Part shown: piece after piece, positions 1 to 64,000 of the stretch
How positions within the stretch are numbered: position 1 is the first letter of the stretch
How the letters are laid out: each line of letters opens with the position of its first letter
Assembly: GCA_947503245.1 (NCBI GenBank)
Contig: CANNCV010000002.1
Location: forward strand, 723,465 to 787,464
Direction of reading: 5' to 3'
Source of the DNA: an uncultured Sphingomonadaceae bacterium
Lineage (GTDB): Bacteria > Pseudomonadota > Alphaproteobacteria > Sphingomonadales > Sphingomonadaceae
Length of the DNA stretch: 64,000 bases
Position numbers and translations under genes: made by a program
The notes under the pieces: model-generated
Told to the model about the DNA's origin: nothing
The model's database searches: none
Seen by the model: the letters and a program-made list of their open reading frames with translations, nothing else

Positions 1-90
1 AGTGATAACCCAGCGGTAACACCAATCACCGCTTATGATGATGAAATGCATGTGGTAGGCCGTGTGGTCTGGATAGGGAGGAAGGTTTAA
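1..90 (+). CDS. C-terminal end of a probable S24/LexA-like phage repressor (truncated by window start)
   Basis: Frame 1 reads SDNPAVTPITAYDDEMHVVGRVVWIGRKV*, resembling the C-terminus of S24 peptidase-type repressors (SDNP...GRVVW.GR). Confidence 0.55.
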   Translation, partial: SDNPAVTPITAYDDEMHVVGRVVWIGRKV

Positions 91-165
91 ATTATTGCAA
101 CAGTCAAACTGTTGTTGACTGCAATTTAATTTGCCAACCGTGTTTTCGCACTACATATTCAAAAA

Positions 166-633
166 ATGCCCCCTGATAATCAGATAATTAAAAATCTGAC
201 TAAACGCCAGAAAGAGTGTTTAGACCTTGTAAATAATGGATATTCTAGCAAGGAAATTGCAGGTATTTTGGTCATAGCACCAAATACAGTCGATTCTCAT
301 ATCGCTACTGCAATGAGCGCCTTGGGAGCCTCTACACGTGGGCAGGCAGCGCGACTAATGCTAAGTCATGAAACTAGTGAAAAATTTACTAGTAAACCGG
401 ACTATCTTGTCGAACCCAAAAATACCGAGCACATTCCAGAAGTGCCCAGCGATGTTGGTAAACCCGATAAACGTTGGTCATTGTTACTAACCACACTCAA
501 TTTAAGGGGAAAAGAGGGGGCTACTGGATTTTGGAATAAGTTAATTATAATAATCCAGATATCTCTACTTTCAACATTTGCTTTGGCAGCGACTGTGCTG
601 CTGATGTCGGGTATTGTCGCCATATTGAGTTAG
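166..633 (+). CDS. LuxR/GerE-type HTH protein with C-terminal transmembrane helix
   Basis: LTKRQKECLDLVNNGYSSKEIAGILVIAPNTVDSHI HTH motif; hydrophobic C-terminus ISLLSTFALAATVLLMSGIVAIL. Confidence 0.7.
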   Translation: MPPDNQIIKNLTKRQKECLDLVNNGYSSKEIAGILVIAPNTVDSHIATAMSALGASTRGQAARLMLSHETSEKFTSKPDYLVEPKNTEHIPEVPSDVGKPDKRWSLLLTTLNLRGKEGATGFWNKLIIIIQISLLSTFALAATVLLMSGIVAILS

Positions 634-652
634 AACTTAGGGTGAATTGTAA

Positions 653-991
653 ATGGATATTGCACTTTCTAATGACGCTAACATAACATTGAATAGTATC
701 CGCAAAGCAGCCGAAGGAATTGATGCTGCATTAATGAATGAGGCGTCTGCATTTTCTGGTATATTATCAATTTCAAAAGACGCAGGTGTGCCGATTAATG
801 CCAATCAAACAATTTTAGAAGCTAGCATAAAGACAATAAATGAATTGGTATCTGCCCGGCGAGATAAATTACGCTCTATCTCAGCGATGAAAAAATTATT
901 AAATTTAAATGAAACGGACTCACTACTAAAAGGGTGTCCAGAAGGTTTACATGGCTTAGGTATTATTTTATTTTCACCTGAAAAATCTTAA
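653..991 (+). CDS. hypothetical protein
   Basis: ORF 20 bp after the LuxR-type gene, same strand, plausible composition. Confidence 0.5.
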   Translation: MDIALSNDANITLNSIRKAAEGIDAALMNEASAFSGILSISKDAGVPINANQTILEASIKTINELVSARRDKLRSISAMKKLLNLNETDSLLKGCPEGLHGLGIILFSPEKS

Positions 992-1034
992 TTTTAATAC
1001 TACTCTATATCGCATTTAAATCGGTGAATAATAA

Positions 1035-1466
1035 TTGTATATATCAATTTTATTTTGGATTATGACTATAATTGGATGTATATTTACATTCTGCTTCGGA
1101 AATTGGGAGGGGAAAATTGCTTCATTAGCATATTTTCTAGCAGTCTTATGCACTCATATTTTTAATCAAGGGGTGCGAGATTCGTTGGACATGAATGTGC
1201 TGTTTATCGATATTTTATGTCTGATTTCATATGTCATTTTGGCGATAAAAAGCCGTCAGAATTGGACCATATGGCTGGCAGGCTTACAATTATCTGAAGT
1301 CTTAGCCCATTTGCCTACCATAATTCTAACAGGCTTTGTGGCTCACACTTATGAGGCAATGCAAGGATTTTGGGCAGTACCAACTTTATTCACCATGGTG
1401 GTAGGAGTCTTTTTTGAAAGGCTAGATAGTAATGGAATCCATTCTCATATCGCAGAACACAAATGA
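1035..1466 (+). CDS. hypothetical multi-pass membrane protein
   Basis: Several hydrophobic segments; overlaps the next ORF. Confidence 0.5.
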   Translation: MYISILFWIMTIIGCIFTFCFGNWEGKIASLAYFLAVLCTHIFNQGVRDSLDMNVLFIDILCLISYVILAIKSRQNWTIWLAGLQLSEVLAHLPTIILTGFVAHTYEAMQGFWAVPTLFTMVVGVFFERLDSNGIHSHIAEHK

Positions 1467-1902
1467 TGATCAGCCTACATCTTTGATTTCCCTTGTTGAA
1501 CAGGCAAGGTCGCTAGCTAAGCAGATAGAAGATAGCGCAGATATCTCAGTTATTATCGATCGTCTATCCATAGAGATAGAAGCTCGAAAATTACGAAATG
1601 ACATATTTGGTTCAGAGCTCTTTGGCGAGCCTGCCTGGGACATATTATTAGACTTATTCTGTGCTTACAAAAGTAACTCTGCCATCACAGTAACATCGGC
1701 ATGCATTGCCGGAAATTGCCCACAAACAACTGCCCTGAGATATTTGGACAAACTTCAAATACAAGGATTGATTAAGAGGGAACGCGACCATGTTGACTGT
1801 AGAAGAACCTATGTCAGTTTGACCCCAGCTGGAGTTAATAAGATGAGTAGATGGTTAGACAATACCAAATTACGCTCTCACAAATCATTCATTCTATCTT
1901 AA
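1432..1902 (+). CDS. winged-helix (MarR-like) DNA-binding protein
   Basis: FGEPAWDILLDLF...TTALRYLDKLQIQGLIKRERDHVDCRRTYVSLTPAG resembles MarR-like winged helices. Confidence 0.6.
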   Translation: MESILISQNTNDDQPTSLISLVEQARSLAKQIEDSADISVIIDRLSIEIEARKLRNDIFGSELFGEPAWDILLDLFCAYKSNSAITVTSACIAGNCPQTTALRYLDKLQIQGLIKRERDHVDCRRTYVSLTPAGVNKMSRWLDNTKLRSHKSFILS

Positions 1903-2921
1903 CCCGCGCTTTCCAGTTTTACCTTAGTGTGTAGCCCGCCAGCATCAAATTGGTGTGTGGCTTCATTAACCAGCCAGTCAACGCCATCGATACGGCTATT
2001 CCAGCCTGATAGCCTGACCCGTGCATTGGGTTCTATTGCGGCATCACCCAAGGCGAGATCATAAGAAAATTCAAAGATGCCGCGCCGTTGGCGCTTTGCC
2101 TCTGCCGATGCGGCCGCCTGTGCGTCTGCGCGGGTGGCATAGGTTTTTTTCAGGCGCTTTGTGTTGCCAGTATTAGCGGCCCCGCCACCATCTGCGCCAG
2201 CGGTAACGGTCTGCGTTTGGGCTGTGTTCTGATCATGATATTGCGCACTGGCACCATTATAATCTTTGCCGCCAATTTCACTAAAGGTCCACCGGTTGCC
2301 ATCAATGCGCGTCCAGTTAAAGCCCGATATGGCCAGACCGGCCGCATTGAGCAAACTGCCCACGGGCATGAAAACCAGCACCAGATTTTTCCATGTTGCC
2401 ACGGCGTCATAACGCTGACCCAGATCGCGCAGAAACAATTTATTGGATTTGCCGCCCTGCTCAATGGCGGCAATGGGGATATTGGCCAGATCAGGATGCA
2501 CCGCCGCCACTTGACCATCTGCCGCAGCAATTTGTGTGATGATGGCACCCAATGTTGTGTCTTTCCATGCCCGGCTGCGGCGTGGGCGGTTGGCGCCGGT
2601 TAAATTGGCAGACCGTGCCCGAATGGACACTGTGTCCGGCGGGCCGCTTTCCTCTACCTCATCAACGCGGAACCGGCCTTTATCAACCAGACCCAGCGGC
2701 ACATCATCACCATCCAGCCAGCCCAGCGCCAATGTGATGACTGCGCCGCGCTGCACCGGTGCCAACAGGCCATCATGATTGTGCAAATCCAGCGTCAATT
2801 CATCCGATGCATCGGCCCGCTTTTCATTCAATGTCAGGCCGATGAGGCGCGGATTGATAATATCTGTCAGATCTGTGCCATCATCCAGCATGATGCGCGC
2901 TGCGGCTTTATTGGCGGGCAT
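1899..2921 (-). CDS. phage late control/tail protein, P2 gpD-like
   Basis: Position and sequence style of P2 D family (RLIGLTLNEKRADASDELTLDLHNHDG). Confidence 0.8.
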   Translation of the reverse strand: MPANKAAARIMLDDGTDLTDIINPRLIGLTLNEKRADASDELTLDLHNHDGLLAPVQRGAVITLALGWLDGDDVPLGLVDKGRFRVDEVEESGPPDTVSIRARSANLTGANRPRRSRAWKDTTLGAIITQIAAADGQVAAVHPDLANIPIAAIEQGGKSNKLFLRDLGQRYDAVATWKNLVLVFMPVGSLLNAAGLAISGFNWTRIDGNRWTFSEIGGKDYNGASAQYHDQNTAQTQTVTAGADGGGAANTGNTKRLKKTYATRADAQAAASAEAKRQRRGIFEFSYDLALGDAAIEPNARVRLSGWNSRIDGVDWLVNEATHQFDAGGLHTKVKLESAG

Positions 2922-3346
2922 TAATCCACCCTGTCCAGATCAATGGTGAAATCAACGGCGCGGGGAATGCCGCCCGCCATGATGCTGATCAAATCACTAT
3001 CAATGGCCACGATGTGAAACTGGCCCAGAACAGTGCCCAGACCATCAACCAGCGGCCAATCATCTCCGCTATCTGCCATTTCCACCAATCGGGCCAGATC
3101 AGCATAGCCCCCGTGAATCTCTGGCACCAAAAGCCCGGCCAAAGTTATGCGGTCAACACCGGGGCCAATAAATTGGCTGGCTGCGCGGGCACCATGACGT
3201 TCTGTTCGCACATGCACCCAATCGCGCCGCCGTGTCATGCCGGAATAGGCCAGGCTATCCATGCCAAAAACAAACAGGCCCAGCGTCAACAAATGGCGTG
3301 GGCTATAGGCGGGCAGTTCAAAATCCGGTCGGCTAGCCATCGGCAT
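2921..3346 (-). CDS. phage tail protein, P2 gpU-like
   Basis: Gene order D-U-T; LGLFVFGMDSLAYSGMTRRRDWVHV. Start chosen inside the longer ORF (3367). Confidence 0.8.
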   Translation of the reverse strand: MPMASRPDFELPAYSPRHLLTLGLFVFGMDSLAYSGMTRRRDWVHVRTERHGARAASQFIGPGVDRITLAGLLVPEIHGGYADLARLVEMADSGDDWPLVDGLGTVLGQFHIVAIDSDLISIMAGGIPRAVDFTIDLDRVD

Positions 3347-5582
3347 ATTCCCTTCTGGCTTTAACACCCATCATTGCTTCTATTTTCTCGATGATCTGAC
3401 GTACAAGTTCGTCGATATCTTTTGCCGCCAAACCATCAATGTTGAACGTCACATTAAAGACACTGCCCCCGGCTTTTATGGGCACTGATGCAGTATTTGA
3501 GCCTTGCAATGGCGTGGCACCCGCTGGAGACAGCGCAAGGGCACCAGCACCGGCCACACTGGCCGCCAGACGCCCGGCAGCGCGTACCGGCTGCGCCCGC
3601 CCCTTATCAATGCCGATGGCCATGCCCTCTGTCATATAACCGCCAAAGCCCATAAACAGGCGCGATGGTGATTTGATGCCGAGAAACGCCTTTATGCCAT
3701 CAATGCCCGATGTCACGACAGATTTTAGCGCATTCCAAATGGCACCGGGCGCATTCATAATACCTTGTGCAATGCCCAATATGATATTCTTACCAATGCC
3801 CAGCATCTTGCCATGCAGGCCCAATAAAAAGCTGACACCATTGTTGAATGCGCCTTTGATATTTTCCCATGTCGTGCCCAGCCACGCCACAGCGCCCCAA
3901 AAAGCGGCTTTGATGGTATCCCAATGATTGTAAATGGCCAGCGCCGCAGCGCCAATGCCAACGGCAATCAATGTCACCGCCAGAATTATGGGGTTTGCCA
4001 TCATCAACAGACCCGCCCGCATCACGCCTTTTCCTAAAAAAAAAGCCGCAGTGCGCAACACGCCAAAGACTTTTGCGGCGCGGCTGACCCCTGCCAGATT
4101 TTTTGTGCCAAAAAATTTGAACACGGTGGAGACTGGCCCCAAAATTCCACCAAAGGCCAATTGCGCTGCACCTATGCCAACCTTCAATATGCCCAGACCA
4201 ACGGCCACGCTTAAAATGCTGTTGGCCAGTTTCGGGTTTCTATCTGCCCATGCCGCAACGGCATCAATCATGCCTGTCAGTTTTTCAATGCCAACGGTCA
4301 GAATTGGTGCAAGATGCTGTGATGCGGTCAGCGCAAGGCTGGAAATACCAACCTTTAATGCCGCCATATTTGCTGCACCAGTTTTTGCGCGCAATGCAAA
4401 ATCTTTATCGATCACATCACCGGCACCTCCCGCCCTTTTGCGAATGGCAATGAAATCATCAAAATCATTGATCAACGGAGCCAAAGCGCGCGCCGCCTGT
4501 TGATTGCCAAACAGCAAATTGATTTTTGACAGATCACCGCCAGTGGTTTCTCTGGTCAGGCGGGCAATTTCTTCTAAAGGGGTGCGGCCTTCTTTTGCGG
4601 CCTTTTTCATAGCGGCGGGCAGATCAACACCAAATTTGGCAAATTTCTTGATGGTGCGTTCTGTGTTGATGGTGGCCAATAGATTTTGCACATTGGTGGC
4701 GGCGGTTGCGCTGTCACCCGCCCCGCGCCGCGCAATCTGCAATGCAGCCGATAAATCAGCAACCGCGCCAGTGCCTTTTTGGCCTAATGTCTGCGCAGCG
4801 GCGGTCAATGCCGGAAAATGCTGCGCCATATCACCAATTTCAAAATTGCCCTCTTTACCCGCTTGCACCATGATATTCAGTGCTTTGGCATTTTGATCGA
4901 TAGGCACTTTTAGATTTTGGAAATTGCTAAAGCTGGTGGCGGCCAGATCTTCCACCTCTATACGATAGGCGGTTGCGGCCTGCCCAATTGGCCCAATCAA
5001 CTTGGTTGCCAATGTCGCATCCAGACCAGCACCGGCGAGAAAGTCAACACCGGCCCGCAGGCTTTCCGGCAATTGCTTACTGGCTTTTGCAGTGGCCAAA
5101 ATATCATTGCGCATGATGCGCATTTGCGCGGCAGTAAGGCCAGATTTTTGCTGAATATCCACCATGCCGGCTTCAAATTCTGCCCCGGCTTTTGCGGCCA
5201 AAACAAAGGGGGCAAGAATAGCGCCGCCCTGTATGACATTATCACGGCCAGATTGCCGCAATTGGCTGCCACGTTGCGCAATGCGGTTGGCTTTGGCATT
5301 GATGGCCAAATTATCTTTTTGCGCTTGTAGCTGGCGATTGGTGGCCAATAATTGCCGTTCCAATTGCTTTTCACGATTGACCAGTTCTGTGACATTGCCG
5401 CTGGCTTTACCTATGGCAGAACGGACACCGCCCAATTCACGTGATAGCTGGCGGCTTTGCCCGGACAATTCGCGCAGTGCGCCCTTGCCCTTTTTGCCTA
5501 GGCCAATAATTGTTTTCAACGATTTGGAAAGCTGGTCTTTGCCAGTGCCAAAATCAACGGTCAGTAACAATTTATCATTCAT
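3333..5582 (-). CDS. phage tail tape measure protein, P2 gpT-like
   Basis: 749 aa, coiled N-terminus, hydrophobic centre, syntenic with P2 T. Confidence 0.88.
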   Translation of the reverse strand: MNDKLLLTVDFGTGKDQLSKSLKTIIGLGKKGKGALRELSGQSRQLSRELGGVRSAIGKASGNVTELVNREKQLERQLLATNRQLQAQKDNLAINAKANRIAQRGSQLRQSGRDNVIQGGAILAPFVLAAKAGAEFEAGMVDIQQKSGLTAAQMRIMRNDILATAKASKQLPESLRAGVDFLAGAGLDATLATKLIGPIGQAATAYRIEVEDLAATSFSNFQNLKVPIDQNAKALNIMVQAGKEGNFEIGDMAQHFPALTAAAQTLGQKGTGAVADLSAALQIARRGAGDSATAATNVQNLLATINTERTIKKFAKFGVDLPAAMKKAAKEGRTPLEEIARLTRETTGGDLSKINLLFGNQQAARALAPLINDFDDFIAIRKRAGGAGDVIDKDFALRAKTGAANMAALKVGISSLALTASQHLAPILTVGIEKLTGMIDAVAAWADRNPKLANSILSVAVGLGILKVGIGAAQLAFGGILGPVSTVFKFFGTKNLAGVSRAAKVFGVLRTAAFFLGKGVMRAGLLMMANPIILAVTLIAVGIGAAALAIYNHWDTIKAAFWGAVAWLGTTWENIKGAFNNGVSFLLGLHGKMLGIGKNIILGIAQGIMNAPGAIWNALKSVVTSGIDGIKAFLGIKSPSRLFMGFGGYMTEGMAIGIDKGRAQPVRAAGRLAASVAGAGALALSPAGATPLQGSNTASVPIKAGGSVFNVTFNIDGLAAKDIDELVRQIIEKIEAMMGVKARREYADG

Positions 5583-5593
5583 ATTACCGGCCT

Positions 5594-5797
5594 TTATTTG
5601 CCCTTTCCATCACCGTGCATGGCGTTCCATTTGGCCACCGCCTTTTCACGCCAATGCACTAAATCACCAATTGACAGGGCCGTGATTTCAGACAAAGGCC
5701 AGTGGAATATGGCGGAAATGTCTGCAATGTAATCATCGATATCTAACCCGCCATCATCGCTTCTGCGGCGGCTATCTGCGCCTTGCTCATAAAAAAA
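5594..5797 (-). CDS. gpE' extension reached by -1 frameshift from gpE
   Basis: From the T7 tract (A7 on + strand at 5791-5797), the -1 frame is open: FYEQGADSRRRSDDGGLDIDDYIADISAIFHWPLSEITALSIGDLVHWREKAVAKWNAMHGDGKGK*; no suitable early start codon. Confidence 0.7.
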   Translation of the reverse strand, partial: FFYEQGADSRRRSDDGGLDIDDYIADISAIFHWPLSEITALSIGDLVHWREKAVAKWNAMHGDGKGK

Positions 5798-6093
5798 CGA
5801 CGAATTGCCCCTGCCATTTCTGTACTGTCCGCAGGGTCAAGATCTTCTACTTCTTCTGGATGCAATGGCGGTTCGCTGATGCGCGGTATCAGGTCAATTA
5901 CTGCGGTGACATCAGCGGTTGCCAAATCCGTAAAACTTAACCCGCGCAATTCGCCTGTGCGCGGCTTACGCAAACGGACAGTTTCAATAACTTTGTCCAC
6001 GCGCTTAATGGGTTTTTCCAAAATAATAGGGTCGGAATATGTTACACCGGAATCGGTTTTTTCTGGCGCTGGTGCCTGGTCTTTTTTGCTCAT
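5743..6093 (-). CDS. phage tail assembly chaperone, P2 gpE-like
   Basis: Between FII and T; LRKPRTGELRGLSFTDLATADVTAVIDLIPRISEPPL. Confidence 0.8.
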   Translation of the reverse strand: MSKKDQAPAPEKTDSGVTYSDPIILEKPIKRVDKVIETVRLRKPRTGELRGLSFTDLATADVTAVIDLIPRISEPPLHPEEVEDLDPADSTEMAGAIRRFFMSKAQIAAAEAMMAG

Positions 6094-6222
6094 GCGGATG
6101 GTCCTTTATCTGATATGCGGGGATTTTTGGGTTTGGGCGGCGGTGCGGCTCTTACACACCGCCGCCCAGCCACAATGATGGTCCGCATGATCCACCAATG
6201 GGCAAGGCTGTTGCGGCGGCGC

Positions 6223-6732
6223 TTAGCTGGTTAAAATGGCCATGATTTCGCCATAGCGGTCAACGCCATCGACAATATAAATGCCGTTCACCATGTCGAT
6301 CTGCACTTCGGCAATATTGTTCACAACGCGGCTATATTGGGTCAGGGTCAGCATATATTTATGCTCTGTATCGTCACCGGGTTTGCTGGTGCCAAAATCA
6401 ATTTCATTAAACCGGCCGCCAATATAATGTTCAACCGCCTCCGGTATGCCGCCATCCTGCCGCCGGAAAGCCTCTACCAAGCGCACACGTTCACTGGTCA
6501 CGTCTGTGCTGCCAAAGCGGCGGATATTGCGGGCGGTGTGGCTGGCCATAGTGATTTCTGCGGTCAGTTTTTCCAAGCCCAGATCAATATCAATCGGGCC
6601 GGGCATGCCGCCAGCGCGGTGTTCTTCCATTTTGGCCACCAATTTTGGCGGGGTGAAACTCATCACCTCACCCAAATGGCCACGGCCATTGATATAGGCG
6701 TTGATGTTAATCAGCTTATTAGGGATTCCCAT
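6223..6732 (-). CDS. phage major tail tube protein, P2 FII-like
   Basis: IPNKLININAYINGRGHLGEVMSFTPPKL typical of FII; synteny. Confidence 0.88.
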   Translation of the reverse strand: MGIPNKLININAYINGRGHLGEVMSFTPPKLVAKMEEHRAGGMPGPIDIDLGLEKLTAEITMASHTARNIRRFGSTDVTSERVRLVEAFRRQDGGIPEAVEHYIGGRFNEIDFGTSKPGDDTEHKYMLTLTQYSRVVNNIAEVQIDMVNGIYIVDGVDRYGEIMAILTS

Positions 6733-6813
6733 GGTCGTTATCCTTTTGTCTATCGCCGCAATGTATGGGCGGATTTGCTATCGTGATGCGGGTTGGGCGG
6801 TATTATTGGCCGG

Positions 6814-7992
6814 TCAGGCCAGTTGATCGCCAAAGCCAGCATAATATTCATCTGTGACCACCAGATCGACAATCGCCTGATTAAGCGGTGCCACTGGCGT
6901 GAAGCGGTGAATGAATTTGACATCACCCAGCGCCAAAGTGCTGGCCGTATTGCCCAGCGTGTCAAAGCTGAATTCACCGCCAATTATCCGCCCTTGCGCA
7001 ACCAAGCGGCTGACCGCCGCATTGGCGGACATAATGATATCTTTGATCTGTGGCACAGTGACTGGCTGATCAATGAAAGGAAAAACCAAATCCTCTATAA
7101 TATCGCGCATAGCATCATTGCTGCGCACCGCCGTTTCAAACTGAAATTCCGGTTCATCTGACAGAGTATCATTGCCCCAGAACCGGAAGCCATCGCGCCG
7201 CACCAATGTGGTGATGTTGGCAGCATTCAAAACACCGGCGGGCGATGTCTGGTCAGTAGGATCAAAGAAACTTTGCGTTTGTATGCCTGTCACACCATTG
7301 ACCGTGCTGTTTGACAGACTGACATGCCAGCCCTGTTCTTCATCAATGCGGGCACGGTGACCCAGTGCAACGGCAATTGCCGCACCGTCAAAATCATCAT
7401 CGCCGCCCGTGCCAAAATCTGGCCAGATCATTTTCGCCCGCTTGGCGCCATAGTTACCGCGCTCTGTTATAACATCGGCCTGTGTTTCACCTTCAGGCGC
7501 AATATAGGCAAAAGCCCGCAATTGATCGGCTGCGGTCAACAAGGCTGTGTTGATACTTTCCAGATTATAGCCTGGTGCACCAATGATGCGCGGGCGCAGG
7601 CCGGTTTGCGTTTCAGCCAACAACAATGCGCTAATGCCGGTGTGACCATCGACAGTGATGCCGCCTATCACGTTGGCGGCCTCTTCTGCTGTATTCTCAC
7701 CAGCATCAACACGCACCACAATGAGCACCGGGCTGGATTGATCGGCAATATGCGTAAGCGCCGGGCGCAACGTGCCCTGATCACCCGCCAACAGCAAAGC
7801 ATTGGTGATATCGCTCACCAGTACCGGTGTATTGAGCGGAAAAGCATCATCAAGCGCAGCATCACCCGCAATTTGCGCAGCGCCATTGCCGGAAAATGAT
7901 GATGTGGCAACAAGGCCGATAACAGCCAGCGATTGCACCGCGGGGATACGCGGTGCGTTGGTGGTTTCATTGATAGTGATTCCGCGTAACAT
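6814..7992 (-). CDS. phage tail sheath protein, P2 FI-like
   Basis: HGITINETTNAPRIPAVQSLAVIGLVATS-type N-terminus; synteny FI-FII-E-T. Confidence 0.9.
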   Translation of the reverse strand: MLRGITINETTNAPRIPAVQSLAVIGLVATSSFSGNGAAQIAGDAALDDAFPLNTPVLVSDITNALLLAGDQGTLRPALTHIADQSSPVLIVVRVDAGENTAEEAANVIGGITVDGHTGISALLLAETQTGLRPRIIGAPGYNLESINTALLTAADQLRAFAYIAPEGETQADVITERGNYGAKRAKMIWPDFGTGGDDDFDGAAIAVALGHRARIDEEQGWHVSLSNSTVNGVTGIQTQSFFDPTDQTSPAGVLNAANITTLVRRDGFRFWGNDTLSDEPEFQFETAVRSNDAMRDIIEDLVFPFIDQPVTVPQIKDIIMSANAAVSRLVAQGRIIGGEFSFDTLGNTASTLALGDVKFIHRFTPVAPLNQAIVDLVVTDEYYAGFGDQLA

Positions 7993-8013
7993 GGTGATTT
8001 TCCTTTTTCGTGA

Positions 8014-8382
8014 TCAATTGGTGGATGCGCCGCCGGTACGGATCGGGATTGACAAAATGGCGCGGTTATTGGCGGGCGGCAGATCGGTGCGCTCACCCTC
8101 TATCGTGATAGACAATTGCCCCTGTGCATTGCCGTTGCTTAAAGCAACACGCAATAAGCGCAGACGCGGTTCAAAACGGCTAAGGGCCAAGGCCGTGGCA
8201 CCATAAAACAGGGCGCGGGTGGCGGCGTTTAATGGCTGGTCAACCAAATCATATAGCATTGAGCCATAATCACGGCGCATGACGCGGGTGCCCAATGGCG
8301 TGGTCAAAATATCGCCAATGGATTGCGCCAGATGATCGCTGCCGGTCAATTCTGCGCCTGTGTTGCGGTTCATTCCGGTCAT
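8014..8382 (-). CDS. baseplate assembly protein W (gp25-like)
   Basis: DHLAQSIGDILTTPLGTRVMRRDYGSMLYDLVDQPLN. Confidence 0.9.
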   Translation of the reverse strand: MTGMNRNTGAELTGSDHLAQSIGDILTTPLGTRVMRRDYGSMLYDLVDQPLNAATRALFYGATALALSRFEPRLRLLRVALSNGNAQGQLSITIEGERTDLPPANNRAILSIPIRTGGASTN

Positions 8383-8963
8383 GGCGCTGGCGGTCCACTA
8401 GTGCCGCCACCCGTGGTGACGCCCAGATGGCGATGATCGGTCAGGCTGGTGCGGTTTGCACCGGCGGTCACATCATCATCGCTGTGCATGATGCCAGTAG
8501 CAGTGACATCACCGGTAATCTGAACATCACCAGTTATCCTGACTGTGTCTGCGGTGACGTCCAGCGTTGAACCGGCGGGCAAGGTAGCGGTCAGAATATG
8601 GCCAATCGGATCATAACTGATCTGCGCACCATCATTATAGCTGACCATTTCTGTCTGATCATTGCCAATAGGCGGGAAAATATCAGAAACAATGCCGGGC
8701 AGAGCAACCGCACCCGCCAATTCACCACCGGGGCAAAGGATGATGACCTGTTCGCCAATGCTGGGCGGTGACCAGATTCGCGTTTGACCGGCACGGGGCG
8801 CAAGCCAGCGAATGGGCGGTGTTTCAATCGCGCCATCAACAGCATCACCAATGCGGCAAGTGCACCGCGCTTCGGCACGGTCAACTGTCAGCACGGTGCC
8901 AATGCGGCAAATGCTGTGCGTATCAAGCGCAATATCTTCTGGTGCGGGTGGCGAGTAATTCAT
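8379..8963 (-). CDS. baseplate assembly protein V
   Basis: Gp45/V-like N-terminus and C-terminal HRHLGVTTGGGTSGPP; start set at MNYSPPAPEDI inside the longer ORF (8990). Confidence 0.85.
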   Translation of the reverse strand: MNYSPPAPEDIALDTHSICRIGTVLTVDRAEARCTCRIGDAVDGAIETPPIRWLAPRAGQTRIWSPPSIGEQVIILCPGGELAGAVALPGIVSDIFPPIGNDQTEMVSYNDGAQISYDPIGHILTATLPAGSTLDVTADTVRITGDVQITGDVTATGIMHSDDDVTAGANRTSLTDHRHLGVTTGGGTSGPPAP

Positions 8964-9002
8964 GCAGCGCAGAATGCATGGCCATGACATTATTACCAGC
9001 GC

Positions 9003-9035
9003 CCTCTATTGTCAGAGGCGGACTGACAATAGAGG
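9003..9035. promoter_or_regulatory. late-operon palindrome upstream of V
   Basis: CCTCTATTGTCAG-aggcgga-CTGACAATAGAGG, 13-bp perfect arms, centre 56 bp upstream of the V start. Confidence 0.7.
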
Positions 9036-9052
9036 TTTTGCTGTTCATGTAT

Positions 9053-11365
9053 TTAGGCGGCAACATCACCGGCAAAGCAACCGGCATCCCATGGGCCATT
9101 ATCTGGCAGGGCTGTGCCATCCAGATCATGGCTGATAACTTTTTTATGCACCGTGGCACGTGCGACAGAACCGGCCTGCAAATGCAGATCACTGCCGCCC
9201 GCCCCTGCAATAGCATCACCATTTGCGCCGGTTGTGCCCTTAAAATTCACAAAGCGGATATCTGCCATCACCTCATCATCATCATGCAGCACACTGCCCA
9301 GACCAGCAAAAAGCGGATGCTCTGTTTCTATAACATTGGCGGCAAACAGACTGACATTACCAGTGCAGCCAACACCATGATCCAGCGCCATATTGCCAAT
9401 ATGCGACGGGTCAAACGGGCCGAAACGATGGTTTTTGACATTTAGCTGACCCATAATATTGCCCATAATCAAATGCAGAACATGCGTCTGGTTGACTTTG
9501 CCGGGGCTGGAAAAACCGGAATATAGCAAATTCCATCGGCCAAATTCACTAAAGCCAGTGGCGGTATTATGCACCACCACAGCGCCGCGTGAATTGCCGC
9601 CATTGCTACACACCTGAACCGCTGCACCGCTATTGGTGCCAGTATATTCCAGCATATTTTGCACAATGGCAACGCCTGTCACTACTTCATCAATCAGGCC
9701 CGCGCCGGTCAGGCTTAATGTTGGCCCGTCACATTCCCGCAGTGGATTGCAGTAAACAACACAGCCCTGTGTTTCATCACGCAGGGTGAAATTGCCCGGC
9801 CGCGTAAAGGCATTGCCTATGGCGCACCAGCCATCATAGGTTGCACCAGCCAGATCACCAGAGATACCGCGCAACAGACGCATTTCACTATTGCCGGGAA
9901 TACCCAAAATAGCACTACTTCCACTGTGCCCAGTGATATTCATGCCAGTGATGTAACAGCTATTTGCCCCGCTGATTATCGCGCCATCATAATTAGCATT
10001 GTCAAAATCCACATCATCCAGCCAGAGACGCATGGGTCGCACTGGGCCGCCCCCTGCCTCATTATACTGGCCAAAATTGCTGTTACCGATGCGGCGCAAA
10101 CCCACATCAGCAATGCGCAATATGGCTTCCCCGCTAGGCGTGGTCAGGCTGTCACCTGTGCCCAAACGCGGGCGGAAATTCTCACCGCCAAAATCATAGG
10201 CCACATCGCTGCGCGGTACATTCGGGTCACGCGTCAATGTCAATGCAGCAATTTGCTGGTGAATGGATGTTGCACCATTGGGCGCGGTCAGTTCATGATT
10301 GCCAGCATTAGCGCGGATAATACAACCATCAGAAATGCCGCCAGTTGCCGCCAGATTGGCCTGATCATCAATGGCCAGCAATGCGCCTTCCACTGTTTTG
10401 AAACGCGCCATCTGCGCCACGGTGGCATCTGTTGACCACATGCCCGCATCATCATTTGGCAATGCGCTATTAATATAGGCCAAGGGCGGATTGTTGAACC
10501 GCTCCACATCTTTGCGGTAATAGCGCGGGCTAAAGGCTTTAATATCGTCACTGTCTGCGCTGTCTATCACGCTGGCATCATCGCCCAGCCACGGGAATGC
10601 GCGGCCATTTAGGGTGATCAAAGGGCCATCAAGATCAGTAATATCCAATGTGCCGGAAAATACTGTGCAGGGCACTGCATCTTTGCCCCATGTTGAAGGC
10701 TGCGGATCATTAGAAATTTCCTCAACAATGCCATTGCCGCCATCTGTTGCGCGCACTTTAACACATGGCACCATCTGGCCATCACGCGCACCATGGTGAA
10801 ATACCACCACTTCCCAATAGAGCGAATTGCCAATGACAATCTGGTCAACCATGGCCCAGCGCACGGTTGGTTTTTCACTGACCAGCACAGAGTTATTTTC
10901 AAACCCGAAAACCGTGTCCGTGGCCAGCAACCATTCATCAAAAGCCACGCCAAATTCTGTGTCCTGATCTTGATTGGGCGCAATATCACCGCGCCGCCGC
11001 GTGATGGTGATTTTGTCATTATGCACAGTCGCATTGCCCTGACGGTCAAAACCTTTGCGGCTGACCGGAAAGGTAACAGGGTTGCTGTCTGGCGCAAATT
11101 CAGGCGGTGCAATCGTGTAATCGCCAGTCCAGCCCAGCACATCAACACTGGCCAGCGGCACCGCAGGCGGCGCAGAACCCAATGCAAACTCCAGCGCATC
11201 AAGCCGCATTGTCAAAGCCGCCAGCGTTACCGAAACATTGCCAATAATGCTGGTGATAGGCGCGATCACCAATTCATCATCTTTCACCATGGGCACCATT
11301 TCTGCGCCGGTCAGTGGCAAATTGGCAGGCGGCAGTAATGAAATGCGATTAGGGGCATCGGTCAT
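9053..11365 (-). CDS. putative tail spike/fibre with probable parallel beta-helix region
   Basis: 770 aa in late tail region; N-terminal ISLLPPANLPLTGAEMVPMVKDDE (phage fibre N-domain style) and C-terminal SHDLDGTALPDNGPWDAGCF typical of beta-helix proteins. Confidence 0.65.
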   Translation of the reverse strand: MTDAPNRISLLPPANLPLTGAEMVPMVKDDELVIAPITSIIGNVSVTLAALTMRLDALEFALGSAPPAVPLASVDVLGWTGDYTIAPPEFAPDSNPVTFPVSRKGFDRQGNATVHNDKITITRRRGDIAPNQDQDTEFGVAFDEWLLATDTVFGFENNSVLVSEKPTVRWAMVDQIVIGNSLYWEVVVFHHGARDGQMVPCVKVRATDGGNGIVEEISNDPQPSTWGKDAVPCTVFSGTLDITDLDGPLITLNGRAFPWLGDDASVIDSADSDDIKAFSPRYYRKDVERFNNPPLAYINSALPNDDAGMWSTDATVAQMARFKTVEGALLAIDDQANLAATGGISDGCIIRANAGNHELTAPNGATSIHQQIAALTLTRDPNVPRSDVAYDFGGENFRPRLGTGDSLTTPSGEAILRIADVGLRRIGNSNFGQYNEAGGGPVRPMRLWLDDVDFDNANYDGAIISGANSCYITGMNITGHSGSSAILGIPGNSEMRLLRGISGDLAGATYDGWCAIGNAFTRPGNFTLRDETQGCVVYCNPLRECDGPTLSLTGAGLIDEVVTGVAIVQNMLEYTGTNSGAAVQVCSNGGNSRGAVVVHNTATGFSEFGRWNLLYSGFSSPGKVNQTHVLHLIMGNIMGQLNVKNHRFGPFDPSHIGNMALDHGVGCTGNVSLFAANVIETEHPLFAGLGSVLHDDDEVMADIRFVNFKGTTGANGDAIAGAGGSDLHLQAGSVARATVHKKVISHDLDGTALPDNGPWDAGCFAGDVAA

Positions 11366-11382
11366 GGTCGTTATCCTTTGGT

Positions 11383-12471
11383 CTAAATTTTCATGATATA
11401 GGCAAGGGCAAAATAGGGCGGCAGATGATCGGCAGTTTCGATTGACAGGCCGTGATTATGCGCTTCGCCGCCGCCAGTGGCCGATGACAGGCCAATATTT
11501 GCGCCATCGGTTCCGTCACTGTTAAAACTATATTCCTGATTTTCTTCTGTGCGGGATTTGAATGACACGCTGTTAGCAGCGGTCAAAACGCCATCACCTT
11601 CAACATTTTTCGCCGTCTGGTGACGGTGGGAAGGCATCTGGTTTTCTGTCAGCACATGGTTCGCAACCGCGCCGCCATGGGCATGGCTGGCACTGCCGCC
11701 ACTATCACCCACATTATAAGTATCACCCGCACCAATGATGAATTGTCCGGTCAGGTCTGGTGTCCCGTTGGTACCATCACATAAGGCCCAGCCCAAAGGC
11801 ACCAAAGCACCAGACCACATGCCGATAAAACCCTGTGGCAGTGCTTCGCGGATGAGGCGCTGCGTCTGCTCTGGTGTCATGCTGTGTGTGGCATTGTCCG
11901 CGTCATCCGCTTCCACTGCGCTGGCCAATGGGCGGGTGCCTGCAATGGCGCGTAGGGTTTTTGCCGGTGTCATGATACGCAGATCATCAACACCTTCATC
12001 AACCTCTGCATTGTCCGCAATCTCTGCCACGCCCTGCAAAATTTCACTGGCTGGCGGATAGCTGAAATTGGCATCACCAAAGTTGATGACGGCCGCCTGG
12101 TCATTCTGCAATGTGATATCTGCGGCAATCAAAGCGGTTGCGCTGTCTGTTTTGGAAAGGAATGGCGCATCTGCGCTATACACGGCCAGCAATGTGCCAT
12201 CGGCCAGAAACAGACCAAAGCCGGTAATATCATAATTGTCTGTGCTGCTATCCCGCGCGGTGACATGCACCATATTGGGCGCGGCTGTTTCACCGGACAC
12301 GCTATCCAGTGCTTTTATTTGCCCCGGCAATGCGGTCAATGTTGGTGCCATCACAAATGGTGTGCTGGTGACGCCCATGCTGGCGATTGTCACGGCATCT
12401 GTGCCGCCATTTTGCGCGTCTACAATCGCATCAAAACCGGCATCGGTAATCATCATGTTTAGCGCGGTCAT
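11383..12471 (-). CDS. phage tail fibre with tail-collar domain (gpH-like)
   Basis: GFIGMWSGALVPLGWALCDGTNGTPDLTGQFIIGAGDTYNVGDSGG collar motif. Confidence 0.85.
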   Translation of the reverse strand: MTALNMMITDAGFDAIVDAQNGGTDAVTIASMGVTSTPFVMAPTLTALPGQIKALDSVSGETAAPNMVHVTARDSSTDNYDITGFGLFLADGTLLAVYSADAPFLSKTDSATALIAADITLQNDQAAVINFGDANFSYPPASEILQGVAEIADNAEVDEGVDDLRIMTPAKTLRAIAGTRPLASAVEADDADNATHSMTPEQTQRLIREALPQGFIGMWSGALVPLGWALCDGTNGTPDLTGQFIIGAGDTYNVGDSGGSASHAHGGAVANHVLTENQMPSHRHQTAKNVEGDGVLTAANSVSFKSRTEENQEYSFNSDGTDGANIGLSSATGGGEAHNHGLSIETADHLPPYFALAYIMKI

Positions 12472-12481
12472 AATATTCCCT

Positions 12482-13132
12482 TTATGGCTCTAAAAACTGG
12501 CCGTTTTCGTCTTGCAAAGGCTGGCCATCTTCTGACAACAGCCAGCGCTGCCATGATGCATCATCATCATGGGCTGCGGCGTAGATATTGCGGCCAAAAA
12601 TGGCGTTGCGCCCTGCACTGACAGCAAAAATTCGGGCCATGGCGTCCACACTCTGCACAAAATCAAAATGCGCGCGCACTGGCTTTACCGCTGTGACATC
12701 GCGGATGATGGCGGCGGCGGTTTCTTGCGTTAAAAAACTGGCCGGAATATCCGCAGCCGGTGCCTGAATTTCAAATGTGTATGGCTGGCCGCTGCCCGAT
12801 GGTTCAAACCATTCAATAATCTGTAACAGCGGGTGAAATCTCTCCAGCACTTCACGCACCGATGCGCGGGTGCCTTTGCGCCGGTGAAAGGGTATGGCAT
12901 CGGCAATGGCGGCCCGTTTTTGCGCTTCACTCCAATCACTATCCCATTGGCTGATCGCCAGACCCCATGCCAGAAAGGGCAATATGGGTGCGGGGCAAAG
13001 CAACGGATTCCACAAATCACCAATGGCGGACAGATCAGGATTGGCGCGCATTGCGCTTTCCATGACAAATTCAAAATCACTGCTTTGCGGCGGCAATAAT
13101 GATTGCATTTTCACTGCGTCATCAATGGTCAT
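12482..13132 (-). CDS. phage tail protein I
   Basis: LLPPQSSDFEFVMESAMRANPDLSAIGDLWNPLLCPAPILPFLAWGL; adjacent to J. Confidence 0.88.
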   Translation of the reverse strand: MTIDDAVKMQSLLPPQSSDFEFVMESAMRANPDLSAIGDLWNPLLCPAPILPFLAWGLAISQWDSDWSEAQKRAAIADAIPFHRRKGTRASVREVLERFHPLLQIIEWFEPSGSGQPYTFEIQAPAADIPASFLTQETAAAIIRDVTAVKPVRAHFDFVQSVDAMARIFAVSAGRNAIFGRNIYAAAHDDDASWQRWLLSEDGQPLQDENGQFLEP

Positions 13133-13139
13133 GCGCCGC

Positions 13140-14078
13140 TCATTCTGCGATGCCGCTGTCTGTCAACATGATGTTTTGCGCATAGGCCGCTTGTGCAGGG
13201 CCAACCACCACATCATTGGCCGGGCTGGAGAGCAAAACATTTTGAATGCCCGCCACTTTTAGTGCGGATATAATACCAGCCTTTGTGATATCACGGCCAA
13301 GGCGGCGGTTATCTGACAAAAACGCATCCAGCGTGTCACGCGCCGTTTGCAATATCAGGCTGCTATCCGGGCCGGAATAACGAAACAGATTGGCCTCAAT
13401 GTCAAAATTGATAATATCTGCACTGGCTACCGTCACTTGATCGGTCAAAGGCCGCACCGCATCATCATTCACAATGGCGGTGACATCGGCAATCATCTGG
13501 GCGGTTGCTGTTCCGTCACCATCACCAATATTGGGCCGCGCCAATAACGACACCAGCACTTGGCCGGGTGCGGGTGATGTTGCGCTGGCATCGATCACAT
13601 CACTATTGGCTGATCGCGCATGAAATATATAGGCCAGTTCCGGCCCCGCCACAGAAAAACTATTGGGTGCAATCAAAATCCGTTCGCGAAAATCATCATC
13701 ACTTTCGGGCACAGATACTTCACCGAACATTGGGTTGATGCCGGTTGTTGATAAACGCTCAACACCCATTAACGCGCCCAAATGGTCCAATGCTGCGCCA
13801 GTGGCAAAGGCCAGCAACAGCGATTTTGCGGCATCATTAAATGCGGCCGCCAACACCATTTCATCATAGGTGTCAGCCTCTATCAATTTCACTGCCGGGT
13901 CACTGGCCACCAATGCCGTTTGCTGCGCCGCCAAGGCCGCAAACCGGTCCAGCTTATCCTGTCTGCGCGTTTCAAAATCGGGTTGGTCAATCAATTGCGG
14001 CGGTGGCAATCGTGACAGATCGACTGCCGGGCTGGTGGCAATGGATGCTGGCGCTATAGGGTTTTCATTTTCGGGCAT
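13140..14078 (-). CDS. baseplate assembly protein J
   Basis: DLSRLPPPQLIDQPDFETRRQDKLDRFAAL...GVERLSTTG; upstream of I. Confidence 0.9.
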   Translation of the reverse strand: MPENENPIAPASIATSPAVDLSRLPPPQLIDQPDFETRRQDKLDRFAALAAQQTALVASDPAVKLIEADTYDEMVLAAAFNDAAKSLLLAFATGAALDHLGALMGVERLSTTGINPMFGEVSVPESDDDFRERILIAPNSFSVAGPELAYIFHARSANSDVIDASATSPAPGQVLVSLLARPNIGDGDGTATAQMIADVTAIVNDDAVRPLTDQVTVASADIINFDIEANLFRYSGPDSSLILQTARDTLDAFLSDNRRLGRDITKAGIISALKVAGIQNVLLSSPANDVVVGPAQAAYAQNIMLTDSGIAE

Positions 14079-14124
14079 GCGGTCTGACTGGCCCAGTATG
14101 TCACACTATTTCTAGTCTGCTGTG

Positions 14125-14145
14125 TTGTCAGTCCGCATCTGACAA
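14125..14145. promoter_or_regulatory. late-operon palindrome upstream of J
   Basis: TTGTCAG-tccgcat-CTGACAA; centre 57 bp upstream of the J start. Confidence 0.7.
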
Positions 14146-14189
14146 TATGGGTTATTCAGGATCAAGATGCGCGACTGCTCAACCGCTTA

Positions 14190-14492
14190 TCAATGCAGAT
14201 TGCGGCTGCGCACTAAGGCTTCGCCCTTGGTGACCATGGCCGCTGTACGCACAGTGTCAGTGGCTTTTGCTAGAGTGCGGAATATAGCCGCCATATAATC
14301 GGCCGGCATATCCGGCGCGTCCCTGCCCTGTTCATTCTGGTCAACCAATATGGCAATGCCCTGCATCGCCTCGCTGATTGTACGCAGATCATATTCCGAA
14401 TCTTCACTGAACACATATCCGCCCAGTTTTTGCGCTGTGGCGGTTTCATCTGTACGCGCTGCGCCAGAATGGGTATTGCGGGTATTAGCCAT
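14190..14492 (-). CDS. small phage protein of unknown function, copy A
   Basis: 100 aa MANTRNTHSGAARTDETATAQKLGGYVFSEDSEYDL...; nearly identical to copy B at 25385-25687. Confidence 0.75.
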   Translation of the reverse strand: MANTRNTHSGAARTDETATAQKLGGYVFSEDSEYDLRTISEAMQGIAILVDQNEQGRDAPDMPADYMAAIFRTLAKATDTVRTAAMVTKGEALVRSRNLH

Positions 14493-14522
14493 GATGATCA
14501 CCTTTCGATCGTTATTGGTTAG

Positions 14523-14555
14523 GGCCGATGACAAGGTTGCTGCCTTGCATCGGCC
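14523..14555. repeat. inverted repeat (hairpin) between copy A and the RHH gene
   Basis: GGCCGATG-a-CAAGG-ttgctg-CCTTG-CATCGGCC. Confidence 0.6.
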
Positions 14556-14560
14556 TGATT

Positions 14561-14602
14561 TTTATGGCACCATAAAATAACTATGTCAATAAATGGTTCC
14601 AT
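14561..14602 (+). promoter_or_regulatory. paired candidate operators for the RHH regulator
   Basis: TTTATGGcaCCATAAA at 14561-14576 and ATGGttCCAT at 14593-14602, flanking/overlapping the RHH start at 14583. Confidence 0.5.
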
Positions 14603-14771
14603 AAAAAAGCGCGGGCGACCGGCAACGGGTGTTAATACCGGTGTTAATGTTCGCTTACCGCAGAAGACAATCAAAGCGATAGATGACTGGATTGGTAGGC
14701 AGTCAGACAATCCTTCACGTCCTGAAGCAATTCGCCGTTTGCTCGATAAGGGCTTAGGAAAGACCTTGTGA
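14583..14771 (+). CDS. small ribbon-helix-helix (CopG/Arc-like) DNA-binding protein
   Basis: KKRGRPATGVNTGVNVRLPQKTIKAIDDWIGRQSDNPSRPEAIRRLLDKGL. Confidence 0.75.
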   Translation: MSINGSIKKRGRPATGVNTGVNVRLPQKTIKAIDDWIGRQSDNPSRPEAIRRLLDKGLGKTL

Positions 14772-15541
14772 CTAGTACACAGCAAAGTCCAATCAAGGAT
14801 CATAATAAAATTAGGTTGGCGACTGATAGGCTTAATACCTTAACCGGGGAAGAATTGACTATCCTCAAAGCACTCTTTGATCGTAGTTCAAAGAAGGAAA
14901 TTGCTTATAATCTTGGAGTTTCTACACGAACAGTATCTCGTCGATATAAATCGATATTAAGCAAGTTGCGGGTAAAAACACTGCCTGAGGCCATTTCTGT
15001 CTTTGTACAGGTCAGAAATTATCAAGACCTAGAATTTCGAACCAATGATATTGCAGCGGACCTCTTTCATGATTCATCTACCGCTATCACATCTTCAACT
15101 TGGACTGGTAAACAAACCCCCAAGGAAATTCGGCAGGCAGTGATCCACGCAGCACCTATGTTATTGGAAGGGTTAGATGCACTGATAATAGCTGTCGAAG
15201 CCAAGCGTATAAATGATCCTGATGCTCAGACTGCTCTGGATGCTGCAAAAGAACTACATTCTGCACTTGACGAATTGATCCGCTATGCTGAGGCTGGACA
15301 GGGATTAAGCAGGTTGAATGAAATGTGGGGCAGTATTCGGGACAAATCCATGCAGCTATTTTCTGATCACGGCGTCTTTGCTACCACCTCACCTATCTTA
15401 GCAATAGGCACGGCTGCAATGCTTGAATTGGCTTCGGGAGAAAATCTTGATGGTAGCGCACTTGCTACAATATGGGCTGGCTGGCTAGCTGCCGATATTG
15501 CAAAGAAATTTGGTGGCGGCAAAACCAATAAGGACATTTGA
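14768..15541 (+). CDS. LuxR/GerE-type HTH protein with uncharacterised C-terminal region
   Basis: LTGEELTILKALFDRSSKKEIAYNLGVSTRTVSRRYKSILSKLRVKTLPEAISVF; overlaps the RHH stop by 4 bp. Confidence 0.7.
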   Translation: MTSTQQSPIKDHNKIRLATDRLNTLTGEELTILKALFDRSSKKEIAYNLGVSTRTVSRRYKSILSKLRVKTLPEAISVFVQVRNYQDLEFRTNDIAADLFHDSSTAITSSTWTGKQTPKEIRQAVIHAAPMLLEGLDALIIAVEAKRINDPDAQTALDAAKELHSALDELIRYAEAGQGLSRLNEMWGSIRDKSMQLFSDHGVFATTSPILAIGTAAMLELASGENLDGSALATIWAGWLAADIAKKFGGGKTNKDI

Positions 15542-15553
15542 TTAACACATATA

Positions 15554-15604
15554 CGCCCAATTTTGCGCTGTGGCGGTTTCGTCTGTACGCGCTGCGTCAG
15601 CATG
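15554..15604 (-). pseudogene. N-terminal remnant (third copy) of the duplicated small phage gene
   Basis: cgcccaattttgcgctgtggcggtttcgtctgtacgcgctgcgtcagcatg aligns to cgcccagtttttgcgctgtggcggtttcatctgtacgcgctgcgccagaatg in copy A. Confidence 0.7.
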
Positions 15605-15674
15605 AACGCTTTATCAAGTCCGGCCCTGTCAACTGTAAGGATGGCATTTCACGCGCTTGCTGGATGTTTTCGGC

Positions 15675-16151
15675 TTAATCTTGATCCAAATGCTTGGCCA
15701 TCGCATCCAATATGCCAGCGCGGTCATCGTCATTAAATCCTAATAGACGGCGTTGCGTCATGCGCGCCCTAATCCGTGTGCCATCTTTTAATTTGCCGAA
15801 TGTTACGGTTAAACCAAAATGATGCTGTGCGGCTATTCTGGACAAACCACCTTTGAAAGTCAGTTCGCCACCATCGGCATCAGCGGTGATTGGCATATTC
15901 CGTAAACGACGAATATTGCGAAACATCTTTGAGCGATTACGAATGCGGAAAGCCCTGCCCGTTCGTCTTTTATCAGGCTTGCGCGGTGCCATGGCTGTGC
16001 CATCGGGCTGCACATTGGCGGCAATGCGTTTGGCATTGGCCTTGCGCACTTCACGCATGATTTTGATGGACAGGCCGCGCATTGGCGCAGGGTCCAATGT
16101 GGCCAGATAATCGCCCAGCCAATCCTCTAACGCGGTCAGATCATCAGCCAT
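15675..16151 (-). CDS. phage virion morphogenesis/tail completion protein, gpS-like
   Basis: LTALEDWLGDYLATLDPAPMRGLSIKIMREVRKANAKRIAANVQPDGTAMAPRK. Confidence 0.85.
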   Translation of the reverse strand: MADDLTALEDWLGDYLATLDPAPMRGLSIKIMREVRKANAKRIAANVQPDGTAMAPRKPDKRRTGRAFRIRNRSKMFRNIRRLRNMPITADADGGELTFKGGLSRIAAQHHFGLTVTFGKLKDGTRIRARMTQRRLLGFNDDDRAGILDAMAKHLDQD

Positions 16152-16169
16152 TATTTTGCGCGGTGCTGT

Positions 16170-16637
16170 CTATTCAAAATCACCGGGACTGCCTAACCGA
16201 CGCACTGGTGATGTGTCAAATTCAGTAAACGGGTTTTCTGGCTCTGGCACATATTCCATGGCAAAGCTGCCATCATCATTGCGCACGGCGCGCACATTCT
16301 CTGTCAGATCGATGCTGATTTCCAGATCAACAGCCTTATTGTCCAATATATCGACATCAAAACCAAATGCCTGCCCCGTGCCTCTGCCCTTTGCCGCTAC
16401 CAATTCGGGCTGATTGGTGCGCAGCCAATATAATATTGTGGCCGATAATACCGCCAGATCACCAGTGAAAGACAGCATGAAAATGCGCAGCGTATAGCGA
16501 TGTTCAAAGCTATAATCATCTGTGCCATAACCGCGCACATTGCCGGTTTCTGTGATCACAATAAATTGCTGCGGATTGATTTTGGTATCGGGCAAAGCCT
16601 CTGTGATCGCTTTGCGCAGGCTTTTAGGCTTTCTCAT
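16170..16637 (-). CDS. tail completion protein, gpR-like
   Basis: MRKPKSLRKAITEALPDTKINPQQFIVITETGNVRGYGTDDYSFEHRYTL; adjacent to S. Confidence 0.85.
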   Translation of the reverse strand: MRKPKSLRKAITEALPDTKINPQQFIVITETGNVRGYGTDDYSFEHRYTLRIFMLSFTGDLAVLSATILYWLRTNQPELVAAKGRGTGQAFGFDVDILDNKAVDLEISIDLTENVRAVRNDDGSFAMEYVPEPENPFTEFDTSPVRRLGSPGDFE

Positions 16638-16659
16638 TATCCAGCTTTCATGTCTCTGT

Positions 16660-16929
16660 TCAGGGCTTTACCGGTGGTTTTGGGCACAGCGCATCATAGC
16701 GGGCATTATGCACTTGAATTTCGTCAATCGTTTCTGGGGTGTCTGCCGCATTGCCTTTATCAATTTGTGCAGGGCGCGGCTTTTCACGCTCTGCCAGCGG
16801 CAATTGCGCGAAGCTGATATTGCGCAGATTCAGGCAGGCATCACTAACAATTTTCGGGGGTGCGACTGTGCTGCATGCAGCCAGCATGGGCAGCATCAGG
16901 ATCATTGCGCAAAGTGTTTTCAGCGTCAT
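16660..16929 (-). CDS. putative Rz1-like outer-membrane spanin lipoprotein
   Basis: MTLKTLCAMILMLPMLAACS lipobox; overlaps 16844-17131 out of frame. Confidence 0.6.
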   Translation of the reverse strand: MTLKTLCAMILMLPMLAACSTVAPPKIVSDACLNLRNISFAQLPLAEREKPRPAQIDKGNAADTPETIDEIQVHNARYDALCPKPPVKP

Positions 16930-17131
16930 TGGCTTTTTCCGTTCGTTCGATAGTGGTTTGCAGGGCTTCATTGGTGACTTTGGCCGCGCCTGCATCTTCT
17001 GCGGCGTCAAAAGCGGTGTTGATGAAATGGCGGGCCGCAATAATGGCCAGCGCAAAAGCCATGGCGATGCCAACCAGCACCAGAATTTTATGGCCCTTTT
17101 TCATTGCTTCAAAAATTGCGAATATTTGCAT
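16844..17131 (-). CDS. putative Rz-like inner-membrane spanin
   Basis: N-terminal TM helix then AEDAGAAKVTNEALQTTIERTEKANDAENTLRNDPDA; overlapping downstream lipoprotein ORF. Confidence 0.6.
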   Translation of the reverse strand: MQIFAIFEAMKKGHKILVLVGIAMAFALAIIAARHFINTAFDAAEDAGAAKVTNEALQTTIERTEKANDAENTLRNDPDAAHAGCMQHSRTPENC

Positions 17132-17132
17132 G

Positions 17133-17330
17133 TCATTCTCCAAAAAAAACAATGGCCAGCGCCATAAACCCGGCAACAATCCAGCCACCAAAAACAACCA
17201 GCATGCCGCAGCCCAAAACCAGTTTTTCCTCTGTATTTATTTTGCTCTGTTGGCGGCGTTTGCATGGGTTAATCCCTTCTGTCCGGCGGCGGGCCATCAT
17301 CATTGGCGGTGAAGTAAAAGGCGGCGGCAA
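17133..17330 (-). CDS. small membrane protein, possible holin component
   Basis: 65 aa with hydrophobic segment VLGCGMLVVFGGWIVAGFMALAIVFFG in lysis cluster. Confidence 0.5.
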   Translation of the reverse strand: MPPPFTSPPMMMARRRTEGINPCKRRQQSKINTEEKLVLGCGMLVVFGGWIVAGFMALAIVFFGE

Positions 17331-17499
17331 GGCCGATTAACCCCTGAACAATCACTGCCTGTGACAATGTTTTGAACAGGTCATTCTCTGCCAAATCAGG
17401 CCGCATAATCATGATGACAAAAATCATGATGGTCAGGATGACAAAGCCCAGCACCAATGCCGCACGGGCCGATGCCGGAGTAAGTTTGGGCAGTCTCAT
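17269..17499 (-). CDS. small membrane protein, possible holin
   Basis: 76 aa, two hydrophobic segments, directly downstream of the lysozyme gene. Confidence 0.5.
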   Translation of the reverse strand: MRLPKLTPASARAALVLGFVILTIMIFVIMIMRPDLAENDLFKTLSQAVIVQGLIGLAAAFYFTANDDGPPPDRRD

Positions 17500-18179
17500 G
17501 CCTGCATGGCCATGTGCAAATCGGCAGTGATGTCAACACGGCGGGCCGATGACCAAACGGGCTTGCGCCCCTGCACATCATAAACCGTGGCCTTGCCATC
17601 GCTTGACCATTTGCCATCAAAAAACAAATCACGTTCTTTTGTGCGGCGCGGTATGATTTCACGCGGCTTGCGCCAGTTCATAAATGCCTTGCGGGCACTG
17701 ACCGGGCGGCCAACATTAAATTCGTTTACCCATGACGCGCGCAAAATCGCGCCGGTGTTATAATGAAATGACAGGGCAGCGGCATATTGCGCCTCATTCA
17801 ATGGCTGGTCATTAAAGGCGCGCCGCACATCTGGGCCATATTTTTCTGCACACAGCCAAGTGAATATTTCCAGACACCGGGCAATTGATTGCGGATTGTT
17901 AATATAGCGGTCAACGCCATGGCCCGATGCGCTAGTCACGCCAACGCCCCATGTCAAAATGCCTACACTGTCCAAATATGCCTCTGGCACAATCGCTTCA
18001 TGCGCGACCAGTTCCATCATGATGCGCGGCGTCAATGTATAGGGCACATAGCTGTCACTGCTAGACGCAGCGATTGACAGGCCCAGGGCGGCGGCAACAG
18101 CGCGGGCCGTATCTGGCCCCCATTTTCCATCTGCCGCCAAACCCAAATGCTTTTGAATATCAGTGAGTGCTGGAGTCAT
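17496..18179 (-). CDS. endolysin: N-terminal peptidoglycan-binding-like repeat plus lysozyme domain
   Basis: IQKHLGLAADGKWGPDTARAVAAALGL then LVAHEAIVPEAYLDSVGILTWGVGVTSASG. Confidence 0.8.
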   Translation of the reverse strand: MTPALTDIQKHLGLAADGKWGPDTARAVAAALGLSIAASSSDSYVPYTLTPRIMMELVAHEAIVPEAYLDSVGILTWGVGVTSASGHGVDRYINNPQSIARCLEIFTWLCAEKYGPDVRRAFNDQPLNEAQYAAALSFHYNTGAILRASWVNEFNVGRPVSARKAFMNWRKPREIIPRRTKERDLFFDGKWSSDGKATVYDVQGRKPVWSSARRVDITADLHMAMQA

Positions 18180-18490
18180 TGCGCCATCTCCAGCATGCAG
18201 CGTGTCTTAACACCTGTTTTATCAACCAATTGATCAATAGTGCGCGTGGTGCAGTTCATAAAGGATGACCGGGCATCCAACCGGTCCTTATTCTCTTGTG
18301 CCAACACCACAATATAATCGACTTTTTTATCAATTGCGGTCAGCTTTTCCGATTGTGCGGGTGATAATTGCGCTTCCGCCGGCATGGCAGAAATTACTGC
18401 GCCGGCCGCTGCGGCAAAACCGGCAAAAAGGGCGGCAATGGCGGTTATCAATCGCGACTTGCTGTCTATCAGTTCCAGTGTTTTGGGCAT
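18176..18490 (-). CDS. hypothetical phage membrane-anchored protein
   Basis: N-terminal hydrophobic helix; overlaps lysozyme start. Confidence 0.5.
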   Translation of the reverse strand: MPKTLELIDSKSRLITAIAALFAGFAAAAGAVISAMPAEAQLSPAQSEKLTAIDKKVDYIVVLAQENKDRLDARSSFMNCTTRTIDQLVDKTGVKTRCMLEMAQ

Positions 18491-18491
18491 T

Positions 18492-18713
18492 TTATGCAGC
18501 TCCTAAATCCCATAGCTTCACGGTTTCGCGCATTGCGGGTGCGGCATTTGTAATTTCGGGAAGGGTCACCAACGTGCCCGCTGGCACAATTGCACCCAGT
18601 GCAGACAAGCCGGGGTTAAGCGCCAAAGCCTGTTCAAAGACACCGGCAGTGCGGCCCAATATACGCCAGCAAATCGCGTCCAATGGCTCACCCAAAGATG
18701 CGGCCACCATCAT
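18492..18713 (-). CDS. tail protein X (LysM-like)
   Basis: LDAICWRILGRTAGVFEQALALNPGLSALGAIVPAGTLVTLPEI. Confidence 0.85.
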   Translation of the reverse strand: MMVAASLGEPLDAICWRILGRTAGVFEQALALNPGLSALGAIVPAGTLVTLPEITNAAPAMRETVKLWDLGAA

Positions 18714-19225
18714 ATCAACACCACGCGGTTACGCTGACCATCAACAGGGTCAAAATCATCATCATGGGCCGGGCGAATAGATATCAGGTCCGCAACAGCA
18801 TTATGCGCTTGGCGGCGATATTCATCTGCGCTCATATTTTCTTCACTGGCGCGGATCTGGCCCTCATCTGTGGCGGTGATATCGCGGTGATTGTCTGCAA
18901 TCTCTGCCGCCGCATAATAGCGGATGATGCGCTGCCATAGGATGACGGGGCGGGTGCTGCCCGCCATGGCGATATCTGGCAAGGTTTCCAGACTGGCCAC
19001 ACCTGCACTGGCATGGGCGCTGCGCCATGCGGCAAGGGCGCGCAATGCGGTTATTATTGCGCCCTCTACTGCGGCAACCAGACGGGCATGCGTCACTACG
19101 CCCTCACCAATGCGCACAGTCGCGCGGATGCTGGAGAGGGAAATAGCGGGAAACCAGCCATCAACTTCAACCATGGCATTGTCTGGCGTTTCGGGGTCAG
19201 ACGGTGTTGCAACAAAATTGGTCAT
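18710..19225 (-). CDS. head completion/stabilization protein, gpL-like
   Basis: Synteny N-M-L-X; VDGWFPAISLSSIRATVRIGEGVVTHARLVAAVEGA. Confidence 0.85.
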   Translation of the reverse strand: MTNFVATPSDPETPDNAMVEVDGWFPAISLSSIRATVRIGEGVVTHARLVAAVEGAIITALRALAAWRSAHASAGVASLETLPDIAMAGSTRPVILWQRIIRYYAAAEIADNHRDITATDEGQIRASEENMSADEYRRQAHNAVADLISIRPAHDDDFDPVDGQRNRVVLI

Positions 19226-19364
19226 TTTTTCGCCTTTCCCTAAATTGCTTGCATGGCCCCCGTGCTGGCGGTTTTAGGCCGGGTGAGAAAATGGGCACAT
19301 CAATCATGCTGCGCGGCACATGATCTGCACAATTTTCGCCCGGCCAGCGCCGTGGGCGAGCTGG

Positions 19365-20120
19365 TTAATCCTGTGGCTGCAAAGCCTTTTTCAAATCTGT
19401 GATGTTGCGCTTCACACCGGCCTTGCTGTTCAGCGCCAAAGCCTGTTCAAAATGCGCCAGCGCAGATGTTTGCAAAGCCTGTAATTGCCCCGCCACGGCA
19501 TTTTCTGCATTCGGGTCATGCGCTTCAATCTGCACCAAAGCTGACCGGCCCAATGCCTTAAACATTTTGGCCCGTGCCTGGTCTGGTATGGTGGTGACAT
19601 CAGCCTTGGTCAGTTCATGCGCTTCCACCAATATAGCATGCGGAACATCATCATTTTTCAGTGACAATTCGGCCAATGTTTCGGCCACATAACAGCCGGT
19701 TGACCGGTCAAAACGCTCTGGCAATGGCAGGCCAAATGCCAGCATGTGCCGGGCAATCGCCATGGCAAATTCAAAATCGCCAATATCCAAAGCCCAGATC
19801 AACATTGTGGCAACAATTTCATCAGGCGCGGCGCTGTCTGCGCCTTCACCAGCCTGTAAAACACCATCAACCCATGGCCGATATTGCGCCATTTTATCGC
19901 GCTTGATCGGGTTGCGGGCCTCAATTGATGCAATTTCACTTATCTTTCGCACATCATCATGCAGCACAACCAACAGCGCATCATATTCCGCCTGTGCGGC
20001 TGTCTTACGCGGGGTGGCATCACCCGCCACCGGCACCTTTTGGCCATTTGATTGCGCCTTTTGGGCGGCCAATTGCTGGGCGGCTTTGCGTTCTTTTGTG
20101 CGGCGGGCCAGTGATCTCAT
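19365..20120 (-). CDS. terminase endonuclease (small) subunit, gpM-like
   Basis: Synteny; ATMLIWALDIGDFEFAMAIARHMLAFGLPLPERFDRSTGCYVAE. Confidence 0.88.
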   Translation of the reverse strand: MRSLARRTKERKAAQQLAAQKAQSNGQKVPVAGDATPRKTAAQAEYDALLVVLHDDVRKISEIASIEARNPIKRDKMAQYRPWVDGVLQAGEGADSAAPDEIVATMLIWALDIGDFEFAMAIARHMLAFGLPLPERFDRSTGCYVAETLAELSLKNDDVPHAILVEAHELTKADVTTIPDQARAKMFKALGRSALVQIEAHDPNAENAVAGQLQALQTSALAHFEQALALNSKAGVKRNITDLKKALQPQD

Positions 20121-20204
20121 GCGGGAATTCCTTTTGCTATAATCTGCGGATGAGGGTGATGCGGAAAAGGCGGGTTATGCGGCACCCGCCCATTAGGTTT
20201 TGGG

Positions 20205-21317
20205 CTATGCCTGGGTGCGCGCTGGCGCTTCACCAATCACAATATTTTCCACCAAAGCGGTCAGTACATATTCTTCCACCACATAGGCTTCGGAAACAGA
20301 TTCATAATTGGCAATGCGCTTATATTCCGGCTCATCAACCATGCGGCGGCGGCGGGTGCCTTCATGATAGTAAATGGACAAATTATCCATTGTGGTGATC
20401 AGCAGCGCATTGCTGGGGAAAAAGCTGACGCCATAAGCTTTCAAACCGCCCAATTGTTTGCTGGATGATAACAGCCGGTCCGTGGCTTCCACTTCGGTGG
20501 CGGTGCCGCCCGCTTGCTGGGCGATATTGAAATATTTATCGTCAACCAGATCATGACCAACAATCACCACCAAATCAGTGCTGTTGCGATAGCGTTCATG
20601 AATCAATGTTTTGGCATCACGCACCAGCGCATCAAGCGATGAATAATCCGCCTGGGCTGTGGTCGCATTGTCCGCACCCTCATCAAACAAAGCGACACCT
20701 GGTTTAACGTAAATGGCAGAGCGACCAGCGTCATTTGTACCGTCTGACAAGACGGTCAGATCACCATCATCAATCACTTGACCAGGTGCATTGGCGCGGA
20801 TTTTTTCCAGCCAACCAATATTCACATCTTGCAACAATGGGTTCGCTTCGCGGTCAGTATTTGCAGCAACAAAAGTACCATTGAAACCGATCATCATGCG
20901 GTCTAGCGCTTGTTGATTGAGAATGGCATCGCGCAACCGCGTCTCAAAATTGGGTAGATGCCGCCAAGCATCAATCTTTTTATAGCTGCGGCTCCAATTA
21001 TAGTCCGTATCTTCACACTCATAAGAAATTTTCTCACCCGACAAGCTAGGATCAGCCGGGTTAAGCCGCGTTCCATTACTGGTGTCTGTGCGGCCCGCAA
21101 TACTGCCGCTATCAAGGCCCAAAACCTGCCCTTTGGCATTATTAACGCCATGCACGTTGATCATAGTCAAAAATTCGCTGGACTCGCGAATGCGATTTTC
21201 TGCGGTTTGCTCAATTTGCGGCGCAACGTTGAATTCATGTGCAGCCGAATCCACACCGTTCAACAGTGCGATGTGAGAAACAAAAGCCATGAATTTTTGG
21301 CGGGTCAATTTATGCAT
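20205..21317 (-). CDS. major capsid protein, P2 gpN-like
   Basis: MHKLTRQKFMAFVSHIALLNGVD...FTVAPQIEQ-type N-terminus; synteny. Confidence 0.92.
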   Translation of the reverse strand: MHKLTRQKFMAFVSHIALLNGVDSAAHEFNVAPQIEQTAENRIRESSEFLTMINVHGVNNAKGQVLGLDSGSIAGRTDTSNGTRLNPADPSLSGEKISYECEDTDYNWSRSYKKIDAWRHLPNFETRLRDAILNQQALDRMMIGFNGTFVAANTDREANPLLQDVNIGWLEKIRANAPGQVIDDGDLTVLSDGTNDAGRSAIYVKPGVALFDEGADNATTAQADYSSLDALVRDAKTLIHERYRNSTDLVVIVGHDLVDDKYFNIAQQAGGTATEVEATDRLLSSSKQLGGLKAYGVSFFPSNALLITTMDNLSIYYHEGTRRRRMVDEPEYKRIANYESVSEAYVVEEYVLTALVENIVIGEAPARTQA

Positions 21318-21388
21318 CGATTTAATCCTTTAATTTGGCAATGTGCCCAGAGTGTCAGGGCCGTGAAACAGGCCGATATTGCGTTTGA

Positions 21389-22297
21389 TTAACAGTCGGT
21401 TTTGACCATATCTGCGCCGCCAGTGGCGGGTGCGCGGAATTGCTGGCCGGGGGCGGCGGTGCTTTCCATTTTGCTGTTCAGCGCGTCGATGCGGTCACGC
21501 TCTGCCTGCAATTCGCTGGAAAATTTTGTGCCCAAAGCATCAATAGCCGTGGTCATATTATCGGCCACGCCCTGCATGATCACGCCAAAGGCTGCGACAT
21601 CAAATTGCGGGGCGGCTTCTGGGACGGCGGGTGCGCCTGTGGCTGGCTGCGCTGCGGCGGCGGGCGGTGTGGTTTGTCCGGTGTTGCCAGCATGTTGCTG
21701 ACCAGCGCCAAAGTTTTTGAAAAAGTCCGTCATGGCGGTGAACAGACCAGCGGTTTCAACCGGTGATGCTGCGGCCTCTGCAAAAGCCAATTGCGCCGCA
21801 TCAAGGCCCATATGCTGTGCGCTGAATTGTTCTGTGCCGGGCGCTTGGCGGTTAAATTCCAAACGCTCTGTGCCAACGCTGGCGGGGCTGTCTGTCAATG
21901 CGACACCCGCCAGATAAGCAAAGCCCTGCCCTGCAAAATTGGGATAGATTTCAATGCTGGAATAGAGTTTTTGACCGGCATCATTTAATGCTTTGGCTTC
22001 ATCAGTGACATCAAAAACGCCATATAGGGCCGTGCGCTTTTCATCTTTGCCATTAAAATTCACGGTCACTTCACGCGCTGACAATGACAGAACATCGCCA
22101 TAAGCCTTGAACGGGCCATCGGTACTAAGCCCGCGAATATGTTCTAAATTAACCCGCGCTGCATAGGTTTTCGGGTCATAGGCCGAGGCCATATCGGTCA
22201 GCATCTTTGGGTCAATATTGCGGCCATCAACTGTTGTGCCCGATGTGGCCAGCAAGAATTCTTTGGTTTTCATGGGTCTATGCTCCGTTACCTTCAT
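21389..22297 (-). CDS. capsid scaffolding protein/protease, gpO-like
   Basis: LLATSGTTVDGRNIDPKMLTDMASAYDPKTYAARVNLEHIRG; start may be 22273. Confidence 0.9.
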   Translation of the reverse strand: MKVTEHRPMKTKEFLLATSGTTVDGRNIDPKMLTDMASAYDPKTYAARVNLEHIRGLSTDGPFKAYGDVLSLSAREVTVNFNGKDEKRTALYGVFDVTDEAKALNDAGQKLYSSIEIYPNFAGQGFAYLAGVALTDSPASVGTERLEFNRQAPGTEQFSAQHMGLDAAQLAFAEAAASPVETAGLFTAMTDFFKNFGAGQQHAGNTGQTTPPAAAAQPATGAPAVPEAAPQFDVAAFGVIMQGVADNMTTAIDALGTKFSSELQAERDRIDALNSKMESTAAPGQQFRAPATGGADMVKTDC

Positions 22298-22361
22298 GAC
22301 GCGGCTTGCGCCTGTCTCCGGCCCCTTTGGGCATCAAAACTACATGGGAATGCAAGGCGCT

Positions 22362-22390
22362 TCTATTGTCAGAGCTAGACTGACAATAGA
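22362..22390. promoter_or_regulatory. late-operon palindrome between divergent O and P
   Basis: TCTATTGTCAG-agctaga-CTGACAATAGA; centre 57 bp upstream of the P start. Confidence 0.7.
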
Positions 22391-22432
22391 GGACTAGAGT
22401 AAAGAGCCGCGATTTGCTGGCATGAAGCCGCC

Positions 22433-24322
22433 ATGGCCAAAAGCGCAGCATCATCGCCGGAAAAACAGGGGAAAGCCGTGACGGGCGCAACGCCCCTAAA
22501 CGGTTTTGACCCGGAAAACCGCGCCCAGCGGCGGGAAGCCCGTTCGCTATATTGGCGTGGCTGGACTGTGCAACAGATTTGCGCGGAATTGGGCCTGAAC
22601 ACCAACACTGTCAACAGTTGGAAAAGGCGCGATGGATGGGCCAATGACGACCCGGTGCGGATTATAGAGGACAGGCTGGAAATCCGCATTGCCAATCTGC
22701 TGGACAAACCAAAAATTGATGAAGGGGATATGAAACGCATCGATTTTTTGATGCGGCAAATGCAAAGCGCGGCCCGCATTCGCAAATATAACCAGACCGG
22801 CAAAGAAAGCGATTTGAACCCGAAAATTGCCAAGCGCAATGACGGTGAAGCCATTGCCAAACGGGCGAAAAAGAAAAACCAGCTAACGCATGACCAGATA
22901 GAGGATTTGCGGGCGTCATTTCACGATTGCCTGTATCAGCATCAGCGCGAATGGTGGCAGGCCGGTCTTGAGACAATCCGTTTCATCCTGAAATCACGGC
23001 AAATTGGTGCAACATGGTATTTTGCGCGTGAAGCGCTGATCCGCGCATTTGACACTGGCAATACGCAAATATTCCTTTCCGCATCGCAAAGCCAATCATT
23101 GATATTTGCCGATTATATCAAAGCGTTTGTGCTAGAGGTCACGGGCGTTGAATTAAAGGGCACAAAGCCGCTGATCATCAACCGGCTTGACGATGATGGC
23201 AATGATTTGCCGCCGCTAACATTCCGCTTTTTGGCCACCAATTTTCGCACGGCGCAGGGCTATAATGGTGATGTCTATCTGGATGAATGTTTTTGGGTTG
23301 GCGGTTTCAAAGATTTTGATGAAGCGGCCAGCGCCATGGCCAGCCAAAAGCAATATCGCCTAACCTATTTTTCAAAACCCTCTGGCGTTAATCATCCTGC
23401 CTATAAAAAATGGGATGGCAGTGATTATAACCGTGGCCGCGCAAAATCTGACCAGATTACCATTGATATTTCGCACAAAGCGCTGCGCGATGGCCAGCGC
23501 GGGCCAGATGATATCTGGCGGCAAATCGTTACGCTGGATGATGCGATTGCCAAAGGCTTTGACCTGATAGACCGTGCATCGGTTGAAAAACGCTATGCGC
23601 CGGATATTTTTGCCAATCAATATTTGTGCGTATTTCTTGATGACAGCCAAAGTTCATTCCCTTTTGATCTTATTGGCCCATGCCGCGTTAACAGCTTTGA
23701 CAAATGGCCAGATTTTCACCCGGCACTGGTCAATATAGAGGGCGGCCGCCCATATGGTGAAAAGCCGGTTTTGATTGGCGTTGACCCGAATAATCAGGGC
23801 CGTGATGATGCCGCTATTTGCGTATTGGCTGCACCGGACGGTGAGGGTCAGCCATTCCGATTGCTGGAAAAACTGCGCTTTACTGGTGAAGATTTTGCAG
23901 GCCAGAATGAGCGGATAAAACAGGTCTATAATCGCTATAATGTGATTGATATTGCCGTCGACACAACCGGCGGTATGGGCAAGGCTGTTTTTGAATTGAT
24001 GGCGCAGTGGTTTCCATTAGTGCGGCGCATTGATTATTCCATCGCTGTCAAATCGCACCTGGTGCAAAAGGCGCAGAACGTGATGCGCACCAGGCGTTTT
24101 GAATTTGACCGTGCCGATACCGATGTGCAAGCGGCATTTATGGCGATTAAGCCCAGCATTACGCCCAGCGGGCGCGCCGTAACCTACACAACACAGCGCA
24201 GTGAAGGCGTGGGCCATGGCGATATTGCATGGGCCATCATGCATGCAATTTCTTATGAAAAACTAACCGGTGAAGCCATGGGCAGCGGCGGTTTTGCCAT
24301 ATTTTCCGCAAATAATGATTAA
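22433..24322 (+). CDS. terminase large (ATPase) subunit, P2 gpP-like
   Basis: HTH N-terminus ARSLYWRGWTVQQICAELGLNTNTVNSWK, ATPase/nuclease regions; divergent from O as in P2. Confidence 0.93.
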   Translation: MAKSAASSPEKQGKAVTGATPLNGFDPENRAQRREARSLYWRGWTVQQICAELGLNTNTVNSWKRRDGWANDDPVRIIEDRLEIRIANLLDKPKIDEGDMKRIDFLMRQMQSAARIRKYNQTGKESDLNPKIAKRNDGEAIAKRAKKKNQLTHDQIEDLRASFHDCLYQHQREWWQAGLETIRFILKSRQIGATWYFAREALIRAFDTGNTQIFLSASQSQSLIFADYIKAFVLEVTGVELKGTKPLIINRLDDDGNDLPPLTFRFLATNFRTAQGYNGDVYLDECFWVGGFKDFDEAASAMASQKQYRLTYFSKPSGVNHPAYKKWDGSDYNRGRAKSDQITIDISHKALRDGQRGPDDIWRQIVTLDDAIAKGFDLIDRASVEKRYAPDIFANQYLCVFLDDSQSSFPFDLIGPCRVNSFDKWPDFHPALVNIEGGRPYGEKPVLIGVDPNNQGRDDAAICVLAAPDGEGQPFRLLEKLRFTGEDFAGQNERIKQVYNRYNVIDIAVDTTGGMGKAVFELMAQWFPLVRRIDYSIAVKSHLVQKAQNVMRTRRFEFDRADTDVQAAFMAIKPSITPSGRAVTYTTQRSEGVGHGDIAWAIMHAISYEKLTGEAMGSGGFAIFSANND

Positions 24323-24331
24323 CCCTATGGA

Positions 24332-25378
24332 GTGCGCACAATGACAGAGCAAACCGCAATAACAGCAGACCAGACAGCGAATAACAGTGATGTAAGCCCG
24401 ATGGTTTTCAGCTTTGGTGACCCGCAAAGCGTGATCGATGGCCGCGATCTGTTTGGCTATTACCAAGTCATCAAAAATGGTGATTGGTACGAACCGCCCA
24501 TGCCTATGGTGCATTTGGCGCAGACCCTTAACGCATCACCGCACCACCGGTCATGCATCGCGCTGAAGGTTAATTTGCTGGTCAAGCATTTTGTGCCCTC
24601 ACCGCAGCTTAGCCGCGCAGAATTTCGCAAATGGGCGCAGGGTTATTTGCACATGGGCAATGCCTATTTTCAGGCGATCAGCAATATGCGCGGCGGCATC
24701 TTGCAATTGCGGGCATCACCGGCGGCTTACACCCGTGTTGGCGTTAAGCCCGGCAGCTATTTTTATGTCAATCATGGGTCTGATCTGGCCGAATATGAAT
24801 TTCCCGCCCATTCGGTTTTTCATTTGGCGCAGCCTGATGAATTACAGGAAATTTACGGGGTTCCGGAATGGATTGCCGCGCTGCAATCCATGTTGCTCAA
24901 TGAAAACGCAACATTGTTTCGCCGCCGCTATTACAAAAATGGCGCGCATGCCGGTTTTGTTTTTCATATTACTGACCCGATAGCCGATACGAAAACAGAA
25001 GAGCATTTGCGCGAAGCATTTAAGAGCAGCAAGGGCGTTGGCAATTTCAAAAATCTGTTTCTTTATATGCCCGGCGGCAAAAAAGACGGGGTGCAAGTGA
25101 TCCCCATTGCCGACGTACGGGCGCAGGATGAATTCAGCAACATCAAAAATGTGACCCGTGATGATGTGCTGACCGCGCACCGCACACCGCCGCAATTGAT
25201 TGGCGTTGTGCCGCAAAATAATGGCGGCTTTGGCGATGCGGCCACGGCAATGGACACGTTTTTCAGCAATGAAGTTGAACCGATCATGCAGCAGATGCTT
25301 GACTTGAATGACTGGGCGGGAAGTGAAATCATCCGCTTCACCGACTATGCCAGCGCAAAGGCCCAGCCCGCCGCGTAA
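24332..25378 (+). CDS. phage portal protein, gpQ-like
   Basis: FSFGDPQSVIDGRDLFGYYQVIKNGDWYEPPMPMVHLAQTLNASPHHRSCI; adjacent to P. Confidence 0.93.
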   Translation: MRTMTEQTAITADQTANNSDVSPMVFSFGDPQSVIDGRDLFGYYQVIKNGDWYEPPMPMVHLAQTLNASPHHRSCIALKVNLLVKHFVPSPQLSRAEFRKWAQGYLHMGNAYFQAISNMRGGILQLRASPAAYTRVGVKPGSYFYVNHGSDLAEYEFPAHSVFHLAQPDELQEIYGVPEWIAALQSMLLNENATLFRRRYYKNGAHAGFVFHITDPIADTKTEEHLREAFKSSKGVGNFKNLFLYMPGGKKDGVQVIPIADVRAQDEFSNIKNVTRDDVLTAHRTPPQLIGVVPQNNGGFGDAATAMDTFFSNEVEPIMQQMLDLNDWAGSEIIRFTDYASAKAQPAA

Positions 25379-25384
25379 GGGCCA

Positions 25385-25687
25385 TCAATGTAGATTGCGG
25401 CGGCGCACTAAGGCTTCGCCCTTGGTGACCATGGCCGCTGTACGCACAGTGTCAGTGGCTTTTGCTAGAGTGCGGAATATTGCCGCCATATAATCGGTCG
25501 GCATGTCCGGCGCGTCCCTGCCCTGTTCATTCTGGTCAACCAATATGGCAATGCCCTGCATCGCCTCGCTGATTGTACGCAGATCATATTCCGAATCTTC
25601 ACTGAACACATATCCGCCCAGTTTTTGCGCTGTGGCGGTTTCATCTGTACGCGCTGCGCCAGAATGGGTATTGCGGGCATTAGCCAT
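25385..25687 (-). CDS. small phage protein of unknown function, copy B
   Basis: 100 aa, differs from copy A at only about three residues (T/A, A/T, S/R). Confidence 0.75.
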   Translation of the reverse strand: MANARNTHSGAARTDETATAQKLGGYVFSEDSEYDLRTISEAMQGIAILVDQNEQGRDAPDMPTDYMAAIFRTLAKATDTVRTAAMVTKGEALVRRRNLH

Positions 25688-25747
25688 GATGATCACCTTT
25701 GGATCGTTATTGGTTAGGGGCAGTGCAAGGCTGTAATCTTGCATCAC

Positions 25748-25786
25748 CCTGAAGCAATTCGCCGCCTGATTGCGAAAGGATTGAAA
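25748..25786 (+). pseudogene. 3' remnant of an RHH gene like 14583-14771
   Basis: cctgaagcaattcgccg is identical to 14721-14737; translates to PEAIRRLIAKGLKN vs PEAIRRLLDKGLGK. Confidence 0.65.
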
Positions 25787-25787
25787 A

Positions 25788-26018
25788 ATGCGGATAGATG
25801 AAGCAGTTTTGCTAGTTCTGTTTTTAGCGACACCCTGCATTATGCTTATCAATTTTGATGTCCAAAAATCCGCGCGCTATGGCGGCGCACTGGCGTTTGC
25901 TGGGCTAGTGGGCGCCATAGCATGGTCAAATTGGGCAATCGTCATCGCTTTTTTGATAAGCGCAGTTGCAACCGCCTATATTCGCTATGAGCGGAAAAAC
26001 GATACTTTCCCAGATTAA
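25788..26018 (+). CDS. small multi-pass membrane protein
   Basis: 76 aa, mostly hydrophobic. Confidence 0.55.
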   Translation: MRIDEAVLLVLFLATPCIMLINFDVQKSARYGGALAFAGLVGAIAWSNWAIVIAFLISAVATAYIRYERKNDTFPD

Positions 26019-26118
26019 AGAAGGTCTTGATTATGAAGCATGACCACAATTTTGCGTTGATTACATTTCAGGACAAAACTCTGCTATACTTGTTGATTAC
26101 AACATGTAGGGATTCGAA

Positions 26119-27078
26119 TTGACCAAGAAGACAAACAAAGAAGACGTTAAATCACCATCTGAAAGTGATGTTAAAGAACCAGAGAGTAAGGAAATATGCG
26201 GTATTATCATGCCGATTTCACCCCTTGGAGACTATTCACGCAGTCACTGGTCAGAGGTTCGCGAAATATTGGATAGCGCCATTGCCAAAGCCGGTATGGA
26301 AGCGCAGATTGTCAGCGATTCCTTCGAAAGCGATATTATTCAACGCCGGATAATTCAGAACCTTTACGAAAACCCTGTCGTGATCTGTGATGTTAGCGGT
26401 CTAAACCCCAATGTGATGTTTGAACTGGGCATCCGCATTACTTTTAAAAAGCCTGTAATTATTATCGCAGATGATGGTACGAAATTGCCTTTCGATACCG
26501 GAGTAATCGAACATCTTTTTTATCCCAAGGATCTTCATTTTCATAAAATCAATGAATTTGTTGAGGCTCTTGCTAGTCGAGTAAAACACATGGCACAGCA
26601 ATTTCGAGAGGGCAGCTTTGTGTCCTTTATTGAAGCTTTTGGAACATTTCAGGTGTTGGAACCAAGTACGGAAGCGATTGGTGCTGACAAACTGGTTCTC
26701 AATAAATTGGATAGTATATCCCGAGAACTCAATCGGTTGAAGAAAAATAGCAATCAAATGGCTAATGAATATCTTAATGTCAGACCTAGTAAATATGTAC
26801 CTTATATTGAAAGTCTTGGCGATAACGAAAAAATTATATACCGAGTTAAAAGTTCTCAAGCCGATTTTTTTATAGACATGATCAGTTCAAATTTAGATAT
26901 TTCTAGATATGGATTAAGTCACTTCGAAGAGATTGGTCATGTTAATTTAAATGATAAAACTTGGGTTGATTATGCTATATATTATTTATCAACTGGTAAT
27001 AAATCTAATGATATTATCGACACGATAAATAATATTTTGGATCATTATGGCATTGAATACTCAATTACATCAATATGA
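26119..27078 (+). CDS. putative defence-associated protein with nucleoside-2-deoxyribosyltransferase/TIR-like Rossmannoid N-terminal domain
   Basis: CGIIMPISPLGDYSRSHWSEVREILDSAI...IIQRRIIQNLYENPVVICDVSGLNPNVMFELGIRITFKKPVIIIADDG; AT-rich gene. Confidence 0.65.
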   Translation: MTKKTNKEDVKSPSESDVKEPESKEICGIIMPISPLGDYSRSHWSEVREILDSAIAKAGMEAQIVSDSFESDIIQRRIIQNLYENPVVICDVSGLNPNVMFELGIRITFKKPVIIIADDGTKLPFDTGVIEHLFYPKDLHFHKINEFVEALASRVKHMAQQFREGSFVSFIEAFGTFQVLEPSTEAIGADKLVLNKLDSISRELNRLKKNSNQMANEYLNVRPSKYVPYIESLGDNEKIIYRVKSSQADFFIDMISSNLDISRYGLSHFEEIGHVNLNDKTWVDYAIYYLSTGNKSNDIIDTINNILDHYGIEYSITSI

Positions 27079-27640
27079 CCATGATTTCCGTTTCAAAAGG
27101 TCGCGCCAGCGCCTTTATTGCTGAATAATCGCCGTTCAGCCATATTGGGTAATCCTGCGGCGCCAATATAACCGGCATCGCTTTGGGATGGACGGCACCG
27201 ACCAAGGCATTGGGTGCACATGTCAGAAACGCCATGCGCGGGCCATCATCGGTCTGTTTCCAGATGCCAGCAAAGCTGAATATGGTTGCGTCTTTCAGGC
27301 CAAACCAGACTTTGCGTTTTGCGCCCTTTTGCCCGGTCCATTCGCAAAAGCTGCTGACCGGGACAAGGCATCGTTGCTGTGGCCGTTCCAGCATGGTGCG
27401 CCAGAAACGGCTTTCCAGATTGCGGACATTGGTGATTGGGCGGGCGCCCTGTTTCCAGCTGGGTATGCCCCATGTTACCCGCGTCAACTGAAGCCCATTT
27501 TCGCCGTCATGAATGATAGGTGCTTCATAATTAGGGTAGATATCATCGTAGCTGGGCAGGTTGCTGTTATCCCCCAGAAACGGGCCATAGAGCATCCGCA
27601 TCTCAGCTATAGCGGCCTGCATTTTATAATTATTGCACAT
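27065..27640 (-). CDS. SOS response-associated peptidase (SRAP; HMCES/YedK-like)
   Basis: Catalytic MCNNY start, RCLVPVSSFCEWTGQKG, HPKAMPVIL motif. Confidence 0.9.
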   Translation of the reverse strand: MCNNYKMQAAIAEMRMLYGPFLGDNSNLPSYDDIYPNYEAPIIHDGENGLQLTRVTWGIPSWKQGARPITNVRNLESRFWRTMLERPQQRCLVPVSSFCEWTGQKGAKRKVWFGLKDATIFSFAGIWKQTDDGPRMAFLTCAPNALVGAVHPKAMPVILAPQDYPIWLNGDYSAIKALARPFETEIMVILM

Positions 27641-27795
27641 GCCCTTTTAAGGACGGTTCAACGCAATTTTGTCAAGCGCATTAGTTTACATGCAACCCCT
27701 GAATTTTCCCTTCGAGCGGTGCATATTGGAGATATAAAGGCACTGCGTCAGTCATTTGATGTTATTTTCTGACGCAATCCCATTCATTTATAGCG

Positions 27796-27960
27796 TCATG
27801 GGCACCTTGAGACGCCTGACGGGCGGAAATTCTGCCAATCACCGAATTCATGCGAACCATCCTTATACCAAGTCTTAACACGGTACTGACGGCCATTCTC
27901 GTCCCCACCAGGTTGCGGCACAATGCGGGTGACATAGCACTTTCTGTCAACATCACTCAT
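27796..27960 (-). CDS. small hypothetical protein (54 aa)
   Basis: Minus strand reads MSDVDRKCYVTRIVPQPGGDENGRQYRVKTWYKDGSHEFGDWQNFRPSGVSRCP*; protein-like composition, below the ORF-track length. Confidence 0.5.
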   Translation of the reverse strand: MSDVDRKCYVTRIVPQPGGDENGRQYRVKTWYKDGSHEFGDWQNFRPSGVSRCP

Positions 27961-28057
27961 TATCAATTCCTTTCAGCAATCAAAGTTGCAAGTGAACTGA
28001 TACCTATGATTCGGTTTCCTTGACGTGATATCTGTCACACACCTTCACATAGCGTCG

Positions 28058-28312
28058 TTACGCCAACCCGCCGACAAAGGCGCTGGTGTCGCCATTACGA
28101 ATGAGCATAAGGCGTACATTTCCGCCGCAGCCTCTGGCATTGCAGCGCAATTTCTTTTCCACCTCATCCAGGTGAAGGCGGCCGCGCTCTGCATTGATAT
28201 AAATGCTGGCGACATCGCGATAATGCACATGCCCACATTCCAGGCAGGTTAGTTCAAACCGGCGATAGGGTTCCAGATCTTGTAGCTGTAAGCGTTCTTT
28301 CCAGGTCATCAC
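28058..28312 (-). CDS. small Zn-ribbon-like protein
   Basis: CLECGHVHYRD...LRCNARGCGG (C-X2-C-X30-C-X4-C); 4-bp overlap with the polymerase stop suggests coupling. Confidence 0.65.
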   Translation of the reverse strand: MMTWKERLQLQDLEPYRRFELTCLECGHVHYRDVASIYINAERGRLHLDEVEKKLRCNARGCGGNVRLMLIRNGDTSAFVGGLA

Positions 28313-29556
28313 CAGAAGTCCTCTGCTGATGGGATGCGGGTATAGCTGATCTTACCACCGACATGGCCACCTTCGGGCGGGTTCCATGCCCCCAGGCTAG
28401 CCACTGTCTTGCCATATTTGCGGTTAAGCCGGTCAATGGCAGAGTTGATCCGCTCCCATTTGCGGCGATCACGATCATCATTGAGCAGAAAATCCAGCTG
28501 ACGTGTATTATCTTTGCTGAGGTCAAACAAGGTCACACCAACACGGAAGATGGTGACACCACGGGGAAAGGCGCGCTCTGCCTCATGCCAGAGATGATAA
28601 AGACCGTCGAGTACCGCCTGATCATCATGGACGATAGGCAATGTGCGTTTGGCCGACCAGGTGCCATCACGAATGGCCAGCCAGACCCAGATACCCGCAC
28701 AATAATAGCCGGAGCGGCGCAGGCGACGGGCGGCCTTAATGAGCAACAAGCGCGCAATTTCCTTGGCCTTGGGCAGAGTGCGTGCATCGGGTGGCAAAAC
28801 ACGCCCGTGGCCGAACATGCCGCGTTCCGACTGGGGCGCAACAATGTCATAGCCATGCAAAGCGTACCAGAGTCGCTCTCCGGTAACGTTGTGCCATAAT
28901 TTGCGCATCTGCTTTGGCTGGGTTCGGTAAAGATCCTCTGTCTTGAATATTCTCGCTTTCCAGAGGCGGGCACGCATGCGTGAACCAATACCGGGAATAT
29001 CATCCATAGGAACAGCAAATAAGGGAGCAGGCATATCCTGTGGCCGCCAGATGGTGATGCCATCCGGTTTGTTCGTTTTGCCTGCAATCTTGGCCAGTTG
29101 ACGGTTCGCAGCGAAGCCTATGGAACAGGTGACATAAGGGCCGATGCCTTCCGCTAAGGTGCGTTTGATTTTGTGGCCTAGCGCCTCCGGATCATTGCTA
29201 TCGCTGGGCAGAAGGCGGCAAGCTAGCTCATCGATAGACTTTACCGCTTCAATGGGAATGACGCTTTCAATCTCAGCCAGCAATGCATTATGCGCGCGGC
29301 GATAGAAGTCAGGCGATTGCGGCACCAGCACAATATCTGGGCATCGCTTGCGTGCATCGGCTACGGTCATGATATTGCTGCACCCGGCGGCTTTGGCTTC
29401 CTTTGAGCAAGCGATAATACAGGTACGATCCGTTCCGGCAAAGGGTACAATACCGACCGGTCGACCGCGCAGAGCGGGCCGTTTTTGCTGCTCGACAGAG
29501 GCAAAGAAACCGTCAAAGTCGAGGTAAAGATGTTCGACTGTCTCTGGTCGTCGCAC
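28309..29556 (-). CDS. Y-family DNA polymerase (DinB/UmuC type)
   Basis: HLYLDFDGFFASVEQQKRPALRGRPVGIV, KSIDELACR catalytic motif, IPGIGSRMRARLW HhH. Longer ORF begins 29637; GTG at 29556 fits because the LexA-type box lies in the extension. Confidence 0.88.
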   Translation of the reverse strand: MRRPETVEHLYLDFDGFFASVEQQKRPALRGRPVGIVPFAGTDRTCIIACSKEAKAAGCSNIMTVADARKRCPDIVLVPQSPDFYRRAHNALLAEIESVIPIEAVKSIDELACRLLPSDSNDPEALGHKIKRTLAEGIGPYVTCSIGFAANRQLAKIAGKTNKPDGITIWRPQDMPAPLFAVPMDDIPGIGSRMRARLWKARIFKTEDLYRTQPKQMRKLWHNVTGERLWYALHGYDIVAPQSERGMFGHGRVLPPDARTLPKAKEIARLLLIKAARRLRRSGYYCAGIWVWLAIRDGTWSAKRTLPIVHDDQAVLDGLYHLWHEAERAFPRGVTIFRVGVTLFDLSKDNTRQLDFLLNDDRDRRKWERINSAIDRLNRKYGKTVASLGAWNPPEGGHVGGKISYTRIPSAEDFW

Positions 29557-29594
29557 GAATCGTCTCCCACTCCACAAAAGGGCAAGGAGAATAA

Positions 29595-29609
29595 GAACAT
29601 AGTAAGAAC
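29595..29609 (-). promoter_or_regulatory. LexA-type SOS box upstream of the Y-family polymerase
   Basis: GAAC-atagtaa-GAAC, the alphaproteobacterial GTTC-N7-GTTC form, about 40 bp upstream of the GTG start. Confidence 0.75.
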
Positions 29610-29810
29610 ATTTGCAAGGATAGAATTTTATATGCACCGGTGGGGCGATCCGTCTGACACCTCACGCGCCGCGCTCAGCCCCACACCACGCTCTCGGCTT
29701 TTTTTCGTGTTTTTGTGCAAGATACCAAGGCGGCGATAGAACCTATGACGGGTGTAGGTGCGGCAAACGCATCATATGCATCACGTGGCCATATTTAGCG
29801 ACTTATCACT

Positions 29811-30010
29811 ATGATTTCATTGGAAATAAAAATGATGACTACTTTATCATTTGGCATCACAAACGTAATCACCTTTTATCATGCCTCTGTTTTTAATAGG
29901 TTTTTTTATAATAAAAATGATGTTTAGATTATATCATTTAATGATAAGGAAATGATGTATTTATGATGGCTCTATACCGCAGAAGTCCGCCATTGTGATA
30001 AAGATGATGC
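29811..30010. repeat. cluster of AAATGAT/ATCATTT motifs with a 15-bp palindrome
   Basis: About nine ATGAT/ATCAT cores in 200 bp; perfect TATCATT-t-AATGATA at 29932-29946. Confidence 0.6.
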
Positions 30011-30182
30011 GTTTGCCGCCACCACGCAGCATATATAAATGAATAACGCAGTTCCGCCATTTCTTCGGCAAATCAACAAAGAATGCTGAAAATATAACCC
30101 AGTCCCAACGCTGTGCAGTTTCGTGCGCCTACTTGCTGCAAGGTTATTTGCGCGATGCGCTTGAACAGCTTACGCAATCATA

Positions 30183-30201
30183 CTGGTACAATATGTACCA
30201 G
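30183..30201. repeat. perfect palindrome near the att scar
   Basis: CTGGTACA-ata-TGTACCAG. Confidence 0.6.
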
Positions 30202-30295
30202 CGGCCAGAACGCAAAAAGAACAAAAACAGCCTATATTGGCCAAATCCCGTGGGCAGTTTGCTAAAAAAGCCCAGATTTGCAGCGGTGCGCTCCA

Positions 30296-30340
30296 CTGGC
30301 AGCGAAGAGGTCAGCGGTTCGATCCCGCTAGGCTCCACCA
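30296..30340 (+). other. 3' fragment of tRNA-Ala(GGC), candidate att site at element boundary
   Basis: ctggcag|cgaag|aggtc|agcgg|ttcgatc|ccgct|aggctcc|a|cca = anticodon loop to CCA (45 nt) with U70; upstream ctcca does not pair with cgaag, so the 5' half is missing. Confidence 0.8.
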
Positions 30341-30404
30341 TCCTCCGCTTATTACAAAAGCTTCGGCTGGCAAGTCAGCCGTTAGCGCAAGTAAGCGAAG
30401 GTTC

Positions 30405-30872
30405 TCACCCAGCAGTAATTTCTTGATCATTAGCGGCCAGTTCTGCCTCAGCCAATAACGCGGCCAAAACATCACATTTGTCTTTTGCAAGTGTAGCTTT
30501 TGGATCAGTCTCAAGGCTGTAAACTGTTTTATTAACTGTGTTACGGTTTCCATTAAAACCAATTGCATAAGCAAATTTGACGCGACTGAGTCCCAGTTTT
30601 TTACGGGCATCGCGAATTTGTTCTCCGGTCAATAATGGCGCGGTACGCAGCGCGAGAGACTTTGCTCGCTTGGCTACGAGTTTAGCCTCAGCACGCGTTT
30701 CATAATATCCTGATGGTGGCGGCAGGCTTTCCAACCATTGCAATATTTTAGCCTGTTCATGCTCCGAAGGAGCAATAGGTAATTTGATTATTGCATCAAT
30801 GAGTTGTTCTTCATTGTCCCGTTCAACAATTATAGGGAGATGATTATCCGCAAATATTATAGCTATGGGCAT
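30405..30872 (-). CDS. HTH (XRE-like) transcriptional regulator, antitoxin-like
   Basis: LLTGEQIRDARKKLGLSRVKFAYAIGFNGNRNTVNKTVYSLE; start chosen at MPIAIIFADN within the longer ORF. Confidence 0.6.
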   Translation of the reverse strand: MPIAIIFADNHLPIIVERDNEEQLIDAIIKLPIAPSEHEQAKILQWLESLPPPSGYYETRAEAKLVAKRAKSLALRTAPLLTGEQIRDARKKLGLSRVKFAYAIGFNGNRNTVNKTVYSLETDPKATLAKDKCDVLAALLAEAELAANDQEITAG

Positions 30873-31013
30873 CACATTTTTCCTTAAATCGCGGGCAACG
30901 GGTTTGAAAAAACTACAATTGCATAGCAAATGTCTATTAGTAGTAATTACATTACGGCCACGCGTGATTTATAGGGTTATATTTCAAAACATCTAATGAT
31001 AAATTCCCAATAA

Positions 31014-32183
31014 TCACAACATCGCCATATCTGTTGGCAGGTCCAGCAATACCCGTCCTGTCAGTTCATAAATAGCTGCCGAGGTTGCAATATGCTGCGT
31101 GGCGACATGGGCGTCGCGGAAGCGGCGTTGTAAATTGCATGTCAGATAGACTGCATTGCCACCGCCCAGCGTAAAAGCAGTTTTGGCGACATCGGCTGCG
31201 CTTTCTGTTGCATATGTTGCGGCCAGCCGCAGTTCTGCACGTTCATGCGGTCCCAAACGGCCATTGGCCTGTGCCGACGTCCAGCATTTGGCTACTGCTT
31301 CACGGAAAAAAGCCTCCGCAGCGCGATATTGGGCCTCAGCACGCGCAATCTCTGTCTGAATAACGGGCTTTTCTGCCATTGCCTTCTGGCCGCCAATTGG
31401 CTTTTTTGCAGCGACCAAGGCTTTAATCTCGTCCAGCGCACCTGCCGCATTGCCCAGCGCCACAGACGCGACGCCCATCGCCAACAATCCGAACACCGGA
31501 TAGGTATAGAGAGCGCCCTCCTCATGCGGAGTATCGGCAATCAAGGAAACGCTTTGTTCTTTGGGAATAATGGCATCTTTCACGGTGAAATCTGACGAAC
31601 CCGTGCCCTTCATACCAACCACATGCCAAGTATCCAAACGCTCTACCTGATCAGAGGCAAAGTACATCATGCGGTGATAAGGTGCGCCATTGTCCATGCG
31701 CTGCAGCTCACCATCTTTGAAAATTATCGCCCCAGCACAAAGCCAGTCACAATTCACATTACCTGACCCCCATTGCCAGCGGCCGGACACGCGGTAATGG
31801 TCCCCCATATCTTCAGCGCGGCCCATGGGCGCGAACACGCCGCCAGTTTTGCTAAGCGGGTTGCCATAAATTTTCTGTGCAATATCGCGCGGCAGATATG
31901 CAGCATTAACCGCAGTTGTCGCGCCGATCATAGCGCACCAGCCAGTGCTGGCCTCCGCACGCGATATGGCATGCAGCACCGCCACAATCTCAGGCGGAGA
32001 GAGTTCGAGTCCGCCAAGGCTTTTTGGCGTTACCATCGCATAGACGCCTGCCGCAGCCAGATCATCGGCAATATCCGCCGGCATGCGTCCAGCCGCTTCT
32101 ATGTCATCAGCTCTGGCAGCAATATCGGGCAACAAAGCCGCAACCTTTTCCCCTATTGGAGGGATATTCTCTAATGGTTGCAT
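31014..32183 (-). CDS. acyl-CoA dehydrogenase-fold flavoprotein (possibly monooxygenase-like)
   Basis: GVYAMVTPKSLGGLELSPPEIVAVLHAISRAEASTGWCAMIGATTAV. Confidence 0.85.
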   Translation of the reverse strand: MQPLENIPPIGEKVAALLPDIAARADDIEAAGRMPADIADDLAAAGVYAMVTPKSLGGLELSPPEIVAVLHAISRAEASTGWCAMIGATTAVNAAYLPRDIAQKIYGNPLSKTGGVFAPMGRAEDMGDHYRVSGRWQWGSGNVNCDWLCAGAIIFKDGELQRMDNGAPYHRMMYFASDQVERLDTWHVVGMKGTGSSDFTVKDAIIPKEQSVSLIADTPHEEGALYTYPVFGLLAMGVASVALGNAAGALDEIKALVAAKKPIGGQKAMAEKPVIQTEIARAEAQYRAAEAFFREAVAKCWTSAQANGRLGPHERAELRLAATYATESAADVAKTAFTLGGGNAVYLTCNLQRRFRDAHVATQHIATSAAIYELTGRVLLDLPTDMAML

Positions 32184-32206
32184 ATTCTTTCCTCGCCCTA
32201 TGCCCG

Positions 32207-33373
32207 TTAAAGCCGCATCATGCTTGCAATATTGTTGCGCTGCATATCACTGGAGCCACCAACAATCGGCATGCCCAGCAAATCACGCACATGGCGCTCC
32301 ATCTCATACTCTTTTGATAGTGCATAGCTGCCCATCACCTGTTGGCAGGCAATGGCAATTTCTACGCCAGTATCTGCGACAAATAATTTGGCCATGCTGG
32401 TTTCTACTGAACAGGGTCGCCCTTCATTGGCCAGCCATGTTGCGTGATAAAGCATATGCCGTGCGGCCTGCCATTTGGTCCGCGCGGTCACCAGCTTATG
32501 CCGAATGGCCTGATGCTGCGCGATGGGCTTACCAAATTGTTCGCGCTCCTGCGCATAGGCCCAGGCCTCGTCAACCGCAGCCCGCGCCACACCCAGAGCC
32601 ACTGCGCTAATCTCCAGCTTCTCAACGTCCAATGCGCGGCCAGCCAATTGCTGCCACCCGCGGTTCCACATAATATCCCCGCCCACCACATTTTCTGCTG
32701 GAATGCGCACATTATCAAAATACACATCCTGACTATGGGTGTAGCGCAGATTGACATGCTCAATATCCTGCATGGTGACGCCGGTTGCCTTGGTCGGCAC
32801 CAGTATGAAAGACAGGTTTTTATAACGATCCCCCGCATCACCGGAGCGCACCAGACAGTAAATATAATCCGCCCAATCTGCGCCCGTGCACCAGCGTTTT
32901 GCGCCATTGATAACAATATCATCACCATCGCGCCGTGCCGTGGTTTCTACACTGGCCAAATCGCCGCCAATATTGGGTTCGGACAGACCATAGGATAGGA
33001 ATATCTCGCCCTTTGCGACCTTGGGCAATATGGCGTTCTTCTGCGCTTCGCTGCCATTTTCTGACAGGTTCATACCGGCATAAAAGCTGGTGTGGATATA
33101 GGGGCCAGCCAGCGCGGAACCGCCGCGTGATAATTCCTCAATCACCGCAATAGCAGCAACCAGATCAGGCCCAGCGCCGCCATAATCCTGATCCACTGTC
33201 AGCGCAGTTAGACCCATTTTGTTGAACCGCGCATAAATATCACGCGGCCATTTTGCCTCTGCGTCCCATTGCTTGCGCTTTTCCGGCGGAGCATGTTCGG
33301 CGATAAACCGCTGCACCTGTGCGCGGATGGCGGTGACATGATCTGGCTCATCAATAAAGGTCTGCTCGCTCAT
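32207..33373 (-). CDS. acyl-CoA dehydrogenase
   Basis: FLSYGLSEPNIGGDLASVETTARRDGDDIVINGAKRWCTGADWADYIY; start MSEQTFIDEP. Confidence 0.9.
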   Translation of the reverse strand: MSEQTFIDEPDHVTAIRAQVQRFIAEHAPPEKRKQWDAEAKWPRDIYARFNKMGLTALTVDQDYGGAGPDLVAAIAVIEELSRGGSALAGPYIHTSFYAGMNLSENGSEAQKNAILPKVAKGEIFLSYGLSEPNIGGDLASVETTARRDGDDIVINGAKRWCTGADWADYIYCLVRSGDAGDRYKNLSFILVPTKATGVTMQDIEHVNLRYTHSQDVYFDNVRIPAENVVGGDIMWNRGWQQLAGRALDVEKLEISAVALGVARAAVDEAWAYAQEREQFGKPIAQHQAIRHKLVTARTKWQAARHMLYHATWLANEGRPCSVETSMAKLFVADTGVEIAIACQQVMGSYALSKEYEMERHVRDLLGMPIVGGSSDMQRNNIASMMRL

Positions 33374-33377
33374 ACCA

Positions 33378-34190
33378 TCATCCCCCGGTAAGATTGGGTG
33401 CGCGCTTTTCAGCCATGGCAGCAACCGCTTCGCGCCTATCATCCAGAAAGTTGGAAACGCTTTCATAGCCAATACTGGCATCCATCAGCTGCGCGGCCAG
33501 CGCTTTGAGCGGGATATTGGTCACTGTTTTCGTCCAGCGCACAGCCCATTTTGGGTTGCCCAAAATCTTGCCGCATATTTCAGAGACTTTTGCGTCCAGC
33601 TGATCAGCAGGCAGCGCATAGTTGATCAGGCCCAGCTCTTTCGCCTCCACTGCGGTCAACAAATCGCCGGTCATCAGCAATTCTTTCGCCTTGGCATAGC
33701 CGATCAGTTGCGGCCATATCAGCGCGCCGCCATCACCGGCCACCAGCCCGACCTTAACATGCGGGTCACCAATCAGAGCCTTGTCATCAGCAATAATGAT
33801 ATCGCAGAGCAAAGCGATGGTTGCCCCCAGACCGGCCGCAGCACCATTTAGGCGGCAAATAATCGGTTTCTCCATCTCCAGCAGCCCAGAGACAATGCGC
33901 TTCGCATCCCAGGCGATGCTGCGGAATTTCGCGGGATCATCAATCTGCTCAGCAAACCAGTCAAAATCACCACCGGCACAAAAGGCGCGGCCTTTGGCCG
34001 ACAATATGATGATATCGCTGTCCGCATCGCGCTGTAAATCGGTGAAGATGGTCGCCAATTCATCATGCATGATGGCATCGACGCCATTGACCGGATGATC
34101 AGATGTTATGAAGGCCGTTAATATCTTGCCGTCACGCGCAAAAGTAAAACGCTGATAATCCGCACTCTCAATCGCAAAGGCCGCCGCCAT
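33378..34190 (-). CDS. enoyl-CoA hydratase/isomerase
   Basis: SAKGRAFCAGGDFDWF; ICRLNGAAAGLGATIALLCDIIIADDKALIGDPHVKVGLVAGDGG. Confidence 0.92.
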   Translation of the reverse strand: MAAAFAIESADYQRFTFARDGKILTAFITSDHPVNGVDAIMHDELATIFTDLQRDADSDIIILSAKGRAFCAGGDFDWFAEQIDDPAKFRSIAWDAKRIVSGLLEMEKPIICRLNGAAAGLGATIALLCDIIIADDKALIGDPHVKVGLVAGDGGALIWPQLIGYAKAKELLMTGDLLTAVEAKELGLINYALPADQLDAKVSEICGKILGNPKWAVRWTKTVTNIPLKALAAQLMDASIGYESVSNFLDDRREAVAAMAEKRAPNLTGG

Positions 34191-35209
34191 TATTCCTCAC
34201 CCACTTTAACGACGCGCCGGCCCATATTCTCCCCGCGAAACAGACCGCAAAATGCCTCTGGCATGGCGGCCAGCCCGTCAAAACGCTCTTCCTGCAATTT
34301 CAATTCCCCTTTGGCGATCATACCCGCCATTGTCTGCAGGGCCTCAGGGAACATTTTGGCGTGATAAAATACAACCAGACCGCGCATCATAATCTGGTGC
34401 GTAATGAACGGCGTTGTGGTGCGAATGCCCGGCCTGTCCTCCAGCGCCAGCGAATAATCAGCAACCTGCCCTGCCACACAGATACGCCCATTTAAACGCA
34501 TCTTGGGCAAAACGCGTTCAATCATTGCATTGCCAACATTATCATACAGCAAATCCACGCCATCTGGCAGAGCTGCGCTGATAGCTGCGTCCAGATCATC
34601 AACGCTTTTATAATTGATGGCCACATCAAACCCAGCCTCTTCGGTCAGCCAATGGCATTTGGCATCACTGCCCGCAATGCCCACCACTTTTGATGCGCCC
34701 CACGCCTTGGCCAATTGGCCAGCAGTTGCCCCAACGGGCCCTGCGGCAGAGGATATCAGCACTGCATCGCCCGCGCGAAATTGCGCGGTTTCCTTTAGCC
34801 CGCAATAGGCCGTTAGGCCCGGCACACCCAACACACCAATCCAATAGGATAACGGCAATCCCGGCGTCACTGGTCCGATAAAACCCTTGCCATTATGAAT
34901 ACTGTGCGTGCGCCATCCACCAGCAAAAAACACCAAAGTGCCGTCTGGATATTTTTCATGGTTGCTGGCCTCAACCCGTCCGACCGAAAAGCCATCCATT
35001 GGCGCACCGATTTTCTGCGCTGCGGCATATGTTGCAGAGCCGGAAAGTCGCGAGCGCGTACCCGGATCAACCGAGTTATAAATATGCGCAATACGAAACT
35101 CGTCATCGCCCGGTTCGGGCAGCGGCGCATCTTCAATTTTAAAATCTTCGGGGACCGGAAGGCCATCACAGTGGCGCGCCAAAACAATTTGTTGCATATT
35201 CATCGGCAT
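34190..35209 (-). CDS. NADP-dependent oxidoreductase (MDR, leukotriene B4 12-hydroxydehydrogenase-like)
   Basis: AGDAVLISSAAGPVGATAGQLAKAWGASKVVGIAGSDAKC; start MPMNMQQIVLARH. Confidence 0.88.
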   Translation of the reverse strand: MPMNMQQIVLARHCDGLPVPEDFKIEDAPLPEPGDDEFRIAHIYNSVDPGTRSRLSGSATYAAAQKIGAPMDGFSVGRVEASNHEKYPDGTLVFFAGGWRTHSIHNGKGFIGPVTPGLPLSYWIGVLGVPGLTAYCGLKETAQFRAGDAVLISSAAGPVGATAGQLAKAWGASKVVGIAGSDAKCHWLTEEAGFDVAINYKSVDDLDAAISAALPDGVDLLYDNVGNAMIERVLPKMRLNGRICVAGQVADYSLALEDRPGIRTTTPFITHQIMMRGLVVFYHAKMFPEALQTMAGMIAKGELKLQEERFDGLAAMPEAFCGLFRGENMGRRVVKVGEE

Positions 35210-35258
35210 GGAAACAGGGATACCCTCTCGCTTTATTTTTATGTGGCGCCAGCAGACC

Positions 35259-36860
35259 ATGAAGCGGTCATGGCTGTCAACTATCGACTATCGCTTAGCC
35301 GCCCTTATCGCCGCAATATTGCTGCTTGGCTTAACAACTGGCTGCGCTGAAGAAACCGCCGAAGAAATCATAACCGACAGACAAGATGAAGATGCTCTTA
35401 TCAGATTATCGGATGCTGAGATACGCGGCCTTGACCCACAAAAAGTGTCTGATCTGGCCGCTATCCGCGTTGCGCGGGATCAGTTTGAAGGGCTAACCCG
35501 CTTCAATGGCAAAGGCGAAGCCGAACCGGGCCTTGCCAAAAGCTGGACGGTCAGCACCGATGGTAAGGTCTGGACCTTTACCTTGCGCGACAATTTGAAG
35601 TTTTCTGATGAACAGCCCATTACAGCGCAGACCTTTACCAGCATTTGGGAGCGTTTGCAGGCTGAGGCCACTGCATCACCGCACAAAGCACTATTTGCGC
35701 CTATCATGACTATATCTGCTCAAGGCGATGCAGCAGTACAGGTGATATTGCGCAATCCTTATCCGGAACTGCCCGCACTTTTGGCCCATCCCGCCATGGC
35801 GGCTTTGCCCATGCACCGCATTGCACAGCTTGGCGACCAATGGACTGGCGAACGTCCCTTAGTGACCAGCGGCGCCTATCGCACCGCGCAATGGATTTTG
35901 AATGACCGGCTCGTTCTGCAAGCCAATCCGCATTGGCATCAGGATGCAGCTGATATTGCCGAAATACAGTGGAAGCCGGCGGATGACGCATTGAACGGTA
36001 TGCGGCAAATTCTGGGTGGTGCAGCAGATATTGCGAGTGATTACCCCAGCAATCGTCATCAATGGCTGATGGAAAATCATGCAGAATTTGTGCATGTGTC
36101 CGATTATCTGGGCACCTATTATTTTGCGTTTAACAGCCGCACCGCGCCATTTGATAACGCCAATATTCGCCGCGCCTTGTCCATGGCGGTTGACCGGACA
36201 TTCCTGACTGAAGAGCTTATCGGATTGAGCAATAGTCCTGCCCATCTGGTCGTGCCGCAAAGACTTTGGCGCTTCCAAAACACGCAAAACCATAATGACG
36301 ATAACCAAGCATCCCACATCGCAGACCGCCGTAAGCAAGCGCGGCAATTGCTGGAAGATGCTGGTTATAATGACCAAGAACCGCTGCGTTTTGACATCCG
36401 CATTAACAGTTCACGCGAACATAAGCGCGTTGCTGTCGCGCTGGCGGCAATGTGGTCAGAACTGCCGGTTGAAGCGAGTGTTTTGAACAGCGAGGCATCG
36501 CTGCATTTTGCAGGTCTGCGCCGCGGTGATTTTGCACTGGCGCGTTCAGGTTGGATTGCCGATCTGCCCACGCCGGAAAATTTTCTGGCCGTCCATTCCC
36601 CAAATGCTGGTTCGTCTAATTATAGCGGTTACAATAATCCTGATTATGATGCGCTTCTGGCCAAAGCCGCTGGTCTGGCTGATCCTATGATGCGGGAAAA
36701 AGCGCTCTATGATGCCGCATTGCTATTGGCCGAGGACGCGCCAATATTGCCCTTATATTATTACACAGCCCGCAATTTGGTCAGTCCGCGTATAAAGGGC
36801 TGGCAAGACAATGTGCTGAACATTCACCCCAGCAGCACCTTATCATTCACAACCCAATAA
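35259..36860 (+). CDS. peptide ABC transporter substrate-binding lipoprotein (SBP family 5)
   Basis: MKRSWLSTIDYRLAALIAAILLLGLTTGC signal/lipobox; EPGLAKSWTVSTDGKVWTFTLRDNLKFSDEQPITAQTF. Confidence 0.88.
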   Translation: MKRSWLSTIDYRLAALIAAILLLGLTTGCAEETAEEIITDRQDEDALIRLSDAEIRGLDPQKVSDLAAIRVARDQFEGLTRFNGKGEAEPGLAKSWTVSTDGKVWTFTLRDNLKFSDEQPITAQTFTSIWERLQAEATASPHKALFAPIMTISAQGDAAVQVILRNPYPELPALLAHPAMAALPMHRIAQLGDQWTGERPLVTSGAYRTAQWILNDRLVLQANPHWHQDAADIAEIQWKPADDALNGMRQILGGAADIASDYPSNRHQWLMENHAEFVHVSDYLGTYYFAFNSRTAPFDNANIRRALSMAVDRTFLTEELIGLSNSPAHLVVPQRLWRFQNTQNHNDDNQASHIADRRKQARQLLEDAGYNDQEPLRFDIRINSSREHKRVAVALAAMWSELPVEASVLNSEASLHFAGLRRGDFALARSGWIADLPTPENFLAVHSPNAGSSNYSGYNNPDYDALLAKAAGLADPMMREKALYDAALLLAEDAPILPLYYYTARNLVSPRIKGWQDNVLNIHPSSTLSFTTQ

Positions 36861-36953
36861 CACATAATAGGTCAGGCCGAGCCTCAACATGTTCACTCAC
36901 TATCAAGCGTCTAAGCGATAGCAGAGCGCGATGAATAGATGTAAGGTGCCTGT

Positions 36954-38450
36954 GTGACTCGGCTTCTATCCCCTTTACCCTCTCTCATGCGTGCTATAAT
37001 GGTTCCGCTATCGCTGGTTTTGTCGCTTATGGCTTTGGCATCCTGCAGCTCTTCAGGTGAGAGCAATACCGTCATATCCATCATTGATAAGCAGCAGACA
37101 TTGTTTGAGATTGGCCGCAAGACATTATCCCCTGGTGCACGCAATATCCGCATGGCGATAGCCCAAGGGCTGGTTCGTTTTGACGAGCAGGGGCAAATCA
37201 CTCCCGGCCTGGCCGAACGCTGGGTCGTTACCGATGATGGGCTGAGCTATGTCTTTCGCATTCGCAACCAAAATTGGGCCGATGGCACTGATGCCAATGC
37301 GGCCGATATTGCACGCGGACTAAGCGAAAGGCTAGCGATAGAAAGGACAGGCCGCCTTGCCGCAGATGTAGCGGCCATTCGGGATATCCGCGCAATGACG
37401 CAATTTGTTGTCGAAGTCCGCCTCAATAACCCTTTCCCCAATTTGCTGCAAATATTGGCGCAGCCAGAAATGGGTGTCCGTGTCGATGGACGTGTTTCCG
37501 GCCCACTAAAGCTTGATAGCCCATCTACTCCGGCGGTTTTGTCGATATTGCCACTAACGCCGGAAGAAGAAGAAATATTGACCAACAGGGGCGATTTGCC
37601 TTTGCAGGTACGCTCTGACAAGGCAGCGAAAAGCGTGGAACTGTTCCGCAGCGGCCAATCTGATTTGGTACTGGGGGGGAGATTTCACAATTTGCCATTG
37701 GTCAATGTTGCTGGGATAGCGCGCAGCCGGTTACTGCTTGACCCCGCGCCGGGCCTGTTTGGGTTGATTGTCACCAATGATGACGGATTTTTGGCTGAGC
37801 CGGCAAATCGTGAAGCGCTCTCTATGGCCATAGACCGCACCAACTTGCTGCCAGCCCTGCAATTACAAAATTGGGGCGCAACAACGCGGATCATTCCCGC
37901 TGATGTTCCAGATTATACACCGATTGTCGCAGATCGCTGGCAAGATTTGAGCATAGCTGAGCGCCGAGCAACCGCTCGTTTGCGGGTTGTCAGTTGGCAA
38001 AACCGCAACCGTTTGGTCCGTACTTTGCGCGTTGCCATGCCGGAAGGGGCGGGCGCACGCTATCTTATGGCAAAATTACGCGCAGACTGGCGCTTGATCG
38101 GCATTGATGTGCAAATGGTCACCAATGGCAGCTATGCCGATCTGGAGCTGATTGACGAGGTGGCCAGATATAATGGCGCGGAATGGTATATCTCGCAACT
38201 GGGTTGCGCACGGCAAAAGCTTTGCGACGAAGAAAGCGAGTTTCAGTTGCAGGATGCCCGCGCCGCTTTTGATAGCGATTTGCGGGCCACAAAAATGGCC
38301 GAGGTCGAGACTCTGATGACGCGCTTCAACAATTATATCCCGCTCGGTCAGCCTATACGGTGGTCGCTGGTCAGCGGCGATATCGATGGCTTTGTCGCCA
38401 ATGGCGCAGGCCTCCACCCCTTGCTTCCGCTGCTTGAATCCCCAAATTAA
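36954..38450 (+). CDS. second SBP family 5 substrate-binding lipoprotein
   Basis: LALASC lipobox; ITPGLAERWVVTDDGLSYVFRIRNQNWADGTDANAADIARGL. Confidence 0.82.
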   Translation: MTRLLSPLPSLMRAIMVPLSLVLSLMALASCSSSGESNTVISIIDKQQTLFEIGRKTLSPGARNIRMAIAQGLVRFDEQGQITPGLAERWVVTDDGLSYVFRIRNQNWADGTDANAADIARGLSERLAIERTGRLAADVAAIRDIRAMTQFVVEVRLNNPFPNLLQILAQPEMGVRVDGRVSGPLKLDSPSTPAVLSILPLTPEEEEILTNRGDLPLQVRSDKAAKSVELFRSGQSDLVLGGRFHNLPLVNVAGIARSRLLLDPAPGLFGLIVTNDDGFLAEPANREALSMAIDRTNLLPALQLQNWGATTRIIPADVPDYTPIVADRWQDLSIAERRATARLRVVSWQNRNRLVRTLRVAMPEGAGARYLMAKLRADWRLIGIDVQMVTNGSYADLELIDEVARYNGAEWYISQLGCARQKLCDEESEFQLQDARAAFDSDLRATKMAEVETLMTRFNNYIPLGQPIRWSLVSGDIDGFVANGAGLHPLLPLLESPN

Positions 38451-38480
38451 TAATGGGCAAGCAATTTTGAGGAAAACAGC

Positions 38481-38903
38481 ATGGCCGTTTCGCCAAGCAC
38501 CAAAGACATGATCAAACAAGGGCTTGAAGCCCTTCCCCGCGACCCCAAAGCCGTGCGCCAAAGGGTGGAAGCGTTGGAAGCGGTATTAGAACGCAGCATG
38601 GTCCTGCCCGGTGTGAAAATGCCTATTGGGCTTGATACTATATTGGGTCTGGTGCCGATTGTGGGCGATGTTATCACCGCTGTCATGGGGCTTTACATGG
38701 TTTGGGAAGCCCGCAATCTCGGGCTTTCGCGCTTTCAAATGGCACGTATGATTGGCAATATCGGTATTGATACCTTGATCGGCAGCGTTCCTGTCGCAGG
38801 TGATCTGTTTGATCTGTTCTGGCGCTCAAACACCAAAAACCTGCGTATCATAAAACGCCATCTCGATAAACATCACCCCGGCGATATGGTTATTGAAGGC
38901 TAG
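38481..38903 (+). CDS. DUF4112-type membrane protein
   Basis: GLDTILGLVPIVGDVITAVMGLYMVWEARNLGL...IGSVPVAGDLFDLFWRSNTKNLRIIKRHL. Confidence 0.85.
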   Translation: MAVSPSTKDMIKQGLEALPRDPKAVRQRVEALEAVLERSMVLPGVKMPIGLDTILGLVPIVGDVITAVMGLYMVWEARNLGLSRFQMARMIGNIGIDTLIGSVPVAGDLFDLFWRSNTKNLRIIKRHLDKHHPGDMVIEG

Positions 38904-38920
38904 AGCAAATAGGATAACAA

Positions 38921-38953
38921 CCAAAGCGCAGCATCATGTCAGCTGCGCTTTGG
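38921..38953. terminator. bidirectional hairpin between convergent genes
   Basis: CCAAAGCGCAGC-atcatgtca-GCTGCGCTTTGG, 12-bp perfect stem. Confidence 0.65.
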
Positions 38954-38959
38954 ACCGCA

Positions 38960-41305
38960 TCAATGCTTATCTTCGCGCTCCGGCTTTAACATACCCGGCG
39001 TAACAAAACCAATCGGGTTCACCGCCATTGCCTTTTGCTTCAGCGTCGATTCAATCTTGGCATATTCAGATTCCATATCGGGCGTCACAGAAGGCCGCGA
39101 AGCCTTTAGTGCTTGCATGAAATGCTTATGCTCAACTTCAATATCGATATCTGCACTATCAAAGCCACGCTCTCGAAGCGCAAATAAGCCAGCCCGGCGC
39201 ACCAGATCTTCCAGATCCGCCCCGGTATAAAATTCTGCCATTTCGGCGATTTTATCCAGATCAACATCGCTATGCAGCGGCATTTTGCTGGTATGGATAG
39301 ACAAGATACGGCGACGCCCGCCCATATCGGGCACAGACACATAGACCAGTTCATCAAAGCGGCCCGGGCGCAGCAATGCAGGATCAACCATATTGGGTCG
39401 ATTGGTGGCGCCAATTACAACCACGGATTGCATCTCTTCCAGTCCGTCCATCTCTGCCAAAATGGTATTGACCACACGCTCTGTGACCTGTGGTTCACCC
39501 ATTCCTCCGCCACGTGCCGGAACCAGACTATCAATCTCATCGATAAAAATAATTGTCGGCGCGACTTGCCGTGCTCTGGCAAAAAGCCGAGCAATTTGCT
39601 GTTCGCTTTCACCATACCATTTGGAAAGCATATCCGATGATTTGGTAGCGATGAAATTGGCATGCGATTCCTTGGCAACAGCTTTGGCCAACAATGTTTT
39701 GCCTGTCCCGGGCGGGCCATAGAGCAAGAAGCCTTTTGCCGGACGAATACCCAAACGCGCAAATGCATCAGGGTTTTTCAGGGGCAGTTCAACCCCTTCT
39801 TTCAGCTTTGCCTGTGCATCGTCCAAACCGCCAATATCTGACCAGCTAACATCAGGCGCTTGCACCATGACTTCGCGCATGGCCGATGGCTGAACGCGCT
39901 TAATCGCCTCCATAAAGTCATCACGATTGACACACAGATCGTCCAGCACTTCCTGCGGGACGGTCTGCTCCTCCAGATTGATTTTCGGCATGATGCGCCG
40001 CACAGCCTCTATAGCGGCTTCACGCGTTAGAGCGGCAATATCTGCACCGACAAAACCAAAGGTCGTGCGCGCCAATTCATTAAGATCAACATCGGAGTAT
40101 AACGGCATGCCGCGCGTGTGGATGCCAAAAATCTCTCGCCGTCCTGTCTCGTCAGGAACACCAACGATAATTTCACGGTCAAAACGTCCCGGACGGCGCA
40201 GCGCTTCATCAATAGCATCAGGCCGGTTGGTTGCAGCAATTACCACCAGATTGACGCGTGACTCCAGTCCATCCATCAATGTCAATAATTGCGCAACCAG
40301 ACGCTTTTCCGCCTCGCCCTGCACGCGCTCACGCTTGGGAGCGATCGAATCAATCTCATCAATAAACAGGATAGAGGGCGCAGCCTTGGTCGCTGCCTCA
40401 AAAACTTCACGCAGTTTTTTCTCTGACTCGCCATATGCAGAGCCCATAATTTCCGGGCCGTTGATCAGGAAAAACTCGGCATCGCTTTCATTGGCGACCG
40501 CCCGGGCCAGCCGCGTCTTGCCGGTTCCCGGAGGGCCATGCAACAAAACCCCGCGCGGTGGATCAACGCCCAGCCGCGTAAATAATTCGGGGTAACGTAA
40601 CGGCAATTCCACCATTTCGCGCAATTGATCGATTGTTTCGCTCATTCCGCCAATATCATCATAGGTGACATCCGCGCGGCGTGCGTCCTTTGGTTCTTCA
40701 TATTCGGGGCGCAGCTCGACTTCGGTATCGGCTGCGATATGCACAATGCCCTTAGGCACCGTACTCACCACAACCAAGCGCACTTGGGTAAGAGCAAAGG
40801 CCGGTGTATTCAGCATCTGGCGCAATTGGGCAGGCATATCGCCGCGGTTAACCTGTTGCTGGCCATTGGTTGCAACAAAATCACCCGCCACCATAGGGCG
40901 GCCAGCAAAGCTGCGTTTCAATGCCGCGCTGGACCCTTGTAAGCGCAGATCTTTTTGCGCTGGTGCCAAGACGACTTTTTGAGCAGGACGCGATTCGGCT
41001 TTTGCAAGATGGACAAAATCACCTGAACCAACGCCGGCACTGGCCCGTAAAAAACCATCCAGCCGTACAAATTCCAGACCCTGATCTTCGGGATAAGGCA
41101 GAACCGCGCGTGCAGCAGTCTCTTTCTTACCGCGCACAGCGATAACATCCCCCTCTGCGATGCCCAATTTGGCCATCATATCTTGGCTAATCCTCGCCAA
41201 CCCTCTGCCACTATCTTCAGGGCGGGCATTGGCAACCTGCAATTTTACGTCTTGTTGCGCGGCGCCTGGCTCCGTTGTCGGCATATATTCATCCCATCTG
41301 TTCAA
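38960..41305 (-). CDS. CDC48/VCP-like AAA ATPase with two AAA modules
   Basis: GVLLHGPPGTGKTRLARAVANE and GFLLYGPPGTGKTLLAKAVAKE Walker A; two Walker B ILFIDEIDS/IIFIDEIDS. Confidence 0.93.
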   Translation of the reverse strand: MNRWDEYMPTTEPGAAQQDVKLQVANARPEDSGRGLARISQDMMAKLGIAEGDVIAVRGKKETAARAVLPYPEDQGLEFVRLDGFLRASAGVGSGDFVHLAKAESRPAQKVVLAPAQKDLRLQGSSAALKRSFAGRPMVAGDFVATNGQQQVNRGDMPAQLRQMLNTPAFALTQVRLVVVSTVPKGIVHIAADTEVELRPEYEEPKDARRADVTYDDIGGMSETIDQLREMVELPLRYPELFTRLGVDPPRGVLLHGPPGTGKTRLARAVANESDAEFFLINGPEIMGSAYGESEKKLREVFEAATKAAPSILFIDEIDSIAPKRERVQGEAEKRLVAQLLTLMDGLESRVNLVVIAATNRPDAIDEALRRPGRFDREIIVGVPDETGRREIFGIHTRGMPLYSDVDLNELARTTFGFVGADIAALTREAAIEAVRRIMPKINLEEQTVPQEVLDDLCVNRDDFMEAIKRVQPSAMREVMVQAPDVSWSDIGGLDDAQAKLKEGVELPLKNPDAFARLGIRPAKGFLLYGPPGTGKTLLAKAVAKESHANFIATKSSDMLSKWYGESEQQIARLFARARQVAPTIIFIDEIDSLVPARGGGMGEPQVTERVVNTILAEMDGLEEMQSVVVIGATNRPNMVDPALLRPGRFDELVYVSVPDMGGRRRILSIHTSKMPLHSDVDLDKIAEMAEFYTGADLEDLVRRAGLFALRERGFDSADIDIEVEHKHFMQALKASRPSVTPDMESEYAKIESTLKQKAMAVNPIGFVTPGMLKPEREDKH

Positions 41306-41397
41306 AAACTTGTCAGATGAAACCTAGGTGCAGAAGCGCAATAATTCAAATGCTGGCGGCACATAATTCGATTTCGTGCGTTGAGCGGAATATTGGC

Positions 41398-41426
41398 AAA
41401 AAAAAAGGCCAGCCCGAAGGCTGGCC
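41398..41426 (-). terminator. strong intrinsic terminator with UUCG loop, minus strand
   Basis: Minus strand GGCCAGCC-TTCG-GGCTGGCC-TTTTTTTTT. Confidence 0.85.
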
Positions 41427-41647
41427 GTAAAAGGTATATAGGAGAGGATGCCTAAAAGGCCCACTCTAGATGTGGCAAAAACCATAATTGTGCAAGTGCG
41501 AAAAGATAGTAGTAAGTTGCATTCTATGCAATTATGTTATATAAATTACTGATATACAATATTTTATATAGGCAAAAAAATTTATTGCGGCGCACAATTT
41601 TTATGAAAATTCGTTTATAACGCGTCCGAATCGGAGTATTTACCCAT

Positions 41648-42526
41648 ATGCGGCAGTTGCCACCTTTACGATCATTGGAAGCGTTTGTGCAGGTTGCACG
41701 ACTCGGTTCGGCCCGTGCTGCGGCGAGCGAATTGGCGATTTCTCCATCTGCATTAAGTCGCAGAATTGCCTCGCTCGAAAACTTTATGGGCAAAAAATTG
41801 TTCCGGCGCCAAAAGCAGCTGCTCGCGCTTAACAAAGACGGTACGGCATTATATCAAAGCATATTGCCGGCATTTAAGGCTTTGTCCGATGCTGTCCATT
41901 CCCATCAGGATTCTCAAAATGCTTTGCGGCTGCGCTTGGGTGTCCTCCCGCTATTCGGCAGCCAGAGGCTTTTTCCCCGATTGCCCGAATTGCGCAAATT
42001 ATACCCCACATTGCATATCGATATCAATTCATCGACCCATGGTGAGGACAAGCTGGGCGATACGCTCGACGCAGCCATCGTGTTGACCGAGGAAATTGAC
42101 CCCGAACTGCATGCTGTGCGGCTCGACGAAAATTATATCTATGCCATCGCATCAAGCGCATTGGTGGAAAAGCTGGGCGAAAACCCTTCACGCAAAACGA
42201 TGGAGCGACAGACCTTCTTGATCCACAATGATATGCCGGAATCCTTTATCCAATGGAAAAAGGAATTGGGCTTTGATGATCTTTCAGAAGCTGCGGTCGA
42301 TCGCTTTGATAGCGGTGCATTGATGCTGGAGGCCGCTGCGCAAGGATTGGGTATTGCCATCATGCATGACAATCATTTGCGCAATTCACAAGATAACAGA
42401 CTGGCGAAACTGCCAGGCAAAATGGTCAAAAGCCCGTATAGCTATTGGTTTGTCTGCATGCCCTCAGCATTGGAAATGCGCGCAGTAAGGCTATTCCATG
42501 ATTGGCTGGTCAAAGCCGCTTTATAA
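41648..42526 (+). CDS. LysR-family transcriptional regulator (GcvA-like)
   Basis: RQLPPLRSLEAFVQVARLGSARAAASELAISPSALSRRIASLENFMG. Confidence 0.9.
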   Translation: MRQLPPLRSLEAFVQVARLGSARAAASELAISPSALSRRIASLENFMGKKLFRRQKQLLALNKDGTALYQSILPAFKALSDAVHSHQDSQNALRLRLGVLPLFGSQRLFPRLPELRKLYPTLHIDINSSTHGEDKLGDTLDAAIVLTEEIDPELHAVRLDENYIYAIASSALVEKLGENPSRKTMERQTFLIHNDMPESFIQWKKELGFDDLSEAAVDRFDSGALMLEAAAQGLGIAIMHDNHLRNSQDNRLAKLPGKMVKSPYSYWFVCMPSALEMRAVRLFHDWLVKAAL

Positions 42527-42535
42527 TTTGGTAGA

Positions 42536-43378
42536 TCAGAGTTCCCATCCGCATTCATCCGCCAGTGGCAATATTGCATCTCCCATACCCTTTACATCAA
42601 AAATCGCTGTAACCGGAGACTCATTGTAAGGAGTGGTTTGCAGCACTAGTCGCTCTGATTTTGCAATTTTTCGCAAGGTTTCTATTGGCGAACTAGGCAT
42701 GAATGTTGCCTTCCCATCTGTTGAGACAGTCCATCTTTGCTTGTTAGCTTTTGAAGCACCGATTCTTACCGTAACGTACTTCCAGTCCTCATAAACACTA
42801 TTGCTATCATCACCAAGATAGTCATCCCAAGCAACATATAATTCTGTTTTGTTGGATTTGCAGCGTATATACAACCTGACGGGGTTAGCATATTTCTCAA
42901 CATATCCAGTTGCATCCAAACCTATTGTGATTATTTTACTATCATCAAGAGGATTGATATCGGTAGATGTTATCCACTCACCCTTTTCACTGGATTCATT
43001 AGTGCTAGCATCACTACCCACTGTGCCATAACAATGTTCGATTAGTCGGGAAAAATTAGGGTCATCGGCAAAATACACTATATCGTATTGCACAAAAAAT
43101 GGTTTAAAGCCGCCATAAGCCCCCATTCTATTCTTGGCATTAACCTCGCCTGTGGTAATCGATTTGTTTCCAGTACATACTTTAACATCTCGGAAGTTCG
43201 CCGATTCAGGGTCTATCAATGCTTCTCGAACAGATTTATGAGCTTGATTCTCGCATGCAGAAGCAAGCACGCATATTGGAATAATAATTAGAGCATATTT
43301 AATAGATATATCTCCCTCTTGATGCCTTATTAACATCAAGAGGGAAGTAATATCAACATTCGATATAATATTAACCAA
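42536..43378 (-). CDS. putative lipoprotein with VasI/TagO-like C-terminal domain
   Basis: CVLASACENQ lipobox-like; C-terminal WTVSTDGKATFMPSSPIETLRKIAKSERLVLQTTPYNESPVTAIFDVKGM. Start uncertain. Confidence 0.5.
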   Translation of the reverse strand: MVNIISNVDITSLLMLIRHQEGDISIKYALIIIPICVLASACENQAHKSVREALIDPESANFRDVKVCTGNKSITTGEVNAKNRMGAYGGFKPFFVQYDIVYFADDPNFSRLIEHCYGTVGSDASTNESSEKGEWITSTDINPLDDSKIITIGLDATGYVEKYANPVRLYIRCKSNKTELYVAWDDYLGDDSNSVYEDWKYVTVRIGASKANKQRWTVSTDGKATFMPSSPIETLRKIAKSERLVLQTTPYNESPVTAIFDVKGMGDAILPLADECGWEL

Positions 43379-43820
43379 TAACGGCTTTTACAATCATGCC
43401 TGGGTTCGCTGGTGGCTCACCTTTTGGCAGGGCGTCAACATTTTCCATACCTTCGGTGACCTGGCCCCATACTGTGTATTGGCCGTCCAGAAATTCGGTA
43501 TCGCCAAAGCAGATGAAAAACTGGCTGTTGGCGCTGTTCGGGTCCATGGTGCGGGCCATAGAACAGGTTCCGCGTACATGCGGCTCGCTGTTAAATTCTT
43601 GCGGCAGATCAGGCTTATCAGAACCACCTGTGCCAGTGCCCAACGGACACCCGCCCTGCGCCATGAAGCCATCAATGACGCGGTGAAATTTCACGCCGTC
43701 GTAAAATCCTTCTTTTACCAGTTCTGTAATCCGCGCAACATGCTGCGGCGCAAGATCAGGACGCAATGTGATGACAACGTCACCAGTGGAGAGGGTAAAA
43801 GTCAGTTTGTTGCTCATCAA
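43371..43820 (-). CDS. peptidyl-prolyl cis-trans isomerase (cyclophilin)
   Basis: GVKFHRVIDGFMAQGGCPLGTGTGG; MARTMDPNSANSQFFICF. Confidence 0.95.
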   Translation of the reverse strand: MMSNKLTFTLSTGDVVITLRPDLAPQHVARITELVKEGFYDGVKFHRVIDGFMAQGGCPLGTGTGGSDKPDLPQEFNSEPHVRGTCSMARTMDPNSANSQFFICFGDTEFLDGQYTVWGQVTEGMENVDALPKGEPPANPGMIVKAVIG

Positions 43821-44046
43821 TCTTCTCTCTTTTCGAAAACAGCTATTTCTGTTTTGGGCTAAATATTCGCCGCCGCTATAGCGCGTTCAACAATTTTGTC
43901 ACCCAAGGATTTTGACGCGCTATAATGTTACTACATCATGTTTTTCTGCTGGACCATCTGCAACCATAAGGCACAGTGTCGATTGCAATTGCAGGTGCTT
44001 GCGACTTATAGGAGCAAGAGCGCACGGGTGTTAGGAGCATATAGGC

Positions 44047-45450
44047 ATGACCATGCTGGATATCGAAGACCACGATAATGATGCCCTGCCAGAAGGGTTG
44101 GACGATGAAAATCGCCTGAAACCCAAATTTGTCCGCCGGGTTGTTGCATCGCTTGACGATGGTGTGGACGATTCCACCTATGATCTGGTCGGCACATTAC
44201 ACCCTGCCGATATTGCCGACCTTTTTGAGCTGGTAGACAGCGAAGCGCGGGCACCTTTAGCGGCCGCCATTACCGATTTGCTGGGCGCAGATGTGCTGGC
44301 AGAGCTGAACGACTATGTCCGCGAGGATATTATTGAGTTTCTTCCCGCAGGGTTGGTCGCAGAGCTGGCTGGGCAAATGGAAACCGATGACGCAGTTGCT
44401 GTCATTGAAGATCTGGAAGTTGCCGATCAGCAGGCCGTTCTGGCAGAATTGACGCCTGAAGACCGCGCAGCCATTGAGGACGCCCTTTCCTACCCCGAAG
44501 AAACCGCAGGCCGGTTAATGCAGCGCGATCTGGTTGCCGTGCCCGAGCATATGACTGTCGGTCAGCTTATCGACTATCTGCGCGAGCATGGCGATCTCAC
44601 CACTGAATTTTGGGAAGTGTTCATTGTTGATGCAGCGCATCACCCTGTCGGCACATGCCAGCTAAGCTGGGTCTTGCGCACGCCGCGCGATATATCGCTG
44701 GGCGATGTTATGACCCGCGAACAGACGCTCATCCCCACCGATATGGATCAGGAAGAGGTGGCTCTGCGTTTCCAGAAATATGCGCTTATCTCCGCTGCTG
44801 TTGTTGACACATCTGGTCGACTGGTCGGGCAGATCACTGTGGATGATATTGTCCATATTATTCAGGCCGAGGCAGGCGAAGACATATTGCGACTGTCCGG
44901 TGCCGGTGAAGGTGATATTAACGAGCCTATCCGCGACAGCTACAAAAGCCGTGTGCGCTGGCTTATCGCCAATATGGGCACGGCTGTTGTGGGCAGCGCC
45001 ATCATCTATATGTTCGGCGCCGCGATTGAAAAAATGGTGGCGCTGGCTGTGCTCATGCCCATTGTTGCGTCAATTGGCGGTAATGCTGGAACGCAAACCA
45101 TGGCCGTTGCCGTGCGCGCTCTGGCAATGAACCAATTAACACAATCCAACACACGCAGGATTATTGGCAGGGAACTGCGCGTGGCCTTGCTCAATGGGAT
45201 CACGATTGCATTGCTCATCGGGGTTGCGGCCGGTTTAATCTTTAGCAACGCCATGCTGGGTGTCGTCATCGGTGTTGCGATGATCATCAATATCGTCATT
45301 TCCGGTTTGGCAGGCGTTTTGGTGCCCGTGATACTTGACCGATTAAAACAAGACCCGGCCGTAGCATCTTCAGTGTTCGTTACGATGATAACGGACTCAA
45401 TGGGCTTTTTTGCATTTTTGGGACTGGCCGTTATTTCAGGCCTTGTATAA
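44047..45450 (+). CDS. mgtE: magnesium transporter MgtE
   Basis: LHPADIADLFELV, EETAGRLMQRDLVAV, CBS regions, TM domain MPIVASIGGNAGTQTMAVAVRALA. Confidence 0.93.
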   Translation: MTMLDIEDHDNDALPEGLDDENRLKPKFVRRVVASLDDGVDDSTYDLVGTLHPADIADLFELVDSEARAPLAAAITDLLGADVLAELNDYVREDIIEFLPAGLVAELAGQMETDDAVAVIEDLEVADQQAVLAELTPEDRAAIEDALSYPEETAGRLMQRDLVAVPEHMTVGQLIDYLREHGDLTTEFWEVFIVDAAHHPVGTCQLSWVLRTPRDISLGDVMTREQTLIPTDMDQEEVALRFQKYALISAAVVDTSGRLVGQITVDDIVHIIQAEAGEDILRLSGAGEGDINEPIRDSYKSRVRWLIANMGTAVVGSAIIYMFGAAIEKMVALAVLMPIVASIGGNAGTQTMAVAVRALAMNQLTQSNTRRIIGRELRVALLNGITIALLIGVAAGLIFSNAMLGVVIGVAMIINIVISGLAGVLVPVILDRLKQDPAVASSVFVTMITDSMGFFAFLGLAVISGLV

Positions 45451-45519
45451 ATCAGCGTCTGAAATCTACAGACACCTGCTCCGCCATTTGAAAACTTAGC
45501 ACCAGCTGAGAATGAGAGC

Positions 45520-47100
45520 CTAGCGTTTCTTTTTTCTGCGCTGCTGTTTGCGCAGTTTCACCTCTTCCGGCGGAGGAATAATTTGCGACAATTCGCTAAT
45601 GACCTCCTCTGCATTGAGTGAGAATTCGCTATAGCGTTCACTATTTTCAGGTTCGACAAAATGCACCATGCCGTAACCGCGGCCCGTTAATAGCGGCGCA
45701 AAGAAAAATTCCTTATAGCCTTTGTGACGCGCAAGAAGGGCTGAGTGCAACAAATATGCGTCATATTTTGCGTCTATGCTGCCCTCATAAAGAGACAGCA
45801 AATAGCCATCAAATCCGAACTCTTTTCCGTCATTGATCTTTTCTTTCTGCATGATCTTTGATTTTTCAACACGCCAAACGCGTTTTGAAAGCGATTCAAA
45901 ATCCGATGCTTTGTAGATGCCTTCTATATTGTAAAAGAGCGTTTTGTTGTCAGCATCCTTGGCCACCATTTCGGTCAGACCTTTGTCCATCCGCTCCTGC
46001 CATAGCTGCTCGGGTGTTTTTTCCAGTCCGCCCCACAAGTCATCGGCCTCGGCGTCTGCCCGTAACAATTGGTTGGTCGCCATTACCGCGCCAAAAGACG
46101 GGGCAACCCATTGTGAACGCGCTGCAAAATTGCGCCGCGCTATCTGCACTTCACCTTTATTGTAATTGCTCAAAATCTCAAAAAGATCCAGAAGCTCTAT
46201 GATCTTACCTTGATCATCCTCATTCTTGCCCGCCGCTTTGCGCTCAGCAAGATTGGCCGTTGCCATATCATGATATTGGGTCGCTTTTTCCCAATTACCC
46301 GCCAGAGCAAAGCTGATGGCAGCTTGAGCAAAATCATCAGTATCTGCATATTCAGGGTTCCAGATTTCATTCAGCATGACAGCGCTCTCACGTGCTGCGC
46401 TTGCCTCTGCAAACTGCCCCAATTCTTCCAACCTTTTGGCCTTGAAGGCCAATAATGGCGGGGCTATTCTGGCTTTCCGATCAAGTATCAGTGCTTCACT
46501 TTCGGTTGGTTGACGCTGGAACATTGTTCTTTGGCTGGTCGTGAGCACTGGCAGAACCGAATAAGACGCCTGCACAAATGACTGGTCAATAAGCGCCTGC
46601 GCCTCGCCATACCGGCCTAACCTGATAAGAGCAGTAGCTTTTATTTGCGGGAAGGATCGTGCAAAGCTGCGGGCAAAATATGGATCATCCATAAAGCCTT
46701 TTTCTTGTGCTTCACGTTCTGCCAAGGCGACATCAGCAATGGCCGCGTCATAATTTTTTGCTTCGATATGATGGACAGCACGGGCGAGCAAAAGCTCCAA
46801 ACGCCTGACCGGATTGCCCTCAATATCCTCTTCACCTTCCAAAAGTGTAGAACAGACAGCAACGCCTTCCTCTCCAAATTTGCGTGCGTCCGGGTCGGCT
46901 GCCTCAGGGCTTGGAGCAAATAATGCGAGTAAGGTAATCGCTCCCAATAATCGGGCAGCTGTCTCACCAGCCGTCGTATTGTTAGGCTGGCCATCACATT
47001 GCAAATATCGTGACGGTCCTTTGTCTTTCTTTTCCGCATAAGCTGGCTGTACAGCCATGGACGCCGCGCCCAGACACAGCAAAATCTTCGTAAACTTCAT
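45520..47100 (-). CDS. hypothetical exported TPR-like protein
   Basis: Signal peptide MKFTKILLCLGAASMAVQPAYA; alpha-helical repeats. Confidence 0.65.
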   Translation of the reverse strand: MKFTKILLCLGAASMAVQPAYAEKKDKGPSRYLQCDGQPNNTTAGETAARLLGAITLLALFAPSPEAADPDARKFGEEGVAVCSTLLEGEEDIEGNPVRRLELLLARAVHHIEAKNYDAAIADVALAEREAQEKGFMDDPYFARSFARSFPQIKATALIRLGRYGEAQALIDQSFVQASYSVLPVLTTSQRTMFQRQPTESEALILDRKARIAPPLLAFKAKRLEELGQFAEASAARESAVMLNEIWNPEYADTDDFAQAAISFALAGNWEKATQYHDMATANLAERKAAGKNEDDQGKIIELLDLFEILSNYNKGEVQIARRNFAARSQWVAPSFGAVMATNQLLRADAEADDLWGGLEKTPEQLWQERMDKGLTEMVAKDADNKTLFYNIEGIYKASDFESLSKRVWRVEKSKIMQKEKINDGKEFGFDGYLLSLYEGSIDAKYDAYLLHSALLARHKGYKEFFFAPLLTGRGYGMVHFVEPENSERYSEFSLNAEEVISELSQIIPPPEEVKLRKQQRRKKKR

Positions 47101-47336
47101 TGCAACCCCTCCACCCCTGAATGTTGGTGATAATGACGATAATAAACAGGGCGAGGCTGTTCAAGGGTTTATGCACATGCCCATATTTGCCCATTGCGTA
47201 CGCATTCTGCCCGCGATGGAGCACTATTAAATAGTGAGTTATACTTTTGATAGAGCATAATATTCATAGATTTACTTGTTGAAATTATAGCAATTTGATT
47301 AGTATGTTATCGCAAGTTTAAGAGGGAATCATTTTA

Positions 47337-49724
47337 GTGGCACAGAAATCGCTTTTTCCATTGCGCCTTGCGCTCACCGCATCGGCATTGTCTCTGCCGC
47401 TAACGGCAATTTTTGCTGCACCACTACAATCCGAGCAGATAGTTGACCCTTCCAGCCTGACCGCAGAGGCCGAATTGCTGATCGCACCTATCCCTGATTG
47501 GGTAGAGGTTGCAGAGCTACCCAGTGAACAAACAGATGCCACGCGCGGTTTGGCGGCAAGCACCGCCGTGCATAGTGACCAATATATGATCACCCAAAAG
47601 GGCGGTATAGCTTATCAGCGCATGGTCTATCGCATCAGCGACCGTTCTGCGCTGGAAGATTATGGCACCATGTCCATTGAGTGGGAGCCGAGCCGCTCCA
47701 AAGCGACTCTGCACCGTTTCAATATTATCCGCGATGGCCAGATTATAGATGTGGTGCAAAAACAGGGCGATTTTTCCCTGTTCCGCCGTGAACCCAATCT
47801 GTCTGAAGGCATATTGGACGGTCAGGTTACCGCATCTATGCAGATTCAGGATTTGCGTGTCGGCGATTTGATAGAATTCGCCTTTTCTATCGAAACATCC
47901 TATGCGCCCATGACCGGCCATTATCAAAACTGGCATTATTTCACTGGCCGCAATCAGGCGGACCGACTGGTGCAGCGGGTCGTATGGCCTAAAGACAGAT
48001 ATCTGAAAGTTGTCAAAGGTGAAGGTCTGCCCGATATGCCGGTGCAGATCAAAGGCAAGTATAAAGTCCAAGGCTTTACGCAAGACGCTGTTGACTGGGA
48101 AGCCATGCCAGAGAAATTGCTGGGCCGTTATTACCGTGAACGCGCCTATGAGATCAGCACATTTCGCGATTGGGACGAAATGGCACAGGCATTTCGTCCT
48201 GTCTATGAAAAGGCGGTAAAGGTTCCTGCATCCGGGCCATTGCGCGACTATATTGAGCAAGTCCGGGCAAAAAACCTATCCCCGCGGCAAATTGTCGAAA
48301 CGGTATTGGCCATGGTGCAAACCGATATTCGCTATGTCGGCAATTTTCAGGGATTGGGCAATTATACACCGGCATCTGCTGAATCAGTCTGGGCCAGCAA
48401 ATTTGGTGATTGCAAGGGGAAGACAATATTGCTGACCGCAATTTTGCGCGAACTGGGATTGGATGCCACGCCAAGCCTAGTCAATACAGGCGGCAATGAT
48501 AAGCTGGAAGATGCCATAGCCATGCCAGGATGGTTCAACCATGTCTTTGTTCGCCTGCGCATGGACGGTAAAACATATTGGCTGGATGGTACACGGCTTG
48601 GTGACAATAATCTCGATCTGTTGCCACCGGTATTTTACGATTATACCCTGCCATTAGAGGCTGATAGTGATTTGGTACAGATGACCGATAATCACTATGC
48701 GCAGCCACAAGTAACGAGCGATATGATTATCGATGCCAGCGCCGGCTTTGACACAGACGCCAATGTGACAATGAAAATTATTTATCATGGCGACAGTGCA
48801 TTATCGGTCATTCAAGGACTGGAAGAAAAATCAGAAGCGGAACGTGAGCGCGCGATCCAAGAATTACTGGATAAGGAATCTGAAGACGACATGACATTCA
48901 AGTCGTTGGAATTCATTGTCGATAAGCCCAAAAAACAGGCTGGCTTTTTGTTCACAGGTGAGATGAAGGTCGATTGGGGGGAAGCATCAGACTTCCGCGA
49001 GTTCCTGCTTGATGAAATGACCATAGGCGAAGATTTTTTCGCCGAGCGAGATGATGATGATTATAAGCAGGCCCTGCTCTGGGCCAATCCAAGTCATGTG
49101 AGTATCAATGTCGAACTGCTATTACCGGAAGATAGCGGCCAGATTGAAATCACTGGTAAAGAGTATGACGAAAAAATAGGCATGGCACATTATAAGCGCA
49201 GCTTGAACCTGAAAGACAATGTCGTAACGGCCTATACGTCAACCAATATAGAACGCGGTTCCTATCTGCCTATTGCTGCCAAAATATGGGATAATAAAAG
49301 CGACAAGCTGTTTGATGATAAAGTCTATATCAACATATTCGGCAGTGGCACCGCCGCTAAACGGGTTGCTAATTATGACAGCAATATAGAACGTGCAGAC
49401 ACTTTGGCTGCGGGAGGCGATGTGAAGGCAGCGGCCGGTATCTTGAATCCTCTGCTCGCCAGCGACCCCAATAATGTGAAACTGTTAATCGCGCGCGGAC
49501 GAATAGGTGATGACCCCGCATTGCGTGAGCGGGATTTGCTGCGCGCATTGCTATTGCAGCCCAGAAATATGGAAGCCCTAAAAGCCATGGCCGAGGTCTA
49601 TCTGGGACAAGATAATGTTAGCCTCGGCAAAACAATGCTGGAGCGTATGTTGGCGCGGGAAGAAGACAATATATGGGCCAAAAAGCAAATGGAGGTTGTG
49701 AATGGCAAAAGCCTTGCCGATTAA
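47337..49724 (+). CDS. DUF3857/transglutaminase-like exported protein with C-terminal TPR
   Basis: QTDIRYVGNFQGLGNYTPASAESVWASKFGDCKGKTILLTAILRELGLDATPSLV. Confidence 0.82.
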   Translation: MAQKSLFPLRLALTASALSLPLTAIFAAPLQSEQIVDPSSLTAEAELLIAPIPDWVEVAELPSEQTDATRGLAASTAVHSDQYMITQKGGIAYQRMVYRISDRSALEDYGTMSIEWEPSRSKATLHRFNIIRDGQIIDVVQKQGDFSLFRREPNLSEGILDGQVTASMQIQDLRVGDLIEFAFSIETSYAPMTGHYQNWHYFTGRNQADRLVQRVVWPKDRYLKVVKGEGLPDMPVQIKGKYKVQGFTQDAVDWEAMPEKLLGRYYRERAYEISTFRDWDEMAQAFRPVYEKAVKVPASGPLRDYIEQVRAKNLSPRQIVETVLAMVQTDIRYVGNFQGLGNYTPASAESVWASKFGDCKGKTILLTAILRELGLDATPSLVNTGGNDKLEDAIAMPGWFNHVFVRLRMDGKTYWLDGTRLGDNNLDLLPPVFYDYTLPLEADSDLVQMTDNHYAQPQVTSDMIIDASAGFDTDANVTMKIIYHGDSALSVIQGLEEKSEAERERAIQELLDKESEDDMTFKSLEFIVDKPKKQAGFLFTGEMKVDWGEASDFREFLLDEMTIGEDFFAERDDDDYKQALLWANPSHVSINVELLLPEDSGQIEITGKEYDEKIGMAHYKRSLNLKDNVVTAYTSTNIERGSYLPIAAKIWDNKSDKLFDDKVYINIFGSGTAAKRVANYDSNIERADTLAAGGDVKAAAGILNPLLASDPNNVKLLIARGRIGDDPALRERDLLRALLLQPRNMEALKAMAEVYLGQDNVSLGKTMLERMLAREEDNIWAKKQMEVVNGKSLAD

Positions 49725-49842
49725 GATACAGCGCAATCGCAATCCAGCAATTTGGCAATCATAGGCTGCGCGGATAACGCAGATAAGTGGATAGCATTTG
49801 CTTGGCTCTTGCCTAATCATCATCCACTTACCAATTAGATGG

Positions 49843-50259
49843 TCTATGCCTCTCCATCTTACCAAAATTGCCTTTGGCAGCGAAAGTCCAGCAACATTAC
49901 GTCGTTGGCTGGAATCGCAAAATAAAGCCAATGGCGGGATTGGTGAAGCGCGCCTAACCACACGCTATAAACCAAAGCGCGAACCCGAAATTGCGGGCGG
50001 TTCTTTATTCTGGATACATAGCCGCGCCATAGTCGGACGCAGTCCTATATTGGGCTTTCAAGAAAATGGTCAGGGCCGTTATTGGATCAGACTGGAGCCT
50101 GTTCTGATACCCGTTATCCGCACACCGCGCCGTGCACATCAGGGCTGGCGTTATCTTGAAGATAGTGACGCACCCAAAGATGGTATCGGAGACAGCGGCG
50201 ATATTGATGAGCTGCCGCCCTTATTGGTCAAGGAACTCGCAAGGCTAGCGCTGATCTAA
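49843..50259 (+). CDS. DUF1489-type protein
   Basis: MPLHLTKIAFGSESPATLRRWLE...GGSLFWIHSRAIVGRSPILGF; start within the longer ORF. Confidence 0.8.
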   Translation, partial: SMPLHLTKIAFGSESPATLRRWLESQNKANGGIGEARLTTRYKPKREPEIAGGSLFWIHSRAIVGRSPILGFQENGQGRYWIRLEPVLIPVIRTPRRAHQGWRYLEDSDAPKDGIGDSGDIDELPPLLVKELARLALI

Positions 50260-50294
50260 AAGGCGCTCAAAATACCGCAGATAGCCAACCTAGA

Positions 50295-50987
50295 TCAGCC
50301 GGTAAGAGCCTTATTGCGGACCTTCTGAAATACCTGTGCAAATGTTTCGGCATCCTGAGCGCCGGGTATCATATATTTGCCATCGACAATCGTTGCCGGA
50401 ACGCCGGAAACGCCGCGCTCTATCCATGCATTCAGGTCGGCACGGACCTTTTGCGATTCTTCAGGGTCATTCAGTACAGCGCGCGCAGCATCACTATCCA
50501 GCCCTGCCTCTTCAACGGCCTCCAGCAGAACATGCTCTTGGCTGACATCTTTATTGTCTTGGAAATAGGCCGTGAACAGCGCCATTTTTAGCGCGGTTTG
50601 CGCCTTTGGTCCGCCATGTTCCATCGCCCAATGCAGCAAGATATGTGCCTGAAATGTGTTGTAAATCCGCTTACCCGGCACATTATTAAAGGTGAAGCCC
50701 AGCGACTCCCCTAAAGCAGCCATATGTCCGCGCGTTTTTGCGCTGCTTTCTGGCGTCGCACCATATTTTTGCGCAACATGTTCGGCAATATCCTGTCCTT
50801 CTGGCGGCATATTCGGGTTAAGCTCAAAAGGCTGCCACACAATTTCGGCATCAATATCTGATCCGACCAACTCTAGCGCTTTTTCAACCTGTTTATAGCC
50901 AATGATGCACCATGGGCAGACAACATCTGATACAATGTCAATGCGCATCTTATATGGAGTGGCAGCGTCGGTCATATTCTCTCTCAC
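50295..50987 (-). CDS. DsbA-family oxidoreductase (FrnE-like)
   Basis: IDIVSDVVCPWCIIGYKQVEKAL...VSGVPATIVDGKYMIPGAQDAETF. Confidence 0.92.
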   Translation of the reverse strand: MRENMTDAATPYKMRIDIVSDVVCPWCIIGYKQVEKALELVGSDIDAEIVWQPFELNPNMPPEGQDIAEHVAQKYGATPESSAKTRGHMAALGESLGFTFNNVPGKRIYNTFQAHILLHWAMEHGGPKAQTALKMALFTAYFQDNKDVSQEHVLLEAVEEAGLDSDAARAVLNDPEESQKVRADLNAWIERGVSGVPATIVDGKYMIPGAQDAETFAQVFQKVRNKALTG

Positions 50988-51031
50988 TATATTAGGCTAT
51001 TTAGCATGCACACACAGCGTGGCACGGCGCG

Positions 51032-51943
51032 TTATTTGTCGAGCCAATATTTCAGCAAATCATAAGCAACGGCAAAAGGCGGCGGCGCAATAAAGGCCGC
51101 ATCCTTATCGCCGCGCATGGCCGCCACCACTTGATCGCGGTCAAACCAGTCCGCCTCTTCTATTTCGGTTGTATCAAGTGTCAGTTTAGGGTGATCACAA
51201 TCCGCGATACAGGCGATCATCAATGATGATGGAAATGGCCATGGCTGGCTGGTGACATAGCGCACATTGTGCACGGTGATCCCCGCCTCTTCAAAAAGCT
51301 CTCGCGCTACGCCTTCTTCAATCGACTCGCCTGGTTCAATAAATCCGGCGAGCGCAGAAAAACGCTTCGCTGGAAAGCGAGGTTGGCGGCCCAGCAATAT
51401 CTTGCCATCATGCTCTGCCAACATAATGGCAACCGGATCAACACGCGGGAAGTGCTCAGCTCCGCAACCGCCATCATCTTTATCACAATGCCGCGCCCAG
51501 CCCGCTTTGCTGATCTTTGTCGGGGTGCCGCAAACAGCACAAAAACCATGCCGCTGATGCCAATCAACGAGCGAACGTGCAGCACCGTAAAGCGCCAATT
51601 GCTCGCGCGGCATATGCGCAACGGCCTGCCACAAATGGGGGTTATAATGCTCCACACCGCGCGGTCCTGAAGGCGCAGGGAGCGCGACAAAATACGGGGT
51701 TTCACCATCAAGCCCCAGAAATAAAGGCTCTTCATCAGCCTCCAATTCGCCAAGCGATTGCCACAATAACCCACCTTCGGGTGTTATCCCCGGCGCCAAA
51801 TTGTCCAGTTTTAGCAATTTTGCGCGCCAATGCATATGCTGCGCCAACGCATCAGGGTCAGTCCGAATATGATCGGCACGCTGAATGGTCGCGCCGGTCA
51901 TATAGGGTGATATGGCGGTCAATGCCGCAGCAGGGCTGCTCAT
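51032..51943 (-). CDS. nudC: NADH pyrophosphatase NudC (Nudix)
   Basis: Zn motif CAVCG...C; Nudix box GFIEPGESIEEGVARELFEEAGI. Confidence 0.93.
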   Translation of the reverse strand: MSSPAAALTAISPYMTGATIQRADHIRTDPDALAQHMHWRAKLLKLDNLAPGITPEGGLLWQSLGELEADEEPLFLGLDGETPYFVALPAPSGPRGVEHYNPHLWQAVAHMPREQLALYGAARSLVDWHQRHGFCAVCGTPTKISKAGWARHCDKDDGGCGAEHFPRVDPVAIMLAEHDGKILLGRQPRFPAKRFSALAGFIEPGESIEEGVARELFEEAGITVHNVRYVTSQPWPFPSSLMIACIADCDHPKLTLDTTEIEEADWFDRDQVVAAMRGDKDAAFIAPPPFAVAYDLLKYWLDK

Positions 51944-51995
51944 AATATTATAAATGCTTTCTTCGCCACGCGCTGTGAGACCATCATCTTCTGCA

Positions 51996-52059
51996 CCATT
52001 ACCTTATTGGGCCATTATCTTATTGAGCCACTACCTTATTGGGCCACTACCTTATTGGG
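51996..52059. repeat. four tandem 16-bp repeats
   Basis: ccattaccttattggg / ccattatcttattgag / ccactaccttattggg / ccactaccttattggg. Confidence 0.85.
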
Positions 52060-53386
52060 AAAGCGCAGCCAGATCCTGATACACAAGTTTGGGGAACTCT
52101 GCCTGGAATGGATATGCATTTGACGGCATATATTGGACATAACCGCCAGCGCGGAAACCGCGCGCAGTATCAACAAAAGCATTGGTGCCAGCAGCGCCGC
52201 CCCAACCAAATGTTCCTGCTTGTTCGCCCAGACCAACACGTCCACCAGCGCCAAAGCCCTGTCCTTCAACCCAGCTACCTTTGAGATTAACACCAGCCGG
52301 CAACAGGTTGGACATGCCCAAAGTCGCGGCTTTTTCTGACATGATGCGTGTGCCGTTCAATGCGCCTTTGCCCAGCAGCATGCGCAAGAAACGGTCATAA
52401 TCATAGGCCGTGCTGACAAGGCCCGAACCGCCATAAGGAAATGCCGGTTTTTCAGAATACACGCTGTCCTTCGGCGTATCGATTGGGAACAGGCTGCCAA
52501 AAGCGACAGCATAATTTGCCGGTAAGCGCGGCAGATCAGCATCGGGAACCGTGAAATATGTGCTGTTCATGCCCAGTGGATCAAAAATACGGGTTTTCAA
52601 AAACTCGCCAAACTCAACGCCTGACGCCAGTTGGATAATATAACCCAAAACGTCGAGACCGATAGAATAGCTCCATTTTTCGCCAGGATTAGCGATCAAT
52701 GGTAGTGACGCTACCCGCCGTGCAAATTCGTCAATCGGCGGTGTTGGCGCAGGCACTGGAAAGCCCGGCAAAGCCATTTTGCTGACCTGTCCAGGGTTGA
52801 TCCCTTGCTCATTATAGGCATCCAGCAATGGGCCTTTCGAAACAATATTATAGCCCAGACCCGCCGTATGCGTCATCAAATGGCGCGGTGTGATTTGTGT
52901 CGTGGCATCCACAGTATCGGAGAGGCTACCATTAGCTTTCTTCAATACTTTCATCTTGGCAAATTCGGGCACAAAATCAGCAATAGGCTGATCCAAATCC
53001 AGCTTTCCTTCATCGACTAATATCATTGCTGCCATACCGGTTACCGGTTTGGTCTGCGAATAGATGCGCCACAAAGTCTCTTTGGTCACTGGCATGCTGC
53101 CGCCCAAATTCATGGTGCCTACACTAATATATTGTGGCTCTTGGTTGCCAAAGCCAATGGCCGCGATCATGCCAGCGACTTTTTTCTTCGCAACATAACC
53201 GTTCAATTCTTTTGTCAGAATAGGAAAACTTGGTCCCTGAAAGGCTTTCGCCGCGCTGATAGGAGCGGCAGCAACCAAGCCCATAGCACCAGCCGAACGC
53301 AGCAATCCTCTGCGGGTCAGGCTGGCATCACGTAAAAAATTCTGGTCTGTCAGACTTTGGGTTTGCATATTATGTGTATTTTGCAT
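52052..53386 (-). CDS. serine hydrolase (beta-lactamase/class C-like)
   Basis: TLWRIYSQTKPVTGMAAMILVDEGKLDLDQPIADFVPEF; Tat-like signal. Confidence 0.9.
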   Translation of the reverse strand: MQNTHNMQTQSLTDQNFLRDASLTRRGLLRSAGAMGLVAAAPISAAKAFQGPSFPILTKELNGYVAKKKVAGMIAAIGFGNQEPQYISVGTMNLGGSMPVTKETLWRIYSQTKPVTGMAAMILVDEGKLDLDQPIADFVPEFAKMKVLKKANGSLSDTVDATTQITPRHLMTHTAGLGYNIVSKGPLLDAYNEQGINPGQVSKMALPGFPVPAPTPPIDEFARRVASLPLIANPGEKWSYSIGLDVLGYIIQLASGVEFGEFLKTRIFDPLGMNSTYFTVPDADLPRLPANYAVAFGSLFPIDTPKDSVYSEKPAFPYGGSGLVSTAYDYDRFLRMLLGKGALNGTRIMSEKAATLGMSNLLPAGVNLKGSWVEGQGFGAGGRVGLGEQAGTFGWGGAAGTNAFVDTARGFRAGGYVQYMPSNAYPFQAEFPKLVYQDLAALSQ

Positions 53387-53515
53387 GGGGGAATTCTCCT
53401 AAAGACTTTATACCGTGTCATTTGACGTCCTTATGAAAGGCGAAATGCCGCAAAGGCAAGCAAAACTGACATCATTGTTAATATGTATCGAAACATTCGA
53501 CAAGTTGCCGATATA

Positions 53516-54598
53516 TTACAACAAACGCCCAAGCTGCCGTTGGCCGATCTGTGCTACCTTGGCAAAAAGGGTTGGCAGGCCCGCCTGTTCCAATGTTTCT
53601 ATCGGCCACCACTCGCCACTATTTTGTCCAGTTAGCGCCTCAACCGCCGCCATAGAGCCTTGATAAGCTTTAAGCTGCAAATGGATGGTAAAATGTGTGA
53701 AATGATGAATGACGGGCTCACCAATATCGCACCATGGCCCGTTCAGAGGCGGAGAAACGTCACCATCATTGCGCGCGCGCCAACCATTGTCCGGCATTGC
53801 GCGCATTCCGCCTAGCATCGCATCATCAGGGCGTTTTACCAACCATATGGCGCCCTGTTTTTCAATCCAGTAAGCGCTGCCCTGCCTAACCGGCTTGGCT
53901 TTTTTGGGCTTTTTGACCGGATAACGCAGCGCCATATTTGCTTGGCCTGCTTGTCCGACCTGGCAATGGGGTTGCAAAGGACAGATCGCGCATTGTGCTT
54001 CACGCGCCCGGCACACAGACGAGCCCAGATCCATCATTGCCTGAGCAAAATCCCCGGACCGGCTTTGCGGTGTAATATCGTCGGTCAATGAACGGATTGT
54101 CTTGCGGGCATTGGGCAATGGTTCATTAACACAATATAGCCGCGCCACCACACGCTCAACATTGGCATCAACCACAACCGCCCTTTGACCAAAGGCAATG
54201 GCCGCTATGGCCGCTGCGGTATAATCACCAACGCCGGGTAATGTTCGCAAAGCCTGTTCGGTCGAGGGAAAGACACCGCCATATACGGCCATTACCTGCC
54301 GCGCGCATTTCACCAGATTGCGGGCTCTGGCATAATAGCCAAGCCCCGCCCATGCCGCGAGAACATCCTCCTCTTTCGCCGCGGCCAGTGCAGCAATATC
54401 CGGCCATTGCACGGTGAATTTGGCAAAATAGGGTTTTACAGCAGCAACCGTAGTCTGTTGCAGCATAATTTCTGATAGCCATACATGATAGGGGTTTGCG
54501 CTATTGCTATGCGGCGCTGCTCGCCACGGCAAATCCCTTGCATTGCTGTCATACCAGCGCAGCAATTCATTCGCTATTTCGGGGTTTTTCTCTGGCAT
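53516..54598 (-). CDS. mutY: A/G-specific adenine glycosylase
   Basis: HVWLSEIMLQQTTVAAVKPYFAKF; LPGVGDYTAAAIAAIAFGQ; FeS cysteines. Start MPEKNPEIANELL. Confidence 0.95.
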   Translation of the reverse strand: MPEKNPEIANELLRWYDSNARDLPWRAAPHSNSANPYHVWLSEIMLQQTTVAAVKPYFAKFTVQWPDIAALAAAKEEDVLAAWAGLGYYARARNLVKCARQVMAVYGGVFPSTEQALRTLPGVGDYTAAAIAAIAFGQRAVVVDANVERVVARLYCVNEPLPNARKTIRSLTDDITPQSRSGDFAQAMMDLGSSVCRAREAQCAICPLQPHCQVGQAGQANMALRYPVKKPKKAKPVRQGSAYWIEKQGAIWLVKRPDDAMLGGMRAMPDNGWRARNDGDVSPPLNGPWCDIGEPVIHHFTHFTIHLQLKAYQGSMAAVEALTGQNSGEWWPIETLEQAGLPTLFAKVAQIGQRQLGRLL

Positions 54599-54677
54599 AT
54601 TATTATCAACAACCCGGTGTTGCATGGGCGATAATGGCTCGACGGACATGCACAGGCTGTGGCACATATGCGCCATT

Positions 54678-55286
54678 ATGAAAAGCGCATCAGATGATCC
54701 CGAACAGAAAAAACCGAGAGGCGCAAAGCCTGTCGGCAAGAGCTCTGATAAAAAACGCACATCATCAACAAAGGCATCATCTCCAAAAACATGGAAGCGC
54801 GCACGCGGCGGTGAAGCCAAGGCCATTGCCGACCTGATGCCCGAAATTGGCCGCACAGCATTTAAGAAGTTTGGGTTCGTGCAAAGCTCTGTGGTGACAC
54901 GTTGGCCAGAAATTGCCGGAGAGCGCTATGCCGCAATCTCCCTGCCGGAATCGATCCGTTTTCCAGCGGGCAAGAAATCGGAAGGCACATTACATCTGGT
55001 GGTAAATGGCGCGCATGCGGTTTTGATGCAGCATGTAACGCCAGAAATTATAACCCGAGTGAACCGCTTTTTCGGCTATACCGCTATTACCAAAGTCAAA
55101 TTTCGGCACGGCGTGGTCACACCGCCCAAACCCGTGCAGGTGCCGCGCCCTCCACGCCCATTAAAGCCTGTTCCCGTAGCTTTGGGGGATGGCCTTCGCG
55201 ATATTGGTGATGCGGAATTGCTGGCCGTGCTACAATCTTTGGCCAGTGATATTGATGCCGCTGACGATGTAGCTAAGAAAAAATAG
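54678..55286 (+). CDS. DUF721/DciA-like protein
   Basis: SVVTRWPEIAGERYAAISLPESIRF; divergent from mutY. Confidence 0.82.
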   Translation: MKSASDDPEQKKPRGAKPVGKSSDKKRTSSTKASSPKTWKRARGGEAKAIADLMPEIGRTAFKKFGFVQSSVVTRWPEIAGERYAAISLPESIRFPAGKKSEGTLHLVVNGAHAVLMQHVTPEIITRVNRFFGYTAITKVKFRHGVVTPPKPVQVPRPPRPLKPVPVALGDGLRDIGDAELLAVLQSLASDIDAADDVAKKK

Positions 55287-55387
55287 CGCACCGCGTTGTC
55301 AAAAATTCATCAACGCAGTGATAGACATTTTGGCTGCTTTAAGGGTAAAGCAACATAACTCCCAATTGATAACAAGATGTGTGATCA

Positions 55388-56131
55388 ATGATGACCAAAA
55401 AACTTCTGACAGGCACCGCCTTCGCTCTGGCCGTTGCTGGCTTCGCCACTTTTACAGCGCATGCTGGTACAGTCTCTTCCCCTGACAATGCGCAAGCAGC
55501 AGCGCCGCAAACTGATTGGACGAAACGCGTTACCGTTTCAGAGAATGGCGGGCATGTTCTGGGTAACCCATTGGCGCGCAAAAGATTGGTTGAATATGTC
55601 AGCTATAGCTGCCCACATTGCGCAACCTATGCCGCGCAATCTGCAGAAGCTGTTGAGACACGTTATGTCAGCACCGGTAAGGTGAGCGTAGAGGTCCGCA
55701 ATTTTGTGCGGGACCAATTTGATTATACGGCCGCCCTGCTTGCCCGCTGCGGGGAACCATCCAAATTCTTTGGCAATCACCGCGCAATATTGGCGCAGCA
55801 GCAACAATGGATTAGTCGCGCAACTTCACCCGACCCGATCGCACAAAAACGCTGGCAGACATCAGATATTGGCAAGCGGCTGCAATATATTGCAAGCGAC
55901 ACAGGGCTGCGGGCCATTATGCAAAAGCGGGGCTTTAAAGATGCTGAGATCGACCAGTGCCTCGCTGATGAACTAGAGCAAAGTATTGTGCTGGATATGA
56001 CACGTTATGCCGGCAACACTGTTAAGATTGAGGGCACGCCAGCCTTCACCATCAATGATAAATATCAGAAAAAGACCCATAGCTGGCAGCGGTTGGAACC
56101 GCTATTGCGCAGTGCTTTTGGGGGCCTCTAA
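55388..56131 (+). CDS. DsbA-like thioredoxin-fold protein
   Basis: KRLVEYVSYSCPHCATYAAQSAEAVETRYV; VKIEGTPAFTIND. Confidence 0.9.
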   Translation: MMTKKLLTGTAFALAVAGFATFTAHAGTVSSPDNAQAAAPQTDWTKRVTVSENGGHVLGNPLARKRLVEYVSYSCPHCATYAAQSAEAVETRYVSTGKVSVEVRNFVRDQFDYTAALLARCGEPSKFFGNHRAILAQQQQWISRATSPDPIAQKRWQTSDIGKRLQYIASDTGLRAIMQKRGFKDAEIDQCLADELEQSIVLDMTRYAGNTVKIEGTPAFTINDKYQKKTHSWQRLEPLLRSAFGGL

Positions 56132-56221
56132 TTATAAAGACCGAATTTTCCCCTAGCGCTTTACCCCAGATATATTGATTTTCAGGGCAATGATCATGCA
56201 TCGCCCTTATGAAGGACCAGA

Positions 56222-56998
56222 ATGATGACCAAATTTCTCCATGCCAAATTCGCCCGTTCATTGCTTGCGACAGCAGGATTGGCACTCGCATTGACTGCGT
56301 GCAACAATGCAGAAGGAGACGCTCTTGGCGCTTCGGGCAACAGTGAAGTATTGCCTATCATTCAGCCTGCAGAAGGTCAGACATGGGCCAATGTCGTATC
56401 CAAAACGCCCGAAGGCGGTTATGTCATGGGCAATCCAGACGCGCCGATCAAATTTCTCGAATTCGCGTCGATGACATGTGGACATTGCCGAGACTTTGCC
56501 GAGCAATCTTTCGAAACTTTGCGCGACAAATATGTCAATTCAGGCCGAGTTAGTTTTGAGATTCGCAGCTATCTGCTGAACCCTTATGACATCCCCGCAA
56601 CATTGCTGACACAGTGCGGCGCGCCAGAGGCATATTTCTCTCGCACTGAACAATTGTTCGAAAACCAGTCATTGATGTTTGCTGGTTTGCAAGCGGCTGG
56701 CGAACAAGCGGTTCAACAGACAGTGCAATTGCCTGAAGAGCAGCGTTTTGTTGCATTGGGCAATGTGCTTGGACTGGTCGAATTTTTCCAGACGCGCGGC
56801 GTTTCCAAGGCACAGGCCGAAGATTGCCTGTCCAATGTTGAAGCTGTGAACACTCTGGTTCAGAACAACCAGACATTTAATGAGCAGTTCAATATCACTG
56901 GCACCCCGACTTTTGTCATAAACGGGCAGAAAGTCGAACTGGGAACCTGGACTGAAATTGAAAACCGCTTCCAACAAATGGGCGCACGCGACCAATAA
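56222..56998 (+). CDS. DsbA-like thioredoxin-fold lipoprotein
   Basis: LALTAC lipobox; IKFLEFASMTCGHCRDFAEQSFETL; ITGTPTFVINGQ. Confidence 0.9.
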   Translation: MMTKFLHAKFARSLLATAGLALALTACNNAEGDALGASGNSEVLPIIQPAEGQTWANVVSKTPEGGYVMGNPDAPIKFLEFASMTCGHCRDFAEQSFETLRDKYVNSGRVSFEIRSYLLNPYDIPATLLTQCGAPEAYFSRTEQLFENQSLMFAGLQAAGEQAVQQTVQLPEEQRFVALGNVLGLVEFFQTRGVSKAQAEDCLSNVEAVNTLVQNNQTFNEQFNITGTPTFVINGQKVELGTWTEIENRFQQMGARDQ

Positions 56999-57123
56999 TT
57001 TGTCTGTCCTATGGTCATAACCGACCAATAATCTGATGCTTTCCCAGAAATCCGTATTTTCGGGGGAAGAATCAGGCTTTTTTGTTGCAAATTGTCGGTT
57101 GGCGTTGTTCGTTTGGCTAAGCC

Positions 57124-60100
57124 ATGCTGATTAAACGCCTGAAACTGTCCGGCTTTAAAAGCTTTGTTGACCCGACCGAACTGCATATCGAGCCGGGCCT
57201 GACAGGTATTGTTGGCCCCAATGGCTGCGGCAAATCCAATTTGCTGGAAGCCATTCGCTGGGTCATGGGCGAAAATTCTGCAAAATCCATGCGCGGCGGC
57301 GGCATGTCCGATGTCATCTTCGCCGGGACACAGCGTCGCCCTGCACGTGATTTTGCAGAGGTCACTTTGCTGGCCGAAAAACAGCCTGGAGAGATTGTTC
57401 ATCTGCTCGATGCTTCTGGCAAGACGGTTGTTGGCGGACAGCAACTTGCCGGTAATGACGATGACCCAGAGCTGGAAATTGTTCGCCGGATAGAACGCGA
57501 TGCAGGTTCTGCTTATCGGGCAAATGGCCGCGATGTTCGCGCCAAAGATATTGCATTGATTTTTGCTGATGCTGCAACTGGTGCTCACTCACCTGCATTG
57601 GTTAGCCAAGGCAGAATCGCCGCAGCAATTGCTGCCAAGCCAACCGAACGCCGACAGATGCTGGAAGAAGCTGCTGGAATTTCCGGCCTGCATGTGCGGC
57701 GCAAGGATGCTGAGCAAAAATTGCGTGCGGCTGAAAGCAATATGGCGCGGCTTGACGATATTATGGCCGATCAGGATGCACGCGCAGCCCATTTGCGCAA
57801 ACAGGCGCGCGCGGCAGAACGCTATAAAAAACTGAGCGAGGCAATTTTAACCGCTGAGGCACGGCTAATTTATGCGCGTTGGCGCGATGCCAAAGCCGCA
57901 GCTGATAGCGCAAAAGAAGAAGCCACCGCCGCAGAAGCACGGGTCAATATAGAGCAGGAAAAGCTGCTGGCCGCCCAGACTGAGCAAAAATTGCTGACCA
58001 ACAAATTGGCTGACATCCGTATTGCCGTTGAGCAAAGCCGCCAGCGCAATAGCGATGCAACGCACCGGATCGCGACCTTGACCAGCCAGCGGCAAACCAT
58101 GATTTCCCGTCTCGCGGATTTGGAACGACAGGCCACGCGTATCGCTGATGACCGTGGGCGAGAGGACCGACTGACCCTTGATGCGGTTACCGCGCTCAAC
58201 AAGCTACAAGATGAATCGCAGAAACTTGATGCAGAACTGAACAGGCTAGAGCAACAACAACCGACTTTTCAATCAGCCTATGAGAATGCTGAACGGGCAG
58301 TACGCGAGACCGAGGTTGAACTGGCAAGAGCAACCGCAGAATCTGCACGTATTGAGGCCGACATTCGTGTAGCGGACAATATGCTGGCGGCGGCAACACG
58401 TCAGGTGGCGCAGTGGGAACAGGCAAAAACGCGGTTAAATGCGCAGCAGGAACAGTTGGGCGATCTGGTCGCCATGGAAAAAACCGTCGCTGACCAACGC
58501 AAGAACCTGGAACGCATGGCGGACAATATTGCCGCGCTGGAGCAGAAGCAGCAAGATAATGCTGCACAGCAGGAAACGGCATCACGGCAGCGACAACAAA
58601 ATGAGGCGGCGCTATCAGCATCCAAAGCCAAGCTAAGCGGTCTGGCCAGCGAACGCAGTGCATTGGAACGAGATCTGAAAGCCGGTCAGAGTGACAATAA
58701 AGCCATTACCCATATCCGCGTTGAGGAGGGTTATGAAAAAGCTCTAGCAGCGGCGCTAGGTGACGATCTGGATGCGGCGATTGGCGATAATGATGGTCGC
58801 GCCGATTTCTATTGGTCTGACAAAGCGGTAAAAAGCGCCAGTGACACCCCAAAAGGGTGCACCGCTCTGGCAGATCATATCGCCGAGGCACCATCAGCCC
58901 TTAGCGCACGTTTGGCCAGCCTGTTTGTTGCCGAGCAAGATGATGGGCAAATTTTGTCCCACGGGCAAAGACTGGTTACCAAATCAGGTGCTATGCGCCG
59001 GTGGGACGGATTGGTCAGTTTAAGCGGCTATAGCGGCGCAGCGCAGCGTATGGAAAGACAGAACCGGCTAAGCGCATTGGTTGCAATAATAGGCGATGCC
59101 GAGACAGAGATTGCATCTGCACAGTCTGCGCTCGACCAATCGCTAACCCAATTGCAGCAATTGCAAAACCAGCAGAGCGAATTGCGCAATCAGCTTAGTG
59201 AGCTGCGTCAACAGGAGCGTGATGGGCTGCGCAACCTTGATAGCGCAGAATTTGAACGCAAACGTACTGAAGAACGCCGCAGCGAGATTGCTGAACGTCG
59301 CACAGAATTGGAACAATCGGGCAAAGACTCGCAAAGCGCTTTGCAGGATGCGCAGCACCAGCGTAACGCCTTGCCTGATGGCAGTGCACAGGCAGAAGCA
59401 TTGGCCAAAGTACAACGGCAAAGCGATATGATGCGGACGGCGCTGCAACAGGCGCAAGCGGCATTGGCAGGCAGTGAGCAGGAGCTAACGCGGGTTCGCG
59501 AGCGACGCGCCGTCGTGAAGGCCGAGATTAGAGGGTGGGAAGCACGTTCCGGCGAAGCTGATCAAAGGCTACGCGACTTGTCAAAACGTGCCGAGGAAAT
59601 CAGCGCAGAGCAGGCCAAGCTGCAAGACGCGCCCGAACAATTGGCGCAAGAACTGGCCATTGCCGAGGAAGAACGCACCGGCATAGCCAAAACGCTGGCG
59701 ACACAAGAAAGCGCTTTGTCTGAGGTCGATCAGGCCGTGCGCTTGGCAGAGCAGGCCAGTGCAGCAGCTGGCGAAGCCATGGCGCAAGCGCGTGAACGCC
59801 GGGCCGCGGCCGCTACACGCGCGGAGAATGCCGAAATGCGCAGGGTGGAAATGGGCAGAATTTCTGGTGAGCGTTTTGAATGTCCGCCGCCCATTTTGCC
59901 CAGCCGTGCCGGTTTTGACAGTGATGATGTCGGCGAGACCACAGATGAGTCTGCGGAACTGGAACGATTGACAGCATCGCGTGAACGTCTGGGTCCGGTC
60001 AATCTGGTTGCAGCAGACGAACTGGAAGAATTGGAACTGGAAACAGCAACGGCCAGACAAGAGCATGAAGAGCTTATCACCGCTATTTCAGAGCTGCGCG

Positions 60101-60615
60101 GTTCCATCAGCAGCCTGAACCGTGAAGGCAGAGCACGTTTGCGTGCTGCTTTTGAGGAGGTGGATAATCACTTTCAAAGGCTTTTTGTGCGATTGTTCAA
60201 TGGCGGCAAAGCGCATTTGGCAATGATTGATAGCGATGATCCGCTAGAAGCCGGATTGGAGATTATGGCACAGCCGCCAGGCAAGAAACTCTCCTCCCTG
60301 ACATTATTATCTGGCGGCGAACAAGCATTGACAGCAATCGCCTTGATCTTTGGATTATTCCTAACCAACCCTGCGCCTATTTGCGTGCTGGATGAGGTTG
60401 ATGCCCCGCTGGACGATGCGAATATTGACCGTTTTTGCGATCTGCTCGACCAAATGGCGCGCGAAACTGATACCCGCTATCTGATCGTGACACATAATGC
60501 CGTGACCATGAGCCGCATGCACCGTTTATTCGGCGTCACGATGATTGAAAAAGGCATTAGCCGCCTTGTTTCAGTCGATCTGGGCGGCGCGGAAGAACTG
60601 CTCGCAGCCGAATAA
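57124..60615 (+). CDS. smc: chromosome segregation protein SMC
   Basis: LSGFKSFVDPTELHIEPGLTGIVGPNGCGKSNLLEAIRWVMGE; C-terminal LSGGEQALTAIALIFGLFL...VLDEVDAPLDDAN. Confidence 0.97.
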   Translation: MLIKRLKLSGFKSFVDPTELHIEPGLTGIVGPNGCGKSNLLEAIRWVMGENSAKSMRGGGMSDVIFAGTQRRPARDFAEVTLLAEKQPGEIVHLLDASGKTVVGGQQLAGNDDDPELEIVRRIERDAGSAYRANGRDVRAKDIALIFADAATGAHSPALVSQGRIAAAIAAKPTERRQMLEEAAGISGLHVRRKDAEQKLRAAESNMARLDDIMADQDARAAHLRKQARAAERYKKLSEAILTAEARLIYARWRDAKAAADSAKEEATAAEARVNIEQEKLLAAQTEQKLLTNKLADIRIAVEQSRQRNSDATHRIATLTSQRQTMISRLADLERQATRIADDRGREDRLTLDAVTALNKLQDESQKLDAELNRLEQQQPTFQSAYENAERAVRETEVELARATAESARIEADIRVADNMLAAATRQVAQWEQAKTRLNAQQEQLGDLVAMEKTVADQRKNLERMADNIAALEQKQQDNAAQQETASRQRQQNEAALSASKAKLSGLASERSALERDLKAGQSDNKAITHIRVEEGYEKALAAALGDDLDAAIGDNDGRADFYWSDKAVKSASDTPKGCTALADHIAEAPSALSARLASLFVAEQDDGQILSHGQRLVTKSGAMRRWDGLVSLSGYSGAAQRMERQNRLSALVAIIGDAETEIASAQSALDQSLTQLQQLQNQQSELRNQLSELRQQERDGLRNLDSAEFERKRTEERRSEIAERRTELEQSGKDSQSALQDAQHQRNALPDGSAQAEALAKVQRQSDMMRTALQQAQAALAGSEQELTRVRERRAVVKAEIRGWEARSGEADQRLRDLSKRAEEISAEQAKLQDAPEQLAQELAIAEEERTGIAKTLATQESALSEVDQAVRLAEQASAAAGEAMAQARERRAAAATRAENAEMRRVEMGRISGERFECPPPILPSRAGFDSDDVGETTDESAELERLTASRERLGPVNLVAADELEELELETATARQEHEELITAISELRGSISSLNREGRARLRAAFEEVDNHFQRLFVRLFNGGKAHLAMIDSDDPLEAGLEIMAQPPGKKLSSLTLLSGGEQALTAIALIFGLFLTNPAPICVLDEVDAPLDDANIDRFCDLLDQMARETDTRYLIVTHNAVTMSRMHRLFGVTMIEKGISRLVSVDLGGAEELLAAE

Positions 60616-60731
60616 ATCCGCATCATATATGCGATAAAAAGCAGATGTATGATCCAGTAAATAAAATATGTTGTAACCTTGTAACAAAATCCGAAACCTT
60701 ACCGAATGACACTCAGTGAGAGGTGTCAGGA

Positions 60732-61646
60732 ATGAATTTACGCGATTTGGAATATATTGTCGCAATTGAGCGATATGGGAATTTCGGAAAGGCAGCACAG
60801 GCATGCCATGTTTCGCAGCCCGCTTTATCCTCGCAGGTCAAGAAACTTGAAGAGCGCCTAGGCGTTGAGCTATTTATCCGCGGCAACCAAATGGTGAGCC
60901 CGACAGAAGCCGGATGCAGAATTATTAGCACAGCGCGCGAAATGCAGCGTTCCGCACGCCAGATCAACGATATGGCTGCTGAGTATCGCGACCCTCTTTC
61001 TGTGCCTTTGAAGATCGGGATTTTCCCAACATTGGCGCCCTTTGTTGTTCCCTATGTCACCAAGTCGGTAAAAGATGTATCAGCCAAAATGAAGCTGATA
61101 TATCGCGAAAAACCCACTGCTAATTTGATCATGGAAATGCGCGACCGCACGATTGATATCGCCATGGTGAGCGGGCCGATTGATGCACCAGGATGTGACT
61201 TTACACCGGTTTTTAAAGAAAAATTATATCTTATCGTCGCGGATAATCACAGGCTTAGCAATCAGGATGTTGTCAAAGCTGATGAAATTCCGCGAGATGA
61301 ATTGCTTTTGCTCGATAACGATCATTGTCTTCGCAATGAAGCAATCTCATTATGTCAAGAGAAGCAGATAGGACTAGATCTACCGGAGGATATGTCAGCG
61401 ACGAGTTTGTTGACAGCTTCACAATATATTGCGGACGGCTATGGCTGTACCCTTGTTCCCGAACTTGGCATGCCTTTCATCGGCCGTGCGAATCCGCGGA
61501 TACGGTTCATCGCTATTGATGATGAGCGCTTTGTGAGAAAGATCGGATTCCTGTCCCGTAAGGGCTGTGCACGCAAACATATTCTTGATGCCTTATGCAA
61601 CCAGATGCGTAATCAACCGCCAGAAAATGTGACTGTGCTGCACTAA
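60732..61646 (+). CDS. oxyR: LysR-family regulator, OxyR-like
   Basis: MNLRDLEYIVAIERYGNFGKAAQACHVSQPALSSQVKKLEERLGVELFIR; DHCLRNEAISLC. Confidence 0.82.
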   Translation: MNLRDLEYIVAIERYGNFGKAAQACHVSQPALSSQVKKLEERLGVELFIRGNQMVSPTEAGCRIISTAREMQRSARQINDMAAEYRDPLSVPLKIGIFPTLAPFVVPYVTKSVKDVSAKMKLIYREKPTANLIMEMRDRTIDIAMVSGPIDAPGCDFTPVFKEKLYLIVADNHRLSNQDVVKADEIPRDELLLLDNDHCLRNEAISLCQEKQIGLDLPEDMSATSLLTASQYIADGYGCTLVPELGMPFIGRANPRIRFIAIDDERFVRKIGFLSRKGCARKHILDALCNQMRNQPPENVTVLH

Positions 61647-61682
61647 AACGACGCACAAAGTAACCGCGAATATTCTTACAAC

Positions 61683-61705
61683 CCGGCTCTTTAATAAAGG
61701 GCCGG
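61683..61705 (+). terminator. terminator-like hairpin after oxyR
   Basis: CCGGCTCTTTaatAAAGGGCCGG followed by ATTTCT. Confidence 0.6.
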
Positions 61706-61827
61706 ATTTCTGCTGCCTTCAAAATAAAATTCAATATTTTCAAGATATTAGATTATAAGCAAAACTTATAATCACTATCAGGAACATGTATTATACGACT
61801 CGGTATTTCCTATTTATTGGCACTATC

Positions 61828-61855
61828 GAAGCCTGATCCCCCCCGGTCAGGCTTC
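61828..61855 (+). promoter_or_regulatory. 5' UTR hairpin upstream of the repeat-rich surface protein
   Basis: GAAGCCTGA-tcccccccgg-TCAGGCTTC; 9-bp perfect stem, C7 loop, about 31 bp before ATG. Confidence 0.55.
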
Positions 61856-61886
61856 ACTTCCCACTAGGATTTCCGAAAGGTAAAAC

Positions 61887-64000
61887 ATGACTATTTCTAC
61901 TACTGGCAATACTAAAGTGCTGGGTAGCAAATTCTTGCTGACCTCATCCGCACTTGCTTTGGTCGTATCGGCCAACGCCCATGCGCAGACAATTACCAGC
62001 GCTGCTGATGGCGAAACCATCAACAACCCAATTGGTAGTGTCGTTATCGTCGCAGGTGCTCCCGCAGTCGATATTGAAAATAACGATGTCACACTTGATA
62101 ATGATGGCACGCTGATAACAACTGGCGTTACCCAGACCGTTGAAGTCTCTGATGGCACGACCGGCGCTGTTATCAACAATGGCGTTACTGGCATTATCAC
62201 AGCAGATTCACGCGGCGTTCAAATCGATGGTGACGACGCCACTTTGAACAATGAAGGTTCAATCCTAGGAACGGGCGTTCAGCGTAACGGCACGGTTTAC
62301 ACCAATGTAACGGCTGACAACTTCGCGCTCAACAATGACGGCATCATTGATGCTGTTGTTGGTGGCGCTGGTTTTTCTGCTGAACTGGCCGAAGAAGGCA
62401 CAACCATCAACATCTCCAATACCGGATTGATTGCAGGTCGCGGCGATGCAGGAGCAGGAGCTGCTGCTGCTGGTGATGGCATTCGTTTTGAACGTACCCG
62501 CAATGCAGGCGCACTTGATGCCACAACATCAGGCTTGCTGACCGGCAATATCACCAATTCAGGCACTATTTCATCAGACGGCGCCAATGGCACCGTTGCG
62601 GGCATCCGCTTTGTCAACGGCGTATCTTTTGCCGGCACTATCGACAATCTTGCTGGGGGCACTATCTCCGGCACGCAAAATGGCCTGTACTTCGGTAACG
62701 CAACCCCTGCGGGCGGCGGCGACTTTACCGGCGCTGTTGTTAACAATGCTGGCACAATCTCATCAGGCAGCCGTGCGCTGAACATTGATGGCACGGGCTT
62801 GACAATCAACAACCTTGCTGGCGGTCAAATCATCGGTACCGGCAATCAGCGCAATGGTACGGTCTATGCAGACAGCACCGCGCAAGGCTTCACATTGAAC
62901 AATGATGGTGTCATCGATGCCGGTGAAGGCAATGAAGGCGCAGGTTTCTCTGCTGAATTAACAGCAGAAGGCAATGACTTCACCATCGTGAACTCTGGCA
63001 TAATCCAAGGCCGTGGTAATGCCTCAGCCGGCGCAGCAACAGCCGGCGATGGTCTGCGCTTTGAGCGTACACGCGCTGACGATGGATCACTTATGAGCCC
63101 ATCTGTCGGTCTGTTCACAGGAAGCGTTACCAATGCAGAAGGTGGATTGATCGCATCAGAAGGTGCCAATGGCACTGTGGCCGGTGTACGTTTTGTCAAT
63201 GGCGTGTCTTTCCAAGGAACATTTGACAATGCTGGCACCATTACCGGCGTACAAAACGGTGTTTATTTTGGCAATCCAACCCCAGCAGGCGGCGGAGACC
63301 ATACAGGCGGTGTGTTCAACAACCTTGCAACAGGTGTGATCTCGTCAGACAGTCGTGCTTTCAACATCGATGGTACCGGCTTGGTAATCAACAATGCCGG
63401 AACGATCATCGGCACGGGCGATCAACGCAATGGTACAGTTTATGCAGACAGCACTGCGCAAGACTTCACATTGAACAATGACGGCGTCATTGATGCTGGT
63501 GAAGGCAATCAAGGTGCTGGCTTCTCTGCTGAACTTTCAGAAGAAGGCAATAACTTTGACATCGTAAATACCGGCACCATTCAGGGCCGCGGAACAGCCA
63601 GTGCAGGTTCACCGCTTGCTGGTGACGGTCTGCGCTTTGAGCGTACGCGTGTTGAAGGTGTTCTGGAAGGTTCGACAACAGGTCTGTTCACGGGAACAAT
63701 CACCAACTCAGGCTTGATCGATTCAGAAGGCGATAGCGGCACAACCGCTGGTATCCGTTTTGTAAACGGTGTGTCTTTTAGCGGAACGCTCGACAACCTT
63801 GCTGGCGGCACAATCTCTGGTGTTCAGAACGGCCTGTACTTCGGCAATGCAACCCCTGCTGGTGGTGGCGACTTTACCGGCGCTGTTGTTAATAACGCTG
63901 GCACAATCTCATCAGGCAGCCGTGCGCTGAACATTGATGGCTTGGGCTTGACTGTTAACAACCTAGCAGGTGGCCAAATCTTGGGTACAGGTCAGCAACG
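61887..64000 (+). CDS. large exported repeat protein (autotransporter/adhesin-like), truncated by window end
   Basis: Open frame from ATG 61887: MTISTTGNTKVLGSKFLLTSSALALVVSANAHAQTITSAADG..., repeats of LNNDGxIDAxxGxxGAGFSAEL...GIRFVNGVSF; no stop in window so absent from the ORF track. Confidence 0.8.
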   Translation, partial: MTISTTGNTKVLGSKFLLTSSALALVVSANAHAQTITSAADGETINNPIGSVVIVAGAPAVDIENNDVTLDNDGTLITTGVTQTVEVSDGTTGAVINNGVTGIITADSRGVQIDGDDATLNNEGSILGTGVQRNGTVYTNVTADNFALNNDGIIDAVVGGAGFSAELAEEGTTINISNTGLIAGRGDAGAGAAAAGDGIRFERTRNAGALDATTSGLLTGNITNSGTISSDGANGTVAGIRFVNGVSFAGTIDNLAGGTISGTQNGLYFGNATPAGGGDFTGAVVNNAGTISSGSRALNIDGTGLTINNLAGGQIIGTGNQRNGTVYADSTAQGFTLNNDGVIDAGEGNEGAGFSAELTAEGNDFTIVNSGIIQGRGNASAGAATAGDGLRFERTRADDGSLMSPSVGLFTGSVTNAEGGLIASEGANGTVAGVRFVNGVSFQGTFDNAGTITGVQNGVYFGNPTPAGGGDHTGGVFNNLATGVISSDSRAFNIDGTGLVINNAGTIIGTGDQRNGTVYADSTAQDFTLNNDGVIDAGEGNQGAGFSAELSEEGNNFDIVNTGTIQGRGTASAGSPLAGDGLRFERTRVEGVLEGSTTGLFTGTITNSGLIDSEGDSGTTAGIRFVNGVSFSGTLDNLAGGTISGVQNGLYFGNATPAGGGDFTGAVVNNAGTISSGSRALNIDGLGLTVNNLAGGQILGTGQQ

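What the first reader, a model, noticed from the sequence alone, without database searches (positions are those of the whole stretch)
9003..22390. Shared TTGTCAG-N7-CTGACAA palindrome before three late transcription units of the prophage
Three perfect palindromes with identical geometry (TTGTCAG, 7-nt spacer, CTGACAA) lie at 9003-9035, 14125-14145 and 22362-22390. Their centres are 56, 57 and 57 bp upstream of the V, J and P start codons, and the third also sits between divergent O and P. The position between divergent genes rules out a simple terminator role there. P2 late promoters are controlled by the Ogr/Delta Zn-finger activators at a dyad sequence, TGT-N12-ACA. Here the dyad is TGT-N13-ACA and much more extended, so this may be a late regulon read by a different activator. 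No clear Ogr homologue was recognised in the window.
Basis: partly seen in the sequence, partly recalled or inferred. Interest (0 to 1): 0.72.

Follow-up and report, generated by a model that had tools for sequence, protein, structure and literature searches.

The report
Ogr-type late-promoter operators, leaderless geometry
The three matching DNA palindromes are very probably the docking sites of the prophage's own Ogr-type late-gene switch, whose gene lies just outside the window; their fixed distance to the start codons suggests that these late messages begin right at the start codon, with no leader.

Summary
TTGTCAG-N7-CTGACAA occurs exactly three times in the 2.96-Mb genome, always at a late operon of a P2-like prophage (V, J, and the divergent O/P pair). 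The proposed "different activator, no Ogr" is not supported. An Ogr_Delta protein (PF04606, E 3.4e-11, CX2CX22CX4C) lies 1.37 kb left of the window edge. Other P2-like phages carry the same palindrome, or a different one of the same roughly 25-bp geometry, at the same genes, and those complete enough to check encode Ogr. Published Ralstonia phage motifs (TGTTGT-N13-ACAACA) have the same spacing, and P2 and Smp131 also share one site between P and O. So this is a new member of the known Ogr late-promoter kind. The less expected part is the spacing. From operator centre to ATG it is 55-59 bp in 30 of 34 V/J/P promoters from 22 phages, but 67-131 bp in all 20 O/FI promoters. P2's mapped starts lie 55-59 bp from its sites, and P2's V start is the ATG itself. 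V, J and P of this prophage are therefore predicted to be leaderless, which extends the P2 V case to a family-wide ruler. No transcript was measured.

The parts
9003..9035 (.). Operator 1 (core 9009-9029, 13-bp arms), in front of the V-W-FI-FII-E-T-U-D unit (- strand)
   Evidence: conserved at V in G306 and G307
14125..14145 (.). Operator 2, in front of the J-I-tail fibre-spike unit (- strand)
   Evidence: conserved at J in G307
22362..22390 (.). Operator 3 (core 22366-22386), shared between divergent P-Q (+) and O-N-M-L... (-)
   Evidence: conserved between P and O in G307, G308 and G309
8963..8963 (-). Predicted transcription start at the V ATG (leaderless; 56 bp from operator centre). Weak -10-like CATTCT at 8976-8971
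   Evidence: inference from P2 mapped starts
14078..14078 (-). Predicted transcription start at the J ATG (57 bp from operator centre)
   Evidence: inference
22433..22433 (+). Predicted transcription start at the P ATG (57 bp from operator centre)
   Evidence: inference
8379..8963 (-). Gene V (baseplate), first gene of the V-D late unit; the 8990 ATG is probably not used
   Evidence: PF04717; start
13140..14078 (-). Gene J (baseplate), first gene of the J late unit
   Evidence: PF04865
22433..24322 (+). Gene P (large terminase), first gene of P-Q
   Evidence: PF03237, PF17289 and PF06056
21389..22297 (-). Gene O (capsid scaffold), first gene of the O late unit; ATG 79 or 103 bp from the operator, so leadered
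   Evidence: PF05929

Best explanation
The palindromes are the operators of an Ogr-type zinc-finger activator encoded by this prophage just left of the window (G000:C2:721811-722098, - strand, between a Cro-like gene and the primase). After induction, Ogr from the early operon binds the three sites and recruits RNA polymerase about 55-57 bp downstream of the dyad centre. This turns on V-D, J-spike, P-Q and, in the other direction from the P site, O-S. For V, J and P that start point falls on the ATG, so their mRNAs should be leaderless; O is leadered. Shown here: the sites, the ogr gene, the conservation and the distances. Inferred: Ogr binding, the transcription starts and leaderless translation.
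For: The genome has one PF04606 protein above cut-off, with CX2CX22CX4C and alignable to P2 Ogr. The three exact sites are unique in the genome. Among 120 IMG/VR stretches with the exact motif, all four with P2-like late-gene homologues have it in front of V, J or between P and O; of these only G307 is long enough to include an ogr, and it has one. Zymomonas element CP006891 has Ogr plus three palindromes of different sequence (TTCCCAT-N11-ATGGGAA) at P/O, V and J. P2 annotation gives site-to-start distances of 56, 55, 55.5 and 57-59, with the V start at the V ATG. Distance 55-59 in 30/34 V/J/P against 0/20 O/FI. Shine-Dalgarno pairing averages -1.4 against -6.0 kcal/mol (p=1.2e-4), and a -10 matrix trained on O/FI peaks at the same offset in V/J/P. 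TGTTGT-N13-ACAACA is published for phiRSY1 and phiRSA1.
Against: No binding or 5'-end data exist for this prophage. The -10-like hexamers in front of window V, J and P are weak. Window V has a TAATAAT closer to the operator that could give a start about 20 nt upstream of the ATG. P2's own P has a 23-nt leader, so P is not universally leaderless. The closest relative by P (L130) shows only a single, different palindrome, and the upstream region of a V homologue in its genome shows none.
Confidence: 0.88

Rival explanations
1. The palindromes are operators of another phage regulator (LuxR-type 166-633 or 14768-15541, winged-helix 1432-1902, or the repressor), acting as activator or repressor of late genes.
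For: Such genes lie in the prophage. The winged-helix protein has a weak 30% match in G307.
Against: The LuxR-type proteins have no match in G307, Zymomonas CP006891, Smp131 or P2, and the winged-helix protein none in the last three. All of these have Ogr, and G307 and CP006891 have operators of the same geometry. The sites mirror P2's Ogr-dependent units.
Confidence: 0.06
2. The sites are Ogr operators, but the polymerase starts 15-20 nt upstream of the ATG (operator overlapping -35), so V, J and P have short leaders without a Shine-Dalgarno.
For: TAATAAT lies closer to the centre at window V. The window's -10 hexamers at the leaderless position are weak.
Against: P2 starts are mapped 55-59 bp from the sites. 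The -10 matrix from leadered promoters peaks at the same centre offset in V/J/P. The TAATAAT is not shared by the other promoters.
Confidence: 0.25
3. Intrinsic terminators or structured RNA elements.
For: Site 1 followed by TTTT scores as a terminator on the + strand.
Against: The tail is on the strand opposite to V. Sites 2 and 3 are not called as terminators. Site 3 lies between divergent genes. The distance to ATG is conserved across phages.
Confidence: 0.01

Closest known systems
P2 late promoters PP/PO, PV, PF with Ogr (and P4 Delta)
   Same: Activator site at the same late units, one site shared by divergent P and O, start about 55-57 bp from the site centre, C4 zinc-finger activator; P2 V start equals its ATG
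   Different: Here there is a longer, perfect dyad, TGT-N13-ACA rather than the TGT-N12-ACA consensus; J heads its own unit and V heads the tail unit; P is also predicted leaderless; ogr is in the early region rather than after D
Ralstonia phages phiRSY1/phiRSA1 Ogr motif TGTTGT-N13-ACAACA (PMC5694545)
   Same: Same arms (TTGT..ACAA) and the same N13 spacing, at -50 to -90 of the start codons of the late units
   Different: The inner CAG..CTG extension and the A/T flank differ; leaderless geometry was not discussed in the passages read
Stenotrophomonas phage Smp131 PP', PO', PJ', PV' (PMC3931495)
   Same: Same four units including separate J and V units and one shared P/O site; Ogr homologue with the same cysteine spacing
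   Different: Operator sequence differs; TTGT-N13-ACAA was not found there
Zymomonas mobilis P2-like element CP006891
   Same: Sphingomonadales; Ogr gene; three 25-bp palindromes at P/O, V and J; distances 56, 57, 57
   Different: Operator sequence is TTCCCATCG-N7-CGATGGGAA, and the element is a plasmid

Membership tests
Ogr/Delta-dependent P2-type late promoter regulon | Ogr/Delta C4 zinc-finger protein encoded by the phage | tested here: met
   PF04606 E 3.4e-11, over cut-off, only one in the genome; C5-x2-C8-x22-C31-x4-C36
Ogr/Delta-dependent P2-type late promoter regulon | Dyad operator of TGT-N12(13)-ACA type upstream of each late unit | tested here: met
   Three sites cover all four late units; N13 as in phiRSY1, not the P2 N12
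Ogr/Delta-dependent P2-type late promoter regulon | One site shared by divergent P and O | tested here: met
   P2 and Smp131 have the same
Ogr/Delta-dependent P2-type late promoter regulon | Same operator at the same genes in related phages with Ogr | tested here: met
   G306-G309 operators; Ogr found in G307, the other three being short fragments; Zymomonas
Ogr/Delta-dependent P2-type late promoter regulon | Ogr binds the dyad and is needed for late transcription | not testable with these tools
   needs binding and genetics
Leaderless mRNAs (P2 V type) | Transcription start at the A of the ATG | tested here: inconclusive
   Distance 56-57 equals P2 centre-to-start distance; no 5'-end data
Leaderless mRNAs (P2 V type) | No Shine-Dalgarno before the ATG | tested here: met
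   Duplex energies -1.5, -2.4, -1.5 kcal/mol for window V, J, P against a mean of -6.0 for O/FI; window O itself is only -2.5, so this test says little within this one phage

The most novel reading that the evidence does not exclude
In P2-like phages the Ogr operator acts as a ruler that puts the transcription start on the ATG of V, J and often P. Leaderless expression of baseplate and terminase operons would then be a conserved family trait, kept while operator sequence and Ogr specificity change from phage to phage (TTGTCAG, TGTTGTC, TTCCCATCG, TTGTAG, CCGTTG types). Late P/V/J translation would be set apart from the leadered capsid and tail-sheath operons by its initiation mode.
Probability: 0.6. 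Interest if true: 0.6.

Novelty: new member of a known kind. Interest (0 to 1): 0.42.

Why it matters
The regulon itself is expected for a P2-like phage; finding ogr outside the window settles the apparent puzzle. What matters more is the operator-to-ATG ruler. It turns one textbook case (P2 gene V) into a testable family-wide rule, separates leaderless (V/J/P) from leadered (O/FI) late operons, and can correct start codons (P of Pseudomonas phage Sirocco, Burkholderia phage KS14 and Mae-JY29 is annotated 18-36 bp too far upstream if the rule holds). It also offers natural pairs of Ogr protein and operator for reading a recognition code.

Tried and rejected
(1) Chance: rejected, because the three exact sites are unique in the genome and absent from 300 order genomes. 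(2) Terminator: only site 1 is called, on the strand opposite to V. (3) LuxR or winged-helix activators: not shared by phages with the same operator geometry, apart from a weak winged-helix match in G307. (4) Most of the 120 IMG/VR exact hits are background: 116 showed no homologue of the late genes tested. (5) Searching the closest P relatives for the exact motif found nothing in L130; it has one different 25-bp palindrome 59 bp from the P ATG, unconfirmed elsewhere in that genome. (6) Smp131 published coordinates did not show the dyad in the current record. (7) Phage Milagro gave no shared palindrome. (8) Looser genome hits TTGTC-N11-GACAA outside the prophage (7 places, control 3) were not followed. 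(9) Papers linking Ogr and leaderless expression: none relevant in the held library.

Full report
Observation. The motif TTGTCAG-N7-CTGACAA is present without mismatch at 9009-9029, 14125-14145 and 22366-22386, with longer perfect arms at sites 1 and 3. It is found nowhere else in the 2.96-Mb genome and in none of 300 other genomes of the order. The flanking genes are P2-type late genes: V (PF04717), J (PF04865), P (terminase) and O (PF05929). Reading the gene order, the three sites sit in front of all four late units: V-W-FI-FII-E-T-U-D, J-I-fibre-spike, P-Q, and O-N-M-L and onward.

The missing Ogr. A whole-genome search finds one Ogr_Delta protein above the curated cut-off, at C2:721949-722089 on the minus strand. 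The window begins at C2:723465, so the gene lies just outside it. The likely protein starts MRHKCPACGG (ATG at L009:10099, 1.37 kb left of the window) and is 95 aa with cysteines spaced CX2CX22CX4C. It lies in the early region between a Cro-like gene and a primase, much as the ogr gene does in phage Sirocco.

Conservation. Of 120 IMG/VR stretches with the exact motif, the four that carry P2-like late-gene homologues have it directly in front of V, J or between P and O. One of these (G307, 38.6 kb) has an Ogr protein (E 1.5e-14) and sites TGTTGTC-N11-GACAACA at V, J and P; the other three are short fragments in which no ogr was found. A scan for TGTTGTC-N11-GACAACA brought in further P2-like phages with the dyad at V, J, P, O or FI. 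In the Zymomonas mobilis element CP006891 (Sphingomonadales, annotated Ogr gene) the three equivalent places hold a palindrome of a different sequence but the same 25-bp span, TTCCCAT-N11-ATGGGAA. Position and geometry are thus kept while the sequence changes, as expected if operator and activator change together; the co-change itself was not tested.

Known precedent. The P2 record annotates one activator site for both pO and pP, one for pV and one for pF, with starts 56, 55, 55.5 and 57-59 bp from the site centres; the pV start is the first base of V. Smp131 was reported with PP', PO' (one shared stretch), PJ' and PV' (PMC3931495). Ralstonia phiRSY1 and phiRSA1 were reported with TGTTGT-N13-ACAACA at -50 to -90 of the late start codons (PMC5694545). 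The window's dyad has exactly that N13 spacing.

The distance. Using the first in-frame ATG at least 45 bp from the operator centre, V/J/P starts are 55-59 bp away in 30 of 34 promoters from 22 phages (V 14/14, J 4/4, P 12/16), whereas O/FI starts are 67-131 bp away in all 20 (Fisher p about 3e-11, from the distances). The list was de-duplicated by hand, operators in named phages were found partly by eye from shared palindromes, and phages share ancestry, so the p-value is only a guide. Shine-Dalgarno pairing is weak before V/J/P and stronger before O/FI (mean -1.4 against -6.0 kcal/mol, p=1.2e-4), and a -10 matrix built from the leadered O/FI promoters and P2 mapped promoters scores highest in V/J/P at the same offset from the operator. 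Since the P2 starts lie 55-59 bp from their sites, V, J and P should start on or within about 3 nt of their ATG. Leaderless P2 mRNA is a recognised case (introduction of PMC4633059), and Z. mobilis has 119 mapped leaderless starts (PMC7566282). No held paper was found that connects Ogr operators with leaderless starts generally, though the held library lacks most subscription journals.

Annotation consequence. In Sirocco, KS14 and Mae-JY29 the annotated P start is a GTG 36, about 20 and 41 bp from the operator centre; the next in-frame ATGs are 57, about 57 and 59 bp away. If the ruler holds, those starts are wrong.

Verdict. The finding is real and is best filed as an Ogr late regulon, a new member of a known kind. 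The novel and testable addition is the operator-to-ATG ruler and its leaderless prediction, which remains an inference until 5' ends are mapped.

Noticed in passing
14189-14558 and 25384-25752 (plus 62 bp at 15544-15604): A 370-bp stretch is present twice at 95% identity (third partial copy), each coding a small protein of about 100 aa, one copy after the S/R end beside operator 2 and one after Q; the LuxR-type gene 14768-15541 lies between two of the copies.
   Followed up: partly
L189:15815-15839 (G307): A fourth operator of the same type (TGTTGTC-N11-GACAACA, extended arms) lies after Q in the related phage G307; what it drives is unknown.
   Followed up: no
L130:1054-1078: The nearest P relative (Sphingomonadaceae MAG) has a different 25-bp palindrome, GGCAGTAA-N9-TTACTGGC, 59 bp from its P ATG; possibly another operator specificity.
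   Followed up: partly
Ogr alignment A1: Phages with TTGT-type operators have Ogr with (R)(H/S/T)S(R/E) after the second cysteine, whereas Zymomonas (LLSSH), Mae-JY29 (IRDSD) and G301 (IRDSQ) have other residues and other operators; a lead for a recognition code.
   Followed up: no
L318, L319, L321: GenBank P starts of Mae-JY29, Sirocco and KS14 are probably annotated 18-36 bp too far upstream (GTG instead of ATG).
   Followed up: partly
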